Shown here: positions 1 through 64,000 of the stretch, one piece after another
Numbering within the stretch: the first letter of the stretch is position 1
Layout: the number at the start of each line of letters is the position of its first letter
Assembly: GCA_021824565.1 (NCBI GenBank)
Contig: JAKAKL010000116.1
Location: 62,001 to 126,000, forward strand
From: Bacteroidota bacterium
GTDB lineage: Bacteria > Bacteroidota > Ignavibacteria > Ignavibacteriales > Ignavibacteriaceae
DNA length: 64,000 nucleotides
Reading direction: 5' to 3'
The notes under the pieces: generated by a model
The model's input: the letters and a program-made list of their open reading frames with translations, nothing else
Told to the model about the DNA's origin: nothing
The model's database searches: none
Made by a program: the position numbers and the translations under genes

Positions 1-444
1 TTTTTTATTGCAACCATAATTACTAATTATGAATTTGCATATTCATCACCCATACCGGATTTCTGCGGAAAGTGCACAGCATGTTTAGAGGCTTGTCCAA
101 CAGATGCAATTGTTAATCCTTATGTGGTGGATGCCAACAAATGTATCTCTTATTTGACAATTGAAAACAAAAAAGAAATCCCGGATGAGTTCAAAGAAAA
201 GTTTGACAACTGGATTTTCGGATGCGATATTTGTCAGGTTGTTTGTCCATGGAATATTAAATTTGCGCAGGAAACCTCATCTGAAGAATTTCATTCAGTT
301 GAAAATAAAGAATTGAATTTAAAAGATATTATAAATATGGGTGAGGAAGAATTTAAAATTAGATTTAATAACAGTCCTATAAAAAGAGCCAAGCTTTCCG
401 GCATAAAAAGGAATGTGATATTCTTAAAGAAAGCAGAAGATTAA
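1..444 (+). CDS. queG: Epoxyqueuosine reductase QueG, C-terminal part (5' end outside window)
   Basis: The frame is open from base 1, so the gene begins upstream of the window; 147 codons and a stop are visible. QueG performs the last step of queuosine synthesis in tRNA, reducing epoxyqueuosine to queuosine with cobalamin and two [4Fe-4S] clusters. The sequence shows a ferredoxin-like pair of cysteine motifs, CGKCTACLEACP at visible codons 22-33 and CDICQVVCPW near codons 78-87, the arrangement seen in the C-terminal half of QueG. The downstream tail is ordinary for the family. Nothing in the visible part is broken. Other double-cluster ferredoxin proteins share such motifs, but the spacing and the GCDICQVVCPWN block are typical of QueG. 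Confidence 0.9.
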   Translation, partial: FFIATIITNYEFAYSSPIPDFCGKCTACLEACPTDAIVNPYVVDANKCISYLTIENKKEIPDEFKEKFDNWIFGCDICQVVCPWNIKFAQETSSEEFHSVENKELNLKDIINMGEEEFKIRFNNSPIKRAKLSGIKRNVIFLKKAED

Positions 445-546
445 GTCTTTGAAACTTTAGAGGAGGAAATGAATCTAATACAATTGAAATTAGAAAAATA
501 AAATTGACAGAAAATATTTTTTGAAAGAACAGAAAACGGAGAAATA

Positions 547-1494
547 ATGACAGAGAACAATCATTACAAAGTTATAATTATTGGATCGGGACCGGCAGGT
601 TTTACTGCAGCGCTTTACACAGGGCGGGCAAATCTTAATCCATTGATGTTTGAGGGTATGCAGCCCGGCGGGCAGTTAACTATAACTACCGAAGTAGAAA
701 ATTATCCCGGCTTTGAGCATGGAATCCAGGGTCCTGAGTTAATGGACATAATGCGAAAGCAAGCTCAAAGATTCGGAGCCAAATCAGTTTATCAGGAAAT
801 AACTGAAGTTGATTTTTCAAGACGTCCTTTTGTTTTGAAATCGTACGACGAAATTTACACTGCCGACGCAGTTATAGTTTCGACCGGAGCTTCTGCAAGG
901 CTTTTAGGAATTGAGAGCGAAAATAAATTTATGGGTTACGGAGTTTCAGCATGCGCAACATGCGACGGATTCTTTTTTAAGGGATTGAAGATTCTTGTTG
1001 TCGGAGGAGGAGATACTGCGATGGAAGAAGCGAATTATCTTACAAAGTTTGCCTCAGAAGTTACCGTTGTACACCGCAGAGATGAGTTCCGCGCTTCAAA
1101 GATCATGCTCGACAGAGCCAAGAAAAATCCAAAGATAAAATTCTTGATGAACAAAGTTATCAAGGAAGTTATTGGCAAGGACGAGAATGGAAGAAAATCG
1201 ATGACAGGAGTAATTCTTCGAGATACAAAAGACAATTCTACTTCACAGGTTGAAGCCGACGGTTTATTTATCGCAATAGGTCATAAACCTAACACAGATT
1301 TATTCAAAGGAATTTTGGATATGGATGAAACCGGCTATTTAAAAGTAAAAGCTGGTTCTACATATACAAATATTGAAGGCGTTTTTGCTGCTGGAGATGT
1401 TGCTGATAAAACTTATCGGCAGGCAATTTCAGCGGCTGGCACCGGATGCATGGCAGCAATTGATGCCGAGCGCTGGCTTGAAGCACAAGAATAA
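547..1494 (+). CDS. trxB: Thioredoxin-disulfide reductase
   Basis: This flavoprotein passes electrons from NADPH to thioredoxin in the cytoplasm. The 315-residue length is normal for low-molecular-weight TrxB. The FAD-binding motif GSGPAG is at residues 13-18, the redox-active CATC at 136-139 within CATCDG, the NADPH-binding motif GGGDTAMEE at 153-161, and the second FAD motif AAGDV near residue 285. The start ATG follows cggagaaata, a reasonable ribosome-binding sequence. It lies 102 bases after queG and is closed by a strong hairpin terminator, so it is probably a single-gene unit or the end of the queG transcript. No missing residues were seen. Confidence 0.96.
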   Translation: MTENNHYKVIIIGSGPAGFTAALYTGRANLNPLMFEGMQPGGQLTITTEVENYPGFEHGIQGPELMDIMRKQAQRFGAKSVYQEITEVDFSRRPFVLKSYDEIYTADAVIVSTGASARLLGIESENKFMGYGVSACATCDGFFFKGLKILVVGGGDTAMEEANYLTKFASEVTVVHRRDEFRASKIMLDRAKKNPKIKFLMNKVIKEVIGKDENGRKSMTGVILRDTKDNSTSQVEADGLFIAIGHKPNTDLFKGILDMDETGYLKVKAGSTYTNIEGVFAAGDVADKTYRQAISAAGTGCMAAIDAERWLEAQE

Positions 1495-1503
1495 AAAAAA
1501 ATT

Positions 1504-1532
1504 AAAGCCGGTTTATTCAACCGGCTTTTTTT
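1504..1532. terminator. Bidirectional intrinsic terminator between trxB and the DUF6249-like gene
   Basis: A perfect 10-bp stem (1504-1513 pairing with 1519-1528) encloses a 5-base loop. It has a T-run on the right for trxB, and an A-run on the left (about 1494-1500) that acts as the T-run for the convergent - strand gene. It overlaps the last codon region of the - strand gene by two bases. Confidence 0.9.
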
Positions 1533-1887
1533 ATTTCGTTGTTTCTTTTGAATCGTATTTTTTAGCTATAAGATTTGCCACTACAAAACCGATCCCGGTT
1601 ATAGTGAATAAGGAAAAAGGTACGTAATAATCTCTGCTTAAATAATCCTGCAGCATTAAACCTACACCTAATCCTATTCCGAAAAATATACAAATTATTC
1701 CTGCCTTAAGAAGCCTATGCGGATCTTTCTTTGATTCGAAGAATTGCTTTATTGATTCCGCATCCAGACCTTTTTCTATCAGCATTTGTCTTTCTCTAAA
1801 CCGGAAGTAGTAATAAGCAACGAGCACTAAGCCGGTTATTAGAAACAATATGATTGGAATAAAAACTCCGATTACTCCTGGATTCAT
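1531..1887 (-). CDS. Small membrane protein, DUF6249-like
   Basis: A 118-residue protein with three hydrophobic segments (about 4-26, 60-80 and 88-108) and a charged cytoplasmic loop containing RFRERQMLIEKGLD. This pattern is common in Bacteroidota small membrane proteins encoded beside ECF sigma/anti-sigma pairs and annotated DUF6249. No enzymatic residues are visible and the function is unknown. It is divergent from the sigma factor gene. Its upstream region holds an ECF-type promoter matching the one before the sigma gene (see 1978-2005), so the likely inference is that it is a member of that sigma factor's regulon. Confidence 0.7.
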   Translation of the reverse strand: MNPGVIGVFIPIILFLITGLVLVAYYYFRFRERQMLIEKGLDAESIKQFFESKKDPHRLLKAGIICIFFGIGLGVGLMLQDYLSRDYYVPFSLFTITGIGFVVANLIAKKYDSKETTK

Positions 1888-1977
1888 TTTATTTTCCTTT
1901 CTAATTAATTAATATTTTATTTAACTGATTTTCTTTTTGCACTGAAATTTGTTAATAATTTTTTCTCTCACAACTTT

Positions 1978-2005
1978 TGACTTGGGCTGTAAAGAATAGG
2001 TTACA
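1978..2005 (-). promoter_or_regulatory. Candidate ECF-sigma promoter for the DUF6249-like gene
   Basis: On the - strand the sequence reads TGTAACC (2005-1999), 17 bases, then GTCA (1981-1978). The same element with the same 17-base spacing lies on the + strand at 2086-2113. TGTAAC-type -35 boxes with a GTC -10 core are typical of ECF sigma promoters. The predicted leader to the ATG at 1887 would be roughly 80 bases. Confidence 0.6.
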
Positions 2006-2085
2006 AATTTTTTCAAATTGATTTTAATTCAACTTGTAAATATTTTTTATAGTGAAATTCCTCTCTATTATAGTTGATAACTAAA

Positions 2086-2113
2086 TGTAACCTTTTACAA
2101 AGTTACAAGGTCA
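2086..2113 (+). promoter_or_regulatory. Candidate autogenous ECF-sigma promoter
   Basis: TGTAACC (2086-2092), 17 bases, GTCA (2110-2113). Because the ATG is at 2123, transcription would start at or just before the start codon, giving a very short leader. TGTAAC/GTTACA also forms an inverted repeat (2086-2091 and 2102-2107), so an operator role is a possible alternative. Confidence 0.55.
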
Positions 2114-2122
2114 TAAAAGGAA

Positions 2123-2689
2123 ATGAAAAATCTAAGCGACTTAGAAATAATCGATTCCGTAAAGCGAGGAAACCATTCGGATTATTCCCTTTTGGTTAAC
2201 CGCTACAAGAACAAAGCGTTTTCTTTGCTCGTTAGGATGTTGAAAAATCAGATGGAAGCTGAAGAAGTTCTACAGGATTGTTTCGTGAAAGCTTATAACT
2301 CGCTCAACAATTTTAAACAGCAGTCAAAATTTTCAACATGGTTTTACAGGATCGTTTATAACACAGCTTTAACGAGGCTTTCAATCAAAAAAAGACAGGT
2401 TGAAAATGAAATGGCTTCTATTGACGATCTTTATTTTCTTGAAAGCGATTATAACCCGGAAGCAACTGAACAAAAGGATACTTCTAAATTCGTGCAGACG
2501 ATGATAGAAAAGCTTCCGGCAAACTATGCAGCAGTCGTAAATATGTTTTATCTGGACGAAATGAGCTGCGAGGAAATAAGTGAGGCTATGCAGACTTCGG
2601 TTTCAAATGTGAAGGTTATGCTGCACAGATCGAGGAATTTGTTGCGAGATATTCTCGTTAAAAATAATTATGCAGAGGAAATTTTATGA
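2123..2689 (+). CDS. ECF RNA polymerase sigma factor
   Basis: A 188-residue sigma-70 family protein containing only regions 2 and 4, as in the extracytoplasmic-function group. Region 2 spans about residues 15-85 (core-binding EAEEVLQDCFVKAY and the -10-melting segment FSTWFYRIVYN). Region 4 spans about 130-180, with the helix-turn-helix around CEEISEAMQTSVSNVKVMLHR. The stop overlaps the next start as ATGA, so translation is coupled to the anti-sigma gene, the usual sigma/anti-sigma layout. Regulation is probably by sequestration at the membrane plus autoregulation through the upstream TGTAACC promoter. The inducing signal is not visible. Confidence 0.93.
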   Translation: MKNLSDLEIIDSVKRGNHSDYSLLVNRYKNKAFSLLVRMLKNQMEAEEVLQDCFVKAYNSLNNFKQQSKFSTWFYRIVYNTALTRLSIKKRQVENEMASIDDLYFLESDYNPEATEQKDTSKFVQTMIEKLPANYAAVVNMFYLDEMSCEEISEAMQTSVSNVKVMLHRSRNLLRDILVKNNYAEEIL

Positions 2690-3210
2690 TACCGATTGAT
2701 GATGAAATACTAAATCAATATATCGACGGAGAGTTAGAGCCTTCTAAATTAAATGAGGTTATGGAACAACTAAAAAGTTCGGAGGCGGATAGAAAGAGGT
2801 TGAACTACCTTCAAATCGTTCACCGTGAATTAGGAAAGATAAAATCATCTGAGACTTCGTCTGGTTTTACAGAACTTGTTATGTCGAAGCTTGAAAAAAA
2901 ATTTAAGGTGAGAAAGGAAGACAAATTTTTTATCTTATCAATATCTTCAATATTTCTAATTCTATGTCTTGGCATAATTATATATTTGTTTATTAATATT
3001 ATTTCTGATCCTGCAATCTCGTCTTCCGTTCTTCAGAAAGTTGACTTTTATATCGCTTATTTTACGAAGTTCAATGAGGATATAAAAGAAATCCTTTCCC
3101 CAAAAAATATTTCAATTGCCGGTTCAATAATTTCTTTTGGTCTGCTTACTCTTATTTATTTCATATATGAAGAACATAAATTCGGCAAACGAAAGCTGGG
3201 CAATAATTAG
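2686..3210 (+). CDS. Membrane anti-sigma factor
   Basis: A 174-residue protein translated from an ATG overlapping the sigma gene stop by four bases. The N-terminal 45 residues (DEILNQYIDGELEPSKL and following) match the anti-sigma N-terminal pattern of Bacteroidota, but there is no HxxxCxxC zinc motif. Two hydrophobic segments follow, about residues 84-107 and 143-162, with a short loop between them and a basic C-terminal tail. It presumably holds the ECF factor at the cytoplasmic membrane. The short loop leaves little room for a periplasmic sensing domain, so the sensor may be a partner. A hairpin terminator closes the pair. Confidence 0.82.
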   Translation: MIPIDDEILNQYIDGELEPSKLNEVMEQLKSSEADRKRLNYLQIVHRELGKIKSSETSSGFTELVMSKLEKKFKVRKEDKFFILSISSIFLILCLGIIIYLFINIISDPAISSSVLQKVDFYIAYFTKFNEDIKEILSPKNISIAGSIISFGLLTLIYFIYEEHKFGKRKLGNN

Positions 3211-3222
3211 CATGATTTTTCC

Positions 3223-3252
3223 AAAAGGCTGTCTGTGAGACAGCCTTTTTAT
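3223..3252 (+). terminator. Intrinsic terminator after the sigma/anti-sigma operon
   Basis: A perfect 12-bp stem (3223-3234 with 3238-3249), a 3-base loop and a T-run, starting 12 bases after the anti-sigma stop. Confidence 0.93.
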
Positions 3253-3321
3253 TTGGAGAAACTTACCGTCTTTAACATTAAATGATAGTTCGTATATTTG
3301 CAGTGCAATTAATTAAAAAGA

Positions 3322-4233
3322 ATGAAAATGACAAAAGCCGGATACGTTGCTATTATTGGCAAGCCGAACGTTGGCAAGTCGACTTTGCTGAACGTCCTTC
3401 TTGGACAAAAAATCTCAATTACCACAAATAAACCCCAGACCACACGTAAAAGAATTCTCGGAATACTTTCGTCAGATAATTATCAAATAATTTTTCTCGA
3501 TACTCCGGGAATACTTACTCCATCATATCTTCTTCAAGAAAAAATGATGGAAGAAGTTGAGCACTCTATTCAAGACGCCGACATTTTGATTTTAATTTTA
3601 GATTTAATTGAAGACCCTGACGGGCTTAAGACGCTGCAAAATGATTTTACTTACAAGCTTTTTATGAAAAGCAAAAAACCGAGAATCCTTCTGCTTAATA
3701 AAGTTGATTTGACATCGCAGGAACATGTTAAACTGCTGATGAATAAAATTAATTCTACACAAAAATTTGAAAGAGTGATACCGATTTCCGCACTGGAAAA
3801 TTTTAATATCATACAGGTTGTAGAGTCAATAATTGAACTGCTGCCGGAGAACCCTAAATATTATCCTGACGACGTTGTCTCAGATGAAAATGAAAGATTT
3901 TTTGTGTCAGAAATAATTAGAGAAAAAATATTTGAACAATACAAAGAAGAAATCCCATATAGCTGCGAAGTTACAATAGAAGATTTTAAAGAAGTAGAAG
4001 GCAGGAAAGATTTAATTCAAGCTGAAATTTTAGTCGAGAAGGAAGGTCAAAAGGGAATTTTGATCGGCAAACAGGGTGCGGCTATAAAAAAAGTGGGAGA
4101 AACCGCGCGCGCATCAATTGAAGAATTTTTGCAGCGTCCTGTTTTTCTCGAACTCAGGGTAAAAGTTAAGGAGAAATGGCGCTCTGATGAAAAAGTTTTA
4201 AAATCCCTCGGCTATTCAAAATGGAAAGAATAA
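3322..4233 (+). CDS. era: GTPase Era
   Basis: An essential GTPase that binds the 3' end of 16S rRNA during 30S subunit maturation. The G1 motif GKPNVGKS is at residues 13-20, followed by the switch I segment TTNKPQTTR, G3 DTPG and G4 NKVD. A C-terminal KH RNA-binding domain carries ILIGKQGAAIKKVG around residues 247-260. The 303-residue length is typical. ATG codons at 3322 and 3328 are both possible starts; the first is used here. It begins a household run (era to lnt) on the + strand. Confidence 0.96.
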   Translation: MKMTKAGYVAIIGKPNVGKSTLLNVLLGQKISITTNKPQTTRKRILGILSSDNYQIIFLDTPGILTPSYLLQEKMMEEVEHSIQDADILILILDLIEDPDGLKTLQNDFTYKLFMKSKKPRILLLNKVDLTSQEHVKLLMNKINSTQKFERVIPISALENFNIIQVVESIIELLPENPKYYPDDVVSDENERFFVSEIIREKIFEQYKEEIPYSCEVTIEDFKEVEGRKDLIQAEILVEKEGQKGILIGKQGAAIKKVGETARASIEEFLQRPVFLELRVKVKEKWRSDEKVLKSLGYSKWKE

Positions 4234-4269
4234 TTTTTTCTTTCAACAATCTGCCGGCGCAAGAATAAA

Positions 4270-5196
4270 ATGATAAAAAAATATTTCAGCGAAAGTGCTT
4301 TATTGTTGATTACAATAATATGGGGAGCGACATTCGTAATTATTAAGGATGCATTAAACAATATTTCCCCGATGCTTTTTATTGCAGTACGCTTTACGAT
4401 TGCTTCCGTTCTTCTTCTTCCCTTTTTCCTGCGCTCGACTTTAGCTTCGTCAAAAGAAACTATAAAAGACGGATTAATTCTTGGAGTAATATATTTTCTC
4501 GGCTTTGCGGCTCAAACAATCGGACTTCAATATACTACGGCAACAAAGTCGGCATTTATAACCGGCACCTTTGTTCTGTTCACTCCGATATTCCAATTGC
4601 TTTTTGAAAGGAAAATTCCCGGAAGAGGAAATCTGATCGGCATATTCCTCGTAATCATCGGATTAATTTTCTTATCAAGCAAAGGAAGCAGCGCATTAGA
4701 TGTTTTCACCGAGATTGGCAAAGGCTTTAACGTTGGAGATTTTTTTACATTAATATGTGCGGTGTTCTTTGCCATGTATCTTGTTTATCTCGATATTTCA
4801 AGCAAGAAACATGATTACAAGCCTCTTGTCCTTTTGCAGATTTCAGTCACCGCAGTACTTGGAATTTTTTCATCTCTGTTTGTTTCGGCAACCGGGTTAG
4901 AATCTTTTAAACTTATAATCAATTCTTCGCTCGTCTTTGCAATAATTTATACTTCAATTCTTGCAACTATTATTGCAAGCTCCGTTCAAACAAAATTTCA
5001 AAAAGCAGTAACGCCAACGCAAGCCGGAATTATACTATCCTTCGAGCCGATCTTCTCGGCAGTTTTTGCATACTTCATCTTGAGTGAAAAAATTTCTAAC
5101 TTTAGCGCGCTTGGTTGTTTTCTTATTTTTTCAGGGCTTATTATTTCGGAAATTTTAGATAAACAAAAAGATCATTTAAATGCAAAAACGAGCTGA
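4270..5196 (+). CDS. EamA-type drug/metabolite transporter
   Basis: A 308-residue integral membrane protein with ten predicted hydrophobic segments arranged as two EamA repeats (about residues 8-140 and 158-296). The family motif TIIWGATFVIIKDAL opens repeat one, and a conserved EPIFSAVFAYFIL block lies in repeat two. Members export amino acids, metabolites or drugs across the inner membrane, and the substrate here cannot be read from sequence. Its end overlaps the acylphosphatase gene by 17 bases, implying co-transcription. Confidence 0.9.
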   Translation: MIKKYFSESALLLITIIWGATFVIIKDALNNISPMLFIAVRFTIASVLLLPFFLRSTLASSKETIKDGLILGVIYFLGFAAQTIGLQYTTATKSAFITGTFVLFTPIFQLLFERKIPGRGNLIGIFLVIIGLIFLSSKGSSALDVFTEIGKGFNVGDFFTLICAVFFAMYLVYLDISSKKHDYKPLVLLQISVTAVLGIFSSLFVSATGLESFKLIINSSLVFAIIYTSILATIIASSVQTKFQKAVTPTQAGIILSFEPIFSAVFAYFILSEKISNFSALGCFLIFSGLIISEILDKQKDHLNAKTS

Positions 5197-5455
5197 AATA
5201 GTTGCTTCAGGATTGGTGCAAGGCGTTGGGTTTAGATATTTTGTTTTACGGAACGCGCAAGGCTTAGGTCTCAAAGGCTACGTGAAAAATTTATTTTCGG
5301 GAGAAGTACTTACTGTCGCAGAAGGCGAAACAGCGCTGATCGAAGACCTATTCAAAAAAATCAAGATTGGTCCGTCGCATGCTTCGGTTAACAATTGTAC
5401 TATCGTTTGGGATGAGTTTAAAAATGAATTTAAAACTTTTGAGGTAAGATTTTGA
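5180..5455 (+). CDS. acyP: Acylphosphatase
   Basis: A 91-residue cytosolic enzyme hydrolysing acyl phosphates. The hallmark [11 protein letters not shown] at residues 11-21 supplies the phosphate-binding loop and catalytic Arg, and GLKGYVKN near 30-37 supplies the catalytic Asn. The start codon lies inside the transporter gene (17-base overlap), and the stop overlaps the TTG start of ispF by three bases, a tightly packed operon. Confidence 0.95.
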
Positions 5456-5934
5456 TTGAAGATTTTAGAACAGGATTAGGCTTTGATGTTCATGAATTTG
5501 CCGAGGGAAGAAAATTAATTTTAGGCGGTGTGGAAATCCCTTATGAAAAAGGATTGCTCGGACACTCAGACGCCGACGTTCTTCTTCATGCAATCTCTGA
5601 CGCGTTGCTTGGCGCTCTTGCATTAGGCGATATTGGTCAGCATTTTCCCGACACAGATCAGCAGTATAAAGGCGCGGATAGCTCCGTTTTGCTAAAGCAA
5701 GTTTACGAGATTGTAAAAAGTAAAGGCTACCGAATAAACAACCTTGATGCCGTCATTGCTATGCAGAAACCGAAGCTTTTGCCATTTATAGATCAAATGC
5801 GAAAAAATATTTCATTGATTCTTCAGACTGAAATAGAAAATATTTCTGTAAAAGCAACAACAACTGAAAAGCTCGGCTTTGTCGGAAGAGAAGAAGGTGC
5901 ATCCGCATTTGCGACGGTTTCAGTAATAAAATAA
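5452..5934 (+). CDS. ispF: 2-C-methyl-D-erythritol 2,4-cyclodiphosphate synthase
   Basis: MEP-pathway enzyme converting CDP-methylerythritol 2-phosphate to the cyclodiphosphate, a homotrimer with zinc. Visible signatures are GFDVHEF (zinc ligands Asp and His, residues 10-16), [11 protein letters not shown] (third zinc His) and the C-terminal [13 protein letters not shown] block. The start is TTG in the overlap TTGA with acyP; no ATG fits before the conserved GFDVH. The 160-residue length is standard. Its presence shows that isoprenoids are made by the MEP route. Confidence 0.96.
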
Positions 5935-5941
5935 ATTTACC

Positions 5942-6550
5942 ATGATAGAAAACTTCCTTGATTTATTTTCTACTTTTTCTCCTTTGTGGATTTACTTTGC
6001 TCTCTTCGGATTTGCGTTCATTGAAAATGTTTTCCCGCCTGTACCCAGCGATCTAATTGTTCTAGTTGGCGGTTCATTAATCGCCACAAAAGTAATTCAT
6101 TTTGTTCCGACTTTGCTGTTCACAACATCCGGCAGTGTTATCGGCTTCATGACTATTTTTTTTATAGGAAGCCAGATCGATAGAAAAGTTATTCATGCAG
6201 GAAAAATAAAATTTATTTCGGTTAAGGATCTTGACAAGGCGGAAAGCTGGTTTAACAAATATGGCTATATTATAATTTTAGCAAACCGGTTCTTCCCCGG
6301 AGTAAGAACCATAATTTCTCTGTTTGCAGGTCTAAGTGAACTCGACAGTAAGAAAACTTTTATTTACTCAACTATAAGTGCTGTCGTGTGGAATTCAATG
6401 ATCCTTTACTTTGGAATTATATTTGGTAAAAACATTCATCAAGTTGACAGATACATCGCAACATACAGCCAGGCAGTAATTACTTTAGCTGTAATTATCC
6501 TGATTATCTTTGCCGTCAAATATTTTGTAAATAAAAACAAGAATCGTTAA
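5942..6550 (+). CDS. DedA/SNARE-associated family membrane protein
   Basis: A 202-residue polytopic membrane protein of the DedA (VTT-domain) family. The N-terminal ENVFPPVPSDLIVLVGG and the central ANRFFPGVRTIISLFAG match the two conserved family blocks, the latter holding the key Arg-Pro-Gly-Arg core. Some DedA proteins act in recycling the undecaprenyl-phosphate carrier and in proton-motive-force or membrane lipid balance. Which role applies here cannot be read. It lies seven bases after ispF and nine before lnt, so it is likely part of the same transcript. Confidence 0.9.
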   Translation: MIENFLDLFSTFSPLWIYFALFGFAFIENVFPPVPSDLIVLVGGSLIATKVIHFVPTLLFTTSGSVIGFMTIFFIGSQIDRKVIHAGKIKFISVKDLDKAESWFNKYGYIIILANRFFPGVRTIISLFAGLSELDSKKTFIYSTISAVVWNSMILYFGIIFGKNIHQVDRYIATYSQAVITLAVIILIIFAVKYFVNKNKNR

Positions 6551-6559
6551 GAGAAAATT

Positions 6560-8254
6560 ATGTTCCTGAAAAACAGGGCAACTCAACCGCCATTAGAAAA
6601 AAAAGCTAAAAGAAAAGAAAGATTATTGCTAATCCTAAGCGGTGTTTTGATAGGATGCGGTTTTCCGCCGTTTCCATTTCCTTTTACATTGTTTTTGTTC
6701 TTCGGATTAATTCCATATTTGAGCGTAATTAAAAATCGGAAAACACTCGCTGAAATAAACCGCGCTACTTATCTTACTTTTTTTGTATTCAGCTTAATAA
6801 CGCTTTATTGGGTCGGAAGCTGGCAGAAAGAATCTGATCCTTTTTTAATGATTGCCGGCGGGACTCTTTTATTTTTTGAGCCGCTTCTGTTTTTAATTCC
6901 GTCGACACTTTTTTATCTAACTAAAAAAACTTTTTCTTTCAGAACTGCGCTGATTTTATTTCCATTTTTTTGGGCTGCTTATGAATACCTTTACATGCTT
7001 ACCGATATAAGCTTCCCTTGGCTCACACTCGGACACGGACTTGCAGAATTCATCCCTTTTATTCAAGCAGCTGACACGATAGGCGCCGTGGGTTTATCAA
7101 TCATAGTTATTTATATAAACGTTTTTTTGTTTGAAGCATTTTCTGATTATAGCAGTTCAAGAAAGAAAGCAATTATTAATCTGTCCGCCTCAATTTTAAT
7201 TTTTACGATTGTGATTTGTTACGGATATTTTCGCATGGGAACACTTAAGGTTTCTAACCAAGATATTAAGATTGGACTAATTCAACCTAATATTGATCCT
7301 TGGGAAAAATGGAATGTGACCGACCTGAATTCCTTAACAAAAGAATATCTTGACCTTTCGCAGAAGGCTGTAAATAAAGGTTCACGCTTGATCATCTGGC
7401 CGGAAACTGCGCTGCCGGTTTTTTTAACTGACGGCTCCTATGAATCGACGCTTGATTCTATTTATTCTTTTCTGCGTCGAAATAATGTTTATCTTCTTAC
7501 CGGTATGCCCGATGTAAAATATTATTTTCCCGGAGAAAAAATTCCCGGTGATGTTAGAATGAATAAAATTGGAAGCACGTATTATGCTACCTACAACGGG
7601 ATTCTTCTTCTTTCTCCAAATTCAGGATTTATTCAAAGATACGGCAAGATGAAGTTGGTTCCTTTCGGAGAAAGAGTTCCCTTCCTCGATCAGCTTCCCT
7701 TTCTTGGCAAATTAATTAGATGGGGAGTTGGAATTTCAAGCTGGAACGTTGGAAGAGATACAGTTGACTTTACACTTCCTGCAATAGAAGATCAAATTCC
7801 CTCTTTTAAAAACAACACAAAAGACTCAATTCGAATAAGCGGACTTGTATGTTATGAATCAGTCTTCCCTTATTTTGTTGCAAACTTTGTTCAGCGCGGT
7901 GCAAGAATGATTGCCGTAGTTACAAATGATAGCTGGTATGGAAAATCAAGCGGTCCGTATCAGCATAAAGAAATTTCCGTGCTTCGCGCGGTAGAAAACA
8001 GACGTTCGGTTGTCAGAGCAGCTAACGGCGGTATAAGCTGCATAATTAATCCTTTAGGCGAAACGAAAATTCAATCGAAGCTGTTCACAAAAGATGTAAT
8101 CGTCGGTGATGTACCGCTTGAAAACACGGAAACTTTTTTTACTAAATACCCAATGATAATTCCTGCCATGTCACTTACTATTTCGCTATGGGTACTTGGA
8201 ATTTTTCTTCTTTCATATTTAAAGCAAAGATTTTTAGGATCTAAAATTGAATAG
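6560..8254 (+). CDS. lnt: Apolipoprotein N-acyltransferase
   Basis: Inner-membrane enzyme that adds the third acyl chain to lipoproteins. The N-terminal half (about 20-230) has six or more hydrophobic segments, and the C-terminal nitrilase domain (about 235-525) faces the periplasm. The catalytic triad is visible as E282 in IIWPETALP, K363 in YGKMKLVPFGE and C431 in SGLVCYESV. A final hydrophobic anchor lies near 535-555. The 564-residue length is slightly longer than E. coli Lnt. It supports a diderm, lipoprotein-bearing envelope. Confidence 0.95.
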   Translation: MFLKNRATQPPLEKKAKRKERLLLILSGVLIGCGFPPFPFPFTLFLFFGLIPYLSVIKNRKTLAEINRATYLTFFVFSLITLYWVGSWQKESDPFLMIAGGTLLFFEPLLFLIPSTLFYLTKKTFSFRTALILFPFFWAAYEYLYMLTDISFPWLTLGHGLAEFIPFIQAADTIGAVGLSIIVIYINVFLFEAFSDYSSSRKKAIINLSASILIFTIVICYGYFRMGTLKVSNQDIKIGLIQPNIDPWEKWNVTDLNSLTKEYLDLSQKAVNKGSRLIIWPETALPVFLTDGSYESTLDSIYSFLRRNNVYLLTGMPDVKYYFPGEKIPGDVRMNKIGSTYYATYNGILLLSPNSGFIQRYGKMKLVPFGERVPFLDQLPFLGKLIRWGVGISSWNVGRDTVDFTLPAIEDQIPSFKNNTKDSIRISGLVCYESVFPYFVANFVQRGARMIAVVTNDSWYGKSSGPYQHKEISVLRAVENRRSVVRAANGGISCIINPLGETKIQSKLFTKDVIVGDVPLENTETFFTKYPMIIPAMSLTISLWVLGIFLLSYLKQRFLGSKIE

Positions 8255-8316
8255 TCATACATTATTAAATGTATTAGAACCAAGTTTATTTCAGTCAATT
8301 TGAAGAGAAAATTTAA

Positions 8317-9351
8317 ATGAATAAAAAAATTATTGACCTTCGCAGCGACACAGTAACAAAGCCTTCTGAAGCAATGCGGAAAGAAATGTACAACGCTGAA
8401 GTAGGTGACGATGTTTTCCAGGAAGATCCCACTGTAAACCAATTGCAAGAATACGCCGCTGACCTTTTAGGTAAAGAGGCTTCACTTTTTGTTTTAAGCG
8501 GCGTTATGGGAAATCAAATTTGTTTAAATGTTTTAACTAATCCAGGAGACGAAGTTGTTTGCGAAAGAGATGCACACATTTTTCAATATGAATCCGGCTC
8601 TCCAGCCGCCTTAAGCGGAATTCAAATAATGCCGGTAGAAGGAAAAGCGGGAGTGATTACCTCCGAGCAAATTGAACCGTTTATACGTCCGTCTTCCGCC
8701 TATTACATGCCGAGAACAAAAGTAATTGAAATCGAAAATACACACAACAGAGCCGGCGGCACCATACATCCGCTTGAAAATATTATTAATGTAAAACAGC
8801 TTGCAAAAAAATATAACTTGTATTACCACCTTGACGGAGCGCGTCTCTGGAATGCTTCTGTCGCTTCAAAAGTTTCTGTAAAAGAGTACGCATCGCACTT
8901 CGATACGGTCTCCTGCTGTTTATCAAAAGGTCTTGGCGCACCTGTGGGTTCGATAATTGCCGGCTCAAAAGAATTTATTAAAGAAGCATTCCGAGTTAGA
9001 AAAGCCTGGGGGGGCGGAACCCGTCAGCTTGGAGTCCTTGCGGCGGCGGGTCTTTACGCATTGAAAAATAATATTAACAGGCTTGAAGAGGACCATGAAA
9101 AAGCAAAGCAGCTTGCTGCTATAATTAATGGCTGTAAAAACCTTAAAATAAATTTGCAGTCCGTTCAAACTAATATTTTAATTTTCGAACCTGTAAATAT
9201 TTCTATCGACGACGCATTACTAATGTGCAGGGAAAAAGGATTATTGCTTTCTACAGGTAAACCAGGCTTTTTAAGAGCGATTACTCATCTTGATGTAAGC
9301 TTTGACGAAATCAATATGGCAAAAAAAATTATCGAAGAGGTTTTCAATTAA
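8317..9351 (+). CDS. ltaE: Low-specificity L-threonine aldolase
   Basis: PLP enzyme splitting threonine/allo-threonine into glycine and acetaldehyde. Family landmarks are the N-terminal DLRSDTVTKPSEAMR, the PLP-stacking region around residues 86-90, the Asp in HLDGARLWNA (D173), and the PLP-binding lysine in SCCLSKGLGAPVGS (K204). The 344-residue length is typical. The stop codon is immediately followed by the ATG of the thioesterase gene, so the two are translationally adjacent. Confidence 0.94.
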   Translation: MNKKIIDLRSDTVTKPSEAMRKEMYNAEVGDDVFQEDPTVNQLQEYAADLLGKEASLFVLSGVMGNQICLNVLTNPGDEVVCERDAHIFQYESGSPAALSGIQIMPVEGKAGVITSEQIEPFIRPSSAYYMPRTKVIEIENTHNRAGGTIHPLENIINVKQLAKKYNLYYHLDGARLWNASVASKVSVKEYASHFDTVSCCLSKGLGAPVGSIIAGSKEFIKEAFRVRKAWGGGTRQLGVLAAAGLYALKNNINRLEEDHEKAKQLAAIINGCKNLKINLQSVQTNILIFEPVNISIDDALLMCREKGLLLSTGKPGFLRAITHLDVSFDEINMAKKIIEEVFN

Positions 9352-9774
9352 ATGGAACTGAAAGATTTTAAGCATAGCATAAAATTAAAAGTTCGTTTTT
9401 CCGATCTTGATGCTATGCGCCACGTTAATAACGCTACATATTTATCTTATCTTGAAGAAGCAAGGATTGCTTATTTTAAAGACGTTCTGAAAAAGCCGAA
9501 AGAGGGACTCGACTTTGAAGCAGTTGTAGCGCGAATTGAGATTGACTACCAGCAGCCGATTATTTTCGGCGATAATATCGAAGTGTTAAGCCGTGTTTCA
9601 AAGATAGGGAATAAAAGCTCGGATGTTGAACATCTAATCTTGATAGAAAGGAAAGGAAAAAAGATTATTGCGGCTGCCGCTCTGACAAAACTGGTTGCTT
9701 TTGATTATAATAAGCAAGTTTCATTTTCCATACCCGATAATATCAGAAAACAGATCGAAGAATATGAAAATTAA
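9352..9774 (+). CDS. Acyl-CoA thioesterase, 4HBT hot-dog family
   Basis: A 140-residue hot-dog-fold protein. The motif VRFSDLDAMRHVNNATYLSYLEEAR region (residues 14-38) carries the catalytic-type Asp and the HVNN element of the YbgC/4-hydroxybenzoyl-CoA thioesterase group. It starts directly after the ltaE stop. The substrate is not determinable, but the neighbouring beta-oxidation locus and a paralogous gene at 20220 suggest acyl-CoA. The 41-base gap to the convergent regulator gene shows no convincing terminator. Confidence 0.88.
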   Translation: MELKDFKHSIKLKVRFSDLDAMRHVNNATYLSYLEEARIAYFKDVLKKPKEGLDFEAVVARIEIDYQQPIIFGDNIEVLSRVSKIGNKSSDVEHLILIERKGKKIIAAAALTKLVAFDYNKQVSFSIPDNIRKQIEEYEN

Positions 9775-9815
9775 TTTTCTCCTCTGCACTTATATGAACT
9801 TCCGCAGCTTTGCTG

Positions 9816-11318
9816 TCAATCCTTAAATTCTTCATTCAACTTTTTAAGCGCTCTCTCAATATTATTATATCTTTCAATTTTATCTGCTGATGATGGGGCT
9901 GCTGCTCTCTCTTTGCAGCCGGCTAACCGGCATTTTTCACAAGTGTCGTTTACTATTCTAAGAGGAATTTTTTGATCACTCCAGAATTTTATTTTTTGTT
10001 TAAGAACTTCATCAAACTGGAATCCCACAGTTAAGCTCGATAAAATATTATTTTGTAAATTCCCTTTTTGAGCTACGGAGATGCAAAGATATTCGTCGTT
10101 CGATTCGTGAAACTGCGAGTGTATAATACCGGCAGTTCGCCCGTTAAATTTTTTATCCTTCTTCAATATTGCTTCCATTTTATTTATTGTCTCGAATGAA
10201 ACCCAGCGCCTGCAGTAATGCTCGCTTCCCTGGTAACCGCCGGGATTACGTCTTGTGTTTAATCTTAACTCGTTTGAAAGCTGGTATTCTTTGGACAAAG
10301 TATGGTAATTGAACCGTAGAAAAAATAATTTGTTCAAGCCGAAATACTTTGTAGAAATATTTGTAATCCTCTGGAAGAACATTTCCGTTGTAGCATTGTA
10401 TTTACCGAACAACGCTAAAAATTTTTTCTCATTCCATATTTCGTTGTTAAAAATATCTTCCATGTCTTTAACAAATAAATTGTCATTAATTAAAAGAGCC
10501 GTAGAAAAATAAGATGCTTTGAAATAATTAAGCAGGTGATCAAAAGTGTTGAGTTTCAGGCTTGAATAAATATAGCTTCTATCTTTAATCCCGAGATAAT
10601 TATACGCCAATTCTTTTCCTGCAACAAAAGCTTTTTGAGCTTCAGATAATTTATTATTGAGAAGCAGCTTGTTTCTTTTATGTCTCAAAACTACCGCCCT
10701 TAATTCAGAAAGATCACGATAATCATTTAAGCTTGTCTCATTAACTTCATATTTATATTTTGATTCGAGAATTGACTTAAGCCTGCTGAACTCTAAACGG
10801 TGCTCCGGCTTTATTTTATTTTCCTTCAAAAATTTTTTCACCGCAGTTTCAATATCATCAAAATAATTATCATTAAATTCTTTGAAAGTTCTTAATGCGG
10901 TGCGGCTAAAATTATTCTGGCTTAATTCCGAGTTTTTTGCCATCTCTATAAAAGTGGCTATCAAAGCGCTTAACTGGGGCGAGGAATTAGCCATCAATAA
11001 GATTAATTTATTAATATCAATTCCGTAATGATCAAGAGGAAGCTGCTCAAGAATATTTGATTCTAAAAAATCTTCTATTGGAATTAAGTTTCTCATAAGC
11101 TTTAAAGAAACCATCTTATCGTAAGGAACGCTAAGTGCTTCTGCGAGCGATGCAATCTTATCCGACTTCGGATATTTCTTGCCGCTTTCGATTTCATTAA
11201 GATACGAAACCGACAGACCGCTTTTTGCAGACAGTTCAGTTAGTAGCATATTCTTCTCCTGCCTCATCTGTTTCAGCTTAAGCCCGAAGATCAGTTTTAT
11301 ATAATTACCTTTAGCCAT
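9816..11318 (-). CDS. XRE-family short-chain fatty acyl regulator (ScfR/RamB-like)
   Basis: A 500-residue regulator. The N-terminal Cro/C1-type helix-turn-helix covers about residues 10-68 (LTELSAKSGLSVSYLNEIES). The long central part fits the IrrE-like/DUF2083 architecture, and the C-terminus carries the Cys cluster CEKCRLAGCKERAAAP, the ending typical of ScfR proteins such as RamB, which control acyl-CoA, acetate or propionate metabolism. Divergence from fadD strongly suggests control of the beta-oxidation genes, with an acyl-CoA as likely effector. A TTG at 11354 would add 12 residues; the ATG at 11318 is preferred because the extension is not domain-like and would run into the TTGCGCAA palindrome. 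Confidence 0.82.
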   Translation of the reverse strand: MAKGNYIKLIFGLKLKQMRQEKNMLLTELSAKSGLSVSYLNEIESGKKYPKSDKIASLAEALSVPYDKMVSLKLMRNLIPIEDFLESNILEQLPLDHYGIDINKLILLMANSSPQLSALIATFIEMAKNSELSQNNFSRTALRTFKEFNDNYFDDIETAVKKFLKENKIKPEHRLEFSRLKSILESKYKYEVNETSLNDYRDLSELRAVVLRHKRNKLLLNNKLSEAQKAFVAGKELAYNYLGIKDRSYIYSSLKLNTFDHLLNYFKASYFSTALLINDNLFVKDMEDIFNNEIWNEKKFLALFGKYNATTEMFFQRITNISTKYFGLNKLFFLRFNYHTLSKEYQLSNELRLNTRRNPGGYQGSEHYCRRWVSFETINKMEAILKKDKKFNGRTAGIIHSQFHESNDEYLCISVAQKGNLQNNILSSLTVGFQFDEVLKQKIKFWSDQKIPLRIVNDTCEKCRLAGCKERAAAPSSADKIERYNNIERALKKLNEEFKD

Positions 11319-11338
11319 AAGTATATATTCATTTTTTG

Positions 11339-11403
11339 TTGCGCAATATATCAAAAAAGAAATTAATAAATCCAGCAGAAAATCGTTGTTGGCGAAATTT
11401 CGC
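11339..11403. promoter_or_regulatory. Candidate operator region: two palindromes between scfR-like gene and fadD
   Basis: Two perfect palindromes lie in the divergent intergenic space: TTGCGCAA at 11339-11346, just upstream of the regulator ATG, and GCGAAATTTCGC at 11392-11403, centred about 95 bases before fadD. Both are GC-containing islands in an otherwise AT-rich gap, and are plausible binding sites for the adjacent regulator. No experimental motif was matched. Confidence 0.45.
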
Positions 11404-11491
11404 TTGTTTTTTAAAATTGATGTTTTTATTTTAGCCGTCAGTTATCGGGAATTAATCTTCCCTTTGTCAACAAATCAATTTAGGTGAATGC

Positions 11492-13267
11492 GTGATTGTA
11501 AAGAAGAGGATCATCGATATTCTTCCATATCAAATAGAAAACTTTGCAAGAGTGGATGCGCTCTGTGACAAGAAGAACGGCGCATGGCAAAAGTACAGTT
11601 CCATTCATGTTAAAGAAATCGCTGATAAATTTAGTCTCGGCTTACTGAACATGGGATTTAAACCTGGTGACAAGTTTTCAATTATTTCACCTAACAGAAC
11701 CGAATGGACTTTTGTAGACCTTGGCATCCTCCAGATGGGCGGGGTTGACGTTCCAATATATCCAAATATGAGCGAAGTTGATTACAATTATATTTTCAAC
11801 GATGCAGAAGTCAAGCTCGTTTTTGTCGCAGATAAAGAACTATACAACAAAGTGAAGCGGGTTGTTCCGAAAACAAAATCAGTTCAAGAAATTTATACTT
11901 TTGATGAGATTCCAGGAGCTAGACACTGGAGTGAAATTCTAGCGCGCGCAGATGACTCAATGAATGAAAGACTAAAGTCAATTGAACAATCTTTGAAAGA
12001 GGACGACTTAGCAACAATAATTTATACTTCCGGAACAACCGGAATACCAAAAGGCGTTATGCTCACTCATTTAAATATATTGAGCAATATCCTCTCGCTG
12101 CATACAATAATTCCAATTGACAATACAAGCCGGATGATCAGCTTCTTGCCTGTTTGCCACATATTTGAACGCACTGCAATTTATTTTTATTTGTCGGTCG
12201 GCGGAGCAATATACTACGCAGAAAACATCGACAAGATTGCTGAAAATATGCTTGAGATAAAACCGAATTATTTTACAACCGTTCCTCGCCTGCTTGAAAA
12301 AATTTTTGAAACGATTATGTCGAAAGGGAGAGAGCTGAAGGGAATTAAAAAATCGATCTTCGGCTGGGCTGTCAACCTTGCAAATCATTATGATCCTATG
12401 GGGAAAAATGATTTCTTTTATAAAATAAGACTCAATGCAGCCCGCAAAATTGTTTTCAGCAAATGGAAAGCAGCGCTAGGCGGTGAGATCAAAGGTATAA
12501 TAAGCGGCGCTGCTTCTCTTCAGCCAAGACTTGCCAGGATTTTTACGGCAGCGGGAATACCAGTTAGAGAAGGCTACGGTCTTACCGAAACTTCTCCCGT
12601 CCTCACATGCAACCGTTTTGAAGAAAACGAATATTATCTTGGAACAGTAGGTTTACCAATTCCCGGTGTTGAAATAAAGATTGCAGAAGACGGCGAGATT
12701 TTTGCAAGAGGTCTAAACGTCTCTAAAGGATATTATAACAAACCTGAACTGACTAAACAAGCATTTGATGAGGACGGCTGGTTCCACACCGGGGATATCG
12801 GTGAACTTGTTGAAGGACGATTTCTAAAAATTACCGATCGCGCAAAAGAGATATTTAAAACTTCTGGAGGAAAATTTGTTGCTCCTCTGCCGATAGAAAA
12901 TAAAATGAAAGAATCCTGGTTTATTAAAAATATTATTGTGATAGGTGAGAATAGAAAGTTTACCGCAGCATTAGTTGTCCCCGACATTGTTTTCATTTTT
13001 AACTGGGGCAAGAAAAAAAGTCTCGAAATTAAATCTTACGAAGAGATAAATAAAAGCGAAATTGTTAAAGAAAGAATTTGGAAAGATATTCAGAAACTTA
13101 ATAGGCGCTTTTCTCACATCGAACAAATAAAAAAGTTTGAATTAACTAACGAAGATTGGACTGTTGAAACCGGAGAGCTTACTCCAACTCTAAAGCTCAA
13201 GCGCAAAATCATTTTAGAAAAATATAAAAATTTAATTGAGAAAATTTATTCGGAAAATACAAATTAA
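11492..13267 (+). CDS. fadD: Long-chain acyl-CoA synthetase (AMP-forming)
   Basis: Activates fatty acids to acyl-CoA with ATP. The 591-residue protein has the AMP-binding P-loop TIIYTSGTTGIPKGVMLTH near residues 176-194, the GYGLTETSP block near 367, and the DGWFHTGDIGEL motif near 428, all characteristic of the long-chain ACSL/FadD15-type group. The start is GTG at 11492, placed just after the ribosome-binding sequence TAGGTGA (11481-11487). First gene of the beta-oxidation run, divergent from the ScfR-type regulator. Confidence 0.94.
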   Translation: MIVKKRIIDILPYQIENFARVDALCDKKNGAWQKYSSIHVKEIADKFSLGLLNMGFKPGDKFSIISPNRTEWTFVDLGILQMGGVDVPIYPNMSEVDYNYIFNDAEVKLVFVADKELYNKVKRVVPKTKSVQEIYTFDEIPGARHWSEILARADDSMNERLKSIEQSLKEDDLATIIYTSGTTGIPKGVMLTHLNILSNILSLHTIIPIDNTSRMISFLPVCHIFERTAIYFYLSVGGAIYYAENIDKIAENMLEIKPNYFTTVPRLLEKIFETIMSKGRELKGIKKSIFGWAVNLANHYDPMGKNDFFYKIRLNAARKIVFSKWKAALGGEIKGIISGAASLQPRLARIFTAAGIPVREGYGLTETSPVLTCNRFEENEYYLGTVGLPIPGVEIKIAEDGEIFARGLNVSKGYYNKPELTKQAFDEDGWFHTGDIGELVEGRFLKITDRAKEIFKTSGGKFVAPLPIENKMKESWFIKNIIVIGENRKFTAALVVPDIVFIFNWGKKKSLEIKSYEEINKSEIVKERIWKDIQKLNRRFSHIEQIKKFELTNEDWTVETGELTPTLKLKRKIILEKYKNLIEKIYSENTN

Positions 13268-13294
13268 TTTTACTAACAAACTAAACGTGTAATT

Positions 13295-15700
13295 ATGAAA
13301 AGAATAATAAAAGAAATAGCAGTGCTTGGCTCAGGAGTAATGGGCTCAAGGATTGCCGCGCACTTCGCAAATATTGGTTGTAATGTTCTTCTTCTGGACA
13401 TCGTTCCAAAAGACTTGACTGAAACTGAAAAGAAAGAAGGCTTGACTCTTCGGGATAAAAAAGTAAGAAATCGAATCGTAAACGAAAATCTTAAGAACGT
13501 TCTCGCCGCTAAGCCGTCTCCAATTTATCATTCATCGTTTGCTTCAAGAATTGCTACGGGAAATTTTGACGACGATATGAAGTCATTGCAAAACGTAGAT
13601 TGGATAATAGAAGCAGTTGTAGAAAATCTTGAAATAAAAAAAGCAACTTTCGATAAAGTAGAAAAGTTTAGAAAGACCGGAACGCTGATAACGACCAATA
13701 CTTCCGGCATTCCAATAAATTCTATGCTTGAAGGAAGAAGCGAAGATTTTCAAAATAATTTTTGCGGCGCACACTTTTTTAACCCTCCGAGATATTTACA
13801 GCTGCTTGAAGTAATTCCTACGAAGAAAACAAATCAAGAAGTAATTGACTTCCTTATGCAGTACGGTAGACTTTATCTTGGAAAGACAACTGTACTTTGC
13901 AAAGACACTCCGGCATTTATTGCAAACAGGATCGGCGTATTCAGCATCATGGCTGTATTTAAGCTGATGAAGGAAATGGACCTGACAATTAAAGAAGTAG
14001 ACACATTGACAGGTCCGTTAACCGGAAAGCCGAAGTCGGCAACTTTTAGAACAAGCGACGTAGTAGGAATCGATACGCTTGTGAAAGTTGCAAACAACAT
14101 TTATAAAGATTGCCCTAATGACGAAGCCCGTGCTTTGTTCACGATACCTGATTACGTTAATAAGATGGTTGAAAATAACTGGCTCGGCGATAAAACAAAT
14201 CAAGGCTTCTACAAGAAAGTAAAAGGCGCCGGCGGAGAAAAAGAAATCCTAGAACTTGATTTAAACTCTTTTGTGTACAAGCCGAGTGAAAAACCAAAAT
14301 TTGCTTCGGTCGCTGCCGCTAAACCTATTGAAAATTTGCGCGACAGAATTAAAGCTCTTCATTCTTCTAAAGATAAAGCAGCTGATTTTCTGAGGATGCT
14401 GTCGTTCCATATTTTTCAATATTCTTCAAACAGAATTCCTGAGATTACAGATGAGCTTTATAAGATCGACGATGCAATGCGCGCCGGCTTTGGCTGGGAT
14501 CTTGGTCCTTTTGAAACATGGGATGTAATCGGAGTGGAAAAAGCTGCGAGGCAAATGGAAGAGGCAAATCTTCCGGCAGCAAACTGGGTAAAGGAAATGA
14601 TCGCAAAAGGTTTTAAATCTTTTTATCAGATTGAAAACGGCAAAAGAAAATTTTTAGATCATAATTCTTTTTCATACAAAGAAATTCCCGGAAAAAATGA
14701 TTTCATCATTCTTGAAAATTATAGAGCCAGCAAACATGTATGGCAAAATTCCGGCGCGACCTTACACGACATCGGAGATGGAATTATAAATCTTGAATTT
14801 CAAACCAAGATGAATTCAATCGGCACTGAAATTCTTGAAGCAATAAATAAGTCCATAGAAATAGCGGAAAAAGATTTTGCAGGACTTGTTATCGGCAACC
14901 AGGGACAGAATTTTTCAGCGGGCGCAAACTTAGGAATGATGTTCATGCTCGCTGCGGAACAGGAGTACGAAGAGATTGATCTTGCTGTAAGCACTTTTCA
15001 GAATGCAACAATGAGGATTCGTTATTCAAGCATACCGGTAGTAGCCGCTCCTCATGCGTTAACGCTCGGCGGAGGCTGCGAAGTTTGTCTGCACGCTGAT
15101 AAAGTTCAAGCTTCGGCAGAAACATATATCGGCTTGGTTGAAGTCGGCGTTGGAATCATTCCCGCCGGTGGAGGCTCAAAGGAAATGGCGTTAAGAGCTT
15201 CGGATAATTTTGCCGAAGAAAATATTGAATTCCAGGAACTTCAAACACGTTTCCTAAATATTGCTCAAGCAAAGGTATCTACCTCTGCTTACGAAGCATT
15301 TGGCATGGATATATTAAAAAAAGGAAGAGATCAGGTCACCTTAAATCCCAACAAATTAATTTACGACGCAAAGCAAGCCGCTCTCGCAATTGCTGCTGAA
15401 GGATATACACAGCCTATTCACAGGAATGACATAAAAGTACTTGGACGTCAGGCGCTGGCAACACTGCTGCTTGGAGCATATTCTTTCAGAACGGCGAATT
15501 ACATTTCGGACCACGACAGAAAAATAGTAGAGAAGCTTGCTTATGTTATGTGCGGCGGCGATTTAACGCAAGGCGCTCCTGTAAGCGAACAATATTTACT
15601 CGATCTAGAACGAGAAGCTTTCTTAAGCCTGATCGGAGAAAAGAAAACTCTCGAGCGGATTCAAAATATTTTAAATACCGGCAAACCACTTAGAAATTAG
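13295..15700 (+). CDS. fadN: 3-hydroxyacyl-CoA dehydrogenase / enoyl-CoA hydratase, FadN-type fusion
   Basis: Bifunctional beta-oxidation enzyme. The order is dehydrogenase first, hydratase last: an NAD-binding Rossmann motif LGSGVMGSRIAAHFAN at residues 11-26, the HAD catalytic domain to about 310, a second HAD-like segment about 370-450, then a crotonase domain about 480-690. The crotonase domain has NFSAGANLGMM as the oxyanion-hole region and TLGGGCEVCLHADKVQA as the second conserved block. This is the FadN (B. subtilis YusL) layout, the reverse of E. coli FadB. 801 residues. Only 15 bases separate it from fadA, fitting an alpha/beta pair of the fatty-acid oxidation complex. Confidence 0.93.
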   Translation: MKRIIKEIAVLGSGVMGSRIAAHFANIGCNVLLLDIVPKDLTETEKKEGLTLRDKKVRNRIVNENLKNVLAAKPSPIYHSSFASRIATGNFDDDMKSLQNVDWIIEAVVENLEIKKATFDKVEKFRKTGTLITTNTSGIPINSMLEGRSEDFQNNFCGAHFFNPPRYLQLLEVIPTKKTNQEVIDFLMQYGRLYLGKTTVLCKDTPAFIANRIGVFSIMAVFKLMKEMDLTIKEVDTLTGPLTGKPKSATFRTSDVVGIDTLVKVANNIYKDCPNDEARALFTIPDYVNKMVENNWLGDKTNQGFYKKVKGAGGEKEILELDLNSFVYKPSEKPKFASVAAAKPIENLRDRIKALHSSKDKAADFLRMLSFHIFQYSSNRIPEITDELYKIDDAMRAGFGWDLGPFETWDVIGVEKAARQMEEANLPAANWVKEMIAKGFKSFYQIENGKRKFLDHNSFSYKEIPGKNDFIILENYRASKHVWQNSGATLHDIGDGIINLEFQTKMNSIGTEILEAINKSIEIAEKDFAGLVIGNQGQNFSAGANLGMMFMLAAEQEYEEIDLAVSTFQNATMRIRYSSIPVVAAPHALTLGGGCEVCLHADKVQASAETYIGLVEVGVGIIPAGGGSKEMALRASDNFAEENIEFQELQTRFLNIAQAKVSTSAYEAFGMDILKKGRDQVTLNPNKLIYDAKQAALAIAAEGYTQPIHRNDIKVLGRQALATLLLGAYSFRTANYISDHDRKIVEKLAYVMCGGDLTQGAPVSEQYLLDLEREAFLSLIGEKKTLERIQNILNTGKPLRN

Positions 15701-15715
15701 AAAAGAGAAAAAGTT

Positions 15716-16891
15716 ATGAAAGAAGCATATTTAGTAGCAGGTTTTAGAACAGCGGTAGGAAAAGCTAAAAAAGGCGGCTTCCGTTTTTACAGACCGGATG
15801 ATCTTGCCGCTGAAGTAATAAAACATCTTTTAAAATCCGTTCCGCAGCTTGATCCTCACCGCGTTGATGATCTGATCGTAGGAAACGCGGTTCCGGAAGC
15901 AGAACAAGGATTGCAGATGGGAAGAATGATCGCGCTTCAGTGTCTTCCGCTTGAAGTGCCCGGCGAAACCGTAAACAGATATTGCGCGTCGGGCGTTGAC
16001 ACAATTGCATCGGCAGCGGCGCGTATCCGTTCGGGCATGGCAAATTGTATTATAGCAGGCGGAACAGAATCAATGTCATTAGTTCCAACAACAGGATGGA
16101 AACTTTCTCCCAATTATAAAATAGCATCGGAGCATCCGGAATATTATTTAAGCATGGGACTGACTGCCGAAGAAGTAGCAAAGGATTACAAAATTTCGAG
16201 AGAAGACCAGGATGAATTTTCTTATCACTCTCACATGAAGGCGATAAATGCAATCCAAAAAGGATTTTTCAAAGATGAAATAGTTCCGGTAGAAGTTGAA
16301 GAAGTATACCTTGATAACGGCAAAAAGAAAACAAAAAAATTCGTCGTCGATACCGATGAAGGACCAAGACAGGATACAACGATTCAAGCATTGGCAAAGC
16401 TGAAACCGGTCTTTGCTGCAAATGGAACAGTTACAGCGGGAAATTCTTCGCAGACATCCGATGGAGCCGCATTTGTAATTGTAATGTCTGAAGACATGGT
16501 AAAGGAATTAAATTTAAAGCCTGTCGCAAGATTGGTTTCTTATTCACTTGCAGGCGTTGATCCTCGGATTATGGGAATTGGACCGGTAGCCGCTGTTCCA
16601 AAAGCATTGAAAGCGGCTGGAATGAAATTGAATGATATTGATTTAATTGAACTCAATGAGGCTTTCGCCTCGCAGTCGCTTGCCGTTGTAAATGAACTGG
16701 GAATCAATAAAGAAATTCTAAACGTAAACGGCGGAGCGATAGCTCTCGGACATCCGCTTGGCTGCACCGGCGCAAAGCTGACTGTCCAAGTATTGAATGA
16801 ACTGAGACGAAGGAAAAAGAAATACGGTATGGTAACGGCATGCGTTGGCGGCGGTCAGGGCGTTGCCGCTGTTTATGAACTATTGAATTAA
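15716..16891 (+). CDS. fadA: Acetyl-CoA acyltransferase (3-ketoacyl-CoA thiolase)
   Basis: Catalyses the last beta-oxidation step, thiolytic release of acetyl-CoA. The nucleophilic Cys lies in NRYCASGVDTIASAA (C90). The NEAFASQ motif is near residue 315, GGAIALGHPLGCTGA holds the catalytic His, and the terminal CVGGGQG holds the second Cys. The 391-residue length is standard. It directly follows the HAD-ECH gene, as expected for the multienzyme complex. Confidence 0.95.
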   Translation: MKEAYLVAGFRTAVGKAKKGGFRFYRPDDLAAEVIKHLLKSVPQLDPHRVDDLIVGNAVPEAEQGLQMGRMIALQCLPLEVPGETVNRYCASGVDTIASAAARIRSGMANCIIAGGTESMSLVPTTGWKLSPNYKIASEHPEYYLSMGLTAEEVAKDYKISREDQDEFSYHSHMKAINAIQKGFFKDEIVPVEVEEVYLDNGKKKTKKFVVDTDEGPRQDTTIQALAKLKPVFAANGTVTAGNSSQTSDGAAFVIVMSEDMVKELNLKPVARLVSYSLAGVDPRIMGIGPVAAVPKALKAAGMKLNDIDLIELNEAFASQSLAVVNELGINKEILNVNGGAIALGHPLGCTGAKLTVQVLNELRRRKKKYGMVTACVGGGQGVAAVYELLN

Positions 16892-16928
16892 CAAAAAAAG
16901 AATTTTAAAAAAGATAAAGGATAATTTT

Positions 16929-18722
16929 ATGGAAACAGATGCAAAAAAAACCGCAGCATTAAAGGGCGGAGAATTTCTTACTAAAGATACCGACCCGAAT
17001 TCTATTTTTATTCCCGAAGATATTTCCGAAGAGCAAAAATTGATGGCTGACGCCGCACGCGAGTTTGTTGAAAAAGAAATTCTTCCAAAGTTAGACGCAA
17101 TCGATCATCAAGAACCGGGACTTACGGTAAGCTTGATGGAAAAAGCCGGAGAACTTGGATTGCTCGGTACCGCTGTTCCTGCTGAATACGGCGGGCTTGG
17201 CGAAGATTTTAATACCAACACTTTCTTATCAATGGAGATCGGCGCGAGCCATTCTTTTGGAGTTTCTTTCGCGGCTCATACCGGAATCGGAACGCTGCCT
17301 ATTCTCTATTACGGCACCGAAGACCAAAAGCAAAAGTATTTGCCGAAGCTTGCTTCCGGTGAAATAAAAGCTGCTTATTGTTTAACTGAACCGACATCAG
17401 GCTCTGATGCTCTTTCAGCTAAAACTACCGCTAAGCTTTCTGCCGACGGGAATTATTATATTCTCAACGGGCAGAAGATGTGGATAACTAACGGAGGCTT
17501 TGCGGATATTTTAATTACGTTTGCTCAAGTCGACGGAGATAAATTTACTTGCTTCATCATCGATACAAAATCCGAAGGCTTTACACGCGGAAAAGAAGAA
17601 GATAAAATGGGAATCAAAGGTTCTTCAACGCGAGCGCTTTTTCTTGACAACGTTAAAGTTCCCAAAGAAAATGTTCTCGGCGAAATAGGCAAAGGTCATT
17701 ACATTGCGTTCAACGTTTTGAATGTAGGAAGATTTAAACTTTGTGCAATGACTACCGGCGGCGCTAAAAGATTTATTTCTACTGCGGTAAATTACGCGAA
17801 TGAAAGAAAGCAATTCGGCAAAACAATAGGGAGCTTCGGCGCTATTAAATACAAACTCGCAGAACAAGCTATCAGAGTTTTTGTTTCTGAATCTGCAACA
17901 ATAAGAACAAGCGGACTGATAAAAGATAAAGTCAGCGAACTGCTGGCAGGCGGCTCTAACTACAGCCAGGCTGTTATCAACGCCGCTGAAGAATATGCGA
18001 TTGAATCCGCAATGCTGAAAGTATTCGGCTCTGAAATGCTTGATTATGTTGTCGATGAGACAGTACAAATATTCGGAGGCTACGGCTTTTCCGAAGAATA
18101 TCCTGCAGCAAGAGCTTACCGCGATTCAAGAATAAATAGAATCTTTGAAGGCACAAATGAGATCAACCGCTTATTAACTGTTGATATGCTTGTTAAACGC
18201 TCGATGAAAGGCAGGCTTGATCTAATGGGTCCGGCAATGGCTATTCAAAAAGATTTAATGTCTGTTCCCTCCTTCGGCGAAAAACCAGGCGGGCTGCTGG
18301 CTCTTGAGCTTGACGCAATTAGAAGCGCGAAGAAAGCTATACTAATGATCGCCGGCTCGGCAGTACAAAAATTTATGATGAAGCTTGCCGATGAGCAGGA
18401 AATTATTATGAACGTTACAGACATGCTTATCGAAGTATTCACTTCAGAGTCAGCTGTCTTAAGAACGCAAAAACTTTCTTCGTCAAAAAGCGAAGATGAA
18501 ATTCTTCCTTATGTTGAGATGACTCAAGTTTACGTTAGCGATTCGCTCGAAAGAATTAATCTTTACGGCAAACATGCGATTGCTTCTTTTGCCGAAGGCG
18601 ACGAAATAAAAATGTTGATGCTCGGATTAAAGCGCTATCTAAAGCTTGAACCCTTAAATACGACTAAGCTCAGAAGAAATATTGCGGCAAGACTTATTGA
18701 AGCAAATAAATATTGTTTCTGA
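16929..18722 (+). CDS. fadE: Acyl-CoA dehydrogenase
   Basis: FAD enzyme introducing the 2,3-trans double bond in acyl-CoA. The 597-residue length matches the FadE/VLCAD-like group with an extra C-terminal domain. The FAD-binding block YCLTEPTSGSDA is at about 154-165 and MWITNGGFAD at about 182-191. The signature GGYGFSEEYPAARAYRDSRI ends before IFEGTNEINR, which carries the catalytic-type Glu near residue 415. It completes the D-N-A-E set. The next 101 bases hold a 12-bp palindrome and then the toxin-antitoxin pair. Confidence 0.94.
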   Translation: METDAKKTAALKGGEFLTKDTDPNSIFIPEDISEEQKLMADAAREFVEKEILPKLDAIDHQEPGLTVSLMEKAGELGLLGTAVPAEYGGLGEDFNTNTFLSMEIGASHSFGVSFAAHTGIGTLPILYYGTEDQKQKYLPKLASGEIKAAYCLTEPTSGSDALSAKTTAKLSADGNYYILNGQKMWITNGGFADILITFAQVDGDKFTCFIIDTKSEGFTRGKEEDKMGIKGSSTRALFLDNVKVPKENVLGEIGKGHYIAFNVLNVGRFKLCAMTTGGAKRFISTAVNYANERKQFGKTIGSFGAIKYKLAEQAIRVFVSESATIRTSGLIKDKVSELLAGGSNYSQAVINAAEEYAIESAMLKVFGSEMLDYVVDETVQIFGGYGFSEEYPAARAYRDSRINRIFEGTNEINRLLTVDMLVKRSMKGRLDLMGPAMAIQKDLMSVPSFGEKPGGLLALELDAIRSAKKAILMIAGSAVQKFMMKLADEQEIIMNVTDMLIEVFTSESAVLRTQKLSSSKSEDEILPYVEMTQVYVSDSLERINLYGKHAIASFAEGDEIKMLMLGLKRYLKLEPLNTTKLRRNIAARLIEANKYCF

Positions 18723-18727
18723 TGTGT

Positions 18728-18739
18728 GGACTTAAGTCC
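18728..18739. promoter_or_regulatory. Perfect 12-bp palindrome GGACTTAAGTCC after fadE
   Basis: Begins six bases after the fadE stop and 85 bases before the antitoxin start. No T-run follows, so it is not a canonical terminator. It could be an operator for the antitoxin complex or a boundary of the inserted module. Confidence 0.35.
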
Positions 18740-18823
18740 CCTGAATTGAAACTATTAGCATTAAAATGTAATTTAGCTTTATGTATAACTATGAAGAATA
18801 AAATATTTCAGGAGAAATAATTT

Positions 18824-19033
18824 ATGACATTACCTCTCGATAAAATGACGAAAGAAGAAAAACTTCAAGTTATGGAAGATCTGTGGGTAGACTTAACGAA
18901 AAATGAAAGTGAGTATCCATCTCCCGATTGGCATAAAGATGTTTTGAAGCTGCGAGAAAAAAGAATATCAGAAGGCAAAGAAGAGTATAAGGATTGGGAA
19001 GAAGTAAAGAAAAAACTTTCAAAGCATTCCTAA
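18824..19033 (+). CDS. Antitoxin, addiction-module component (PF09720-like)
   Basis: A 69-residue acidic/basic helical protein with the family start LPLDKMTKEEKLQVMEDLWVDL and a WHKDVLKLREKRISEG stretch, the pattern of the unstable antitoxin family that partners ParE/RelE-type toxins. A strong ribosome-binding sequence (aggaga, 18811-18816) precedes it. Its TAA stop overlaps the toxin ATG by one base (TAATG), typical of type II toxin-antitoxin pairs. It probably autoregulates from the short gap behind fadE. Confidence 0.88.
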   Translation: MTLPLDKMTKEEKLQVMEDLWVDLTKNESEYPSPDWHKDVLKLREKRISEGKEEYKDWEEVKKKLSKHS

Positions 19034-19323
19034 TGAAAATTAGGATACTCTCTTCTGCAATTGAAGATCTTTCCAATGGTTTCAAATTTTATGAATCTCA
19101 AAGAAGAAATTTAGGCAGTTATTTTCTTGAATCGCTGATTTCCGATATTGATTCATTGAAGCTGAAAGCAGGTGTCCATCAAAAAGTATTTGGTCATTAT
19201 CGGCTGCTTTCGAAACGATTCCCATATGCTATTTATTATAAAAAAGAATCTGATGAAATTTTAATCGATGCGATTTTGGATTGCCGCCGCAATCCTAATT
19301 GGATAAAAGAAAGGCTGCATTAG
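19033..19323 (+). CDS. ParE/RelE-superfamily toxin
   Basis: A 96-residue toxin. The start is the ATG at 19033 (TAATG overlap with the antitoxin); a longer reading from 18994 would run inside the antitoxin gene and is not needed. The body matches the ParE-like pattern: an N-terminal SSAIEDLSNGFKFYES helix, a central HYRLLSKRFPYAIYYKK strand pair, and the terminal ILDCRRNP motif. Expected target is gyrase or ribosome-bound mRNA, which cannot be distinguished here. The SDR gene starts six bases downstream, so the pair is inserted within the lipid operon without an obvious break in transcription. Confidence 0.88.
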   Translation: MKIRILSSAIEDLSNGFKFYESQRRNLGSYFLESLISDIDSLKLKAGVHQKVFGHYRLLSKRFPYAIYYKKESDEILIDAILDCRRNPNWIKERLH

Positions 19324-19328
19324 AAAAT

Positions 19329-20216
19329 ATGTTAAATGAAAAATATTCTCAGCCGATGCTGAAAGAAGGATCGCTCAAAGATAAAGTTATTTTAATTACC
19401 GGCGGCGGAACCGGGCTTGGCAAAGCAATGGGAAAATACTTTGCAGAGCTTGGCGCCGATCTTATTATCTCCAGCCGCAAGCTTGACGTGCTTGAAAAGA
19501 CCGCCGCTGAAATTCAATCTGCTGCCGGCAGAAATGTTTTACCTGTTCAATGCGATATAACCGATTATTCTCAAGTTGAAAATTTATTAAGAACAGCTCT
19601 GGAAAAATTCGGAAAAGTTGATTCGCTTGTTAATAATGCTGCGGGAAATTTTATCAGCCCGACTGAACGGCTTTCCAACCGCGCGTTCGATATTATTGTT
19701 AATATTGTTCTAAAAGGAACTTACAACTGCACATTAGCTTTCGGCAAAGATTGGATACAAAAAAAACAAAGCGCTTCTGTTTTAAATATTGTTACAACTT
19801 ATGCATGGACGGGCTCAGCTTATGTTGTTCCCTCGGCGGTCGCTAAAGCCGGAGTCTTAGCACTTACAAGATCGCTGGCAGTTGAATGGGCGAAATATAA
19901 AATTCGTTTTAACGCAATTGCGCCGGGTCTCTTTCCGACTAAAGGCGCGTGGGACAGACTGCTCCCGGGAAATCTCGCCGAGAAATTCAATCCTGTAAAA
20001 AAAGTCCCCGCCGGCAGAAACGGCGAGCATCAAGAGCTTGCTAATCTTGCCGCTTATCTTGTTTCGGATTTTTCTTCATTCGTTAATGGTGAAGTAATTA
20101 CCATCGACGGCGGCGAGTGGCTGAAAGGTGCCGGACAATTTAATATGCTTGAAGCCGTGCCCGACAATATGTGGGATGAAATTGAAAAATTAGTTAGGAA
20201 CGTAAAAGGAAGCTGA
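19329..20216 (+). CDS. 2,4-dienoyl-CoA reductase-like short-chain dehydrogenase
   Basis: A 295-residue SDR with the Rossmann motif TGGGTGLGKAMGKYF (about residues 25-39) and NNAAGNF near residues 104-110. The usual Tyr-xxx-Lys is replaced by Ser-xxx-Lys in VVPSAVAKAGV, as in mitochondrial-type 2,4-dienoyl-CoA reductase, and the RFNAIAPGLFPTKGA block also matches that group. It would allow oxidation of unsaturated fatty acids, fitting the neighbours. ATG at 19329 is chosen; a TTG at 19299 would start inside the toxin gene. Confidence 0.87.
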   Translation: MLNEKYSQPMLKEGSLKDKVILITGGGTGLGKAMGKYFAELGADLIISSRKLDVLEKTAAEIQSAAGRNVLPVQCDITDYSQVENLLRTALEKFGKVDSLVNNAAGNFISPTERLSNRAFDIIVNIVLKGTYNCTLAFGKDWIQKKQSASVLNIVTTYAWTGSAYVVPSAVAKAGVLALTRSLAVEWAKYKIRFNAIAPGLFPTKGAWDRLLPGNLAEKFNPVKKVPAGRNGEHQELANLAAYLVSDFSSFVNGEVITIDGGEWLKGAGQFNMLEAVPDNMWDEIEKLVRNVKGS

Positions 20217-20219
20217 AGA

Positions 20220-20678
20220 TTGAAACCTTCTAAGAATAAAAAATTGTTTAGGCATACGCACGATGTCGTCGTGCGGTTTAATGAAGTAGATATGCTTCAC
20301 ATTTTGAATAACGCGGTTTACTTTAATTACATCGAGCAGGCAAGGATAAGATATGCTAAAGATTTAGGCATACTTCCGCGCGAGGGTATTGCGCTCGACG
20401 ATTCAACATTCTACATGGCTCGCAATGAAATAAATTATCTGAAGACGGCGCTGTTTGAAGACAAGCTTAGGATTTACACACGCGTTTCTTACATCAAGCA
20501 CAGCAGCTTCGGCTTTGAGCACATTATAGAAAATGTGAAGACGAAGAAAATAATTGCAGAAGGCGCCGGCGTGCTTGTACATGTAAATCCATTCACAAAA
20601 AAATCTACTCCACTGCCCAAGGATTTCTTCAATAAAGTTATTAAGTTTGAAAAGGAAGTAAACATAATTAAAGATTAA
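20220..20678 (+). CDS. Acyl-CoA thioesterase, 4HBT hot-dog family
   Basis: A 152-residue hot-dog protein related to that at 9352. The motif VVRFNEVDMLHILNNAVYFNYIEQ (about residues 17-40) has the Asp-His-Asn core. The start is TTG at 20220, three bases after the SDR stop; the next ATG lies within the conserved core. It probably trims or releases acyl-CoA intermediates of the beta-oxidation pathway. The true substrate is unknown. Confidence 0.85.
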   Translation: MKPSKNKKLFRHTHDVVVRFNEVDMLHILNNAVYFNYIEQARIRYAKDLGILPREGIALDDSTFYMARNEINYLKTALFEDKLRIYTRVSYIKHSSFGFEHIIENVKTKKIIAEGAGVLVHVNPFTKKSTPLPKDFFNKVIKFEKEVNIIKD

Positions 20679-20702
20679 TTTATTCATACCGGAGGGGCGC
20701 TT

Positions 20703-21392
20703 ATGCGTAAAATTATTTTTGATATTGAAACAGTATCCTTTCCTTTTGAAACTTTATCCGAAAGCCAGCAGGAATACTTGCTGCGCTCTTCCGAAAAAGA
20801 AAAGGACGAAATGCTTCGCGAAGAGAAAAAAGACGAGGCGATCCGTTTCTTAAGCCTTTACCCGTTTACCGCGAAAGTTATTTCAATCGGCATTTACGAT
20901 GTGTCGAAAGAAAAATCCTATGTTTATTACGAGAGCGCATCAGAAGAGGAATTTCACGCCGACGGAAAAGACGCGCAGTACAAAGGATTGTCCGAGCCGG
21001 AGATGCTGAAAGCATTCTGGAGGATCGTCGACGCTGCCGACCAGGTAATTACTTTTAACGGAAGGGCGTTTGACATCCCGTTCTTAATGATCCGCTCAGC
21101 CGTAAATAAAATTAAGCCTTCAAAGAATCTGCTGTCGAACAGGTATGATACTTCCCTGCATGTTGATCTGCTGGAACAATTTTCATTCTACGGCGGCATA
21201 AAAAAATTCAATCTGGATTTTTACTGCTACGCATTCGGCGTAAAGTCTCCCAAGTCGAAAGAAGTTTCCGGCATGGAAGTAAAGAATCTATACGAAGCGG
21301 GACGCATAAAGGAAATTGCCGTTTACTGCGGCGAGGACATATACGCTACTTACCAGCTATATAAGATCTGGGATGAGTTTTTGCATATTTAG
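20703..21392 (+). CDS. Predicted 3'-5' exonuclease (PolB-exonuclease-like, RNase H fold)
   Basis: A 229-residue DnaQ-like exonuclease. The three motifs are visible: Exo I FDIETVSFPF at residues 6-15, Exo II TFNGRAFDIPFL near residues 117-128, and Exo III YCGEDIYATYQLY near residues 208-220, supplying the four acidic metal ligands. It resembles stand-alone proteins described as related to the exonuclease domain of DNA polymerase B. A strong GGAGG (20691-20695) sits seven bases before ATG. Its link to the lipid operon is only positional. Confidence 0.83.
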   Translation: MRKIIFDIETVSFPFETLSESQQEYLLRSSEKEKDEMLREEKKDEAIRFLSLYPFTAKVISIGIYDVSKEKSYVYYESASEEEFHADGKDAQYKGLSEPEMLKAFWRIVDAADQVITFNGRAFDIPFLMIRSAVNKIKPSKNLLSNRYDTSLHVDLLEQFSFYGGIKKFNLDFYCYAFGVKSPKSKEVSGMEVKNLYEAGRIKEIAVYCGEDIYATYQLYKIWDEFLHI

Positions 21393-21455
21393 GAAATATA
21401 AATAATGTATTTATAGGAATTAAACAATTAGAAACAAAATTTAAAGGTGAGTGCA

Positions 21456-22823
21456 ATGAAAAAGTTTTTATTACTTTGTTTAGTAATTTTTTCAGTTGAT
21501 TTGTTTTGCCAAAACATCAACTATACTTTTTCAGAGTTAAAAGGGATGGAAGACCGGGAAGGAAATACGCATTTATTTTATAGGAAGTATTTTTCACAAG
21601 GAAATCCAACAAACTATTATACTGAAAATAGCATTTACCATTTGGATATAAAGAGCGGTGCCGATTCCTTATTCCTTAAAGATTTATCATATTATTATCT
21701 ACCGAACGGTTTTGGAGACGACCAGCATATTTTTGACTATGAGTTTTGGAATAATGATCCTTCAAAATATATTTTTTCAGGCGGTGACTGTGGAATTGAT
21801 TGTGTAGGATATGTCCATAGATTTGATGAAACTTTATTTGATAATATATTTTTCTTTGACTGGAATTTTAAACTTCAGATCTCAAAACAAAATGACAGCT
21901 TGCTGTATTCCACTTCTGAACATATGCTTGTAAAAAGTACTGATGGCGGAAGAAACTGGTTCATTGTTGATTCAACCGCAATAAGAAATCTATTATCATT
22001 ATCGCCATTCAATGATAATGAAATCTTTGTGCAGAATGAAAATAATGCAATTGATAAATCCAATGATGGAGGGATAACATACCATACTGCTGATACTTCA
22101 AAAGTATTCGACTATCCATTGCCTGCTATTTTTTATTATGATAAAGATTCTATCACCTATTACAGAACTTCATGCTATTATGACGGTACAAAATATATCT
22201 CTGCTTTATATGTTTCTAAAGCTAAAGGCGAATCAAATACATGGCGGACAAAATATTCCAGTTCTAATAATGTTTATCTTTCAATTGATGATTCTGTTTC
22301 CGGTTCAATTTATTTAGCGGATGGCAACAAAATACTTGAATCAACAGATTATGGAAATACATTTAATGTTTACAAAGCTCTTGATTCTTCTATTGTCGGA
22401 ATATATAAAAAGCCTTCATCCAGTATTCTTTATGCGGCAACCAGGTTTGATATTTATGAAATAACTCCGTCTCTCATTAAATCGATTAAGCATCTTACAG
22501 TTGACGTTAAGTATGATAAGAATAATTTGCCGTCAGAATATTTTCTTTACCAGAACTATCCGAATCCTTTCAATCCCTCAACAACTATCAGATATCAAAT
22601 TCCGAAATCCGGCTTTGTTACTCTTAAAGTTTATGACATTCTTGGAAGAGAAACTGCAGCGCTTGTAAATGAATTCCAAACTGCCGGAGAACATACAGTT
22701 CAATTCTCAACAGACGACAAACAACAAACTAAAAACAATAAAGTATTTTCAAGCGGCGTTTATTTCTATCAATTAAAATCTGGTGATTATTCGGCTATTA
22801 AGAAAATGGTTTTACTTAAATAA
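21456..22823 (+). CDS. Secreted Asp-box repeat protein with T9SS sorting domain
   Basis: A 455-residue exported protein. A signal peptide covers residues 1-19 (FLLLCLVIFSVDLFCQ). Three sialidase-type Asp-box motifs are visible, STDGGRNW (161-168), SNDGGITY (202-209) and STDYGNTF (near 298), suggesting a beta-propeller of the BNR/YCF48 kind. The last ~85 residues are a type IX secretion C-terminal sorting domain beginning YQNYPNPFNPSTT and ending KKMVLLK. ATG 21456 is chosen because AAAGGTGA (21443-21450) is well placed for it; a GTG at 21447 would fall inside that site. Ligand and role are unknown. Confidence 0.85.
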   Translation: MKKFLLLCLVIFSVDLFCQNINYTFSELKGMEDREGNTHLFYRKYFSQGNPTNYYTENSIYHLDIKSGADSLFLKDLSYYYLPNGFGDDQHIFDYEFWNNDPSKYIFSGGDCGIDCVGYVHRFDETLFDNIFFFDWNFKLQISKQNDSLLYSTSEHMLVKSTDGGRNWFIVDSTAIRNLLSLSPFNDNEIFVQNENNAIDKSNDGGITYHTADTSKVFDYPLPAIFYYDKDSITYYRTSCYYDGTKYISALYVSKAKGESNTWRTKYSSSNNVYLSIDDSVSGSIYLADGNKILESTDYGNTFNVYKALDSSIVGIYKKPSSSILYAATRFDIYEITPSLIKSIKHLTVDVKYDKNNLPSEYFLYQNYPNPFNPSTTIRYQIPKSGFVTLKVYDILGRETAALVNEFQTAGEHTVQFSTDDKQQTKNNKVFSSGVYFYQLKSGDYSAIKKMVLLK

Positions 22824-23020
22824 ATTCTACTCTGGTTCTCGCATAATCTCCTGTAGCATCCGCTTAACGTTTTGCTTTTTGCTGATGACGCAAATAATGT
22901 GACAAATGCACCAACAATATCGGCAAAATGCCTTTAACTATTAAAGAAATGCGTTTTTGCTCGATTTTAAGGCTTTTCCTAACTTTTTCATCAGTTTTAG
23001 CAGCTCATAAATCTCAATAA

Positions 23021-23335
23021 AAAGCTTTATAACCTATTTGGAAAGCTTTTCCATCTACTTCTAAAGCTTTTCTACCTACTTCCAAAGCTTTCTTATCTAC
23101 TTGGAAAGCTTTTCTATCTACTTGGAAAGCTTTTCTATCTACTTGGAAAGCTTTTCTACCTACTTGGAAAGCTTTTCTATCTACTTAAAAAGCTTTTCTA
23201 TCTACTTCTAAAGCTTTCCTACCTCAATTAATACCTTTCCAGTTTCCATTAATAGCTTCACGAACTATAGTTAAAGCTTACCAACTTCTTTACTGAACTT
23301 CCCCGCTTCCATTGAAAGTCCCGAAATCTCTGCAT
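23021..23335. repeat. 21-bp tandem array, about 15 units (10 clear, 5 decayed)
   Basis: The consensus unit is AAAGCTTTTCTATCTACTTGG. The G of each AAAGCTT core falls at 23024, 23045, 23066, 23087, 23108, 23129, 23150, 23171, 23192 and 23213, exactly 21 bases apart, and weaker copies continue in register to about 23335. Each unit holds the palindrome AAAGCTTT. Read as codons, the repeat gives a heptapeptide on both strands, but stop codons interrupt both frames, so it is not coding now. Confidence 0.92.
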
Positions 23336-23360
23336 ATATAAGCTTCTTTACATTTTTTTT

Positions 23361-23461
23361 GTTACACGGAGAACCACAAAGTTCGCACAGAGAACCACAG
23401 AGATTGAGAAATTAAAATACTCTGTGGTTCTCTGTGTTGCCTCGGTGAAACTCTGTGTAAC
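23361..23461. repeat. 42-bp imperfect inverted repeat (hairpin/MITE-like)
   Basis: Left arm 23361-23402, right arm 23420-23461, 17-base loop. The inner 17 bases of the arms (CACAGAGAACCACAGAG) and the outer seven (GTTACAC) pair perfectly, with mismatches between. It resembles dispersed intergenic palindromes. It could also act as a terminator for the - strand gene ending at 23526. Confidence 0.85.
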
Positions 23462-23525
23462 TATAAATCCGTTATCAAAATTTAGAATGTAAAGTCATTT
23501 GAGCGCAGTACACAAGCATAAATAA

Positions 23526-25040
23526 TTATTTCAGAAGAATCAGCTTACGGGTAGCCGAAAAATTCCCGGCATTAATCCTATAATAATATATTCCGCTCGC
23601 AAGACGGCTTGCATCAAACTGAACTTTATAATCACCGGAAAGCTTTTCTTCATTAACAAGAGTCGCTATTTCCTTTCCAAGTGAGTTGTAAACTTTTAAA
23701 GTAACAAAGCCTTCTTTTGGAATTGAATAACTAATTATAGTAACCGGATTAAAAGGATTGGGATAGTTCTGCGCAAGTTTGTATCCCGAAGGCAGCACAT
23801 TATTATTCTCATCGACCGGAGTTTTTATTGAATCCGGCACAACGAAATTATTATTATACGCAGCCTGCGCGATAAACTTTTTATTTAAGAGATCCTGCAA
23901 ATCACTCCCCATAATAATTGATGTAGTGTAATCTTCACTCGTCCATTTCTTAAAAGCAAAAGGTCCGCTTCCTATGATCATTATAATATTACCATTTGAG
24001 ATATTTGGACCTATACCTCCCATCATATTTGTCCACATCACTTCATTATTCTTGGGCCAGGCGCCTGTTGAATCTTTATTTGGAATATAAGTAAGTGTTA
24101 TCGACGTAATACCAACCGGATTAGGATTTCCAGGAGTGCCAAGATTGCCAATGCCAAGGTATCCAGTTTTCCAATTTCCAGGATTGCCTACTCCGCCAGG
24201 TGCCCATGCATAAACTAACTGATTAGAAGAATCATAAGAAGCAGAGTTATATGGTTCAGTTAAATTTGCTCCTCCAATACCGGGGTCGCATAGTATACCA
24301 AATACTGCCTTGTTATAATCATAGTCAGAAATATTCCAAACTTTATACTTCACAAAGATAATATCCTGCAACAAAGAGTCTTTCCATTGAAACTCTCTTA
24401 CCTCCGTACGCAATCCTAATCCGCCTCTTGCCGAATCAGATGCAATCGGGAAATATTTATATGGAGGTTTTGTGAATTTTTTATCCTGAGAATCGTCAAG
24501 TACAAAATAAGATTCTTCATCTGCATTGAAAGCATCCTTGCCGAAATAGCCGTACCAATGACCATTGTAATCAGCAGTGAGATTCAATGCCGGGGGCCAT
24601 TGCGCGGGCCAGGTGGTTTTGTCTATGCTTATTGCAGGGCTTGAATTTCCAGAATTGCAATAACCTGATACAGGCTCAAAACCCCATGGCGTACCTGTTA
24701 TTGGGTCATAGCTATACTGTTCTCTATATGCAGTTTCTACTGGATGCACAATTAAAGTATCACCCGGCGCCGTAACTTCGGCACCAACCATAAAGGTATA
24801 GCCATCAAGATAATTATGCCCGCTTCCTGCTGGCCACTCGCAAGTAGGATAAAATGCCCATTTACCTATTTCAAGATCATTATAGAAAAGTGTGTTTATT
24901 TTATTTCCGAGCATAGTGCCTTGTCGTCTATTGTTATAGTTTCCAAGGTTATCATCTCTAAAGCGCTGAATGCTGTCCGGTACCTGCGCAAGCAATACTG
25001 TAGTGAAGAGAAGCGCCGTTAATAATGTTCGACTAATCAT
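23526..25040 (-). CDS. Secreted protein with T9SS sorting domain, function unknown
   Basis: A 504-residue exported protein with a signal peptide at residues 1-18 (LLTALLFTTVLLAQ). The main body is rich in Tyr, Trp, Gly and Asp and has no enzyme motif that I recognise. The C-terminal ~85 residues are a T9SS sorting domain (LAQNYPNPFNPVTIISYSIP through RKLILLK). The start follows a GGAGGAC ribosome-binding sequence. It converges with the other T9SS cargo gene across the repeat-rich gap. Probably cell-surface or released. The body resembles large lineage-specific families of the group. Confidence 0.82.
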   Translation of the reverse strand: MISRTLLTALLFTTVLLAQVPDSIQRFRDDNLGNYNNRRQGTMLGNKINTLFYNDLEIGKWAFYPTCEWPAGSGHNYLDGYTFMVGAEVTAPGDTLIVHPVETAYREQYSYDPITGTPWGFEPVSGYCNSGNSSPAISIDKTTWPAQWPPALNLTADYNGHWYGYFGKDAFNADEESYFVLDDSQDKKFTKPPYKYFPIASDSARGGLGLRTEVREFQWKDSLLQDIIFVKYKVWNISDYDYNKAVFGILCDPGIGGANLTEPYNSASYDSSNQLVYAWAPGGVGNPGNWKTGYLGIGNLGTPGNPNPVGITSITLTYIPNKDSTGAWPKNNEVMWTNMMGGIGPNISNGNIIMIIGSGPFAFKKWTSEDYTTSIIMGSDLQDLLNKKFIAQAAYNNNFVVPDSIKTPVDENNNVLPSGYKLAQNYPNPFNPVTIISYSIPKEGFVTLKVYNSLGKEIATLVNEEKLSGDYKVQFDASRLASGIYYYRINAGNFSATRKLILLK

Positions 25041-25263
25041 TTGTCCTCCGCTGAATTTACTAATACTATGGTTTACCTTTTAAAATCAATTAATTAATTT
25101 ACATGATTAATACTCGTGAGCTGATCAAACGTGTCATTCCCGGATTCATAAATGCATACCCTAATCATACCTTTTCAAACCTTAGGGCAAAATTAAATAG
25201 AATTTATATGAATAAACAGCAACGCGGAAATATTTTTATTAGTTGCTCAGACAGAGAATTAGG

Positions 25264-25698
25264 CTAAATATATTTCTTAGCTTCTTCGCGGACTTTTTGT
25301 AATATGCTTGTAAGACCCATATTTTTCCTCATCGATAAGCTCTCGCTGAATATCTTAGTAATAATATCATCTGGAATATTCCGGATCAGCGCTGGAGGTT
25401 CTCCGTTTAGCGTCAGCTGAAGAATTACAACGAAGGCTCTTGCAGATAAGCCCTGCGGGTTTTCAACTGCGAAGTGAAAATTTATTTTGTTTGATGGATC
25501 AAGCGTTGACCACACGTATGCGTTCGACTCGCACATCAAAGCTTTATGATCTTCCGGGTAAGGCGGCGCGGCTATTTCCTCCGGCACGACTTTGTACTTT
25601 GATGCGAAGTCAATAAGCATCTCGATTCGATCCTGCTCCGGCAATGACAATAAAGTCTCAGCAATATCTTTGAGCTTTTGCGGATATTCGTTCATCAT
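25264..25698 (-). CDS. SufE-family Fe-S cluster assembly protein
   Basis: A 144-residue cytosolic protein of the SufE/CsdE fold. SufE accepts persulfide sulfur from the cysteine desulfurase SufS. The acceptor Cys is visible in HKALMCESNAYVWS (about residues 50-63), corresponding to the GC(Q)SQVW loop of the family, and the C-terminal NMGLTSILQKVREEAK helix is typical. Two adjacent ATG codons are possible starts. No sufS or sufBCD lies nearby, so it is an isolated copy. Confidence 0.85.
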   Translation of the reverse strand: MMNEYPQKLKDIAETLLSLPEQDRIEMLIDFASKYKVVPEEIAAPPYPEDHKALMCESNAYVWSTLDPSNKINFHFAVENPQGLSARAFVVILQLTLNGEPPALIRNIPDDIITKIFSESLSMRKNMGLTSILQKVREEAKKYI

Positions 25699-25731
25699 GA
25701 GTCGATTAGAATTTGGTTTTAAATTGAAATG

Positions 25732-25956
25732 CTAAACTTCTTTTGCAGCTTTTTCATTTTTCTTCGGGCTGCCGTACAGTGATGTTATAATAAATCCAAG
25801 CAGCAAGCCGATAAAAAAGGTAATCGACATCAATACAATCGTCGACATCTGGAATTTCCAGAGAAATGCATTTACCGGAATTACATTTGTATTTTGCGAA
25901 ACGAAAATCGTAAATAGAACAACCAGAAGCATGATCAATATAATTCTAAATTTCAT
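25732..25956 (-). CDS. LapA-domain (DUF1049) small membrane protein
   Basis: A 74-residue protein with two hydrophobic segments (about 4-19 and 38-60) joined by a QNTNVIPVNAFLWKFQMS strand-like linker, and a Lys-rich cytoplasmic tail. This is the lipopolysaccharide assembly protein A (LapA/YciS) domain pattern. In E. coli LapA helps LapB tune LPS synthesis. No LapB partner is seen here. It is downstream of the mutase gene by 28 bases. Confidence 0.75.
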   Translation of the reverse strand: MKFRIILIMLLVVLFTIFVSQNTNVIPVNAFLWKFQMSTIVLMSITFFIGLLLGFIITSLYGSPKKNEKAAKEV

Positions 25957-25984
25957 AACGTCTCATAGTTATTTCAAATGAAAA

Positions 25985-27667
25985 TTAAATTACCACTCGT
26001 TCAACATATTCACCGAATATCTCTCGCATAGTGTTGCATATTTCTCCAACGCTTGCGTAAGCCTTCACGGCTTCCAGGATATACGGCATAAGGTTATCGG
26101 TGCATGAGGCGGCGCGTTTTAAATTTGCCAGAGCGAGATTAACGTCGTTATTATTTCTTTCACCGCGGACTTTTCTTAAAAAATTAATTTGTTCTTCCTG
26201 AGTTTTTATATCAATCTTCAGTAGATCGGGCTTTTGATTTTCTTCAACTTGAAATTTATTAACGCCTACAACTATTCTCTCACCGCTTTCTATTTTCTTT
26301 TCGAACTCGTAAGCAGCTTTTTGAATTTCAGATTGGACGTAGCCTGATTCAATCGCCGCAATCATTCCGCCGAGAGAATCAATTTTATTAATATAAGCTT
26401 CCGCCTCCTCTTCGATCTTATCAGTAAGAGATTCGATAAAGAATGAACCGGCTAACGGATCGATTGTATTGGTAACTCCGCTTTCGTACGCGACAATTTG
26501 CTGTGTGCGAAGCGCGGTCATCGCAGACGCTTCGGTCGGCAGAGCAAGCGCTTCATCTTTACCGTTTGTATGAAGACTTTGGGCTCCTCCCAAAACAGCG
26601 GCGAGAGTTTGGATCGTTACTCGGCTTATGTTATTATCGATCTGCTGGGCAGTTAATGCAGAGCCGGCAGTCTGGCTGTGGAAACGAAGCATTAAAGATT
26701 TTTGTTCTTCAGCTTTAAATCTTTCTTTCATTATTTTTGCCCAAAGCCTGCGCGCTGCTCTAAACTTGGCGATCTCTTCAAACAAATCGATATGAGAGTT
26801 AAAGAAGAAAGAAAGCTGTCCGGCAAAATCGTCAACGTTAAGACCGGCAGATAAAGCCGCTTCAACATAAGCGATTCCGTTTGCTAGAGTAAACCCCGCT
26901 TCCTGCGCGGCTGTCGACCCTGCTTCGCGAATATGATAACCGGAAATAGAAATTGTATTCCACTTCGGAACTTCGTCCGCACAATACTTAAAGATATCAG
27001 TCACTAATCTCATCGATGCTTTAGGCGGAAAAATATAAGTACCGCGTGCGATATATTCTTTCAAAATATCATTCTGAATCGTTCCGCTGATTTTATTTTT
27101 AGGGACGCCTTGTTTTTCGGCAACTGCTATATACATCGCAAGCAAAACAGATGCAGATGCGTTGATGGTCATCGAGGTAGAAATTTTATCGAGAGGAATT
27201 TGATCGAAAAGAATTTCCATATCGGCAAGAGTATCAATTGCAACGCCGACGCGTCCCACTTCTCCAAATGCAGCAGGATCATCGCTGTCATATCCAATTT
27301 GGGTAGGAAGATCAAAAGCGACAGAAAGACCGGAAGTTCCGTGAGAAAGCAAATATTTATAGCGGTTGTTTGATTCTTTAGCGGAGCCGAAGCCGGCATA
27401 CTGGCGCATAGTCCAGAGCTTTCCTCTATACATTGTCGGTTGAATGCCGCGCGTAAAAGGATACTCGCCAGGAAAGCCGAGCTTTGTCAGGTAATCTTTT
27501 TCGTTTGAATAATTTTCATAATAAAGAGGTTCGATATTTTCAAACGAAATTGTAGAAAAAACTTTTTGCCGCTCGGGATATTTATTGATGAAGCTGTAAT
27601 AAGTATTTTTTTCCCAATTCTCATAAGCTTTTTGGGCTTTGTTTTTCAAATCTTCCATGCCGGTCAT
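25985..27667 (-). CDS. Methylmalonyl-CoA mutase, catalytic (TIM-barrel) subunit
   Basis: A 560-residue protein matching the N-terminal catalytic domain of methylmalonyl-CoA mutase, which interconverts (R)-methylmalonyl-CoA and succinyl-CoA. Recognisable blocks are [49 protein letters not shown] and [15 protein letters not shown]. There is no C-terminal cobalamin-binding DxHxxG domain, so a separate B12 subunit must be encoded elsewhere, as in two-subunit mutases. A related acyl-CoA mutase such as isobutyryl- or ethylmalonyl-CoA mutase is possible. It would serve propionyl-CoA use from odd-chain or branched fatty acids, consistent with the beta-oxidation locus in the window. Confidence 0.88.
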
Positions 27668-27696
27668 AAAGCATTTCCAACTTAGATGTAGTATTG

Positions 27697-29220
27697 TTAT
27701 GAATTATTTATTTTAGCGGTAGAAGCGAGAGCGTTTAATATATCTGACTTGGTAAAAGGCTTAATTAAAAACTTCTCGGCGCCTGCTTTGTTAAACTGCT
27801 GGATTTTTTCTTCGTCGAACTCATTCGATAAAATTATAACCGGGCGTTCAAGCGAATCAATCTTCTTAATGTGCCTGCAAAGTCTGATCGATTGATCCCA
27901 CTGGTTTCCTTCGACATCGAAAACAATATATTCAAAATCAGTTCTTTCGATGAAATCAAGTTTAAACTCGTTCAAGCCGAAGACCTCAATCTGATATTTA
28001 TTTTTTAAATATGCGTTAAGTAGATTCGACGATTCATTTCTGTTGTCTATCATTAGAATTTTTTTCAAAGTTCGCTGAAGCAGCTTTTCTTTTGGAGTTC
28101 CCTTCTGCAAATTAGTGGAAAGAGGAAGAGTGAAGGTAAAAGTAGACCCGACGCCTTTAATGCTGTCCACCAGCAACGATCCTCCCATTTTTTCGATGTA
28201 TCTTTTCGCGAGAGCAAGCCCGAGTCCGTTGCCTTCGTAGTTGCGACCGATATTTAAATCTTCCTGGCTGAACGGGCGGAAGAGGTGGTCAAGATATTCG
28301 GTAGAGATACCAACGCCGGAATCTTTTACTCTGCACACGGCTAATTCTCTTTCATTAAGAATGCTTGTTTCAATTTCAATAAAACCTTGCTTAGTAAATT
28401 TTATAGCATTGTTTAATAGATTGCTTATCGAGTTTTCAAGGTTCTGGGCATCGGCATAAACTTTTATTCCGCCCGGATGAAATTTAGTTTTAAGCTCCAA
28501 GTTCTTATCAACTGCATTTTGTTTATTAAGTTCAACGCAGCGGTTAATAATTTTTTCAAGATCAACATTTTCAAAGTTAAGCGTAAAATGTCCGGCTTCA
28601 ATCTGAGCGAACTCAAGCATTTGAGTAATACTGTTGTGAAGCCTCTGTGTGCCGCTGTAAAGGTTATCGAGATAAACCTGGTCTTCCGGATTTATTTTAT
28701 CACGCAGGCTGTCTTTAATAATAGAAGAGTAACCTAGAATAATATTAAGCGGTGTGCGAAGCTCGTGGGAGAGAACCGTAAGAAAAGTATTCTTCAATCT
28801 TTCGGCTTCCTTGTTGCCGTCTCTTGCCTTTTTAACTTCGGCTTCAGTAAGAATTATTTCCGTTTGATCTTCATGGAAAAGAACAACAAAGTTTTTTTCC
28901 TCAAAGGCAATATGAAATATTTTTGTTCTAAAAATTGGAAGAGTAATATCACGGCTTTTTAATAGCGAATCGGCGTAGTTATCAACGAACCTGAAATCTT
29001 TATTTTCAAATGTTTTTAAAATAGCCGCGTGAACTCCGCTTCGCTTAAGCTCGGAGTCGTTAAAAATTTTATAAGCGTTAACTTCCGAAAGGTTATAACC
29101 CCACTGAAAATTAAACGCCTGGTTAACATAAACTATTTTGCCTTCTTCGTTAATGATTTCAACCGGGAACGGAATGTAATCGTAAAGAAGTCTGAAATAT
29201 TTAGATATGGTTTCAGTCAT
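27697..29220 (-). CDS. PAS hybrid histidine kinase with C-terminal receiver-like domain
   Basis: A 507-residue soluble sensor kinase. The N-terminal PAS domain covers about 8-120, the DHp domain has phospho-accepting H152 in [12 protein letters not shown], and the ATPase domain shows NLLNNAIKF (N box), VKDSGVGIS (G1) and [11 protein letters not shown] (G2). The C-terminal receiver-like domain (about 385-500) keeps a phospho-acceptor candidate D435 and K487 in LIKPF, but its acidic pocket is thin (only D392 near the usual pair). No transmembrane segment. It lies six bases after the GAF kinase gene, so the two may work together. The signal is unknown. Confidence 0.88.
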
Positions 29221-29226
29221 AATTTT

Positions 29227-30534
29227 TTAACTTATAGGCAATGAAAATTGTACTACAGCGCCTTCAGGTACATCTAAGATTTTAATTTGACCGTTATGTC
29301 TATCGATTATGCTTTTGCAGAGATAGAGACCGTAGCTTGTTTTCTTTGCAGATATTACTTCATAAAAGGGGTTTACAATATCCGGCGGGAATCCGGGACC
29401 GTCGTCTTTAACTTCAACGTAAATATTGTTGCTGTTATAATAGGATTTGACTGTGATGGTTGCGTCGCTTCTTGCCTCGGCTGAGTTATTAAATAGATGC
29501 ACAAGCAAATGCTGAATCTGCTCTGAGTCGTAGTTGCAATCAGGCAGAGGATTAAATTCAGTTTTAAAGACAACGCTGAAGAATTTTTTCATCGGCGAAA
29601 TATATTTGATAACCGATTGGATCGTTCTATTCAAATCGCCGCTGTCTTTATTTAAATTCATAATAGAAGTTTCAAGAAGCACCTGTGCGTATTTCTGAAT
29701 GTTTCTAATGCTGTCTATTGCAACTTTACATTTGAGATTCAAGCGATCAAGTAAAATCGGATCAAAATTTCTCGGGTTTGCTTCGTAATCTTTTTGAGCT
29801 TTTTCAATTGTCCTCATCAGGCTTTCATTTTCCAGCAAAGCGAGATGAACAAGACCTTGCAGCGATTTTCCAATCTCAGAATCTATACTGGACTTTAAAG
29901 CTTTCCTTTCAGATTGAATAAGTTGAATGTTCGCTTCATTAAGCGCGTTGTAAGCATTAATCTGTCCGTTATAAAGCTGTGCATTGCGGATTGCCGTAGC
30001 AGCCTGCCCGGCAAGAATTTCAAAAGTATCGGTTAGTTCTTTTATTTTTATCTTATGAAGATTCTTGCTGTCGACATAAATTACTCCTATCTTTTTATCG
30101 TCGCAGATAAGCGGCGAACACAGAATAGTTTGCAGCTCAAGCCGGAGAATACTTTTGCTCGGATCAAAGTTCGTATCGCTTTGCGCACCTTCAATAAATT
30201 TTGACTGGCCTGTACGGAAGACATCGTCGACAACAGTGGTGCTGATGTTAAAAGAAGTTTCAGGAAGAGCATTCCCTTCCGAATCAAGACCGAGTTTATA
30301 TTCCAGTTTTCCCAAAGGATTTCTCAGAACAATAAACCCTCTGTCGGAATTAGTAAGCTTTACCGAATGCCGCAGAACAAGGTCAAGAACATCTTCAAGA
30401 ATTAAAGTGCGGTTTATAATTTTTACAATATCAAGAATAGCTTCAAGATTTTTCAACTTAACGGACGGCTCATCAAAAGCCATTCTGCCTGTAGTTGAAG
30501 AATCTATGTTTTTCTTGAATTCAGAAAATTTCAT
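29227..30534 (-). CDS. GAF-domain sensor with HATPase domain, atypical DHp
   Basis: A 435-residue cytosolic protein. A GAF domain spans about 30-185. The C-terminal ATPase domain is intact: FNNSAEA N box near 348-354, KDDGPGF G1 near 376-382, and a shorter G2 around KTSYGLYLCKSII. The helix that should hold the phospho-accepting His reads SSIDSEIGKSLQGLVHLALLE and lacks an H-E/D or H-R box. The protein may dimerise with, or transfer ATP-bound activity through, the adjacent PAS kinase, or may use a different His. Upstream is a TPR gene. Confidence 0.82.
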   Translation of the reverse strand: MKFSEFKKNIDSSTTGRMAFDEPSVKLKNLEAILDIVKIINRTLILEDVLDLVLRHSVKLTNSDRGFIVLRNPLGKLEYKLGLDSEGNALPETSFNISTTVVDDVFRTGQSKFIEGAQSDTNFDPSKSILRLELQTILCSPLICDDKKIGVIYVDSKNLHKIKIKELTDTFEILAGQAATAIRNAQLYNGQINAYNALNEANIQLIQSERKALKSSIDSEIGKSLQGLVHLALLENESLMRTIEKAQKDYEANPRNFDPILLDRLNLKCKVAIDSIRNIQKYAQVLLETSIMNLNKDSGDLNRTIQSVIKYISPMKKFFSVVFKTEFNPLPDCNYDSEQIQHLLVHLFNNSAEARSDATITVKSYYNSNNIYVEVKDDGPGFPPDIVNPFYEVISAKKTSYGLYLCKSIIDRHNGQIKILDVPEGAVVQFSLPIS

Positions 30535-30666
30535 TAATTATTACCGTAAATTGTTTTTCTGTTTGAAGCTAATATAATGCTTTACCGATAAATTAAAAAT
30601 AACATCTTTGTTATTTATAATTAAACGAATGCAAGAGCTAATCGGAAAAGATAAAAAAGCAGAGAA

Positions 30667-31884
30667 TTAATTTTCAGGCTGATTGTTTTTTATCAGCTGT
30701 TGAATTTTAGATGTCATCAATGCGTTATTTATTTTTTTATAATAGAGAAGTGACCTCTTCCAGTTATCGAGCGCCTTTGTTAAGTTTTTCATTTCAAGAT
30801 AGAGAAATCCAAGCTCAAAATAAGTTTCAGCCTGGTTCATTTTATTATCAAGCTCAATATTGATTTTCAAGCTCTTTCTGAAATATTTTTCAGCGACCGA
30901 ATAATTTTTCTGATCGCGCTGAATTATTCCTTTTATTTTATTCAACTCTGCTATTGAAAGTCTATCATTTATCTTTTCGCAAATAGTCATAGATTTTTCC
31001 ACAAAAGCGTTTGCAAAGATATAATCTTTTCGAAGAGCATAAATATAAGATTTGCCTAAATAGGAAATGGCTAATGTTGGAAGAAACTCTGCTTTGTTGT
31101 ATACGGAAATACTGATGTCAAATTCGTTCAATGCGGAAACATAATCTCCTTTGTTTATAAAGAAAATGCCGAGATTATTTCGCAGCTCGCCGATTCTCCT
31201 GTTGTCGTTGAAGCGTTCAAATTTAGTTAATGCACGCTTGTAATAAATCAGCGCGTCATCGAGAAGTCCCTGGATGCTATTAATAATACCGAGATTAATC
31301 TCGACTGTTCCGATTAGATTAAAATCGGTTTTGGCATCCAGATATGAAAGGCTTTTTTCAAAGTGAAGCTTGGTCTTTTTTATCTCGCTTTTATCGCCGT
31401 AAATTGTTCCCAAAAGGTTTTCACATCTTGAGCATCCTTTATAGTCCTTCTCCTTCTCAAAAATTTTCTTAGCTCGTTTCGTATAATTAATACTTTCTTT
31501 CCATTTAGCTTGTCGGCTGAAAATATCTCCCAGGATTAAAAAGGAATACGCCCTTAGGTTTTCCAACTCATTTTTTCTTGCCGTGATCTTCATGATGCGG
31601 TAATAAATTTTCACAGCATATTCAAACTCGCCCTGAGCGATCAGATCTTCGCCGAAATAAAAAAGAAACTCCGCTTGTTTTTGCTTCGTAAATTTTAATT
31701 GGGCGTAATTAACAAGAAGATCAACTTGCGATTCTCCGTTTGCTTTGAAAGACCGCTGCTTATCCTGTTTTTTTGTCGTTCGATAAATGGAACCGGCAGA
31801 TAAAACTTGCTTTAACTCAGAAATTTCTTCCTCGTCAAAAAAACTTTTAAGGGCATTATCCAATATTTTAGTTTTTAAAAACAT
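30667..31884 (-). CDS. Tetratricopeptide-repeat protein
   Basis: A 405-residue, all-helical protein made of about nine TPR units from residue 75 to 400, with recurring patterns such as A-x-x-Y-Y-x-x-A and NLGIIN/NLGIFF. No signal peptide and no enzymatic domain. Such Rap/LGN-like TPR arrays mediate protein contacts and, in signalling loci, often relay or inhibit kinases. It starts two bases after the stop of the upstream metallopeptidase-propeller gene, so the two are cotranscribed. Function not otherwise recognisable. Confidence 0.8.
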   Translation of the reverse strand: MFLKTKILDNALKSFFDEEEISELKQVLSAGSIYRTTKKQDKQRSFKANGESQVDLLVNYAQLKFTKQKQAEFLFYFGEDLIAQGEFEYAVKIYYRIMKITARKNELENLRAYSFLILGDIFSRQAKWKESINYTKRAKKIFEKEKDYKGCSRCENLLGTIYGDKSEIKKTKLHFEKSLSYLDAKTDFNLIGTVEINLGIINSIQGLLDDALIYYKRALTKFERFNDNRRIGELRNNLGIFFINKGDYVSALNEFDISISVYNKAEFLPTLAISYLGKSYIYALRKDYIFANAFVEKSMTICEKINDRLSIAELNKIKGIIQRDQKNYSVAEKYFRKSLKINIELDNKMNQAETYFELGFLYLEMKNLTKALDNWKRSLLYYKKINNALMTSKIQQLIKNNQPEN

Positions 31885-31886
31885 AA

Positions 31887-34800
31887 TTACAATAAATTTT
31901 GAAGCAGCTTAAAAGATAAAAACCAATCCCATGAATTTTCCTTACCGATCCAGGCTTCGGCTGCGCCGATTGAGAAAGTGGACTCAAGATTGAACCAATG
32001 TTTAAATACAAAATTAATTTGACCGCCTGCATCACTCCATGTTTTAAGCTGGACGTTCTTACTAAATATATTCTCTGTATATACAGACATATCGATATAA
32101 TTTAGAAAATGTTCGCCGACTCCAATATTATCGAATCTTAGCGGCGGAAAATTTTCTTCAAGTAAAATTTTTACAAAGCCGTCGCTAAGCAGGCTGTAAA
32201 TCGGTATCCCGGGAAATCTAAAAACATCGCGGTATTGTTTTACATCCACATCTTCAAGAGGTCGATTTCCGAATCCTCCGAAATAAAAATGAGCTTGAGC
32301 AAGACTATCATTTTTATTTACATAACCTCCGGAAATTTTAAAATGAAAAATATTATGCGGAATAATAAAAGTGGAATAATTATCCCACTCCGCATAAGCA
32401 AGCTCGGCAAGCTGAATTTTGTTTTGCGAAGCTCCGTAGCCCAAAGCAGTGAAGTTGAATTCGTTGCCTTCTTCAAAATCAACGCTGCCGATGCTACGGC
32501 GAAGATTTTTAGAATTCAAGTTTGTCTGCACAATTGCAAAATCTGATTGCGAAACTTTTATCAGGTTATCGTTAATCGACTTTATGCCGCTGTAGTAATC
32601 GATTTGAGTTTTTTGTTTTATCTTCAAAGGATTATCATAAACCCAGTAGTAATTATCGGCAAGAGTTATTTTAGTTCCGATCATCCCCCTTTTCCTAGCG
32701 TTGAATAAGTCGTAAAAATCCGACGCATTATAATCCAAATCAAATTCAATTTCTTTTTTAAATTCATACTTTCCGCGAAAATGAAACTTGGGCAACCCTG
32801 AATTATCTTTAAATGGAGAATAACCAAATTCCATAGTCAAATTATGATAATAAATAGGATCAGCAATATGAGTATAAAAACCCAATACCTTTTCTGATTG
32901 AAAACCGGAAATAACAGGGACAAAAGTTTGAATCTTCAAATCGGAAACGCCATTATATCCTTTTTCTCTTAATGCACCCGATGAATCATTTTCTGTAGAA
33001 TCTGTCTTCAGCAGATAGTTTGCAAGCGAAGGATATTTATTTATTATTTGTTCGCCGAAATAATTTATTGCAGGTAATTGTTCAACAGGCTTGCTTGGAA
33101 TAATTACAGGCTGAAATCCTTCCGTGTTAAATTGAAAAGCAAACAAAGAATCTTCATTCAGCCAAATAGGTCTGAACAATCCAGTCAGAGTGTTCGATAA
33201 AACTTCGGTACTTGAGTCTGTTAAATCATATCGATAAATATTTGCGACGCCGTTGGTATATGCGTCCCAGTAAATAAATTTACCATCTCGGCTCCACGAT
33301 GGATTTTCCGGCGAGCCTTTATCGCTTATGGTCTTAAATTTAAATTTATCATTAGCTTCCAAACTGTCGCAGTTAACAAGAACAAGCGCCTGCACACCGC
33401 TTGCACGATGCAATACAGCAGCAAGATATTTTCCGGAAGGACTTACAGAAAGATTAAATAAATTATCTCCTTCATTAAAATTTATCAGCGCTTCCAATTT
33501 TTTATAAGGATAGGAAGAATACATCAACGAAGATCTTCCGGCATCATGCTGAACTCCCCATAATTCATGAGTCTCTCTTGAGACTGTAATATCACCGGTG
33601 CGGTAATCTTTAAACAATTCTTTCTTATCGCCGCTTTTTAAATCTATAACCCAGATATCTCTGTACAATTCATTATTGTTTGTCGTGTAAAAAAACAAAT
33701 CAAGGCTGTCATCCAGTGCGACCGAAGAAACCTGCAGAAGACTTGGAGTAGGCAATGTGCTAATATCATTTGAAACGGAATTATATAAATCCAGGCTTTG
33801 TATTGAAGCCAAATGACCGGGCATGTTATAGCCGAAATATATTTTGCCGTCATGCGAATTTAAAAATGGCTCGGTAACCCAGCCAAACTTTTCTGCTAAA
33901 ACTTTTTTTACCGGAGTAACCGGTGCAGATTCTATCTTCTCCAAATTCTTTTCCTGGAACTCTTTTTCTTCGATAATAAAACTTTGCCATTCTTTGTCTA
34001 AGCTATTATCGAAATATTCTTTCCATATTTTATCGGCTTCGCTCTTAAACGTTTTTTTGAACTTTGAAGTGTAGCTGTCGTAAAAATCCGAAGTCTCTGT
34101 ATTAAACCAGGAAATTACTTTGTCGGGTCCATATTTTAACGTCAAATAAGCAATAAATCTCTCTCCATAAAGATAGTAGATAGTTCCCAGCAGAAAAGAG
34201 GTTTCAGACAAATTCTCGAGATCATGAGGCGATGGAAAATAATTTCTTTCCAAAATAAGTGCTCTAAAATACATTTCATCAAAGCTGCCGAGGATTCTGC
34301 CGAACCCGCCGTTGAACCAAGTTTCCCAAAAGACCGCGATCGATTCCTGATGCCAGCGAGGCGTATAACGATTATAATTCGTAAGAAAGCTGTAAAGAAT
34401 TGTCAATGGATTAATTTGTTCAGGCTCTACTTTGCCAAACGCCGATCTAAAAAATTTCTCAACACCTGAAGCTTTATCATTAACAACAATATGCACCAGT
34501 TCATGGCTTAACGTCCATTGAATTTCATCATTATAAAGGAGGTTTTCATAACCGGTTTCAAACGGCTCTATTTCAAGTTGAATTTCATTTCGTGGAAGAG
34601 TAGTCGCGGCTCCGTAACCATAATCTGAAAAATCGTATGCGATTATTACTATCTTATGTGAAGGCGAATAACTAAATATTTTCATCAACGGCGTTAAAGC
34701 GTTTTCCGCCGAAAATAAAATGTGAGGAGCTAAGTATGAATACGAATCTTTGTAGATTAATTTGAAATGAGTACTTTCCACTTCGCACCATTTTGACTGA

Positions 34801-34910
34801 GCGTATGCAAACGCATTTAAGAAAAAAAATAAAACTAAAAATTGTATCCCCACCTTTTTACAAAGATTATAAAAAAAAAGCGGGAAAATTTTAGTCAAAA
34901 CACTTCTCAT
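31887..34910 (-). CDS. Exported HExxH metallopeptidase / TolB-like propeller / probable outer-membrane barrel protein
   Basis: A 1007-residue envelope protein. A signal peptide lies at about residues 20-38 (cleavage near FAYAQ). The peptidase-MA-like domain has HELVH at 136-140 and a likely third zinc ligand Glu in RWHQESIAVFWE near 189. The middle part (about 335-640) repeats WD/TolB-like beta-propeller blades (e.g. SPSGKYLAAV, SWSRDGKFIYWDAY). The C-terminal ~300 residues alternate polar and apolar residues and end in a short aromatic strand, as in BamA/surface-antigen barrels. The domain calls in the C-terminal part are inference. It heads a run with TPR and sensor genes. Confidence 0.75.
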   Translation of the reverse strand: MRSVLTKIFPLFFYNLCKKVGIQFLVLFFFLNAFAYAQSKWCEVESTHFKLIYKDSYSYLAPHILFSAENALTPLMKIFSYSPSHKIVIIAYDFSDYGYGAATTLPRNEIQLEIEPFETGYENLLYNDEIQWTLSHELVHIVVNDKASGVEKFFRSAFGKVEPEQINPLTILYSFLTNYNRYTPRWHQESIAVFWETWFNGGFGRILGSFDEMYFRALILERNYFPSPHDLENLSETSFLLGTIYYLYGERFIAYLTLKYGPDKVISWFNTETSDFYDSYTSKFKKTFKSEADKIWKEYFDNSLDKEWQSFIIEEKEFQEKNLEKIESAPVTPVKKVLAEKFGWVTEPFLNSHDGKIYFGYNMPGHLASIQSLDLYNSVSNDISTLPTPSLLQVSSVALDDSLDLFFYTTNNNELYRDIWVIDLKSGDKKELFKDYRTGDITVSRETHELWGVQHDAGRSSLMYSSYPYKKLEALINFNEGDNLFNLSVSPSGKYLAAVLHRASGVQALVLVNCDSLEANDKFKFKTISDKGSPENPSWSRDGKFIYWDAYTNGVANIYRYDLTDSSTEVLSNTLTGLFRPIWLNEDSLFAFQFNTEGFQPVIIPSKPVEQLPAINYFGEQIINKYPSLANYLLKTDSTENDSSGALREKGYNGVSDLKIQTFVPVISGFQSEKVLGFYTHIADPIYYHNLTMEFGYSPFKDNSGLPKFHFRGKYEFKKEIEFDLDYNASDFYDLFNARKRGMIGTKITLADNYYWVYDNPLKIKQKTQIDYYSGIKSINDNLIKVSQSDFAIVQTNLNSKNLRRSIGSVDFEEGNEFNFTALGYGASQNKIQLAELAYAEWDNYSTFIIPHNIFHFKISGGYVNKNDSLAQAHFYFGGFGNRPLEDVDVKQYRDVFRFPGIPIYSLLSDGFVKILLEENFPPLRFDNIGVGEHFLNYIDMSVYTENIFSKNVQLKTWSDAGGQINFVFKHWFNLESTFSIGAAEAWIGKENSWDWFLSFKLLQNLL

Positions 34911-35333
34911 TCAAATGTAAATTACAGGCAGAATTAATTTGCAAGTTTAAATTTACAAATCCTTTTTTATTTTTATAAACTTTATCCTACGTTATTCGTT
35001 CAAGAAATATTAATCGCTAATCATAGCGGTTAATTTGTAATTCTTGGCAGTGCCTTATAAACTTTGTGCTAACTTCCACAGCTATTGTTATAGAAAGTTA
35101 TTTGGTAAGGTCCGCTGTTATTGGCTACTTCTTTTACATACAAAAAGCCAACCGCTATGCCATGCACGTATATTGGCAATTTGCATTTTATAATGCTAAC
35201 AAAATATACACAAGAGTAATTGTTACATACTTCAATTGGTAATAATTATATATTTGTAAAGTTTCTTTACATGAATAAATCTAAATTATTTTTCAAATTT
35301 AACGGCACATCGTAATATAAACACAAATTAATT
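34911..35333. other. 423-bp gene-free region
   Basis: Very AT-rich stretch between the UPF0182 stop and the start of the - strand peptidase gene. It holds a 138-bp inverted-repeat element (35022-35159) and the small palindrome GTAAAG-TTT-CTTTAC at 35256-35270. The promoter of the peptidase gene must lie in its left end, but no clear -35/-10 pair was recognised. Confidence 0.7.
35022..35159. repeat. 138-bp element bounded by 10-bp perfect inverted repeats
   Basis: CATAGCGGTT at 35022-35031 is the exact reverse complement of AACCGCTATG at 35150-35159. Between them lie smaller partly inverted pairs, e.g. TAACTT/AAGTTA around 35070-35100 and TTGGCT/AGCCAA around 35121-35150. There is no open frame inside and no clear target-site duplication. 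Compatible with a small non-autonomous element or folded dispersed repeat. Confidence 0.5.
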
Positions 35334-38189
35334 TTACTTTTTCATATTATTGCTGTTAGATTGATTCATAAGCTCCTGCAACGACCGCTGAAGATTATCC
35401 AATTCATTTGCAGCTTCATTAAATTTTTTATCGCCGATGAACTTGAGATAATTATTAAAAGCATCATTTGCAGATTTTATTTGATCTGCAATTCCAGACG
35501 CCGATTTTTTATTGGCTTGAGTTTGCACAGCAACATTTGAACTGCCTGAGGTCTTTGCAAATAATCCGCTAAGCGCATCGTCGAAATTTTTTGCGTAACT
35601 CATATTTTCGCCGTGCATAACTACAACAAGTCTAAGCTCAGGATAAGCTGCTGTTTGTGCTTGCAGATAAATCGGTTCGACATAAAAAAGAGTATTGTTA
35701 ACCGGGATAGCCAAGACATTGCCCCGGATTACATTCGACCCATGTTGATCCCACAAAGTGAGCTGTCCCGACAAATAACTGTCCTGATCTATTTTCGTAT
35801 CAACTTGCTGGGGACCGAGAACGGTTTTATCCTTTGGGAACTGATATGCGAGGAACCGCCCGTAATTTCCCGGGTCGCACATTCCGGCTATCCATCCAAT
35901 TAAAACCTGTCTATTCTTTGGCGTAAACGGAAGCATCAAAACATACTGCTGCTTTTCGGATCCAGGCTTCTGCCACATAATATAATAGGGCTCTACCGGC
36001 TGCACCTGGCTGTAATATTTCGCTGTTGCTCTTACCCAAAGGTCTTCCTGGTTATAGAATACCGTTGGATCGGTCATGTGATATTTCTCGTAAACAATTC
36101 CTTGAGTCAGCAGCATGTCAATCGGATATCTAATATGAGCAAGCAAATCTTTTGGCATTTCACTTTCCGGTTTGAAAAGTTCAGGAAAAATTTTGCTCCA
36201 AACTTTAATAATGGGGTCATTCTTATCCATGATATAGAAATTAACCGACCCGTCGTAAGCGTTAACAACAACTTTTACAGAGTTGCGGATGTAATTAATC
36301 CCGTCAAGGTAATCGCTGAACTGAGTTGAAAGAGTTTGAGTTTCGCTGCCTTCTTTATATTGAATATTTTCTGTTGCTGAAAACGGCTGACTGCAAGGAT
36401 AATAACTCGACGTTGTATAGGCATCTATCATCCAGTATAATTTCCCATCGGCAAGCACTACATACGCGTCTTTATCAAAATGAAGGAAAGGGGCAAGCAG
36501 TTTTACGCGCTCTTCAATCTGGCGGTGAAACATTATTCTGCTTTGCGAAGTAGGATAATCCGAGAATAAAAAATTTGTTCCGTCGTATTTCCACCCGTAT
36601 AAAAATTTTCTCCAGAAATTTGAAAGTCTCACTCCTCCCTTGCCGGAATATTTTGTATAAACGTTATCTTCACCGCTGGGATAATCAAATTCTTTTTCTT
36701 TTGTATTAACTACAACAGGTGAGTTGGTTAATTCGCCAAAATAAATCTGCGGCTGGCTAACTTGCAAAGACGAATCTTCGCTTACAGGCGGAATATCTTT
36801 TATTAAAAGATGCGGCAAGCCTTGAGGTGTGAATTCGTTTACAGCAGCCATGGTCAAGCCGTAGCCGTGTGTGTATTGAAATCTTTTATTAACAAAAGTT
36901 TGGCTTTGCGCTGGAAGATTATCAAGATTAATTTCTCGAGCTGAGACCATAACCTGTCTCCGCTGACCGTTAATATTATAGCGGTCTACATCAACATCTG
37001 AAAATTCATAATAAAGCCTAATGGTTTGAAACTGCTTATAGACAGCATCTAATGCTCTCCAGTCCCACAAGCGAATATTATTAAAAATATTTGGATATTG
37101 GTTTATAGTCTCTTGAGTAAAATCTCCGCTCATAGGATATTGCTGCTCTTCAACTCTATTAAGACCAAATCCATAACGGGTAAATTTTATATTATTTGAA
37201 ATATAAGGACGTTCAAAAGTTATTTCATTTGGCTTTACAAAGAAAGTTTCAAAAGCAGCAGGCAAAACAGTAAAAGCCGCAAACCAAATAATTATTATAA
37301 CCGCTGCCGAGCTTAATAAAACGAGAATATGAGAACGCTCAGGTGAAATATGAAATTTTTTGAAAAAGAAATTTTGAATCTTATTTCTTAAAAAAGGAAT
37401 TATCAGGCTTATGCCGATAAGCAGCATCAATATTATAACTACAACATATGCGGGAAGGAGAATATTTACGTCAGTCCAACTTGGACCGGCAACGACGCCT
37501 GCAGTTGAGTACATCAAATGATAACGACTTAAAAATTTTCCCATAGTTAAGATGAAAATAAATACAGCGCTGTTCAAATACAGCGGGAAGTAAAATCTTT
37601 CAGTATTTATTTCATATGCTTTCGGAATGTATAGAATAAATCTGTTCTCGCTAAAGCGAATGAAAGAGGAAACGAACGATACAAATAATGCGACGAGAGA
37701 AAGTAAAAATAAAAGGACCAACAAATTGTCGTAAAAGGGTAAAGAAAAAAGATAGAAGCCGACATCTTTACCGAGGACAGGATCTTTAATACCAGTAGAA
37801 ACTTTATTTAAATATTCAAGAATTACATCCCAGTTTGTATAGCCCCAAATTCCGCCGATTATGATTCCAGAAAGTCTGGTAATTCTGTGAAGCGCTTTAT
37901 GTTCTTTCTGAATAGGAAGAGTTAATAAATATATTACAAGCAGTCCGAAAGCCGCTCCAGCAGCGGCTAAACCTGCACTCGAATTTACAATTGTCCAGAA
38001 TCTGCTGCCATAACCTAAATTAACATACCACAGTTCTTCTCCCCAAAAATCCATAAACCAGAAGAAAAGAATTGTTAGCGCTCCCAGGATAATCCCAAGG
38101 GTCATTTTAAGGTTCTGGCGCTTTTGCGACCCCGAAGCAAATAAAAAGAATGCAATCCCTAATAAAAAAAACATCAAAGCATAATACAT
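35334..38189 (-). CDS. UPF0182 family membrane protein
   Basis: A 951-residue protein of the UPF0182 (COG1615) family. The first ~330 residues contain seven or so hydrophobic segments; a large soluble domain follows (about 335-860) with the family's conserved features, such as RPYISNNIKFTRYGFGL, IRLWDWRALDAVYKQFQ and the GDGSV-like VNAYDGSVNFYIMD. The C-terminal ~90 residues are polar, low-complexity and helical. The biochemical role of the family is unknown. It is isolated by gaps on both sides and appears monocistronic. Confidence 0.9.
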   Translation of the reverse strand: MYYALMFFLLGIAFFLFASGSQKRQNLKMTLGIILGALTILFFWFMDFWGEELWYVNLGYGSRFWTIVNSSAGLAAAGAAFGLLVIYLLTLPIQKEHKALHRITRLSGIIIGGIWGYTNWDVILEYLNKVSTGIKDPVLGKDVGFYLFSLPFYDNLLVLLFLLSLVALFVSFVSSFIRFSENRFILYIPKAYEINTERFYFPLYLNSAVFIFILTMGKFLSRYHLMYSTAGVVAGPSWTDVNILLPAYVVVIILMLLIGISLIIPFLRNKIQNFFFKKFHISPERSHILVLLSSAAVIIIIWFAAFTVLPAAFETFFVKPNEITFERPYISNNIKFTRYGFGLNRVEEQQYPMSGDFTQETINQYPNIFNNIRLWDWRALDAVYKQFQTIRLYYEFSDVDVDRYNINGQRRQVMVSAREINLDNLPAQSQTFVNKRFQYTHGYGLTMAAVNEFTPQGLPHLLIKDIPPVSEDSSLQVSQPQIYFGELTNSPVVVNTKEKEFDYPSGEDNVYTKYSGKGGVRLSNFWRKFLYGWKYDGTNFLFSDYPTSQSRIMFHRQIEERVKLLAPFLHFDKDAYVVLADGKLYWMIDAYTTSSYYPCSQPFSATENIQYKEGSETQTLSTQFSDYLDGINYIRNSVKVVVNAYDGSVNFYIMDKNDPIIKVWSKIFPELFKPESEMPKDLLAHIRYPIDMLLTQGIVYEKYHMTDPTVFYNQEDLWVRATAKYYSQVQPVEPYYIMWQKPGSEKQQYVLMLPFTPKNRQVLIGWIAGMCDPGNYGRFLAYQFPKDKTVLGPQQVDTKIDQDSYLSGQLTLWDQHGSNVIRGNVLAIPVNNTLFYVEPIYLQAQTAAYPELRLVVVMHGENMSYAKNFDDALSGLFAKTSGSSNVAVQTQANKKSASGIADQIKSANDAFNNYLKFIGDKKFNEAANELDNLQRSLQELMNQSNSNNMKK

Positions 38190-38363
38190 TTATTTTTCCT
38201 TCTGTCTCTAATGAAAAAGAAAATAGCAAATGAGAAAATTACTCGTATAAAAATAACTTTGTAAAATTATGAATGTAATATAATAAAAACAGGCAATGAG
38301 TTTTAAGATATGAGATAAATTGCTTTTTACATAATATTGAATATAGGTGTTATCATATAAGAC

Positions 38364-40235
38364 TTAAGATGACTCTTCTATTTTTTCAAAAGACAGGATT
38401 ATTTTAGTTCCCTTATTTTTTTCGCTTTCAATATGAAAATCGCCTTTCATTAGTCTTGTTAACTGGTAGGCAATGGTAAGTCCTAAGCCGGCACCTTCGT
38501 AGCTTCGAATGTATGCGTCTTCCGCCTGAACGAATGGTTCAATAAGTTTTTTCAAATCTTTTTCTTCGATACCTTTCCCAGTATCAGCAATAATGATGTT
38601 TACTTTTTCTCCTTTAAGAGCTGAACTTAATGTAATGCTTCCTTCATCGGTATATTTTATTGCGTTGTCAACTAAAGATTCAACAATTTTTTCAAATTTA
38701 ATCCAGTCTGTTTTTATACTTAATTCTATTGTTTCTGTATCAAGAATAAAATTAAGATTTTTCTTTTCAGCTTCGGCATGTTTTTTCCCGTATATTGATT
38801 CGAGCACCTCGTTGCAATTCAGAGTAACCAAATCGAGTTCCACTTCGCCGGAATAAATTTGAGATACTTCGACAATGTTATTGAAAAGATTTAGTACGCG
38901 CGCCAGTACATCTTTGAACGATCCGATCAAATCTACCAATGCTTCTTGTTCGTTGTGCTGAAGGTATTCGTCAATTATTTCGGAATAGCCGACTATTGCG
39001 TTGAAAGGCGTTCGAATTTCATGCGACATATTCTCTAAAAATGCCGTCTTCATTTTGTTCAAACTATTTTCTTTCTCGTATGCACGCTTTAATTGTTCTT
39101 GATACAACATTTGATCCGTAATGTCCTGCATTGCGACAATATAAATGGATTCTTTTTCAAGCGTATCGTTTATCAAAGAAATTTTAACACTGTATTGACT
39201 TTTTTCAGGGCTAATAAAATTAAATTCAACGTTAGAAGTATTTCCAAAATCAAATTGTCGTATCTCGTTTATAATTTGATTGAACAGGCTGCCGTCAAGT
39301 ACTTCCTCAAGATTCTTCTTTAGCGCAGATATTTTATTTATCGAAAATATATTGCAAAAATTTTCGTTAGCATTTTCAAATAAATATTGTCCTTCTTTCT
39401 TCTTGAAAATAAAAAGCAGATCGGAAATATTATTTATAATAGACTTTAAACGTCTTTCTGACTTCTTGATGAAAAGGTTTTTTAGAATATAGTTTGTAAT
39501 GTCATTCGCAGTTAAAATAAAATTAAGGTTATCGTTTCCTTCAAGAAAAATCGGATTTAGCTTTAACTCTTCGTATAACGTATTTCCGTTTTCATCGCTG
39601 CAAGAAATAATTTTGGTCCAGATATTTACTTTGCTGATAGCTTCTTCAAGATTCTTCTTCTCTTCATTAGTAAGATAGAAAGAAAGCACATCAACTACGG
39701 ATTGATTATATATAATTTCAATTGCCTTATTCAAAATTTTTTCAAAGGAAGTAGTTGAATAAGTAACAACGCCGAAGGCGTTAGTAATAATTACAGGAAC
39801 ACCTCCGTATTCAAGTGCGTTGTGAAGATCATTTATTTTTCCCTCAAGCTGGTTTTTTTCTTTTAACGATTTAAAGACTAAAACAAAATATTCAATATCG
39901 CGGATAAAAATTCTTTCAGCCTGAACGCTAAAATCGCTGTAGTCAAGATTGTGTTCGGGTGAATAAAAAAGATCAAACTGCATATTGTTATAGTTGCTGC
40001 CTGCCAATAATAACAGCATGTTCCGCAAGTCCGGCTCGGAATTTAGATCAAAAAATTTATGGTTGTGGTAATATTTAAATATTTTCAGGAAAGAACTATT
40101 TGAAAAAATTATGCGGCATGCGGCATCGACAATAATAAGCGGATTGCTTTCAGCCATTTGATAAAGGTTCTCGAATTCTGAAATCGAGATGTAACTTTTT
40201 GGCTCTGTATTGCTGTTATCGTTTAATTCATTCAA
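38364..40235 (-). CDS. Triple-PAS sensor histidine kinase of the flagellar cluster
   Basis: A 623-residue soluble kinase. Three PAS-like domains are visible (about 25-125, 135-250, 262-375), then the DHp domain with H405 in NMSHEIRTPFN, and an intact ATPase domain: LVDNAIKYT (N box), IADTGKGIEE (G1), GAGLGLTIAY (G2). No receiver or membrane segment. It is the last gene of the flagellar supercluster and overlaps the preceding unknown gene by eight bases, implying coupled translation. Likely partners are the stand-alone receiver genes 1.4-3.6 kb upstream. Its signal is unknown. Confidence 0.9.
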   Translation of the reverse strand: MNELNDNSNTEPKSYISISEFENLYQMAESNPLIIVDAACRIIFSNSSFLKIFKYYHNHKFFDLNSEPDLRNMLLLLAGSNYNNMQFDLFYSPEHNLDYSDFSVQAERIFIRDIEYFVLVFKSLKEKNQLEGKINDLHNALEYGGVPVIITNAFGVVTYSTTSFEKILNKAIEIIYNQSVVDVLSFYLTNEEKKNLEEAISKVNIWTKIISCSDENGNTLYEELKLNPIFLEGNDNLNFILTANDITNYILKNLFIKKSERRLKSIINNISDLLFIFKKKEGQYLFENANENFCNIFSINKISALKKNLEEVLDGSLFNQIINEIRQFDFGNTSNVEFNFISPEKSQYSVKISLINDTLEKESIYIVAMQDITDQMLYQEQLKRAYEKENSLNKMKTAFLENMSHEIRTPFNAIVGYSEIIDEYLQHNEQEALVDLIGSFKDVLARVLNLFNNIVEVSQIYSGEVELDLVTLNCNEVLESIYGKKHAEAEKKNLNFILDTETIELSIKTDWIKFEKIVESLVDNAIKYTDEGSITLSSALKGEKVNIIIADTGKGIEEKDLKKLIEPFVQAEDAYIRSYEGAGLGLTIAYQLTRLMKGDFHIESEKNKGTKIILSFEKIEESS

Positions 40236-40887
40236 GATTGGTAACGCTTATTTTTTTTATTACAAGAAAATCACTGGAATTAGTTCTGTCTTTATCCCTG
40301 CTGACAATTTTAAAGTTCGCAAGCTTGTCAAGAAAAATAAAAATTTGATTATTCAACATGCTGAATTCTTTAATTATGCCGTTGATAATATCATTTACAA
40401 AGTTTTCAAGAACGAACTGGTCTTTAAATGTTATATCGCCGCCAATTCCAGAGTCCTGAACTCTTTGAAATAGTAAGTTCAGCGATGATAAATTTACTAT
40501 CAGCGGCTCTTGGCTGTAATTAATTTTTCCAACTTTCGAGGAAATATTGCTGATTATTTTCTTCCTGATTTTATTTTTCTCAAACTCTTTAATAACCAGG
40601 TAATCAAGAACTTCCATGCTGCTGAAGTCTGCCAGGCTGACTGTTATCTGGAATTCTATGTTAGAAAGAATAAAGTCAAGATATAGCTTTTCGTTCGCAA
40701 CATGTTTAAAATCTTTAAGCCTCCAATTAATTTGACTTACAAATTTTAATGACGGTGAAAAATCCACCGAATCATGAAAATCCATCCGGCGGGCAAAATT
40801 AATATTTAAATAATTGCCCGTTCCTGCCGTCTTGGAAGCCTTTTTATAATCACTTCCTGCCGATATGTTATCAATTTTATTTAGCAT
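40228..40887 (-). CDS. Unknown protein of the flagellar cluster, coupled to PAS kinase
   Basis: A 219-residue protein not recognised. No signal peptide, transmembrane segment or catalytic motif. The sequence mixes beta-rich and helical stretches (central LDFILSNIEFQITVSLADFSS, later VNDIINGIIKEFSMLNNQIFIFLDKL). The start follows an AGGAAACGGG-type ribosome site. Its end overlaps the PAS kinase start by eight bases, and the receiver-DHp gene is 50 bases upstream. Position suggests a regulatory or adaptor role in the same signalling set. This is inference only. Confidence 0.7.
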   Translation of the reverse strand: MLNKIDNISAGSDYKKASKTAGTGNYLNINFARRMDFHDSVDFSPSLKFVSQINWRLKDFKHVANEKLYLDFILSNIEFQITVSLADFSSMEVLDYLVIKEFEKNKIRKKIISNISSKVGKINYSQEPLIVNLSSLNLLFQRVQDSGIGGDITFKDQFVLENFVNDIINGIIKEFSMLNNQIFIFLDKLANFKIVSRDKDRTNSSDFLVIKKISVTNLE

Positions 40888-40937
40888 GCCCGTTTCCTCA
40901 TGCTATAATCGAAGAAAAGAAAAAAAAATTGAGGGCT

Positions 40938-41594
40938 TTATTCCAGCTTCAGCATTTTATTTTCAGAGGTATAGTCAATAATTTCGGGATTTTGCAGGTG
41001 AGTTAAGTCATTTATTAAAATTTTTATTCTTTCAATAGATTGAGCAATAATTTGAAAATCTTCGGCAAAAGCGTTTTTATTTTTGGCATTCATCTCATCT
41101 TCAATGTTTTTAATGGACACTACCAAACTGCTTAACGGGTTATTTATTTTATGCCCGATCGTACATGCCATTTCAATCAATGCTTTGCTGTGCTCAATTT
41201 TCTTCAGCTCATTTTGAAGATTATGGATCCTCATCCCCGACCTAATTCTTGCAAGAAGTTCCTGGTTTTGAACCGGCTTCACAAGAAAGTCATCGGCGCC
41301 AAGGTCCAGTCCGGCAACTCTATCTTTCAGCGAAGCTCTCGCGGTTAAAATTATAAAATAGACGTGTTTAAATCTTTCATCTTTTTTTATGTGGTTGCAA
41401 AGTTCTATGCCGCTCATAAAAGGCATTGTCCAGTCGGCGATTATAACATCGGGAATAACTTCCTGTTCAAGAAGCTTTAATGCTTCCTGACCGTTCGTAG
41501 CAGTATAAACTTCAAAATCATTTTTTGAAAGAAGTTTATCCAGAATAAAAAGAGTATCCTTATCGTCTTCAACTATTAATATTTTGTTTTTCAA
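40938..41594 (-). CDS. Response regulator fused to an orphan DHp (HisKA-like) domain
   Basis: A 218-residue protein. The receiver is complete: acidic pocket E9-D11, phospho-acceptor D54 in IIADWTMP, and K106 in FLVKP. After a short coiled segment there is a HisKA-like two-helix hairpin with H148 in TIGHKINNPLSSL and a second helix ending near residue 205. No HATPase domain follows; the stop comes after residue 218. It could serve as a histidine phosphotransfer module like Spo0B/ChpT-type DHp dimers, passing phosphate between its own receiver and others. It overlaps the upstream receiver gene by four bases. Confidence 0.85.
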   Translation of the reverse strand: MKNKILIVEDDKDTLFILDKLLSKNDFEVYTATNGQEALKLLEQEVIPDVIIADWTMPFMSGIELCNHIKKDERFKHVYFIILTARASLKDRVAGLDLGADDFLVKPVQNQELLARIRSGMRIHNLQNELKKIEHSKALIEMACTIGHKINNPLSSLVVSIKNIEDEMNAKNKNAFAEDFQIIAQSIERIKILINDLTHLQNPEIIDYTSENKMLKLE

Positions 41595-41983
41595 TTTTTA
41601 ATCTGCTCTTTAATAATGTTGATAAATAAATTGAAGTCAGTAATAGGCTTCGTAATTATTTTATCCGCTAAGTTTTCTTTAATAAAACTTTCTTCTTTTA
41701 TTTTGCCGGAATATGCAGTTACAATTATTATAGGAATACTATTAAATCTCGGATTGCACTTAATATACTTTGAAAATTTAACACCGTCCATTTTTTGATC
41801 ATCAAGATAAGTGTTCTTAAGACTAATGTCCATAATAATCAAATCAACATCCGTATCTCCAAGTAATTTCATAATCTCATTGCCGTCTTCCAAAATATAA
41901 AGATTGTAGCCGGCTTTCTTTAAAATATATTTATACAAAGTTATTGTAATGGGATCGTCTTCAATAATAAGAATACTTTTCAT
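41591..41983 (-). CDS. Single-domain response regulator
   Basis: A 130-residue CheY-like receiver with the acidic residues E8-D10, the phospho-acceptor D52 in LIIMDIS, the switch Thr in IIIVTAYS, and K112 in IITKP. There is a small insertion (KNTYLDDQKMDG) after the phosphorylation site, seen in some Bacteroidota receivers. No output domain. It overlaps motB1 upstream by four bases and the receiver-DHp gene downstream by four, so the three are translationally chained. It may act on the motor, like CheY, or be a phosphorelay intermediate. Confidence 0.9.
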   Translation of the reverse strand: MKSILIIEDDPITITLYKYILKKAGYNLYILEDGNEIMKLLGDTDVDLIIMDISLKNTYLDDQKMDGVKFSKYIKCNPRFNSIPIIIVTAYSGKIKEESFIKENLADKIITKPITDFNLFINIIKEQIKN

Positions 41984-42756
41984 TCGTTGCTGTCTAAGTA
42001 TTTAATAATAATGCTTATTCTTCTGTTTACAAAACTAAACGGATCTTTCGGGTCCCGCAGTTCTCTATCGGCGTAACCTCGAACTTGAAAAATATGGCTG
42101 TCCGGCAGGCTTCCCGACGTCAGCGCACGTCTCGCCGAGTTTGCTCTATCTGCGCTTAATTCAAAATTTGTATAACCGTTTGAGCCGCCTGAATAAGGGC
42201 GGGCGTCTGTATGCCCTTCTATGATAATTTTATTCGGCAGTTTTGCTAACTCGTCTCCAATCTTCTTAAGAAGTTCTTCTGCTTCTTTTGTAAGCTTTGC
42301 AGTGCCGATTTCGAAAAACAAATTTTTAGCAGCTTCTACCAGTTCTATTCTCAAGCCTTCTTTTACAAATTCAATTTTAATCTGCCCCATTAAGTTACTA
42401 AACTTTGAATCTCTTGATAAGTCACCAATTATTTCATCACCCATTTTCTTCAGCATTTCCATTTCTTTAGCGCGCGCTTCTTGAATCGAGATATCATTTG
42501 TTTTTACCAGCGAAGGAATTTCGCCCTGTAAAATATTCTGTCCTTTATTTGAAAAGCCGATAGGATTTTTAAAATAATTCGCAACTAATTTCCTAACGTC
42601 CTGGTCCTGACTCAAAACCCAAAGAACAATGAACAAAGCCATCATCGCAGTTACAAAATCTGCATACGCTACTTTCCATGCACCGCCATGATGCCCACCA
42701 TGGTTTTTTTTAATTTTCTTTACAATGCGCGGAGGAGAATCTGTTCCAAGAGACAT
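41980..42756 (-). CDS. motB: Stator protein MotB (first pair)
   Basis: A 258-residue stator subunit. One transmembrane helix carries the ion-binding Asp, D33 in KVAYADFVTAMMALFIVLW, and an OmpA-like peptidoglycan-binding domain (about 120-255) contains IIEGHTDARPYSGGSNGY and LSADRANSARRAL. A His/Gly-rich segment (NHGGHHGGAWK) precedes the helix. It is separated from motA by one base. Ion specificity (H+ or Na+) cannot be decided. It differs clearly from the second pair at 44985. Confidence 0.93.
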   Translation of the reverse strand: MSLGTDSPPRIVKKIKKNHGGHHGGAWKVAYADFVTAMMALFIVLWVLSQDQDVRKLVANYFKNPIGFSNKGQNILQGEIPSLVKTNDISIQEARAKEMEMLKKMGDEIIGDLSRDSKFSNLMGQIKIEFVKEGLRIELVEAAKNLFFEIGTAKLTKEAEELLKKIGDELAKLPNKIIIEGHTDARPYSGGSNGYTNFELSADRANSARRALTSGSLPDSHIFQVRGYADRELRDPKDPFSFVNRRISIIIKYLDSNE

Positions 42757-42757
42757 T

Positions 42758-43612
42758 TTAGCTCTTTCCTCTCACATAATTTTCAAGTTCGGTAAATGTC
42801 GGTCGCTCATCTGTAAAAATAGTTCTTCGCGCTATTTCAATTGCTATAATCGGAGGATTACCTTTGGCATAAGCTACGATGCAGGCTTTTATCGTATGAA
42901 GAACTCGCAATCTTGTTTCCATATTATGTTCAATATTTGATGCAAGAGGGTTCACAAAACCGTATGCAAGCAAAACTCCTAAAAATGTTCCTACCAAAGC
43001 GGCTGCTACATGGTGCCCTACAACCTCAGCGCCTTTGTCAATAGAAGCCATTGTTACAATTATTCCAAGGACTGCTGCTACAATTCCCAGGCCTGGCAAA
43101 GAATCGCCTACACGCGATAAAGCTGCCGGCACCGGTCTTGATTCCAATTCGTTTGTTTCAATTTCGGTATCTATTAATTCTTCAAGCTCATGCGGAGGAA
43201 CGCCGCCGGAAAGCATAACTTTCATCGTATCGGCGAAAAAATTCCTCGTAATATCATTATTAACAAACTTTTTATTCCCGGATAATATTTGACTTGTGCG
43301 CGGGTCTTCAATATGCTTTTCTACTGCCAAAAGCCCGTCCCTTTGAGCAACAAGAAATAATTCATTAAATGATTTTAGCAATTCTAAATAATCCTTTTTT
43401 GAATAGTTGTCCGGCTTCAAAGACTTTGGAATTTCTGCAAAAATTTTTTTAAGCAGACTCATCGGAGAAGCAATTAATAAACTCCCTACTGCTGCGCCTC
43501 CAATCGTGATTAGTTCCGCCCACTGTAAAAGCAATAAGAAATTTCCGCCGGCGATAAAAAAGCCGGTTACGATTGATAAGATTACTACAACAACTCCTAC
43601 TATTACGAACAT
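42758..43612 (-). CDS. motA: Stator protein MotA (first pair)
   Basis: A 284-residue, four-helix stator subunit that couples ion flow to rotor contact. N-terminal helices at about 1-20 and 27-50, a large cytoplasmic domain (about 55-165) with the charged rotor-interaction region, and C-terminal helices at about 170-195 and 200-225 (PGLGIVAAVLGIIVTM and AALVGTFLGVLLAYGFVNP, the family's conserved Pro-containing helices). The gene abuts motB1 and directly follows the receiver-Hpt gene. Length agrees with the E. coli-like longer MotA group. Confidence 0.93.
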   Translation of the reverse strand: MFVIVGVVVVILSIVTGFFIAGGNFLLLLQWAELITIGGAAVGSLLIASPMSLLKKIFAEIPKSLKPDNYSKKDYLELLKSFNELFLVAQRDGLLAVEKHIEDPRTSQILSGNKKFVNNDITRNFFADTMKVMLSGGVPPHELEELIDTEIETNELESRPVPAALSRVGDSLPGLGIVAAVLGIIVTMASIDKGAEVVGHHVAAALVGTFLGVLLAYGFVNPLASNIEHNMETRLRVLHTIKACIVAYAKGNPPIIAIEIARRTIFTDERPTFTELENYVRGKS

Positions 43613-44338
43613 TTACTTTTCCGATTCTTTATAATTTTTTTCGATTTCTTTAACTGCTACAAAAACCTGATCGCACATTACTCTAAGTTTTTCCCAATTT
43701 AAATATTTTCCTCCGAGCTGATCCTCAATTATACTTCCAAGCAAACTGAGATTTGGGTAACCAATTGTTCCGCCTATTCCTCTTATCTCATGCATAATAT
43801 TTTTTAACAACTCATGATCCGCTTCATCCAGCGCTTCCTTAATTATATTTTTTTTCTGGGGAAAGCTTGACAAAAAATAACCGCACAATTCTCTCTTAAT
43901 ATCCTTAACTTCTGTAGTTGAAAAAAGATTAGTCTTTTTCAATTTGTTTAAAAATTCTTCGCCTAAAACTTCCGAAACATTTTTCAGAATAATTTCTCTT
44001 TGAAGCGGCTTTGAAATAATTCTATCGGCTCCTGTTTCAATAGCAGCAACAACATTTGATCTGTTCGCATTTCCGCTGATGACTATTACGGGAATATCTT
44101 TTAAATTATCAAGCACTTTAATTACTTGCAGCATTTTTATGCCGTCGAAATTGGGCATCATAAGGTCAAGGAATATCAGCACAGGTTTATGAACTGCCGC
44201 CTTCTGAATCCCGTCTAATCCGTCGTGACTTATTAATATTTCCAGGTTGTAATTGCTGAAAAATGTTTTTAAAGTATGACAAATCAAATCAGAATCATCA
44301 ACAACAAGTATGAATACTTTTTCTTCCTTATGCTTCAT
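43613..44338 (-). CDS. Response regulator with C-terminal Hpt domain
   Basis: A 241-residue two-domain protein. The receiver (about 7-127) has D14-D15, phospho-acceptor D58 in LIFLDLMMPNFDG and K110 in IISKP. The C-terminal Hpt helix bundle (about 140-235) carries H183 in NIMHEIRGIGGTIGYPNL, matching the H-x-x-(K/R)-G-x(4)-G Hpt motif. Such a protein can both receive a phosphate and pass it to another receiver. Its start overlaps csrA by 11 bases and its stop abuts motA1, placing a phosphorelay component between the CsrA/FliW switch and a stator. Confidence 0.88.
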   Translation of the reverse strand: MKHKEEKVFILVVDDSDLICHTLKTFFSNYNLEILISHDGLDGIQKAAVHKPVLIFLDLMMPNFDGIKMLQVIKVLDNLKDIPVIVISGNANRSNVVAAIETGADRIISKPLQREIILKNVSEVLGEEFLNKLKKTNLFSTTEVKDIKRELCGYFLSSFPQKKNIIKEALDEADHELLKNIMHEIRGIGGTIGYPNLSLLGSIIEDQLGGKYLNWEKLRVMCDQVFVAVKEIEKNYKESEK

Positions 44339-44582
44339 TATTTAATTTTCTAATATTATTCACTTTGAGCTTTGTTAAGTCGCGAGGCTTATCAATGCTC
44401 TTTTGTACGGCTTCAATCGTTTCCTGCTTAACATTTTGATAAATCTCTCCGCGAAGGATCGTAACTTTATCAGGTGCCGAAATTCCTATCTTGACCTGTC
44501 CTTCAGAGATCGAAAGCACTTTTATTGTTATATCGGAATCGATTTTTATCTCTTCATCGATTTTCCTTGTTAATATCAACAT
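44328..44582 (-). CDS. csrA: Carbon storage regulator CsrA
   Basis: An 84-residue RNA-binding translational regulator. The N-terminal MLILTRKIDEEIKID and the RGEIYQNV RNA-contact region are characteristic, with a longer C-terminal tail than E. coli CsrA, as in species where FliW controls CsrA. CsrA typically represses flagellin translation by binding GGA sites. It lies 13 bases after fliW and overlaps the receiver-Hpt gene, so the switch is co-expressed with signalling and stator genes. Confidence 0.95.
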   Translation of the reverse strand: MLILTRKIDEEIKIDSDITIKVLSISEGQVKIGISAPDKVTILRGEIYQNVKQETIEAVQKSIDKPRDLTKLKVNNIRKLNNEA

Positions 44583-44595
44583 ATTTTTACCGCGC

Positions 44596-44979
44596 CTATC
44601 CTTCTTTAAATAAGTTATAATTTACCGGATACTTTTCGCTGTCCAGTATTTTCTGGAATCCTGTTTTCGTATTCTGATTAATATAAACAGGCGCCTTTAA
44701 ATTAACAGTTATTTTAATAATTTCTGAATTCATTGTTACTATGCCGAACGCTTCGCCATCATTTATCGAAGGATACTGGTCGTCAATTACTCTTATTCCG
44801 ATCATTGGAAAAGCAATTTCCGGCTCTTCAACTGAATTAAGCCAATAGAAAAAATCATCGTCAACTTTGATTAACAAATAATCCTTAAGGTTTTCAAAAC
44901 CGAAAATCCCGGATGGAAAATTAATTATCAGCGACTGATCGAATTCTAATTCGCCAAACTGTCTTGTATTTATTTTCAT
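44596..44979 (-). CDS. fliW: Flagellar assembly factor FliW
   Basis: A 127-residue protein. FliW binds CsrA and flagellin in a three-part homeostasis switch: free FliW inhibits CsrA, and unpolymerised flagellin releases CsrA again. The family features LIINFPSGIFGFENLKDYLL and the VNLKAPVYINQNTKTGFQ block near the C-terminus are visible. It is immediately upstream of csrA, the conserved arrangement. No flagellin gene lies in the window. Confidence 0.94.
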   Translation of the reverse strand: MKINTRQFGELEFDQSLIINFPSGIFGFENLKDYLLIKVDDDFFYWLNSVEEPEIAFPMIGIRVIDDQYPSINDGEAFGIVTMNSEIIKITVNLKAPVYINQNTKTGFQKILDSEKYPVNYNLFKEG

Positions 44980-44984
44980 AGCTC

Positions 44985-45800
44985 TTATTTGTTTATTATT
45001 ACAATATCTACTCTTCTATTAGTTGCCCTGCCGTCAGGCGTATCATTTGAAGCAAGCGGCTTATATTCAGAATATCCTACTATAGAAATTTTTTCAGGAT
45101 TTAGTCCTTCATTCTTTATTAAATAGTAGGCAGTATTCAAAGCTCTTGCGACCGACAAATGCCAATTTGAAGGAAACTCTGTAGTGTTTATCGGTACATC
45201 ATCAGTGTGTCCTTCAATTCTTATATCGTTCGGCAGTTCCTTTAATATCTGCGCCAATCTGCTTAATACCGTCGGCGATCCTCCTGTTAAATTTGCGCTG
45301 CCCGAAGAAAATAAAATATCATCAAGAATATGAATCGTTATTCCACGAGAATTCTGCTCCAGCCTTATGGAATTATTATAATTATATTTATTTATCAACT
45401 GTGTCAATTGGGATTTCAAAGTTACTTGCGGTGCCGAAACATTTTTTGTAACATTTGAATTCAACCCAATCACTTCTTTTCTGCTTCCGAAAATGTCTCC
45501 GGCTGCCGCAACAACCTTTTGATATTTGTGCGCATCAATATTAGAAATTGCATACAAAATAATAAAAAGCCCCAGCAAAAGAGTAATCAAATCTGCATAC
45601 GTAATTAAGTATCTGTCTTTATCGCCGCCTTCATGAAACGGCGACTCTTCAAAGTCTAAAGAGTCATCAGCCTTAATTGTTCTTTTTGCGGGAGCAGGCT
45701 TATTAGTCTTGCTTTGACTACCGATGGAATTTCCCCGCTCTGTAAGGCTAAAATACCTTCCAGCGAGATTTCCATCATATGTTTTTCTTCCATATGACAT
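44985..45800 (-). CDS. motB: Stator protein MotB (second pair), start overlaps motA2
   Basis: A 271-residue stator subunit with ion-binding D70 in LITYADLITLLLGLFIILYA and a C-terminal OmpA-like domain (about 140-270) including IEGHTDDVPINTTEFP and TNRRVDIVIINK. The N-terminal cytoplasmic part is about 65 residues, roughly 40 more than in E. coli MotB. The first 48 codons lie inside the 3' end of motA2 in another frame. No ATG, GTG or TTG occurs between the motA2 stop and the membrane helix except a TTG inside the helix, so the upstream ATG appears to be required. Confidence 0.9.
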   Translation of the reverse strand: MSYGRKTYDGNLAGRYFSLTERGNSIGSQSKTNKPAPAKRTIKADDSLDFEESPFHEGGDKDRYLITYADLITLLLGLFIILYAISNIDAHKYQKVVAAAGDIFGSRKEVIGLNSNVTKNVSAPQVTLKSQLTQLINKYNYNNSIRLEQNSRGITIHILDDILFSSGSANLTGGSPTVLSRLAQILKELPNDIRIEGHTDDVPINTTEFPSNWHLSVARALNTAYYLIKNEGLNPEKISIVGYSEYKPLASNDTPDGRATNRRVDIVIINK

Positions 45801-46435
45801 TTTTTTAGTTTATCGCCAATTGGTAACCATAAAATATTTGCACTAAATACTCCCCAAAGCGTAGCAATAAATGCCGATGCTATATTTTTTATTAAAGAAT
45901 TCGGATCTCCGCCGGCGTTTGCTAATGTCATTATCAAACCCATTACGGTACCGATTATTCCCATCGTAGGCGCATAGCCGCCCATCTTTGTGAATATAAA
46001 AATATTCGAGTAGTGCCTTTCCTGCATTGACTTTATTTCAAGCGATGCAAGAGATTGAAGCGAATCTGCATCAGTTCCGTCAATTGCATATCTTAATAAT
46101 TTTTGCGGGAAGACATAATCAAGTCTCTCAATTCTTTTTTCTATCGACAGGAGACCTTCTTTCCTCGATATTATCGAAAAATCTACAAAATTATTTATCA
46201 GTCTGTGCAGATTATATTTACTAGGAAAATATGCCAGCCTTATCAAACGCAAAATATTTCTAAACTTTTCAAAACCGAAACCAATAATCACTGTCGAAAA
46301 CGTTCCGCCAAAAACTATAATCAACGGAGGAATTAAAAATAGAGCGCTAAAAGTACCGCCTTCTAAAAAGAAAGCTCCGAATATTGAAAGTATTCCTAAA
46401 ATTAATCCGCCAATTGTACTGAATCTTCTTATCAT
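45656..46435 (-). CDS. motA: Stator protein MotA (second pair)
   Basis: A 259-residue four-helix stator subunit of the PomA/MotA type. Hydrophobic helices lie at about 7-25 and 30-52, with C-terminal helices at about 150-172 (GGYAPTMGIIGTVMGLIMTL) and 180-205 (IASAFIATLWGVFSANILWLPI). The C-terminal ISLEGILALQSGEIPSVVKA is a conserved family block, so the last 48 codons overlapping motB2 are real coding sequence. It overlaps the flgL stop by four bases. Confidence 0.92.
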   Translation of the reverse strand: MIRRFSTIGGLILGILSIFGAFFLEGGTFSALFLIPPLIIVFGGTFSTVIIGFGFEKFRNILRLIRLAYFPSKYNLHRLINNFVDFSIISRKEGLLSIEKRIERLDYVFPQKLLRYAIDGTDADSLQSLASLEIKSMQERHYSNIFIFTKMGGYAPTMGIIGTVMGLIMTLANAGGDPNSLIKNIASAFIATLWGVFSANILWLPIGDKLKKCHMEEKHMMEISLEGILALQSGEIPSVVKARLISLLPQKEQLRLMTL

Positions 46436-47688
46436 ATGTAACTTAAAAGCGATTTATTACTTATCAGCGCAGCTAACTGATAAGTTTCCTGTAAAATGTT
46501 CTGCTGACTTTGTAAATTAACAACTGCCTTTGCAACATCAACTCCTTGAAGATTTGCTATCATAGTGTTTAACTGCGTCTGCTGATTTGTCAATAAATTT
46601 TTCGAGTTTGTTAACTGATTAGCGCTGTTGCCTGTCTTAGCAATATTATCAAGCAGCCGGTTATTAAAATCTGTAAGATCCTGGATTTGCTGTGCAGTCG
46701 GCTTTATGCCGGCTTGAAGATTATTTTTAATTGCAATCAAAGTATTAAAAACATCCATCTTCTGATTTGCAGATGAAGAAAGCGAAGACGAACCTGTCTT
46801 CTCTGTTATTGTAGTTGGATCAAATGTAAAATAAATCTTCTTGGAACCGACGTTCACCTGAATAGGAGAAGGCGATTGACCGTTTATAGTTTTCAGCGCG
46901 CCGGTAGAAGGATCAAATGAAAAAGACTTTGCAGCAGGCGGCTGCGAAAGTACCGAAGTGCCGCTGCCGTCTAAAATATCGTATGTCATACTATAAGTAT
47001 CAGCGGCTGTTTTTGTATAATTTACTTTTAACGTATATTGATTTCCCGACGTATCATAAACATTAGTTTGATCAGTAACTGAACCGCCGACAGCAGTGGA
47101 AGGATCAATGTTTCCATTTTCAGTTACCATAGTTCCAAATACTTCAGAGCCGGGTGTATTTATTTGTTGAAATACATTTTGCGATGTCCTAATTATTTGA
47201 GAGCCGGACACATCAGAATTAACTCCGACATAAGAACTATCGGATGATAGACTATACGGCGCAGTTGTGTTATCGGTTCCGCCAAAAACATATTTACCGT
47301 TCGATTGTGCGTTAGCCAGACCCAGAATAGTTTGAAGTGATTGATCTATTTTATTCGCATAGTTGGTCAAATCTGTAGTACTTACCGTTGCGCTGTTAAC
47401 CTGCGTCAACTGTGTTAAGTCAGTTGTTATTTCATCCTGAATGCTCTGCATTGTATTGGTTGTATCTGTAACAAATGATGAAGCAGTATCAATGTTTGAT
47501 GAATAAGTATTTAATTGATCCAACTGACTGTTCCAGTTAAGCAATTCACTTATGCCGGAGGGTGAATCGGAAGGCTGTTGAATATTGTTTCCGGTTGTAA
47601 TCTGCGTCTGAAGATTATTTACCTGGTTCTTAATATTATTTAGGTTATTCAGGTAATTTGTGCTTAACATTGTGTCTGAAATTCTCAT
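46432..47688 (-). CDS. flgL: Flagellar hook-associated protein 3 (FlgL)
   Basis: A 418-residue junction protein between hook and filament. The N-terminal coiled region MRISDTMLSTNYLNNLNN... with QITTGNNIQQPSDSPSG matches the flagellin/FlgL D0-D1 domain, and the C-terminal NLQGVDVAKAVVNLQSQQNI block matches the other half. The variable middle (about 150-320) is Thr/Ser rich. It follows flgK by two bases. Confidence 0.94.
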   Translation of the reverse strand: MRISDTMLSTNYLNNLNNIKNQVNNLQTQITTGNNIQQPSDSPSGISELLNWNSQLDQLNTYSSNIDTASSFVTDTTNTMQSIQDEITTDLTQLTQVNSATVSTTDLTNYANKIDQSLQTILGLANAQSNGKYVFGGTDNTTAPYSLSSDSSYVGVNSDVSGSQIIRTSQNVFQQINTPGSEVFGTMVTENGNIDPSTAVGGSVTDQTNVYDTSGNQYTLKVNYTKTAADTYSMTYDILDGSGTSVLSQPPAAKSFSFDPSTGALKTINGQSPSPIQVNVGSKKIYFTFDPTTITEKTGSSSLSSSANQKMDVFNTLIAIKNNLQAGIKPTAQQIQDLTDFNNRLLDNIAKTGNSANQLTNSKNLLTNQQTQLNTMIANLQGVDVAKAVVNLQSQQNILQETYQLAALISNKSLLSYI

Positions 47689-47690
47689 AA

Positions 47691-49052
47691 CTAAGCCACC
47701 ATATTTATTATAGTATCAAGCATCTGACTTGCAATTGAAATAATTTTTGCCGACGCATCATAAGATTTTTGATATTGAATTACGTTTGACATTTCTTCAT
47801 CCGTATTTACGCCTGATACTGACGATTTTTGATTTTGCAATTGATTTAAAACTAACTGATAAGATTGAGCAGAGTTCGTAGCATTTTGAGTATCGCTTCC
47901 TACCTGAGAAATAAGCTGGTTATAACTGTCGTTTAACGATACTCCGTTTGAATCTTTTTGGTTCAAAAGATTTGCAATATTTAATGCAATATTTCCGTTG
48001 CCTGATGTTCCATCGCTTGAAGCTGCTATCTTGCTGGGGTCTTGAAGAATTTGAGAATTTATAGATAGAGTTCCATTCTGGTAGCCGCTAAAAAATGATG
48101 TTCCCGTCTGCGGAGGATTATCGAGATTATAACCTGTTGCATGCTGAGCGTTCACTCCGTTCATTAAATTATTAACATAATTATCAAGAGAGCTTTGATA
48201 GCCGGCAATTGTATTGTTATACATATCGGTAAGCGCAAATAGTGAACCTCCGGTAAGAGCCCCGGTAGCAGAGCCGTCAGTAGTAGTCAAGCCCATTTTA
48301 CCGTTTGTCTCAGTAACTTGCAGTTGTGTGTAATGTGCTCTGTCCACTGCAAAAATTCCGCCGATTGAAATAACCGCTGAGTTACCGGAGTCATAAGTAA
48401 CATTTATATTTGCCAGCTTGCTTAAATCATCAATTACTTTATCCCGCTGGTCCATTAAATCATTCGGCTGCTGACCGCTTACCTGGCTTTGATATATTTG
48501 CACATTCAATGACTGTATTTGCTGAAGATCAGTATTAATCTGACCCACCTGCGTTTTTGCTTCAGACACAAGATCAGACTTAACTGAATTTAGTCCGTCA
48601 TTAATATTTTGTATTTGTGTGCTCAAGTTTTGCGCAGCTTGAATAACATTATTCCTTAAAGAGTTTGAATCCGGAGTAACAGATAGCTGCTGCCATGCGT
48701 TAAAGAATGCTGAACTAAGGCTTGATAAACCTGAACTTGAAGGCTCTGCAAAAAGCTGCTGGACTTGATTTAAAATTGTACTGCGCTGATCATTATTAGA
48801 ATACAACGCATTATTATTTCTTATCTGGCTGTCTGTCAAACTATCGCGCACGCGTTGAATATCCGATAATTGTACGCCGGTCCCGAAGATAAAATTTCCC
48901 AATTGCTGCGGCGAAGTAGACGAAAGAATAACCTGCTGCCTTGTATAGTCCGGGTTAGATGCATTTGAAATATTGTTAGACGTTACATCAAGAGCTTCTT
49001 GATAAGCCATTAAACTTTTTGTTGATATATCAAAAACTGAGCTGATACTCAT
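47691..49052 (-). CDS. flgK: Flagellar hook-associated protein 1 (FlgK)
   Basis: A 453-residue hook-filament junction protein. The N-terminus SLMAYQEALDVTSNNISNAS with NPDYTRQQVIL is the FlgK/rod-protein signature, and the C-terminus SGVNTDEEMSNVIQYQKSYDASAKIISIASQML is the matching FlgK-type coiled end. The start ATG overlaps the flgN stop by one base (TAATG). Length is at the short end for FlgK, so the variable mid-domains are reduced. Confidence 0.95.
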   Translation of the reverse strand: MSISSVFDISTKSLMAYQEALDVTSNNISNASNPDYTRQQVILSSTSPQQLGNFIFGTGVQLSDIQRVRDSLTDSQIRNNNALYSNNDQRSTILNQVQQLFAEPSSSGLSSLSSAFFNAWQQLSVTPDSNSLRNNVIQAAQNLSTQIQNINDGLNSVKSDLVSEAKTQVGQINTDLQQIQSLNVQIYQSQVSGQQPNDLMDQRDKVIDDLSKLANINVTYDSGNSAVISIGGIFAVDRAHYTQLQVTETNGKMGLTTTDGSATGALTGGSLFALTDMYNNTIAGYQSSLDNYVNNLMNGVNAQHATGYNLDNPPQTGTSFFSGYQNGTLSINSQILQDPSKIAASSDGTSGNGNIALNIANLLNQKDSNGVSLNDSYNQLISQVGSDTQNATNSAQSYQLVLNQLQNQKSSVSGVNTDEEMSNVIQYQKSYDASAKIISIASQMLDTIINMVA

Positions 49053-49504
49053 TATATTTTCCTGTCAAGTATTGCGCTTTTATTCGAGCGCATAAAGATT
49101 GCAATCAATTCCTTCACAAAATTCTTAGCCTGATTAATCAATAATTTATTCTGGTTGTTTACTTTTATAATTTGATAAACCAAATTCTTCATTGACTCAT
49201 GCAACTTGATCAGTTTACCAAGTTTAAACTCATTTTTAATTTTCAAAGCGTCTATAAAATCAGTAAGATTATTAGATTTTAATCTAAGCGAATTTTTAAC
49301 TGCCATTTCACTAATCATATTCGATATTAATTTCTGGCGCGCTTCTATTTCATTAAAAAAAGCGCCTTCCTTTTGAAGAACTTCTTCCAAAGATTTAATA
49401 TCATTATTAATTATCGCTGTTTGTTGTAAAAAAATTAAGTCCAGCAGCCGTTGCAGCAGTTCATGTTGAAATTTTAGTTCGTTAAATAGACTGTTCAGTT
49501 CCAT
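49052..49504 (-). CDS. flgN: FlgN-like flagellar export chaperone
   Basis: A 150-residue, strongly helical, coiled-coil protein without membrane segments. Size, helical character and position just before flgK and flgL agree with FlgN, the export chaperone for those two junction proteins. Sequence identity is weak in this family, so the call rests on context as much as on the LLQRLLDLIFLQQTAIINND region. It overlaps the flgJ end by 23 bases and flgK by one. Confidence 0.75.
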   Translation of the reverse strand: MELNSLFNELKFQHELLQRLLDLIFLQQTAIINNDIKSLEEVLQKEGAFFNEIEARQKLISNMISEMAVKNSLRLKSNNLTDFIDALKIKNEFKLGKLIKLHESMKNLVYQIIKVNNQNKLLINQAKNFVKELIAIFMRSNKSAILDRKI

Positions 49505-50324
49505 TTGTAACTCCGTTCAAATGATTTAAATATCCGAGAACTCTTTTTACATAATTTTGAGTTTCCTCAAAAGGAGGAACTCCTCCGTACTTTTCTACAT
49601 TTTCCGGTCCGGCATTGTAAGAAGCCAGAGCAAGATCCACATTTCCGTTAAACTTTTGCAGAAGCTGAGCAAGATATTTTGTTCCGCCTAAAATATTTTG
49701 CTGCGGATCCCATACATTCGAGACGCCCATCTGAGCTGCTGTAGAATCTATTAATTGCATCAAGCCTTTTGCTTTAGCTGTTGATTGTGCTTTCTCATTT
49801 GCCGCCGATTCAGTCAGTATTACAGATTTTATCAAATTCTTATTAACACCAAATTGCTCGGATGCAGAATTAATTATTCCTTCATATTTATTCAGCCTGT
49901 CCAACGATTGAGAACTTGGAGCAATAGGAGGCATGTTAATATTTAACTTAAATCCCGGATTAACTTCGTTATTCAATGGTGTAAGCTGACTACCGTTAAT
50001 TTTGGAATCCATATCTTGACCGGTTAATTTCTTATAAAGAATACTTGCAACACCAAGGCTTCTATTCTTCGAGATATACATTGCTAATTCGTTTTGAAAT
50101 ATTGTATCGAAAAAGCCGCCGCCGAAATTATTTTCTCCTGAAAGACCGCTAGATGATTGAGTCATACTTTTCAGCATCATCGAAGTTAATAAGCTTTCAA
50201 ACTGCTTTGCGGCATCTTCTATTTTAGCCTTTTGAGCGTCAGTATAACGACTGCCCACTTCTGCGGGATTTGAAATCTGCTTCTGCGGATCGGTTACTTT
50301 TAATTCTAAACTTCCGGTTGTCAT
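49482..50324 (-). CDS. flgJ: Rod-binding protein fused to a lytic transglycosylase (FlgJ-like)
   Basis: A 280-residue protein. The N-terminal rod-binding domain (about 30-110) has the family's FESLLTSMMLKSM and FFDTIFQNELAMYIS motifs. The C-terminal domain (about 140-270) is a soluble lytic transglycosylase with the catalytic Glu in SVILTESAANEKA and the motifs GLMQLIDSTAAQMGV and ALASYNAGPENVEKYGG. E. coli FlgJ instead carries a glucosaminidase domain. The enzyme opens the peptidoglycan for the rod. It overlaps flgI by four bases. Confidence 0.92.
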   Translation of the reverse strand: MTTGSLELKVTDPQKQISNPAEVGSRYTDAQKAKIEDAAKQFESLLTSMMLKSMTQSSSGLSGENNFGGGFFDTIFQNELAMYISKNRSLGVASILYKKLTGQDMDSKINGSQLTPLNNEVNPGFKLNINMPPIAPSSQSLDRLNKYEGIINSASEQFGVNKNLIKSVILTESAANEKAQSTAKAKGLMQLIDSTAAQMGVSNVWDPQQNILGGTKYLAQLLQKFNGNVDLALASYNAGPENVEKYGGVPPFEETQNYVKRVLGYLNHLNGVTNGTEQSI

Positions 50325-51409
50325 ATTATATCAAGTTCTCCAATAAGCGCCCCGGCTTTTTTCAAAGCCTGGAAAATTGAAATTATATCCTGCGGCGATA
50401 CTTTTAATGAATTCAAAGCTGCCGCAACCTGCTGTACAGTTGAAGCTCCTTGAATAGCAATAGTATTTGTCGAGTCCTGCGAGACATAAGGAACCAAGTT
50501 GTTAAATACCTGGGTTGTCCCGTTAGAAAATGCATTCGGCTGAGAAATGATCGGATACGACCTGATTGTGATATTTAAATTTCCATGAGTAATTGACGCC
50601 GGTAATATCTTAACATTATTACCAGCAACCACAGTTCCAGTTCTTTCATCAAGAACAACTTTGGCGGCTTCGTCTTTTTGAACAGTTATACTTTCAAGGT
50701 CAGCAAGAAATGCAACTATATTGTTTTGCTTATCTGTCGGCACCTTCACCTGGATTTCAGCGCCGTCTTTAGCCATCGCTACGCTGCTGCCAAATTTTGT
50801 ATTTATTGCATTGGCAACATTATTAGAAGTTGTTAAATCAGGTTCACGCAAAAACACATCAATATTCTGATTTGGAACATTCGCCGGTTCAAGAGGATAA
50901 TTTAAGATACCGCCCATCGGAACTCTTCCGGCAAGAGAATGATTTTGTGAAACTCTATTTCCCGTAGAAGTTCTAACGTCGAAACCGCCTACCGAAAGCG
51001 AGCCTTGTGCATAGCCGTAAACTTTTCCCATCATGCTTGATAGCGGCGTCATCAATAATGTTCCTCCTTGAAGACTTGTAGCGTCACCCATTGAAGAAAC
51101 AGTTACGTCAAATTTTGCTCCTGGTTTAAGATAATCATTAACAGTTGCTGTAACCATTACTGCAGCAACGTTTCTTGTAATCAAATTATCCTGCGAAACT
51201 GTAATGCCAAAACGCTTCAACATGCTGGTCACTGACTGAATAGTAAATGTGGACCGCTGTGTATCTCCGGTGCCGGCTAATCCTACAACAAGCCCGTAGC
51301 CGATAATTTGCTCGGAACCTTCACCGGTTATATATGCAATATCCTTTATCCTTTGAGCAAAGCCAAAAGACATTGTCAACATCATGTATAAAACAATTAG
51401 CTTTTTCAT
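50321..51409 (-). CDS. flgI: Flagellar P-ring protein FlgI
   Basis: A 362-residue periplasmic ring protein with a signal peptide at about residues 1-18 (ending FGFAQ). Conserved blocks include GYGLVVGLAGTGD, RNVAAVMVTATV, GKVYGYAQGSLSVGGF, VVLDERTGTVVAGNNVKI and the C-terminal NSLKVSPQDIISIFQALKKAGAL. Its presence implies a peptidoglycan-spanning P ring and a diderm envelope. It lies seven bases after flgH. Confidence 0.95.
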   Translation of the reverse strand: MKKLIVLYMMLTMSFGFAQRIKDIAYITGEGSEQIIGYGLVVGLAGTGDTQRSTFTIQSVTSMLKRFGITVSQDNLITRNVAAVMVTATVNDYLKPGAKFDVTVSSMGDATSLQGGTLLMTPLSSMMGKVYGYAQGSLSVGGFDVRTSTGNRVSQNHSLAGRVPMGGILNYPLEPANVPNQNIDVFLREPDLTTSNNVANAINTKFGSSVAMAKDGAEIQVKVPTDKQNNIVAFLADLESITVQKDEAAKVVLDERTGTVVAGNNVKILPASITHGNLNITIRSYPIISQPNAFSNGTTQVFNNLVPYVSQDSTNTIAIQGASTVQQVAAALNSLKVSPQDIISIFQALKKAGALIGELDII

Positions 51410-51416
51410 AATTAAC

Positions 51417-51989
51417 CTAAAAAATCCAGTGTAAAAATTTTGTTAGCCAGCCGGGAGATTGAACGTTATTGATCATTCCGTCTCCCTTGAATATAATCTG
51501 CGCTTCGGAAATGTTATATGAAAGCACAGAATTATCGGACGCAATATCGGCGGGTCTTACAATTCCTTTGATACTTACAAGCTGCTCCTGCCCGTTTATA
51601 ACAATTTTGCGGCTTCCATCAACAACTAAATTACCGTTAGCTAAAACTGAATCTACCGTGGCACTAATTTTTGTACTTATAGATCCGTTGTTTGCAGTTG
51701 AACCTGAGCCTTTAAAATCATTCGTCGTTCCAGCGCTTAAGTCTACACTTGGCGTTGTAGTCTTGCCGGTGTTTAATTGCCCGGTTAATCCGAGATTACT
51801 TGATCTTCCCGCTGATGTTTCTGCATCATTAGAAGCTTGCGTAGACTCTACTACAAGGATGGTTATTGCATCGCCGACTCTACTCGCTTTCTGATCTGAG
51901 AATAAAGAAGAGAATGCATTTTGTCTCATATCCTGAGCGAAAATTTGCGAGGCAGTTATTGTTAATACGAATAAAATTAATTTTTTCAT
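51417..51989 (-). CDS. flgH: Flagellar L-ring protein FlgH (no lipobox)
   Basis: A 190-residue outer-membrane ring protein. Conserved parts include SLFSDQKASRVGDAITILVVEST, SATVDSVLANGNLVVDG and VRPADIASDNSVLSYNISEA. Most FlgH proteins are lipoproteins with an N-terminal lipobox Cys; here the leader (MKKLILFVLTITASQIFAQ) has no Cys and looks like an ordinary signal peptide. The ATG at 51989 is chosen, four bases after the flgA stop; a TTG at 52001 would overlap flgA. Confidence 0.92.
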   Translation of the reverse strand: MKKLILFVLTITASQIFAQDMRQNAFSSLFSDQKASRVGDAITILVVESTQASNDAETSAGRSSNLGLTGQLNTGKTTTPSVDLSAGTTNDFKGSGSTANNGSISTKISATVDSVLANGNLVVDGSRKIVINGQEQLVSIKGIVRPADIASDNSVLSYNISEAQIIFKGDGMINNVQSPGWLTKFLHWIF

Positions 51990-51993
51990 AGTA

Positions 51994-52647
51994 TCACTCA
52001 ATTATTAATACATCTTTAGCATCAATTACTTTGGCTTTGAAAATTTTTTTATCTTTAGAAATAATCATAATTGTCTCTCCAAGAATTCCATCCTGTCTGG
52101 AAAGCGCATCAAAATTTATCATCACATTGCCATCAACATATTTTGCTTCTACCGGATCGCCGGCTTTAATTATTGGTATCGGCTCTGTATTCTCTTTCGT
52201 TAATACTTCTCCGGCATTGATGAATTGACTGCTTCTCAAATCTGCAATTTCTTTAGCCGAACAAAGCGGAGTTTCATTCATGTTTGATATGTCGATTTTC
52301 TTTGAACAATAATCTTTATCAGTAATTTTTTCGCGTGTTTTTATATCTCTTAACGAAACGAGAACTTCTTTAAAGAGTTTTAGCTTCACGGACAAAATAG
52401 ATTCGATCACTCTTGAATTTTTTTGATAAATTTTAACCGGCACATAAATCATATTGCCTGTTAAATTGAAGTCATCTGTTTTTAACAATTCTATTTTTTC
52501 ATATGACTTAGGCATATGCAATACTTCATACTTATAATCGGCAAACAATCCGGAAAGATTCTTCTTGATATAATTATTAAGATCATCATTAAAAGAATTT
52601 TTCCCTTGAACGATAAAAGACAATATGATAAAAACAAATGCGAACAT
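51994..52647 (-). CDS. flgA: P-ring assembly chaperone FlgA
   Basis: A 217-residue periplasmic protein with an N-terminal signal segment (FAFVFIILSFIVQG). The C-terminal ~90 residues form the SAF-type domain with GEVLTKENTEPIPIIKAGDPVEAKY and GILGETIMIIS, as in FlgA, which guides FlgI polymerisation. It lies six bases after flgG and before flgH-flgI, the expected order. Confidence 0.9.
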   Translation of the reverse strand: MFAFVFIILSFIVQGKNSFNDDLNNYIKKNLSGLFADYKYEVLHMPKSYEKIELLKTDDFNLTGNMIYVPVKIYQKNSRVIESILSVKLKLFKEVLVSLRDIKTREKITDKDYCSKKIDISNMNETPLCSAKEIADLRSSQFINAGEVLTKENTEPIPIIKAGDPVEAKYVDGNVMINFDALSRQDGILGETIMIISKDKKIFKAKVIDAKDVLIIE

Positions 52648-52653
52648 TATTCA

Positions 52654-53454
52654 TCAATTCTGTTTAAGATTATTTGCCATAGTCATCATGTCTTGAACAG
52701 TCTGCACAGTTTTGGAATTTATTTCATAAGCTCTTTGAGCCGCTATCATCGCAATCATCTCCTGGACTATGTCTACGTTGGAAGATTCGAGGTAGCCTTG
52801 ATTTATTGTGCCGAATCCATCTTTGCTCGGCGTACCAACTATTGGCGTCCCTGAAGCATCTGTCTGAGCATACAAATTATCGCCTAAAGCCGTAAGTCCG
52901 CCGGGATTCATAAACCGAGCGAGTTCAATATTTCCGATAACTTTAGAACTGCCGCCAACTTGCTGCGATGTTATTGTTCCGTCGGTAGATATAGTTACGC
53001 CTAGTGAATTCTGATCAAGTGTAACCGGCGGATCCAAAGCATAGCCGCTTGCAGTAACAACTTTTCCATCAGCATTAACTTTGAATGAACCATCTCGTGT
53101 ATAAGCGTAAGTTCCATCTGGTTTCAGTACCTGGAAAAATCCGTCGCCCTGGATTGCAAGATCAAGCTGGTTATTGGTTTGAGTAATATCTCCTTGAGTA
53201 AATATTTTTTCATCTGAAGTCGGTTGAACTCCGTTGCCGATCTGGATAGCCGTAGATGAATTCTGAGCAACTCCTGGCGCTGACGATTCAACCGGACTAA
53301 CGTTTACCTGCTGATACATCAAGTCTTCAAATTGTGCCTGGTTCTTTTTGAATCCGGTCGTATTTATGTTGGCAATGTTGTTTGAAATTACTTCAATGTT
53401 TAGCTCCTGTGCATACATTCCAGAGGCTGCTGTTCTAAGTGCTCGTGTTGGCAT
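52654..53454 (-). CDS. flgG: Distal rod protein FlgG
   Basis: A 266-residue rod protein. The N-terminal TAASGMYAQELNIEVISNNI followed by ANINTTGFKKNQAQFEDLMY is the FlgG signature. The middle contains QGDGFFQVLKPDGTYAYTRDG, and the C-terminal YLESSNVDIVQEMIAMIAAQ plus RAYEINSKTVQTVQDMM is the matching coiled end. Length equals the E. coli protein closely. Downstream of flgF by 15 bases. Confidence 0.95.
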   Translation of the reverse strand: MPTRALRTAASGMYAQELNIEVISNNIANINTTGFKKNQAQFEDLMYQQVNVSPVESSAPGVAQNSSTAIQIGNGVQPTSDEKIFTQGDITQTNNQLDLAIQGDGFFQVLKPDGTYAYTRDGSFKVNADGKVVTASGYALDPPVTLDQNSLGVTISTDGTITSQQVGGSSKVIGNIELARFMNPGGLTALGDNLYAQTDASGTPIVGTPSKDGFGTINQGYLESSNVDIVQEMIAMIAAQRAYEINSKTVQTVQDMMTMANNLKQN

Positions 53455-53469
53455 TTATCTACTCCTTAT

Positions 53470-54174
53470 CTAAACTTTTCCAATTTGATTTGCTTCATCT
53501 AATGATTTATCTAAAAAAGTAATCATCTTGCTTGCGGATTGATATTCATTATTTATTTGTATCATGCTTTCCATTTCATTTACAGGATTGACGTTTGAGT
53601 CTTCGAGATAGCCCTGCTTAACCTGGTAATCACTCAAGTTAGCAGTCTGGTATCCGCCGTTAGGTGAAAAGTCTACGCCGGATGTTCTTGTTGTATCCTG
53701 CTGATCATCCATTTTAGCTATCATCAAAGTGTCGATGGGCTGATTTCCATATTTAACTTCTCCGTCTTTTGAAATCGTAATTGTTTTTTGTTTTTCAAAA
53801 GAAAGCATATCGAATTTTATAAATCCACTTTGCCCGAGAACTTTGTTACCTTGCTGATCTGTAAGATACCCGTCATTAGAAATTTTAAAGCTGCCGTTTC
53901 GCGTAAGCTGAGTGCCGTTGTCTGTTTGAACGACAAAAAAGCCTTTGCCTGAAATTGCAAGATCCAGCGGATTATTTGTTTGCGTTAAATTTCCCTGCTT
54001 AAAATCAGTAACCTGCTGCACCTGAGTTTGTCCATACTGATTCATTATTTCCGAGAAAGGTAATTCTTTTTTGAAGCCAGTCGTATTTAAGTTGGCAAGA
54101 TTGTTTGCAACCACCTCAAGGTTTTTCATCCTTACGTCCAGACCTCTTGCTGCAGTGTAAATTCCTTTGATCAT
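53470..54174 (-). CDS. flgF: Proximal rod protein FlgF
   Basis: A 234-residue flagellar basal-body rod protein paralogous to FlgG. The N-terminal YTAARGLDVRMKNLEVVANN and LANLNTTGFKKELPF, the central ISGKGFFVVQTDNGTQLTRNG, and the C-terminal VKQGYLEDSNVNPVNEMESM are visible. Being shorter and preceding flgG, FlgF is the best fit; an additional FlgG-like protein cannot be excluded. Confidence 0.88.
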   Translation of the reverse strand: MIKGIYTAARGLDVRMKNLEVVANNLANLNTTGFKKELPFSEIMNQYGQTQVQQVTDFKQGNLTQTNNPLDLAISGKGFFVVQTDNGTQLTRNGSFKISNDGYLTDQQGNKVLGQSGFIKFDMLSFEKQKTITISKDGEVKYGNQPIDTLMIAKMDDQQDTTRTSGVDFSPNGGYQTANLSDYQVKQGYLEDSNVNPVNEMESMIQINNEYQSASKMITFLDKSLDEANQIGKV

Positions 54175-54212
54175 TTTATAATCCTAAAAAATTTATTTAA
54201 TGATATCATCTC

Positions 54213-54638
54213 TTATCCCGGCATATAACAGTCTTCAAACCGAGTTACATTTGATTTAATCACAGGTTCGCCTTTTCTAAGCAATGCATTCAATCTCGAT
54301 TTAGCGGTTTGAGTCGACTTTACATTTAGTTTGAACAGCATCAACTCGATTTCTGTTTCGTGCAGTTCATGTTCCACAAGATCGTTTAGCTGAAGCGTAA
54401 GCGGATTAAAATTTTTTATGCGTGCAAGAAGCAGCTCTCCGATTTCCACAGCTACGGGCAGGCTTGCATAATAAACTTTGCTGTTTACTAATATCAGATA
54501 ATTTGAATTATTCTTTTCCAATATTTTTATCTGCACGATAGAATTTATCTTTGCTGCTTGATCATTCAATGATCTTACATCTTTCTTAGTAGTTTCATAA
54601 TTCTGAGCAGCATAGCTGTGGTATTTTTTGCTAAACAT
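54213..54638 (-). CDS. Small flagellar-cluster protein, possible FliK-like OB domain
   Basis: A 141-residue protein not firmly recognised. The central IQIKILEKNNSNYLILVNSK region and ASLPVAVEIGELLLARIKNF resemble the small beta-barrel segment found in the N-terminal half of some FliK hook-length proteins (a hydrophobic strand pair followed by LPLPVGQ-type and NPLTLQL pieces). There is no signal peptide and no C-terminal FliK hook-length domain. It sits between the unknown membrane protein gene and flgF. Function is unknown. Confidence 0.6.
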   Translation of the reverse strand: MFSKKYHSYAAQNYETTKKDVRSLNDQAAKINSIVQIKILEKNNSNYLILVNSKVYYASLPVAVEIGELLLARIKNFNPLTLQLNDLVEHELHETEIELMLFKLNVKSTQTAKSRLNALLRKGEPVIKSNVTRFEDCYMPG

Positions 54639-54641
54639 TTT

Positions 54642-55256
54642 TTAACGCATTCGTTTTAATTTTTGAGCCAGTAATATTTCTTCTTTTGAAATATTTAATT
54701 TCCTTGCGGAGTTAGAAACAGCATCATTAGTCAAATTATATGCTGGCGAACTATCAGCCAGTCTATTTCTAACGGAAGAAAGCTTACTATTTCCCTGGAT
54801 TTTTATTTTCTCTTCTCTTAATAATTTTATATTGTCTCTCAGATCGTTATCCGGCGGCTGCACCAATCTTAACTTTCTTCTTCTTATTAATATTATAATC
54901 ATTGCCAGGAATGAAGCTGATGATAGTATAGCGATCTTTAGTAAAGTATCATCAGAAATTGAAAGCTGCTTTTTCACTTCATCTAAAAATCCGGGCGAAC
55001 TTTGTAACTCGGCATTTGATGTAACATTTTGGATTTGAGAATCGGAAATGCTTTGAGATTGTTTCTGTTTTTCCCGAGCAGCGTTTATTTGAGCTACTAC
55101 CATCTGGCTAATATTAACGCTGTCCGTATCGGCAGCGACTGTATTTATCGAACTTGTATCAGCGCCGGCATCCGGTAGAACGTTTTCGTTAATGTTTTGG
55201 CAGAAGATTTCAGAAATACAAAAGACTGAAACAACTAAAAGAAAATTAAATTTCAT
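54642..55256 (-). CDS. Unknown exported/membrane protein of the flagellar cluster
   Basis: A 204-residue protein with a signal peptide (residues 1-19, ending EIFCQ), a polar periplasmic part rich in Ser, Asp and Gln, one transmembrane helix (about 103-123, LLKIAILSSASFLAMIIILI) and a basic cytoplasmic tail beginning RRRKLRL. The topology recalls FliO (short periplasmic part, one helix, basic tail), but I see no sequence motif to confirm this. It starts at the same base where the pseudokinase gene ends (one-base overlap). Function is unknown. Confidence 0.6.
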   Translation of the reverse strand: MKFNFLLVVSVFCISEIFCQNINENVLPDAGADTSSINTVAADTDSVNISQMVVAQINAAREKQKQSQSISDSQIQNVTSNAELQSSPGFLDEVKKQLSISDDTLLKIAILSSASFLAMIIILIRRRKLRLVQPPDNDLRDNIKLLREEKIKIQGNSKLSSVRNRLADSSPAYNLTNDAVSNSARKLNISKEEILLAQKLKRMR

Positions 55257-56566
55257 TAGCTAACCTTTCTTCTTAAAGGAAATAAAAGCTGTAAAATCGT
55301 ACCGGAGTTTCTATCAGAGTCAATGCTAACTTCTCCATGATGCTTGTCCACAAGGTTTTTAACAATCTTTAGGTTTAATTGTTTTGAGGTTTTTTGCCTC
55401 TCGTCTTCCGTCTCATTAATGTTGTTTGTGCAAAGAAATTTTATAATAATATTTCCGGTCTGGAACCTTGTTTGTATAATCAAACCAGCCGGCTTATTAT
55501 TCTTGTTAAAGAGGAATGAAAAAACATTTGTCATCATTTGAGTAAGCTCATTCGGATTGCTTAACATCGGCGGAATCTTTTCATCGAGATCTAAAATACA
55601 TTCATAATTATAATTCGTCAGCGTAGAGTTAACCATGTTATAAAAGCCTGACAGAATATTATTAATATTGCATGATTGAACTCTTGATTTTACATCGTTT
55701 GTACCGGAAAATTCTACAAGCCGGTTTACAACATCTTTTACTTTTTTTACCTGATGGAGAATTGTATCCACAATTTTTTCATCGTAAGAGGAATTGTCTT
55801 TCTTTAGAAATTCGGAATAACTCGCAATTACCTGCATAGGCGAAAGAATTTCATCCGCGATGCCGGTTGTAAGCTCTCCAATTGCAGACAGCTTGAAGTC
55901 GTTTGCAAGTTTTGACTGATATACTTGTAGTTCTTCATAAGCCGAAATAATTTCTTTCTGCTTCGTAATTGAATCAATTCTCCCCAGCAAACTCTGGAGC
56001 GCCAACTGAGATATAACAATTTCTGTTGAGTTTTCTTTCAATGAAGTTGAATTGGTAATAACAGAAAGTAAAACCTTTTTCTTCGATGCGCATACCGCAG
56101 GAATTAAGAAGCATGATGATGTTTTTAAATCGTTGTTTGAAACAATTTTCTCAGAAATAATTTTTACTCCGCCGTTCTTAAAAATTTCAGCAAGTATTTC
56201 AAACGTAGCTGACTTTCCAAGTATTTGTTTTGAGTTTGATGATACTTTATTATGAAAACCTTTCAAAGATTTTTGTTGTTCATCAAAAAGAAGTATATCC
56301 GCTTCTTTCACTTCAATTATATTTTTTAAAGTAGACTTGAATTCTCCTACGATCTGAACTAAATCATTTATGTTTTTAATTTTTTCGTTAAATGAATAGA
56401 TCAGCTTGGTCAGCTTGTTATATTTATTCTGATTTGAATTTTTATCGAAGCCGGGATTGTAATGAATCAGTTTCAGACCGCCGCCAGTTGTTCCGGTCCT
56501 TGTCATGTTCGGCAAAGATTTGTGGAAAGCTTCGTAGCTTAATGTATTTTGCTTTATAACTCTCAA
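55256..56566 (-). CDS. Degenerate histidine-kinase-like protein (pseudokinase) with GAF-like N-terminus
   Basis: A 436-residue cytosolic protein. The N-terminal GAF-like region is about 55-195. The DHp-like region (about 225-290) reads GELTTGIADEILSPMQVI, where the phospho-accepting His of the GIAHEI(N)NP box is D238. The ATPase-like domain keeps its fold pattern (KIVKNLVDKHHGEVSIDS and the final SGTILQLLFP) but the N box (TNVFSFLFNKN) and G1 (FLCTNNINET instead of DxGxG) are lost. It is probably not an active kinase, and more likely a scaffold or regulator. It overlaps the HDOD gene upstream by four bases. Confidence 0.85.
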   Translation of the reverse strand: MRVIKQNTLSYEAFHKSLPNMTRTGTTGGGLKLIHYNPGFDKNSNQNKYNKLTKLIYSFNEKIKNINDLVQIVGEFKSTLKNIIEVKEADILLFDEQQKSLKGFHNKVSSNSKQILGKSATFEILAEIFKNGGVKIISEKIVSNNDLKTSSCFLIPAVCASKKKVLLSVITNSTSLKENSTEIVISQLALQSLLGRIDSITKQKEIISAYEELQVYQSKLANDFKLSAIGELTTGIADEILSPMQVIASYSEFLKKDNSSYDEKIVDTILHQVKKVKDVVNRLVEFSGTNDVKSRVQSCNINNILSGFYNMVNSTLTNYNYECILDLDEKIPPMLSNPNELTQMMTNVFSFLFNKNNKPAGLIIQTRFQTGNIIIKFLCTNNINETEDERQKTSKQLNLKIVKNLVDKHHGEVSIDSDRNSGTILQLLFPLRRKVS

Positions 56567-57459
56567 CTCAAATACCTGACAGTTTCTGCTTGTTCAACAA
56601 ATAAGTCTTTATAATTTTCAATAAGTTTTTCAATCTGTTCAGTTTCTCTAAATCTTAATAGACCAATTTCAGAATCACTCAACTGAAGATTTTTATCCCA
56701 ATAACAATTTCCGATATTTAATTTTTCAGTCATGTAATCGGCTAAATGAATAATTGTTGCTAATGACTTACTGTCTTTTGAATCATTTGGATTATGATGA
56801 TAAAGAATTGCATCGCACAAAGTTTCCGGGAAGTTCCATTTGTCTGTCAAGTAATGACCAATCTGTTGATGACTCATACCAAGCACTTCCAGTTCAGCCT
56901 CGCTGTAGCTGACTCCTTTTTGATTAACAATGTTATAAACTTCAATAAAATCGGCGTGGAAGAAACGATGCATAATGGAAAAGCCGAAGTCATGCAGAAA
57001 CCCGCCGATAAAAGCTTCACCGCTGTTTGGGAAATCAAAATCTTCTGCAAGTCTTTTTGCGGCAGAACCGGTTAGATAAGAATGGAGCCAAAATTCTTTT
57101 TGACTAAGATATTGATCCGTCTTATTCTTAAAAGCTTCAACAATAGAAAGAACAGAAATAATATTTCTCAATTCGCTGTAGCCAAGCACAAGTATAGCGA
57201 AGTCAATTGTGGTAACTTTGCGCTGAAGCCCGTAAAGCGGAGAGTTGGCAATCGTCAGAATTTTTGTCACCAGTCCCTGGTCTCTGGATATAATGCTTGA
57301 CAACGCATGGCTATTTAAGGCAGGCTTGTCTAACATCTCCAAAGCTTCCTTAATTGCATTAGGAATCGGCGGAAGGTTATAAATATTCCGCAAGACTAAT
57401 TCTGTTCTTTCCCTTTTCTTTTGCTCTGTTAATTGAAATGCTGTCATAATTACTTTCAC
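56563..57459 (-). CDS. HDOD-domain protein (copy 2)
   Basis: A 298-residue protein made almost wholly of an HDOD domain, a variant of the HD phosphohydrolase fold without the full metal site, found in signalling proteins. Recognised by LPPIPNAIKEALEMLDKP, IISRDQGLVTKILTIANSP, GEAFIGGFLHDFGFSIM and HQQIGHYLTDKWNFPETLCDAI. It is clearly a tandem paralogue of the protein at 57459, overlapping its stop region by one base. HDOD proteins near flagellar genes often act in motility control, but the partner is unknown. Confidence 0.9.
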   Translation of the reverse strand: MKVIMTAFQLTEQKKRERTELVLRNIYNLPPIPNAIKEALEMLDKPALNSHALSSIISRDQGLVTKILTIANSPLYGLQRKVTTIDFAILVLGYSELRNIISVLSIVEAFKNKTDQYLSQKEFWLHSYLTGSAAKRLAEDFDFPNSGEAFIGGFLHDFGFSIMHRFFHADFIEVYNIVNQKGVSYSEAELEVLGMSHQQIGHYLTDKWNFPETLCDAILYHHNPNDSKDSKSLATIIHLADYMTEKLNIGNCYWDKNLQLSDSEIGLLRFRETEQIEKLIENYKDLFVEQAETVRYLS

Positions 57460-58337
57460 TAAAATATTATTGTTTCGTTTTGACTTTTTAAAAGTTCGCT
57501 GTAATTATCAATGAACCTTGTTAAATTTGTTTCGCTGCCGAAGTTTAGAATTTTAATAACGTTTTCATCTAGTTCCATATTATCATCCCAATAAAAGCCG
57601 CCGATATTGAGACGCTGCGTCATGTAATCAGCAAGATGAACTATAGAAGCCATAACTTTATTTTCTTCAGATAATGAAGGTTGGTGATGAAAACAAATTA
57701 CGTCTCCTAATGAGGCGGGAAGATTCCATCTGCTGATCAAGAATTTTCCAATCTCTTGATGCGTTAAACCTAATATTTGTTCTTCCGCCTTTATATATCT
57801 CATCTGCTGACTGTCTACAAGATTATTTATAGAATTAAATTCTTTATTAAAATATCTTTGAATGATGGAAATGCCGAGATCATGAAGCAGACCAGCAGTA
57901 AAAGCTTCGCCGGACTTGGGAAAGTATAAATCGTCGGCAATTCGTTTAGCAGTTGCAGCTGTAATAATTGAATGGTTCCAGTAAGCTTTGCTGTCCCAAT
58001 CTTTCATCCCATCTTTTTTAAATGCTTCAATCATTGAGAGAGCGATTACAATATTTTTTATATGCTCAAAGCCAAGGATTACAATTGCAAATTCTATCGT
58101 TGATACTCTCCTAGGCAGTCCATAGAGAGGAGAATTTGCTACTGTCAATATTTTTGCAACCAGCCCCTGGTCTTTGCTTATCATTCTTCCAAGCTCTGTA
58201 GCGCTGGTGTTCGGATTATTCAACAGCTTGGAAACTTCAAACATTACAATCGGAATTGACGGCAGGTTTCTTATGCTTGATAATAATCTGATATAGATTT
58301 TTTTCTCGTTAATATTTTCCACATTACCATTATTCAT
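57459..58337 (-). CDS. HDOD-domain protein (copy 1)
   Basis: A 292-residue HDOD protein closely similar along its length to the one downstream (shared LVAKILTVANSPLYGLPRRV, GEAFTAGLLHDLGISIIQRY and HQEIGKFLISRWNLPASLGD). No additional EAL, GGDEF or receiver domain. It overlaps the sigma-28 gene by eight bases, so sigma-28 and the two HDOD proteins are expected to be produced together. The pair probably arose by local duplication. Confidence 0.9.
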   Translation of the reverse strand: MNNGNVENINEKKIYIRLLSSIRNLPSIPIVMFEVSKLLNNPNTSATELGRMISKDQGLVAKILTVANSPLYGLPRRVSTIEFAIVILGFEHIKNIVIALSMIEAFKKDGMKDWDSKAYWNHSIITAATAKRIADDLYFPKSGEAFTAGLLHDLGISIIQRYFNKEFNSINNLVDSQQMRYIKAEEQILGLTHQEIGKFLISRWNLPASLGDVICFHHQPSLSEENKVMASIVHLADYMTQRLNIGGFYWDDNMELDENVIKILNFGSETNLTRFIDNYSELLKSQNETIIF

Positions 58338-58959
58338 TTATATAAGCCAGCTTATTTTTTAGCATGTCAATAATTCTTGAATGAACCTGCGAAACTCTTG
58401 AGACAGTGATGTTTAAAACTTTAGCAATTTCTTTATAGCTGAGGTCTTCATAATAATAAAGCGATATTATGAGGCGGTCGCGCTCATCTAATTTTTTAAT
58501 TGCATCAACAAGTATTTCTTTTGTTTGATTTTTTTCTGCTGCATCGTTGGGAACTTCCGAGCTGCTGGGAATAACTTCATAAAGCATAAAGCTGTCTTCT
58601 TCATCTACTGGGCTGGTAAGCGAAACATTGGTGTAAACATTTTTTTGCTCTGCGTTTGGGTTTACAGGCCGCGGTTTTATTTGAAGCTTCCTTAACTCAT
58701 CAATTATTTTTCCCCGTATTCTTTGAATGGCATAAGTTTCAAATTTAGTTCCGTACTCAGGGTCGAACCGGTCAATCGCTTCACTCAATCCCTCTACTCC
58801 GAACTGGAAATAATCCCGGTCGTCGAGTATTTCCAAGTTTATAAATTTTGAATTATGAATTACGTAATGAACGAGTTTTATATAATTCATAACAATCTGC
58901 TTCTTCAATTCCTCACTTGGTTTCGATTTGAATTCCTGCCAAAGCGTTGCCGTGTTCAT
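58330..58959 (-). CDS. fliA: RNA polymerase sigma factor for flagellar operon (sigma-28)
   Basis: A 209-residue sigma factor of the FliA/WhiG group. Region 2 contains DRDYFQFGVEGLSEAIDRFD and the ETYAIQRIRGKIIDELRK segment characteristic of the group. Region 3 is short, and region 4 (about 150-205) has LSYKEIAKVLNITVSRVSQVHSR as the helix-turn-helix. It directs late flagellar genes. No FlgM anti-sigma gene was recognised in the window. It lies between a small membrane protein gene and the HDOD pair. Confidence 0.93.
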   Translation of the reverse strand: MNTATLWQEFKSKPSEELKKQIVMNYIKLVHYVIHNSKFINLEILDDRDYFQFGVEGLSEAIDRFDPEYGTKFETYAIQRIRGKIIDELRKLQIKPRPVNPNAEQKNVYTNVSLTSPVDEEDSFMLYEVIPSSSEVPNDAAEKNQTKEILVDAIKKLDERDRLIISLYYYEDLSYKEIAKVLNITVSRVSQVHSRIIDMLKNKLAYINE

Positions 58960-58964
58960 GTGAA

Positions 58965-59189
58965 CTATTTCCTATCAATTTTATTTGATGTTTCTCTGCC
59001 TTTATCAAAGGAAGTCTTATTAATTGCTTTGATAAACGCCATGGTAATTATGCTTAACATTATTGTAGTTGCTGCAAATACTACAAACGATTTGAAAAAA
59101 AGATCCGGTAACGGTAAATCCATCCGGCTGAAGAAGATTATTGATAACGCAAAAACAAGTAAACCGAATTGTAAAATTATTTTGTTCAT
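58965..59189 (-). CDS. Small two-helix membrane protein, unknown
   Basis: A 74-residue protein with two hydrophobic helices (about 4-20 and 30-55) and a Lys/Arg-rich cytoplasmic tail (NKTSFDKGRETSNKIDRK). No family recognised. It lies five bases before fliA and 99 bases after flhG, so it belongs to the same transcript. Low complexity of hydrophobic segments makes homology hard to judge, but codon usage and spacing look genuine. Confidence 0.6.
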   Translation of the reverse strand: MNKIILQFGLLVFALSIIFFSRMDLPLPDLFFKSFVVFAATTIMLSIITMAFIKAINKTSFDKGRETSNKIDRK

Positions 59190-59288
59190 ATCATTTGAGT
59201 TTTTTTATAGTAAAAATTCAAATTCTATACCAGTGAAAGCGTTTGGGATAATCTTCGATTTGGGCGTAAATGCGCCGATTAATTGCGT

Positions 59289-60137
59289 TTATTTAGATTG
59301 CTTTTTTGATGCTTGGTGAATATTAGCCACTTGAACGATTTCATAAATATTCTTTGAAATCCTGGCTATCTGCGTCCCCGCTGTTGAACGTGAAAATTTC
59401 TTATAAAAAATTTCCTGTGAGGTAATAGCTCTGCTTACTGCGCCGTCAAATTCTATTTCTCCGAGCAGCTTGATTTTTTCTTTAAGAAAATGTTTGGCTG
59501 CCATCGATAAATTATTGAAAGTGACTTCGCAGTCTTTTTGTTCCACACATTTGTTTATAACTACCATTTTCTCAAGTTGGCTGCTCTTACTGTTCAACAG
59601 CTTTATGATTACGTAAGCATCCATTACAGCTGTCGGTTCTGGCGTGGTAATTATAACATTATGATCCGCATTTAATAAAATAGAAATTTCATCTTCGCTC
59701 GCGCCGGAGCCTGTATCAAGTATGATTACATCATAACTATCCTGAATGGCTCTTAACTGTAAGAAAAGCTGCGTTATTAATTCCGGCTTTGCTTTTGGAT
59801 AGTCCAGCTTTCCCGAATCTCCAAAAATAAAATGAAGATTAGGTTCGTATTCTGTAATAAGCTCGGTTAATAAATTTCTGCCTGTGAAAAAATTATAAAT
59901 TGTTTTGGCGGCAATTACATTCAACATTATATTGGCATTGGAAAGATTGGGATCGAGATCAACAAATAATACCTTTTTGCCGCTACGCGAAATTGCATAA
60001 GCAATATTGAGCGAGATAAAAGTCTTCCCAGTTCCGCCTTTGCCGGATGTAAAAGCAATTATCTTTGAAAAACTTTTAGAAGTTGTTTTATTTTTTAATT
60101 GCTCAAGTTCAAATACACGTTCAGCTTGTCCAAACAT
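59289..60137 (-). CDS. flhG: MinD-like ATPase FlhG (FleN/YlxH)
   Basis: A 282-residue ParA/MinD-type ATPase that regulates flagellar number and placement together with FlhF. The deviant Walker A is AFTSGKGGTGKTFISLNIA (about residues 30-48). Switch and Walker B segments are VDLDPNLSNANIM and VIILDTGSGASE, and the C-terminal QIARISKNIYEIV segment may contribute a membrane-targeting helix. An N-terminal extension (MFGQAERVFELEQLKNK) resembles the FlhF-activating DQAxxLR-type motif of FlhG. It overlaps flhF by one base. Confidence 0.92.
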   Translation of the reverse strand: MFGQAERVFELEQLKNKTTSKSFSKIIAFTSGKGGTGKTFISLNIAYAISRSGKKVLFVDLDPNLSNANIMLNVIAAKTIYNFFTGRNLLTELITEYEPNLHFIFGDSGKLDYPKAKPELITQLFLQLRAIQDSYDVIILDTGSGASEDEISILLNADHNVIITTPEPTAVMDAYVIIKLLNSKSSQLEKMVVINKCVEQKDCEVTFNNLSMAAKHFLKEKIKLLGEIEFDGAVSRAITSQEIFYKKFSRSTAGTQIARISKNIYEIVQVANIHQASKKQSK

Positions 60138-61267
60138 TAATTTAGTTTACCGGTATAAATCATTTTAGAAATAAATTCAGGATCGGCGGAGATTATATCA
60201 TCGGGGATTACCTGCCCGTTTGTTAAAAATGAAACCGGCATATCAAACTGTGTTACTATGTTCAAAATATTTCCGTGAGTAACTGCTTCGTCGATCTTTG
60301 TAAAAATTACAGAATTATATTTGAATATTTTAAACCTCTCCGCTACATCATAGAGATTCTTGGTTGAATTCGTTGCGCTTAAAACAAGATATGTTTCATC
60401 AACATCCGACAAAGACAAAAATTCCTTATTAACTTTTAAGTGCTCCATATTCTTCTGGCTTCTGCCGGCTGTGTCAATAAATATTATATCTTTATTCTTG
60501 AATGAATTCAGAAGCCGCGGCATATCAGACGGCTCGTAAGCCACAAGCATATCTATGTTGCTGACTTCTGAAAAAATTCTTAATTGATCAAGCGCCCCTA
60601 AACGATAAGTGTCGATAGATATTAAGCCGACATTTAAGTTGTGTAGTATCTTTGATATTACCGCTAACTTCGCGATACAAGTTGACTTTCCAACACCGGT
60701 GGGTCCAACCAGGGCTACTTTTTTGGGTTTGTTTTTTTTATTCACTTCAAAATTATGTGTCGGGATCATCGATGAGATACTTGACAGCACATAACTATCT
60801 AAACTATTGGTATCCAAAAAATCTTTATTCTTCTTTAACTGATTTATTATGGATGAAACTATCGGTTTCTGAACTTCTCTGTGAAATAGAGTATCTACAA
60901 TTTCTTTTAATTCTTCTTCAAGATGATTTGTCTGCTGCGGTCTTACCGTATTTCTTACTATTTTCTTTGCGGGTGCAGTCTGCAAAGAAGTTCTTGCGGC
61001 TGAATTTGTATAAACTTTATTCGACAATTTTCTTAATTCATCTGCAAAGTTTTCATTGTCAATCGTCTTTCTATGCTGTGCAGAAGCTTGGCTCATAGCA
61101 TTATCATTATCAATGCCGGCAGTTATCTCAAACATTTTTTTTGAACCGTATTTATCTTCGCCTAACACCACACGCGTTCCTAATATTACCGCGTCTCCTC
61201 CCAGTTCGCTTTTCATTTGGGCTGTAGCTTGCTTCAAAGTTGGAGCTAAAAATTTTTTAATTTGCAT
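60137..61267 (-). CDS. flhF: SRP-type GTPase FlhF
   Basis: A 376-residue GTPase that marks the site of flagellar assembly. The N-terminal B domain (about 1-110) is followed by an NG domain: the P-loop VALVGPTGVGKSTCIAKLA near 188-206, DTYRLGALDQLRIFSEV near 220-236, DTAGRSQ near 265, and ATNSTKNL and TKIDEAVTHGNILN toward the end. The start overlaps flhA by 11 bases. With FlhG downstream, the pair forms the conserved placement module. Confidence 0.94.
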   Translation of the reverse strand: MQIKKFLAPTLKQATAQMKSELGGDAVILGTRVVLGEDKYGSKKMFEITAGIDNDNAMSQASAQHRKTIDNENFADELRKLSNKVYTNSAARTSLQTAPAKKIVRNTVRPQQTNHLEEELKEIVDTLFHREVQKPIVSSIINQLKKNKDFLDTNSLDSYVLSSISSMIPTHNFEVNKKNKPKKVALVGPTGVGKSTCIAKLAVISKILHNLNVGLISIDTYRLGALDQLRIFSEVSNIDMLVAYEPSDMPRLLNSFKNKDIIFIDTAGRSQKNMEHLKVNKEFLSLSDVDETYLVLSATNSTKNLYDVAERFKIFKYNSVIFTKIDEAVTHGNILNIVTQFDMPVSFLTNGQVIPDDIISADPEFISKMIYTGKLN

Positions 61268-63305
61268 TTATAACCTCTAATCTTTCGATGAACTCTATTT
61301 CGACGTGAGAAGGAAGCTCCGAATAAGAGAGCACAACGACTTCGGGAAAACTTGCATTGATAAGCCTGTAGAAATATGGTCTTATAGTTGCCGAAGTAAT
61401 AATTATCGGTGCATAACCAAGCACCTTAAACTTTTCCACATAATTATGAATTGTATTATTAAGTTCGCGCAGCACTACCGGGCTTAATCCGAGAGTCTGC
61501 ACTGCTTCTTTTTGATTCTGCAAAGATTTGGTAATGAACGTCTCTATTTCATCGCCCAAAGCGGCTGCGTGAATTATTCCGTTGTTATCTTTGTACATGT
61601 TTGCCAGAGTTTCGCCCATTGAGTGTCTTACATATTCCGTAAGGACATCAATGTTTTTGGTAACTTTAGAATAATCAATCAGCGCTTCAAGAATCTGCAC
61701 GAGGTCTTTGATCGGGATTAATTCTTTTAATAAATTCTGCAGAACTTTCTGAATCGTACCGAGAGACAATGCATCCGAATTAATATCTTCAATTACAGCA
61801 GGATATTCTTTCTTAAGATTTTCCAATAACTGCTTAACCGCTTGTCGAGTTAGAATTTTGTCGAAATTTTTCTTTAATGTTTCCTGGAGATGAGTTGATA
61901 AAACCGAAATACTGTCAACAACTGTATATTCCAAAAGTTCAGCTTTATCTTTTTCATCCCGCGAAATCCAAAATCCGGAAAGATTAAACGCAGGATCTTT
62001 TGTCGGAATCCCGCTCAAAGGCTCAGAAATATTTCCCGGGTTCATCGCAAGAAATCTGTCTGTGTATATTTCATAAGAAGCAACTATATTGCCTTTAATC
62101 TTTATAATATATTCATTCGGCTCAAGCTGAAGATTATCTCTCACTCGAACAGGCGGGATTAAAACACCGTATTCCAATGCAATATATTTTCTTGTCGAAG
62201 AGATTTTTTGAAATAAATTTCCGCCTTGCTTCTCGTCCACCAGGCTTATTAAACCGTAGCCGATTTCTATTTCAACCGGATCGACCTGCAAATATTGTTC
62301 GACTTTTTCTTCACCGGGTTCGGCTTCAACGACCTGCGCATCAACTGAGGTATCCGGAAGTTCCTTACCTTTTTTTGTTAAATAAGCCCCGGTTCCTAAA
62401 AGCGTTCCGAGAGTAATGAACGGAATTGAAGGCATTCCTGGAATAAATGCGAACATTCCAATTGCACCTGCAACTATTCCTAACACACGTGGATTAGAAA
62501 GCAATTGTTTTTTCATCTGAAAATCCAGTGCAGTGCCAGCTGCGCTTCTTGTTACTACCAATCCAGCCGAAGTCGCAATTAGTAAGGCAGGAATTTGAGA
62601 TACCAGTCCATCGCCTATTGTCAATATTGTATAGTTGTGAATAGCATCGGTAAACGACATTCCTTTTGAAGCGACACCAATTATAAATCCGCCGATAATA
62701 TTTATACCGTTTATTAGTAATGCGGCAATCGCATCTCCTTTGACAAACTTGCTTGCTCCATCCATCGCGCCGTAAAATTCAGCTTCTCTGCTGATGGATT
62801 CTCTTCTGTGCCTTGCTTCCGCTTCATTGATTAAACCTGTATTCAAATCAGCGTCAATTGCCATCTGCTTGCCCGGCATTGCATCAAGAGTAAAACGCGC
62901 AGCAACTTCAGAAATTCTTCCCGATCCTTTGATGATAACTATAAACTGAATTACGACAAGTATAATAAAAATAATGAACCCGACAACATAATTTCCTCCG
63001 ACTACAAACGAACCGAATGTGTCAATTACTTTTCCTGCATAGCCGTCAAGAAGTATTAATCTTGCCGAGCTGATATTTAATGAAAGTCTGAATAATGTTA
63101 AGACTAAAAGAAGACCCGGAAATATTGAAATATCCAGCGGCGACTGGATGTACAAAGAGACAATTAGAACGAGAATCGAAAGAGTGATGTTCAATGCAAT
63201 AAAGAAATCCAGCAGAGCCGGCGGCAATGGAACAAGCATCAAGCCGAGCATGAAAATTAAAGCAAAGGCTAAAAGAATATCTGTATTTTTTCCAAGCGTT
63301 TTCAT
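61257..63305 (-). CDS. flhA: Flagellar export gate protein FlhA
   Basis: A 682-residue export-gate component. The N-terminal half (about 1-320) has eight hydrophobic helices and the conserved FHIPEP segment, including GRISEVAARFTLDAMPGKQM and IDADLNTGLINEAEARHRR. The C-terminal cytoplasmic domain (about 350-680) binds export substrates and chaperones, with recognised parts such as SVLSTHLQETLKKNFDKIL and EYVRHSMGETLANMY. Length is normal. It abuts flhB and overlaps flhF. Confidence 0.96.
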   Translation of the reverse strand: MKTLGKNTDILLAFALIFMLGLMLVPLPPALLDFFIALNITLSILVLIVSLYIQSPLDISIFPGLLLVLTLFRLSLNISSARLILLDGYAGKVIDTFGSFVVGGNYVVGFIIFIILVVIQFIVIIKGSGRISEVAARFTLDAMPGKQMAIDADLNTGLINEAEARHRRESISREAEFYGAMDGASKFVKGDAIAALLINGINIIGGFIIGVASKGMSFTDAIHNYTILTIGDGLVSQIPALLIATSAGLVVTRSAAGTALDFQMKKQLLSNPRVLGIVAGAIGMFAFIPGMPSIPFITLGTLLGTGAYLTKKGKELPDTSVDAQVVEAEPGEEKVEQYLQVDPVEIEIGYGLISLVDEKQGGNLFQKISSTRKYIALEYGVLIPPVRVRDNLQLEPNEYIIKIKGNIVASYEIYTDRFLAMNPGNISEPLSGIPTKDPAFNLSGFWISRDEKDKAELLEYTVVDSISVLSTHLQETLKKNFDKILTRQAVKQLLENLKKEYPAVIEDINSDALSLGTIQKVLQNLLKELIPIKDLVQILEALIDYSKVTKNIDVLTEYVRHSMGETLANMYKDNNGIIHAAALGDEIETFITKSLQNQKEAVQTLGLSPVVLRELNNTIHNYVEKFKVLGYAPIIITSATIRPYFYRLINASFPEVVVLSYSELPSHVEIEFIERLEVINAN

Positions 63306-64000
63306 TTAGACTATAAGCTTTCTTTTCTTTTTATTTTTTAATTGATAGATGTATGCAAGTACTTGCGCAACTGCTTTAAACAATGTTGAAGGAATTTCAT
63401 CTCCAATGTCGCAGATTCTATACAAAGCTCTTGCCAACTCACGGTCCTCATGAAGCGGTATATTATTTTCTACTGCAATCTTTTTTATTCTCTGAGCCAA
63501 TTCATCCACGCCTTTTGCTACAACTTTAGGCGCGGAATTTTTTGACATGTCATATTTTAATGCGACAGCGTAGTGAGTAGGATTCGTTATGACAACGTCA
63601 GCCTTTGGAACATGCTGCATCATTCTATTCTTTGCCGCCTGGAATTGCATCCTCTTTATTCGAGATTTTATCTGGGGGTCTCCTTCAGTCTGCTTGTTCT
63701 CTTCTTTAACTTCCTGCTTGGTCATCATCATTTCTTTTTTAAATTTCACTTTTTGATAAATGAAATCGACCGCGGCAATAAGCACATAAATAATCGCGAT
63801 CTTCCAGAGAAGGGTGTATGCAGCGCTAACCATAAAGGAAACAATCTCAGGTATAGTTAGCTGTACAAGCATTTCCGATTTTAAAATAAAATCCGAAACT
63901 ATTGAATAAGTAAAGCCTCCGATAATTGCAAGTTTAATTAAAGCTTTGCTGACTTCAATTAAAGAACGCACAGAGAAGAAAACTTTTTTTATGCCATTCA
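63306..64000 (-). CDS. flhB: Flagellar export switch protein FlhB (5' end outside window)
   Basis: The frame stays open to base 64000, so the N-terminus lies beyond the window; about 231 codons are visible. FlhB switches the export apparatus from hook to filament substrates by self-cleavage. The cleavage motif NPTH is in VVITNPTHYAVALKYD, followed by the conserved APKVVAKGVDELAQRI and PLHEDRELARALYRICDIG blocks. Two or more transmembrane segments precede it. A GTG at 63971 is internal, because the upstream codons continue the family's NGIKKVFFSVRSLIE stretch. Confidence 0.95.
   Translation of the reverse strand, partial: NGIKKVFFSVRSLIEVSKALIKLAIIGGFTYSIVSDFILKSEMLVQLTIPEIVSFMVSAAYTLLWKIAIIYVLIAAVDFIYQKVKFKKEMMMTKQEVKEENKQTEGDPQIKSRIKRMQFQAAKNRMMQHVPKADVVITNPTHYAVALKYDMSKNSAPKVVAKGVDELAQRIKKIAVENNIPLHEDRELARALYRICDIGDEIPSTLFKAVAQVLAYIYQLKNKKKRKLIV

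Follow-up and report, generated by a model that had tools for sequence, protein, structure and literature searches.

We report that seven genes in a member of the Ignavibacteriales, in which the modules of a His-Asp phosphorelay are interleaved with the flagellar stator pair MotA1/MotB1, recur in the same order across relatives, and that this comparison supports treating them as a conserved relay module. The explanation that fits best, on which we are close to evenly divided, is that the MotA1/MotB1 stator has a cytoplasmic phosphorelay of its own. Judged by sequence comparison, a response regulator tied to a MotA1B1-type stator is widespread in the class, and the relay is the Ignavibacteriales version of it. 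Stator control is the leading and still undemonstrated reading, because gene neighbourhood is the sole tie between relay and stator, the lone receiver is CheY-like, one family (f8) does without such a regulator, and orphan receiver-Hpt (REC-Hpt) proteins exist.

The window, by which we mean the whole 64,000-nucleotide stretch of DNA analysed, carries on its minus strand the genes flgK-flgL-motA2-motB2-fliW-csrA and, after csrA, a head-to-tail run of seven: REC-Hpt, motA1, motB1, a lone receiver, REC-DHp, U219 and a PAS kinase. A sequence-only reading had singled out this run, and the genes, strand and coordinates it gave were all borne out by the window annotation and Pfam. The features are as follows.

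45656..46435, minus strand: motA2, second stator A subunit (NCBIfam scan)
44985..45800, minus strand: motB2, second stator B subunit (highest NCBIfam score for MotD, under cut-off)
44596..44979, minus strand: fliW, flanking (Pfam FliW)
44328..44582, minus strand: csrA, flanking, part of a flagellar synteny common to sister families (Pfam CsrA)
43613..44338, minus strand: REC-Hpt protein, 241 aa, with D58, K110 and H183 (Pfam Response_reg and Hpt)
42758..43612, minus strand: motA1, stator A subunit (Pfam MotA_N/MotA_ExbB; NCBIfam TIGR03818 MotA1 over cut-off)
41980..42756, minus strand: motB1, stator B subunit, with D33 (Pfam MotB_plug and OmpA)
41591..41983, minus strand: lone CheY-like receiver, 130 aa, with D52 and K112 (Pfam Response_reg), placed by the tree beside CheY-like receivers of the genome
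40938..41594, minus strand: REC-DHp, with D54, H148, N152 and tail residues Y208/M214 (Pfam Response_reg and HisKA, no HATPase)
40228..40887, minus strand: U219, unknown 219-aa protein (no Pfam or NCBIfam match)
38364..40235, minus strand: soluble PAS-HisKA-HATPase kinase, with H405, E406 and T409 (Pfam; no transmembrane peak)

The junctions had been described as mostly overlaps of 1-11 bases or abutments, which holds for most of them: -11 bases at csrA/REC-Hpt, 0 at REC-Hpt/motA1, +1 at motA1/motB1, -4 at both motB1/receiver and receiver/REC-DHp, and -8 at U219/kinase. The exception is a 50-base gap between REC-DHp and U219. The kinase is separated by 174 bases from the next gene, which encodes a UPF0182 protein. 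It had been called a triple-PAS kinase; PAS_9 (two stretches) and PAS are the only PAS models over their cut-offs, and the presumed third PAS falls below them. No membrane segment was found by hydropathy in the relay proteins. With two complete motA/motB pairs, the window genome is of the dual-stator type.

By gene content the run is a His-Asp phosphorelay, with a kinase, receivers, a His phosphotransfer domain and intact phospho-sites; together with the DHp protein, every type of relay module that had been listed is present. The residues originally named (H405, D52, D54, D58 and H183) are correct, and H148 of REC-DHp is a further site. When deduplicated order proteins were aligned (leaving out L052, L054, L057, L077 and L079 for REC-DHp), the phospho-sites proved nearly invariant across the order. 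In REC-Hpt, D58, S88 and K110 are each kept in 63/63 proteins and H183 in 62/62 plus one gap; D52 of the lone receiver is kept in 62/62. REC-DHp retains D54 in 64/64 plus one gap, and K106, H148, N152, P153, Y208 and M214 in 65/65. The kinase has H405 in 56/58, E406 and T409 in 58/58 and N524 in 57/57, and motB1 has D33 in 63/63 plus one gap.

We collected 94 order loci (40 from relatives, 38 from named genomes, L084-L121, and 16 further stretches), of which 72 remained after removal of 22 duplicates. All seven genes are collinear within 5.3-6.3 kb in 48 of the 72, so that the order, which might have been unique to the window genome, is instead kept across its relatives. Contig ends cut another ten (L052, L053, L054, L057, L088, L093, L107, L115, L119, L120), and 14 loci deviate or are split. 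Four of these rows reflect the U219-kinase pair having moved 31-33 kb away, still paired, in G040/G042 (L055/L056 with L300/L301), and four (L074, L076, L078 and L305, from G032, G049, G030 and G384) are without the kinase at orthologue level. The lone receiver is missing from L075 (G024) and REC-DHp from L077/L079 (G038/G046); in L083 (G035) REC-DHp stands directly behind motB1, in L118 the contig continues past REC-DHp without U219, and L311, included on a weak lead, has none of the relay genes. Chance does not explain this gene order, since it recurs in three families whose proteins mostly share ~40-90% identity with those of the window, U219 falling as low as ~20-30%.

The module also follows flagella. 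A strong REC-Hpt match (E < 1e-45) occurs in 39/40 FHIPEP-positive and 0/19 FHIPEP-negative genomes, the sole FHIPEP-positive genome without one being G035; an 89%-complete MAG with no FHIPEP (G011) still has U219. A scan of the species collection for REC-DHp gave at least 38 loci at 54-81% identity, the next among the listed matches reaching at most 43%, mostly over the receiver only. The titles of those loci name Ignavibacteria, Ignavibacteriales, Melioribacteraceae, Melioribacter, Stygiobacter, Ignavibacterium, Chlorobiaceae, or only Bacteroidetes, Bacteroidota, bacterium and similar. Both stator pairs are present in all 61 order loci with more than 3 kb upstream, hence no natural loss bears on a 'choice' between them. 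Several observations count against a stator relay: REC-Hpt paralogues in G023, G040, G042 and G044 lie in fetched stretches devoid of stator genes, REC-Hpt of G056 is interrupted by stops, and G038/G046 and L118 manage without REC-DHp and U219, respectively. One locus (L107) appears to fuse MotB1 to the receiver in one 408-aa ORF. We rejected this as proof of contact and regard it as a likely sequencing error, because it comes from a single contig with a coverage of 3.8 in its title, motB1 and the receiver gene often overlap by a few bases, and the C-terminus of MotB is periplasmic.

U219, which the sequence-only reading had called unknown, is indeed a protein family without annotation. The window protein has no Pfam or NCBIfam match, and 35 members gave only scattered weak Pfam matches, the best being DUF5804 (E 0.0026, 2 members). 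Its profile matched 27/395 genomes of the phylum, all in this order. In the AlphaFold2 model (pLDDT 79.7), residues 1-40 are disordered and residues 41-219 folded, mostly with confidence. Foldseek of this model against the PDB returned nothing at E <= 0.001 (best 0.033, C1QBP). The best VIA-align match was Mam33 with a Z of 5.7 (rmsd 4.3, 109 aligned), a value within the tool's common range. We therefore assign no fold to U219.

The second family described here is the ATPase-less REC-DHp, with its invariant tail residues. In HisKA proteins, kinase but not phosphatase activity depends on an acidic residue beside the His, and phosphatase but not kinase activity on a Thr/Asn (PMC3510030). Among 65 REC-DHp proteins, the residue after H148 is K in 46 (including the window protein), Q in 11, N in 6 and E in 2, so that it is acidic in only 2/65, and Asn stands at +4 in 65/65. 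REC-DHp should thus not be a kinase, because it has no ATPase domain and lacks the acidic residue in 63/65; from the kept His and Asn, it should be a transfer or phosphatase module. The AlphaFold2 model (pLDDT 85.1, pTM 0.66) comprises a receiver, a long helix spanning 110-167 that bears H148, a second helix (177-198) and two short strands (204-207 and 213-216) near Y208 and M214. In the Spo0F-Spo0B step of sporulation, a receiver works with a histidine phosphotransferase of DHp type that does not phosphorylate itself. REC-DHp resembles these two proteins fused; it differs from them in its output, in the fusion itself and in having no ATPase-like domain at all.

Outside the order, the stator has its own regulator. 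MotA1 (TIGR03818) is over cut-off in 78/245 genomes sampled from the class, and from outside the order we inspected 50 non-redundant motA1 loci, a choice that leans to the best-scoring. A response regulator of ~390-400 aa (where complete) follows motB1 in 38/50 loci and 11/12 families, with motB1/regulator gaps mostly between -85 and +69 bases. Pfam finds Response_reg and HD_5 in six of those tested, and HD_5 without a recognised receiver in two others. The receiver Asp is kept in 26/27 aligned REC-HD proteins and the catalytic HD pair in 0/27 (16 HE, 11 other), which places them outside the HD-GYP phosphodiesterases. On this sequence evidence, it is a receiver with a degenerate HD domain that stands behind motB1 as the regulator in the sister families. 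Only the positions of REC-DHp and REC-HD are equivalent, because the receiver tree did not join them; we accordingly gave up the idea that REC-DHp is a domain-swapped descendant of REC-HD.

The tie between regulator and stator pair also holds for extra stator copies, with the regulator behind all 6 copies fetched from G140, G280 and G528 (two each; a third G528 fragment was left out). Families f9, f11, f63 and f64 have the stator-regulator trio with no flgK, fliW or csrA match in the fetched stretch. As a control, a receiver gene occupies this place in 2 or 3/18 loci of the phylum of G573 (an Acidobacteriaceae MAG). One locus from another family (L237, G280) carries the greater part of the relay, reading csrA, REC-Hpt, motA1, motB1, REC-HD, PAS-HisKA-HATPase-REC and lone receiver, and its REC-Hpt and lone receiver group with those of the order (tree supports 1.0 and 0.993); in none of the remaining long non-order loci was a REC-Hpt annotated ahead of motA1. 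Of the 12 loci without REC-HD, 10 belong to one genus of family f8, whose stator pair has no regulator of this kind, and this absence speaks against a stator relay; in G079 no regulator lies near the stator, and in G211 motB1 was not found. An adjacent kinase/regulator pair in f8 was discarded as a substitute, being in L223 a divergent OmpR-type transcriptional pair, with L258 looking alike.

The kinase is the most variable part of the relay. There is no orthologue-level match in G030, G032, G049, G384 or G035, and the kinase present at that place in G030 and G384 is either another one or strongly diverged; that of G384, with 640 aa and 27% identity, may be a diverged orthologue. The kinase His is lost in genus g13 and in L119. 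A single closed local circuit is therefore too strong a picture, and other kinases may feed the relay, since this one looks exchangeable. The lone receiver is missing behind motB1 in G024 and G726 (both of genus g13, counted as one loss event) and in G035, where the kinase is His-less or without an orthologue-level match, so that natural losses agree in part with the relay reading. A link between loss of the lone receiver and loss of chemotaxis was dropped, as it fits genus g13 but not G035.

In the scheme that we favour, the PAS kinase (or another kinase) would autophosphorylate at H405 and feed the receivers D58/D54, and the Hpt (H183) and DHp (H148) would hand phosphate to D52 of the lone receiver, or drain it. 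REC-DHp would serve as the transfer/phosphatase element and U219 as a partner of the kinase. The lone receiver would bind MotA1 on its cytoplasmic side, or bind where rotor and stator meet, and set the engagement of MotA1B1 relative to the second pair, MotA2B2. The sequence of transfer steps, the protein acted on and any 'choice' of stator are inferred in this scheme. Stator selection by phosphorylation, in which the MotA1B1-type stator has its own regulator in most families of the class and the full Ignavibacteriales relay engages or releases one pair, is a reasonable possibility toward which we do not quite lean.

The main rival to control of MotA1B1 is CheY-like action on the rotor switch. 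Here the lone receiver would bind FliM/FliN and bias rotation or speed as a second input, fed by the PAS kinase and possibly by CheA, and the stator genes would merely be co-transcribed. The run had been called non-Che, and indeed a Pfam scan of 29 window proteins revealed no CheA, CheW, CheB or chemoreceptor. The genome has its chemotaxis genes on other contigs: C20 carries CheW domains at two sites, with a CheB and two lone receivers nearby, and C49 at one. CheA possibly provides input to the lone receiver, because the latter's nearest relatives in the tree are the genome's two CheY-like receivers (support 0.88), a grouping that also suits the rotor switch. FliM-binding CheY-like proteins outside the classic pathway are known (Cle, PMC5677366), and CheW is absent in 5/6 species of genus g13, whose G024 and G726 are without the lone receiver; G035, however, keeps 9 CheW hits though no lone receiver follows its motB1. 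In the class, the regulator accompanies additional stator copies as well as stators that lie apart from the rest of the flagellar genes. We consider a rotor-switch input rather unlikely, and favour action on MotA1B1 or the rotor interface because the regulator keeps its gene-order tie across families and extra copies.

Two other alternatives remain. The relay genes come after fliW-csrA in one flagellar gene run, as would suit an assembly or expression checkpoint in which the relay senses motor completion and acts via CsrA/FliW or other regulators. The original proposal had likewise brought in CsrA/FliW, but these are common flagellar neighbours and give no specific support: fliW-csrA hold the same place in sister families without the relay, where REC-Hpt and the lone receiver were seen only in G280. 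Pfam finds no DNA- or RNA-binding output domain in the relay proteins, and U219 is confined to the order within the 395 genomes, all of which makes a checkpoint improbable. The least likely reading is a general lifestyle relay, merely co-expressed with flagella and with its output elsewhere. The orphan REC-Hpt paralogues away from stators and the exchangeable kinase would fit it, but REC-Hpt tightly co-occurs with flagella, and most of the sampled families of the class have a regulator immediately after motB1.

Dedication of the relay to MotA1B1 would have partial precedents. Pseudomonas aeruginosa, like the present genome, has two stator pairs (MotAB/MotCD), and FlgZ, a soluble regulator responsive to c-di-GMP, takes part in stator selection by uncoupling one pair from the motor (PMC9039648); the candidate regulators here are, by contrast, receivers of a His-Asp relay encoded with the stator. 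The Cle proteins of Caulobacter are likewise non-chemotaxis CheY-like receivers that tune the motor, but their target is FliM, and c-di-GMP rather than phosphorylation activates them (PMC5677366), unlike a relay whose phospho-sites are nearly invariant. HmrABCX of Caulobacter similarly combines a hybrid kinase with putative Hpt proteins affecting motility; it differs in being proposed to shift the share of flagellated and holdfast cells and in that HmrA is a membrane protein, and the available part of that account mentions no stator operon (PMC11481889). We found no paper describing this operon among open-licence PMC papers, and neither 'ignavibacteri' nor 'response regulator' occurs in the available text of a 2025 paper on MotAB evolution.

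A review of dual-stator motors raises the question of how the selection of stators is controlled and anticipates additional mechanisms; of the binding regulators it covers, in the part available, FlgZ, MotI and YcgR respond to c-di-GMP and EpsE does not have to (PMC9039648). If the proposal is true, stators would be under phosphorelay control in a parallel to their control by c-di-GMP. The comparative genomics yields named candidate proteins and residues, which makes the question of stator selection directly testable. The order consists of free-living bacteria, and Melioribacter roseus is a described motile member.

The phospho-accepting histidine of the relay's PAS kinase (H405 in the window protein) is replaced by isoleucine or serine in L332 (genome G726), L075/L121 (G024) and L119, and the ATP-binding residues are retained in all of these histidine-less kinases. 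Both G024 and G726, which belong to one genus, lack the lone receiver gene and also CheW.

Directly 3' of motB1, a response regulator consisting of a receiver and a degenerate HD domain is found in 11 of the 12 families of the class sample outside the order Ignavibacteriales, as exemplified among loci L221-L258 by:
L227:10038-11231, response regulator, receiver plus degenerate HD domain
These proteins are a pseudo-HD-GYP-like family that seems to be dedicated to a stator.

One locus carries a joint reading frame, which would be striking if real and is probably a sequencing error:
L107:190-1413, single 408-aa ORF spanning motB1 and the lone receiver

Four orphan REC-Hpt paralogues (L334, L335, L336, L337) have no stator gene within the fetched stretch, and two of them adjoin what appear by eye to be cytochrome bd oxidase genes.

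Elsewhere in the window, Pfam gave no match for two flagellar-cluster proteins of 141 and 204 aa (54213-55256) or for a 1007-aa protein (31887-34910), whose gene neighbours encode a TPR protein and a protein of GAF-HATPase type without a HisKA match. Two HDOD-domain proteins lie side by side within the flagellar cluster (56563-58337).
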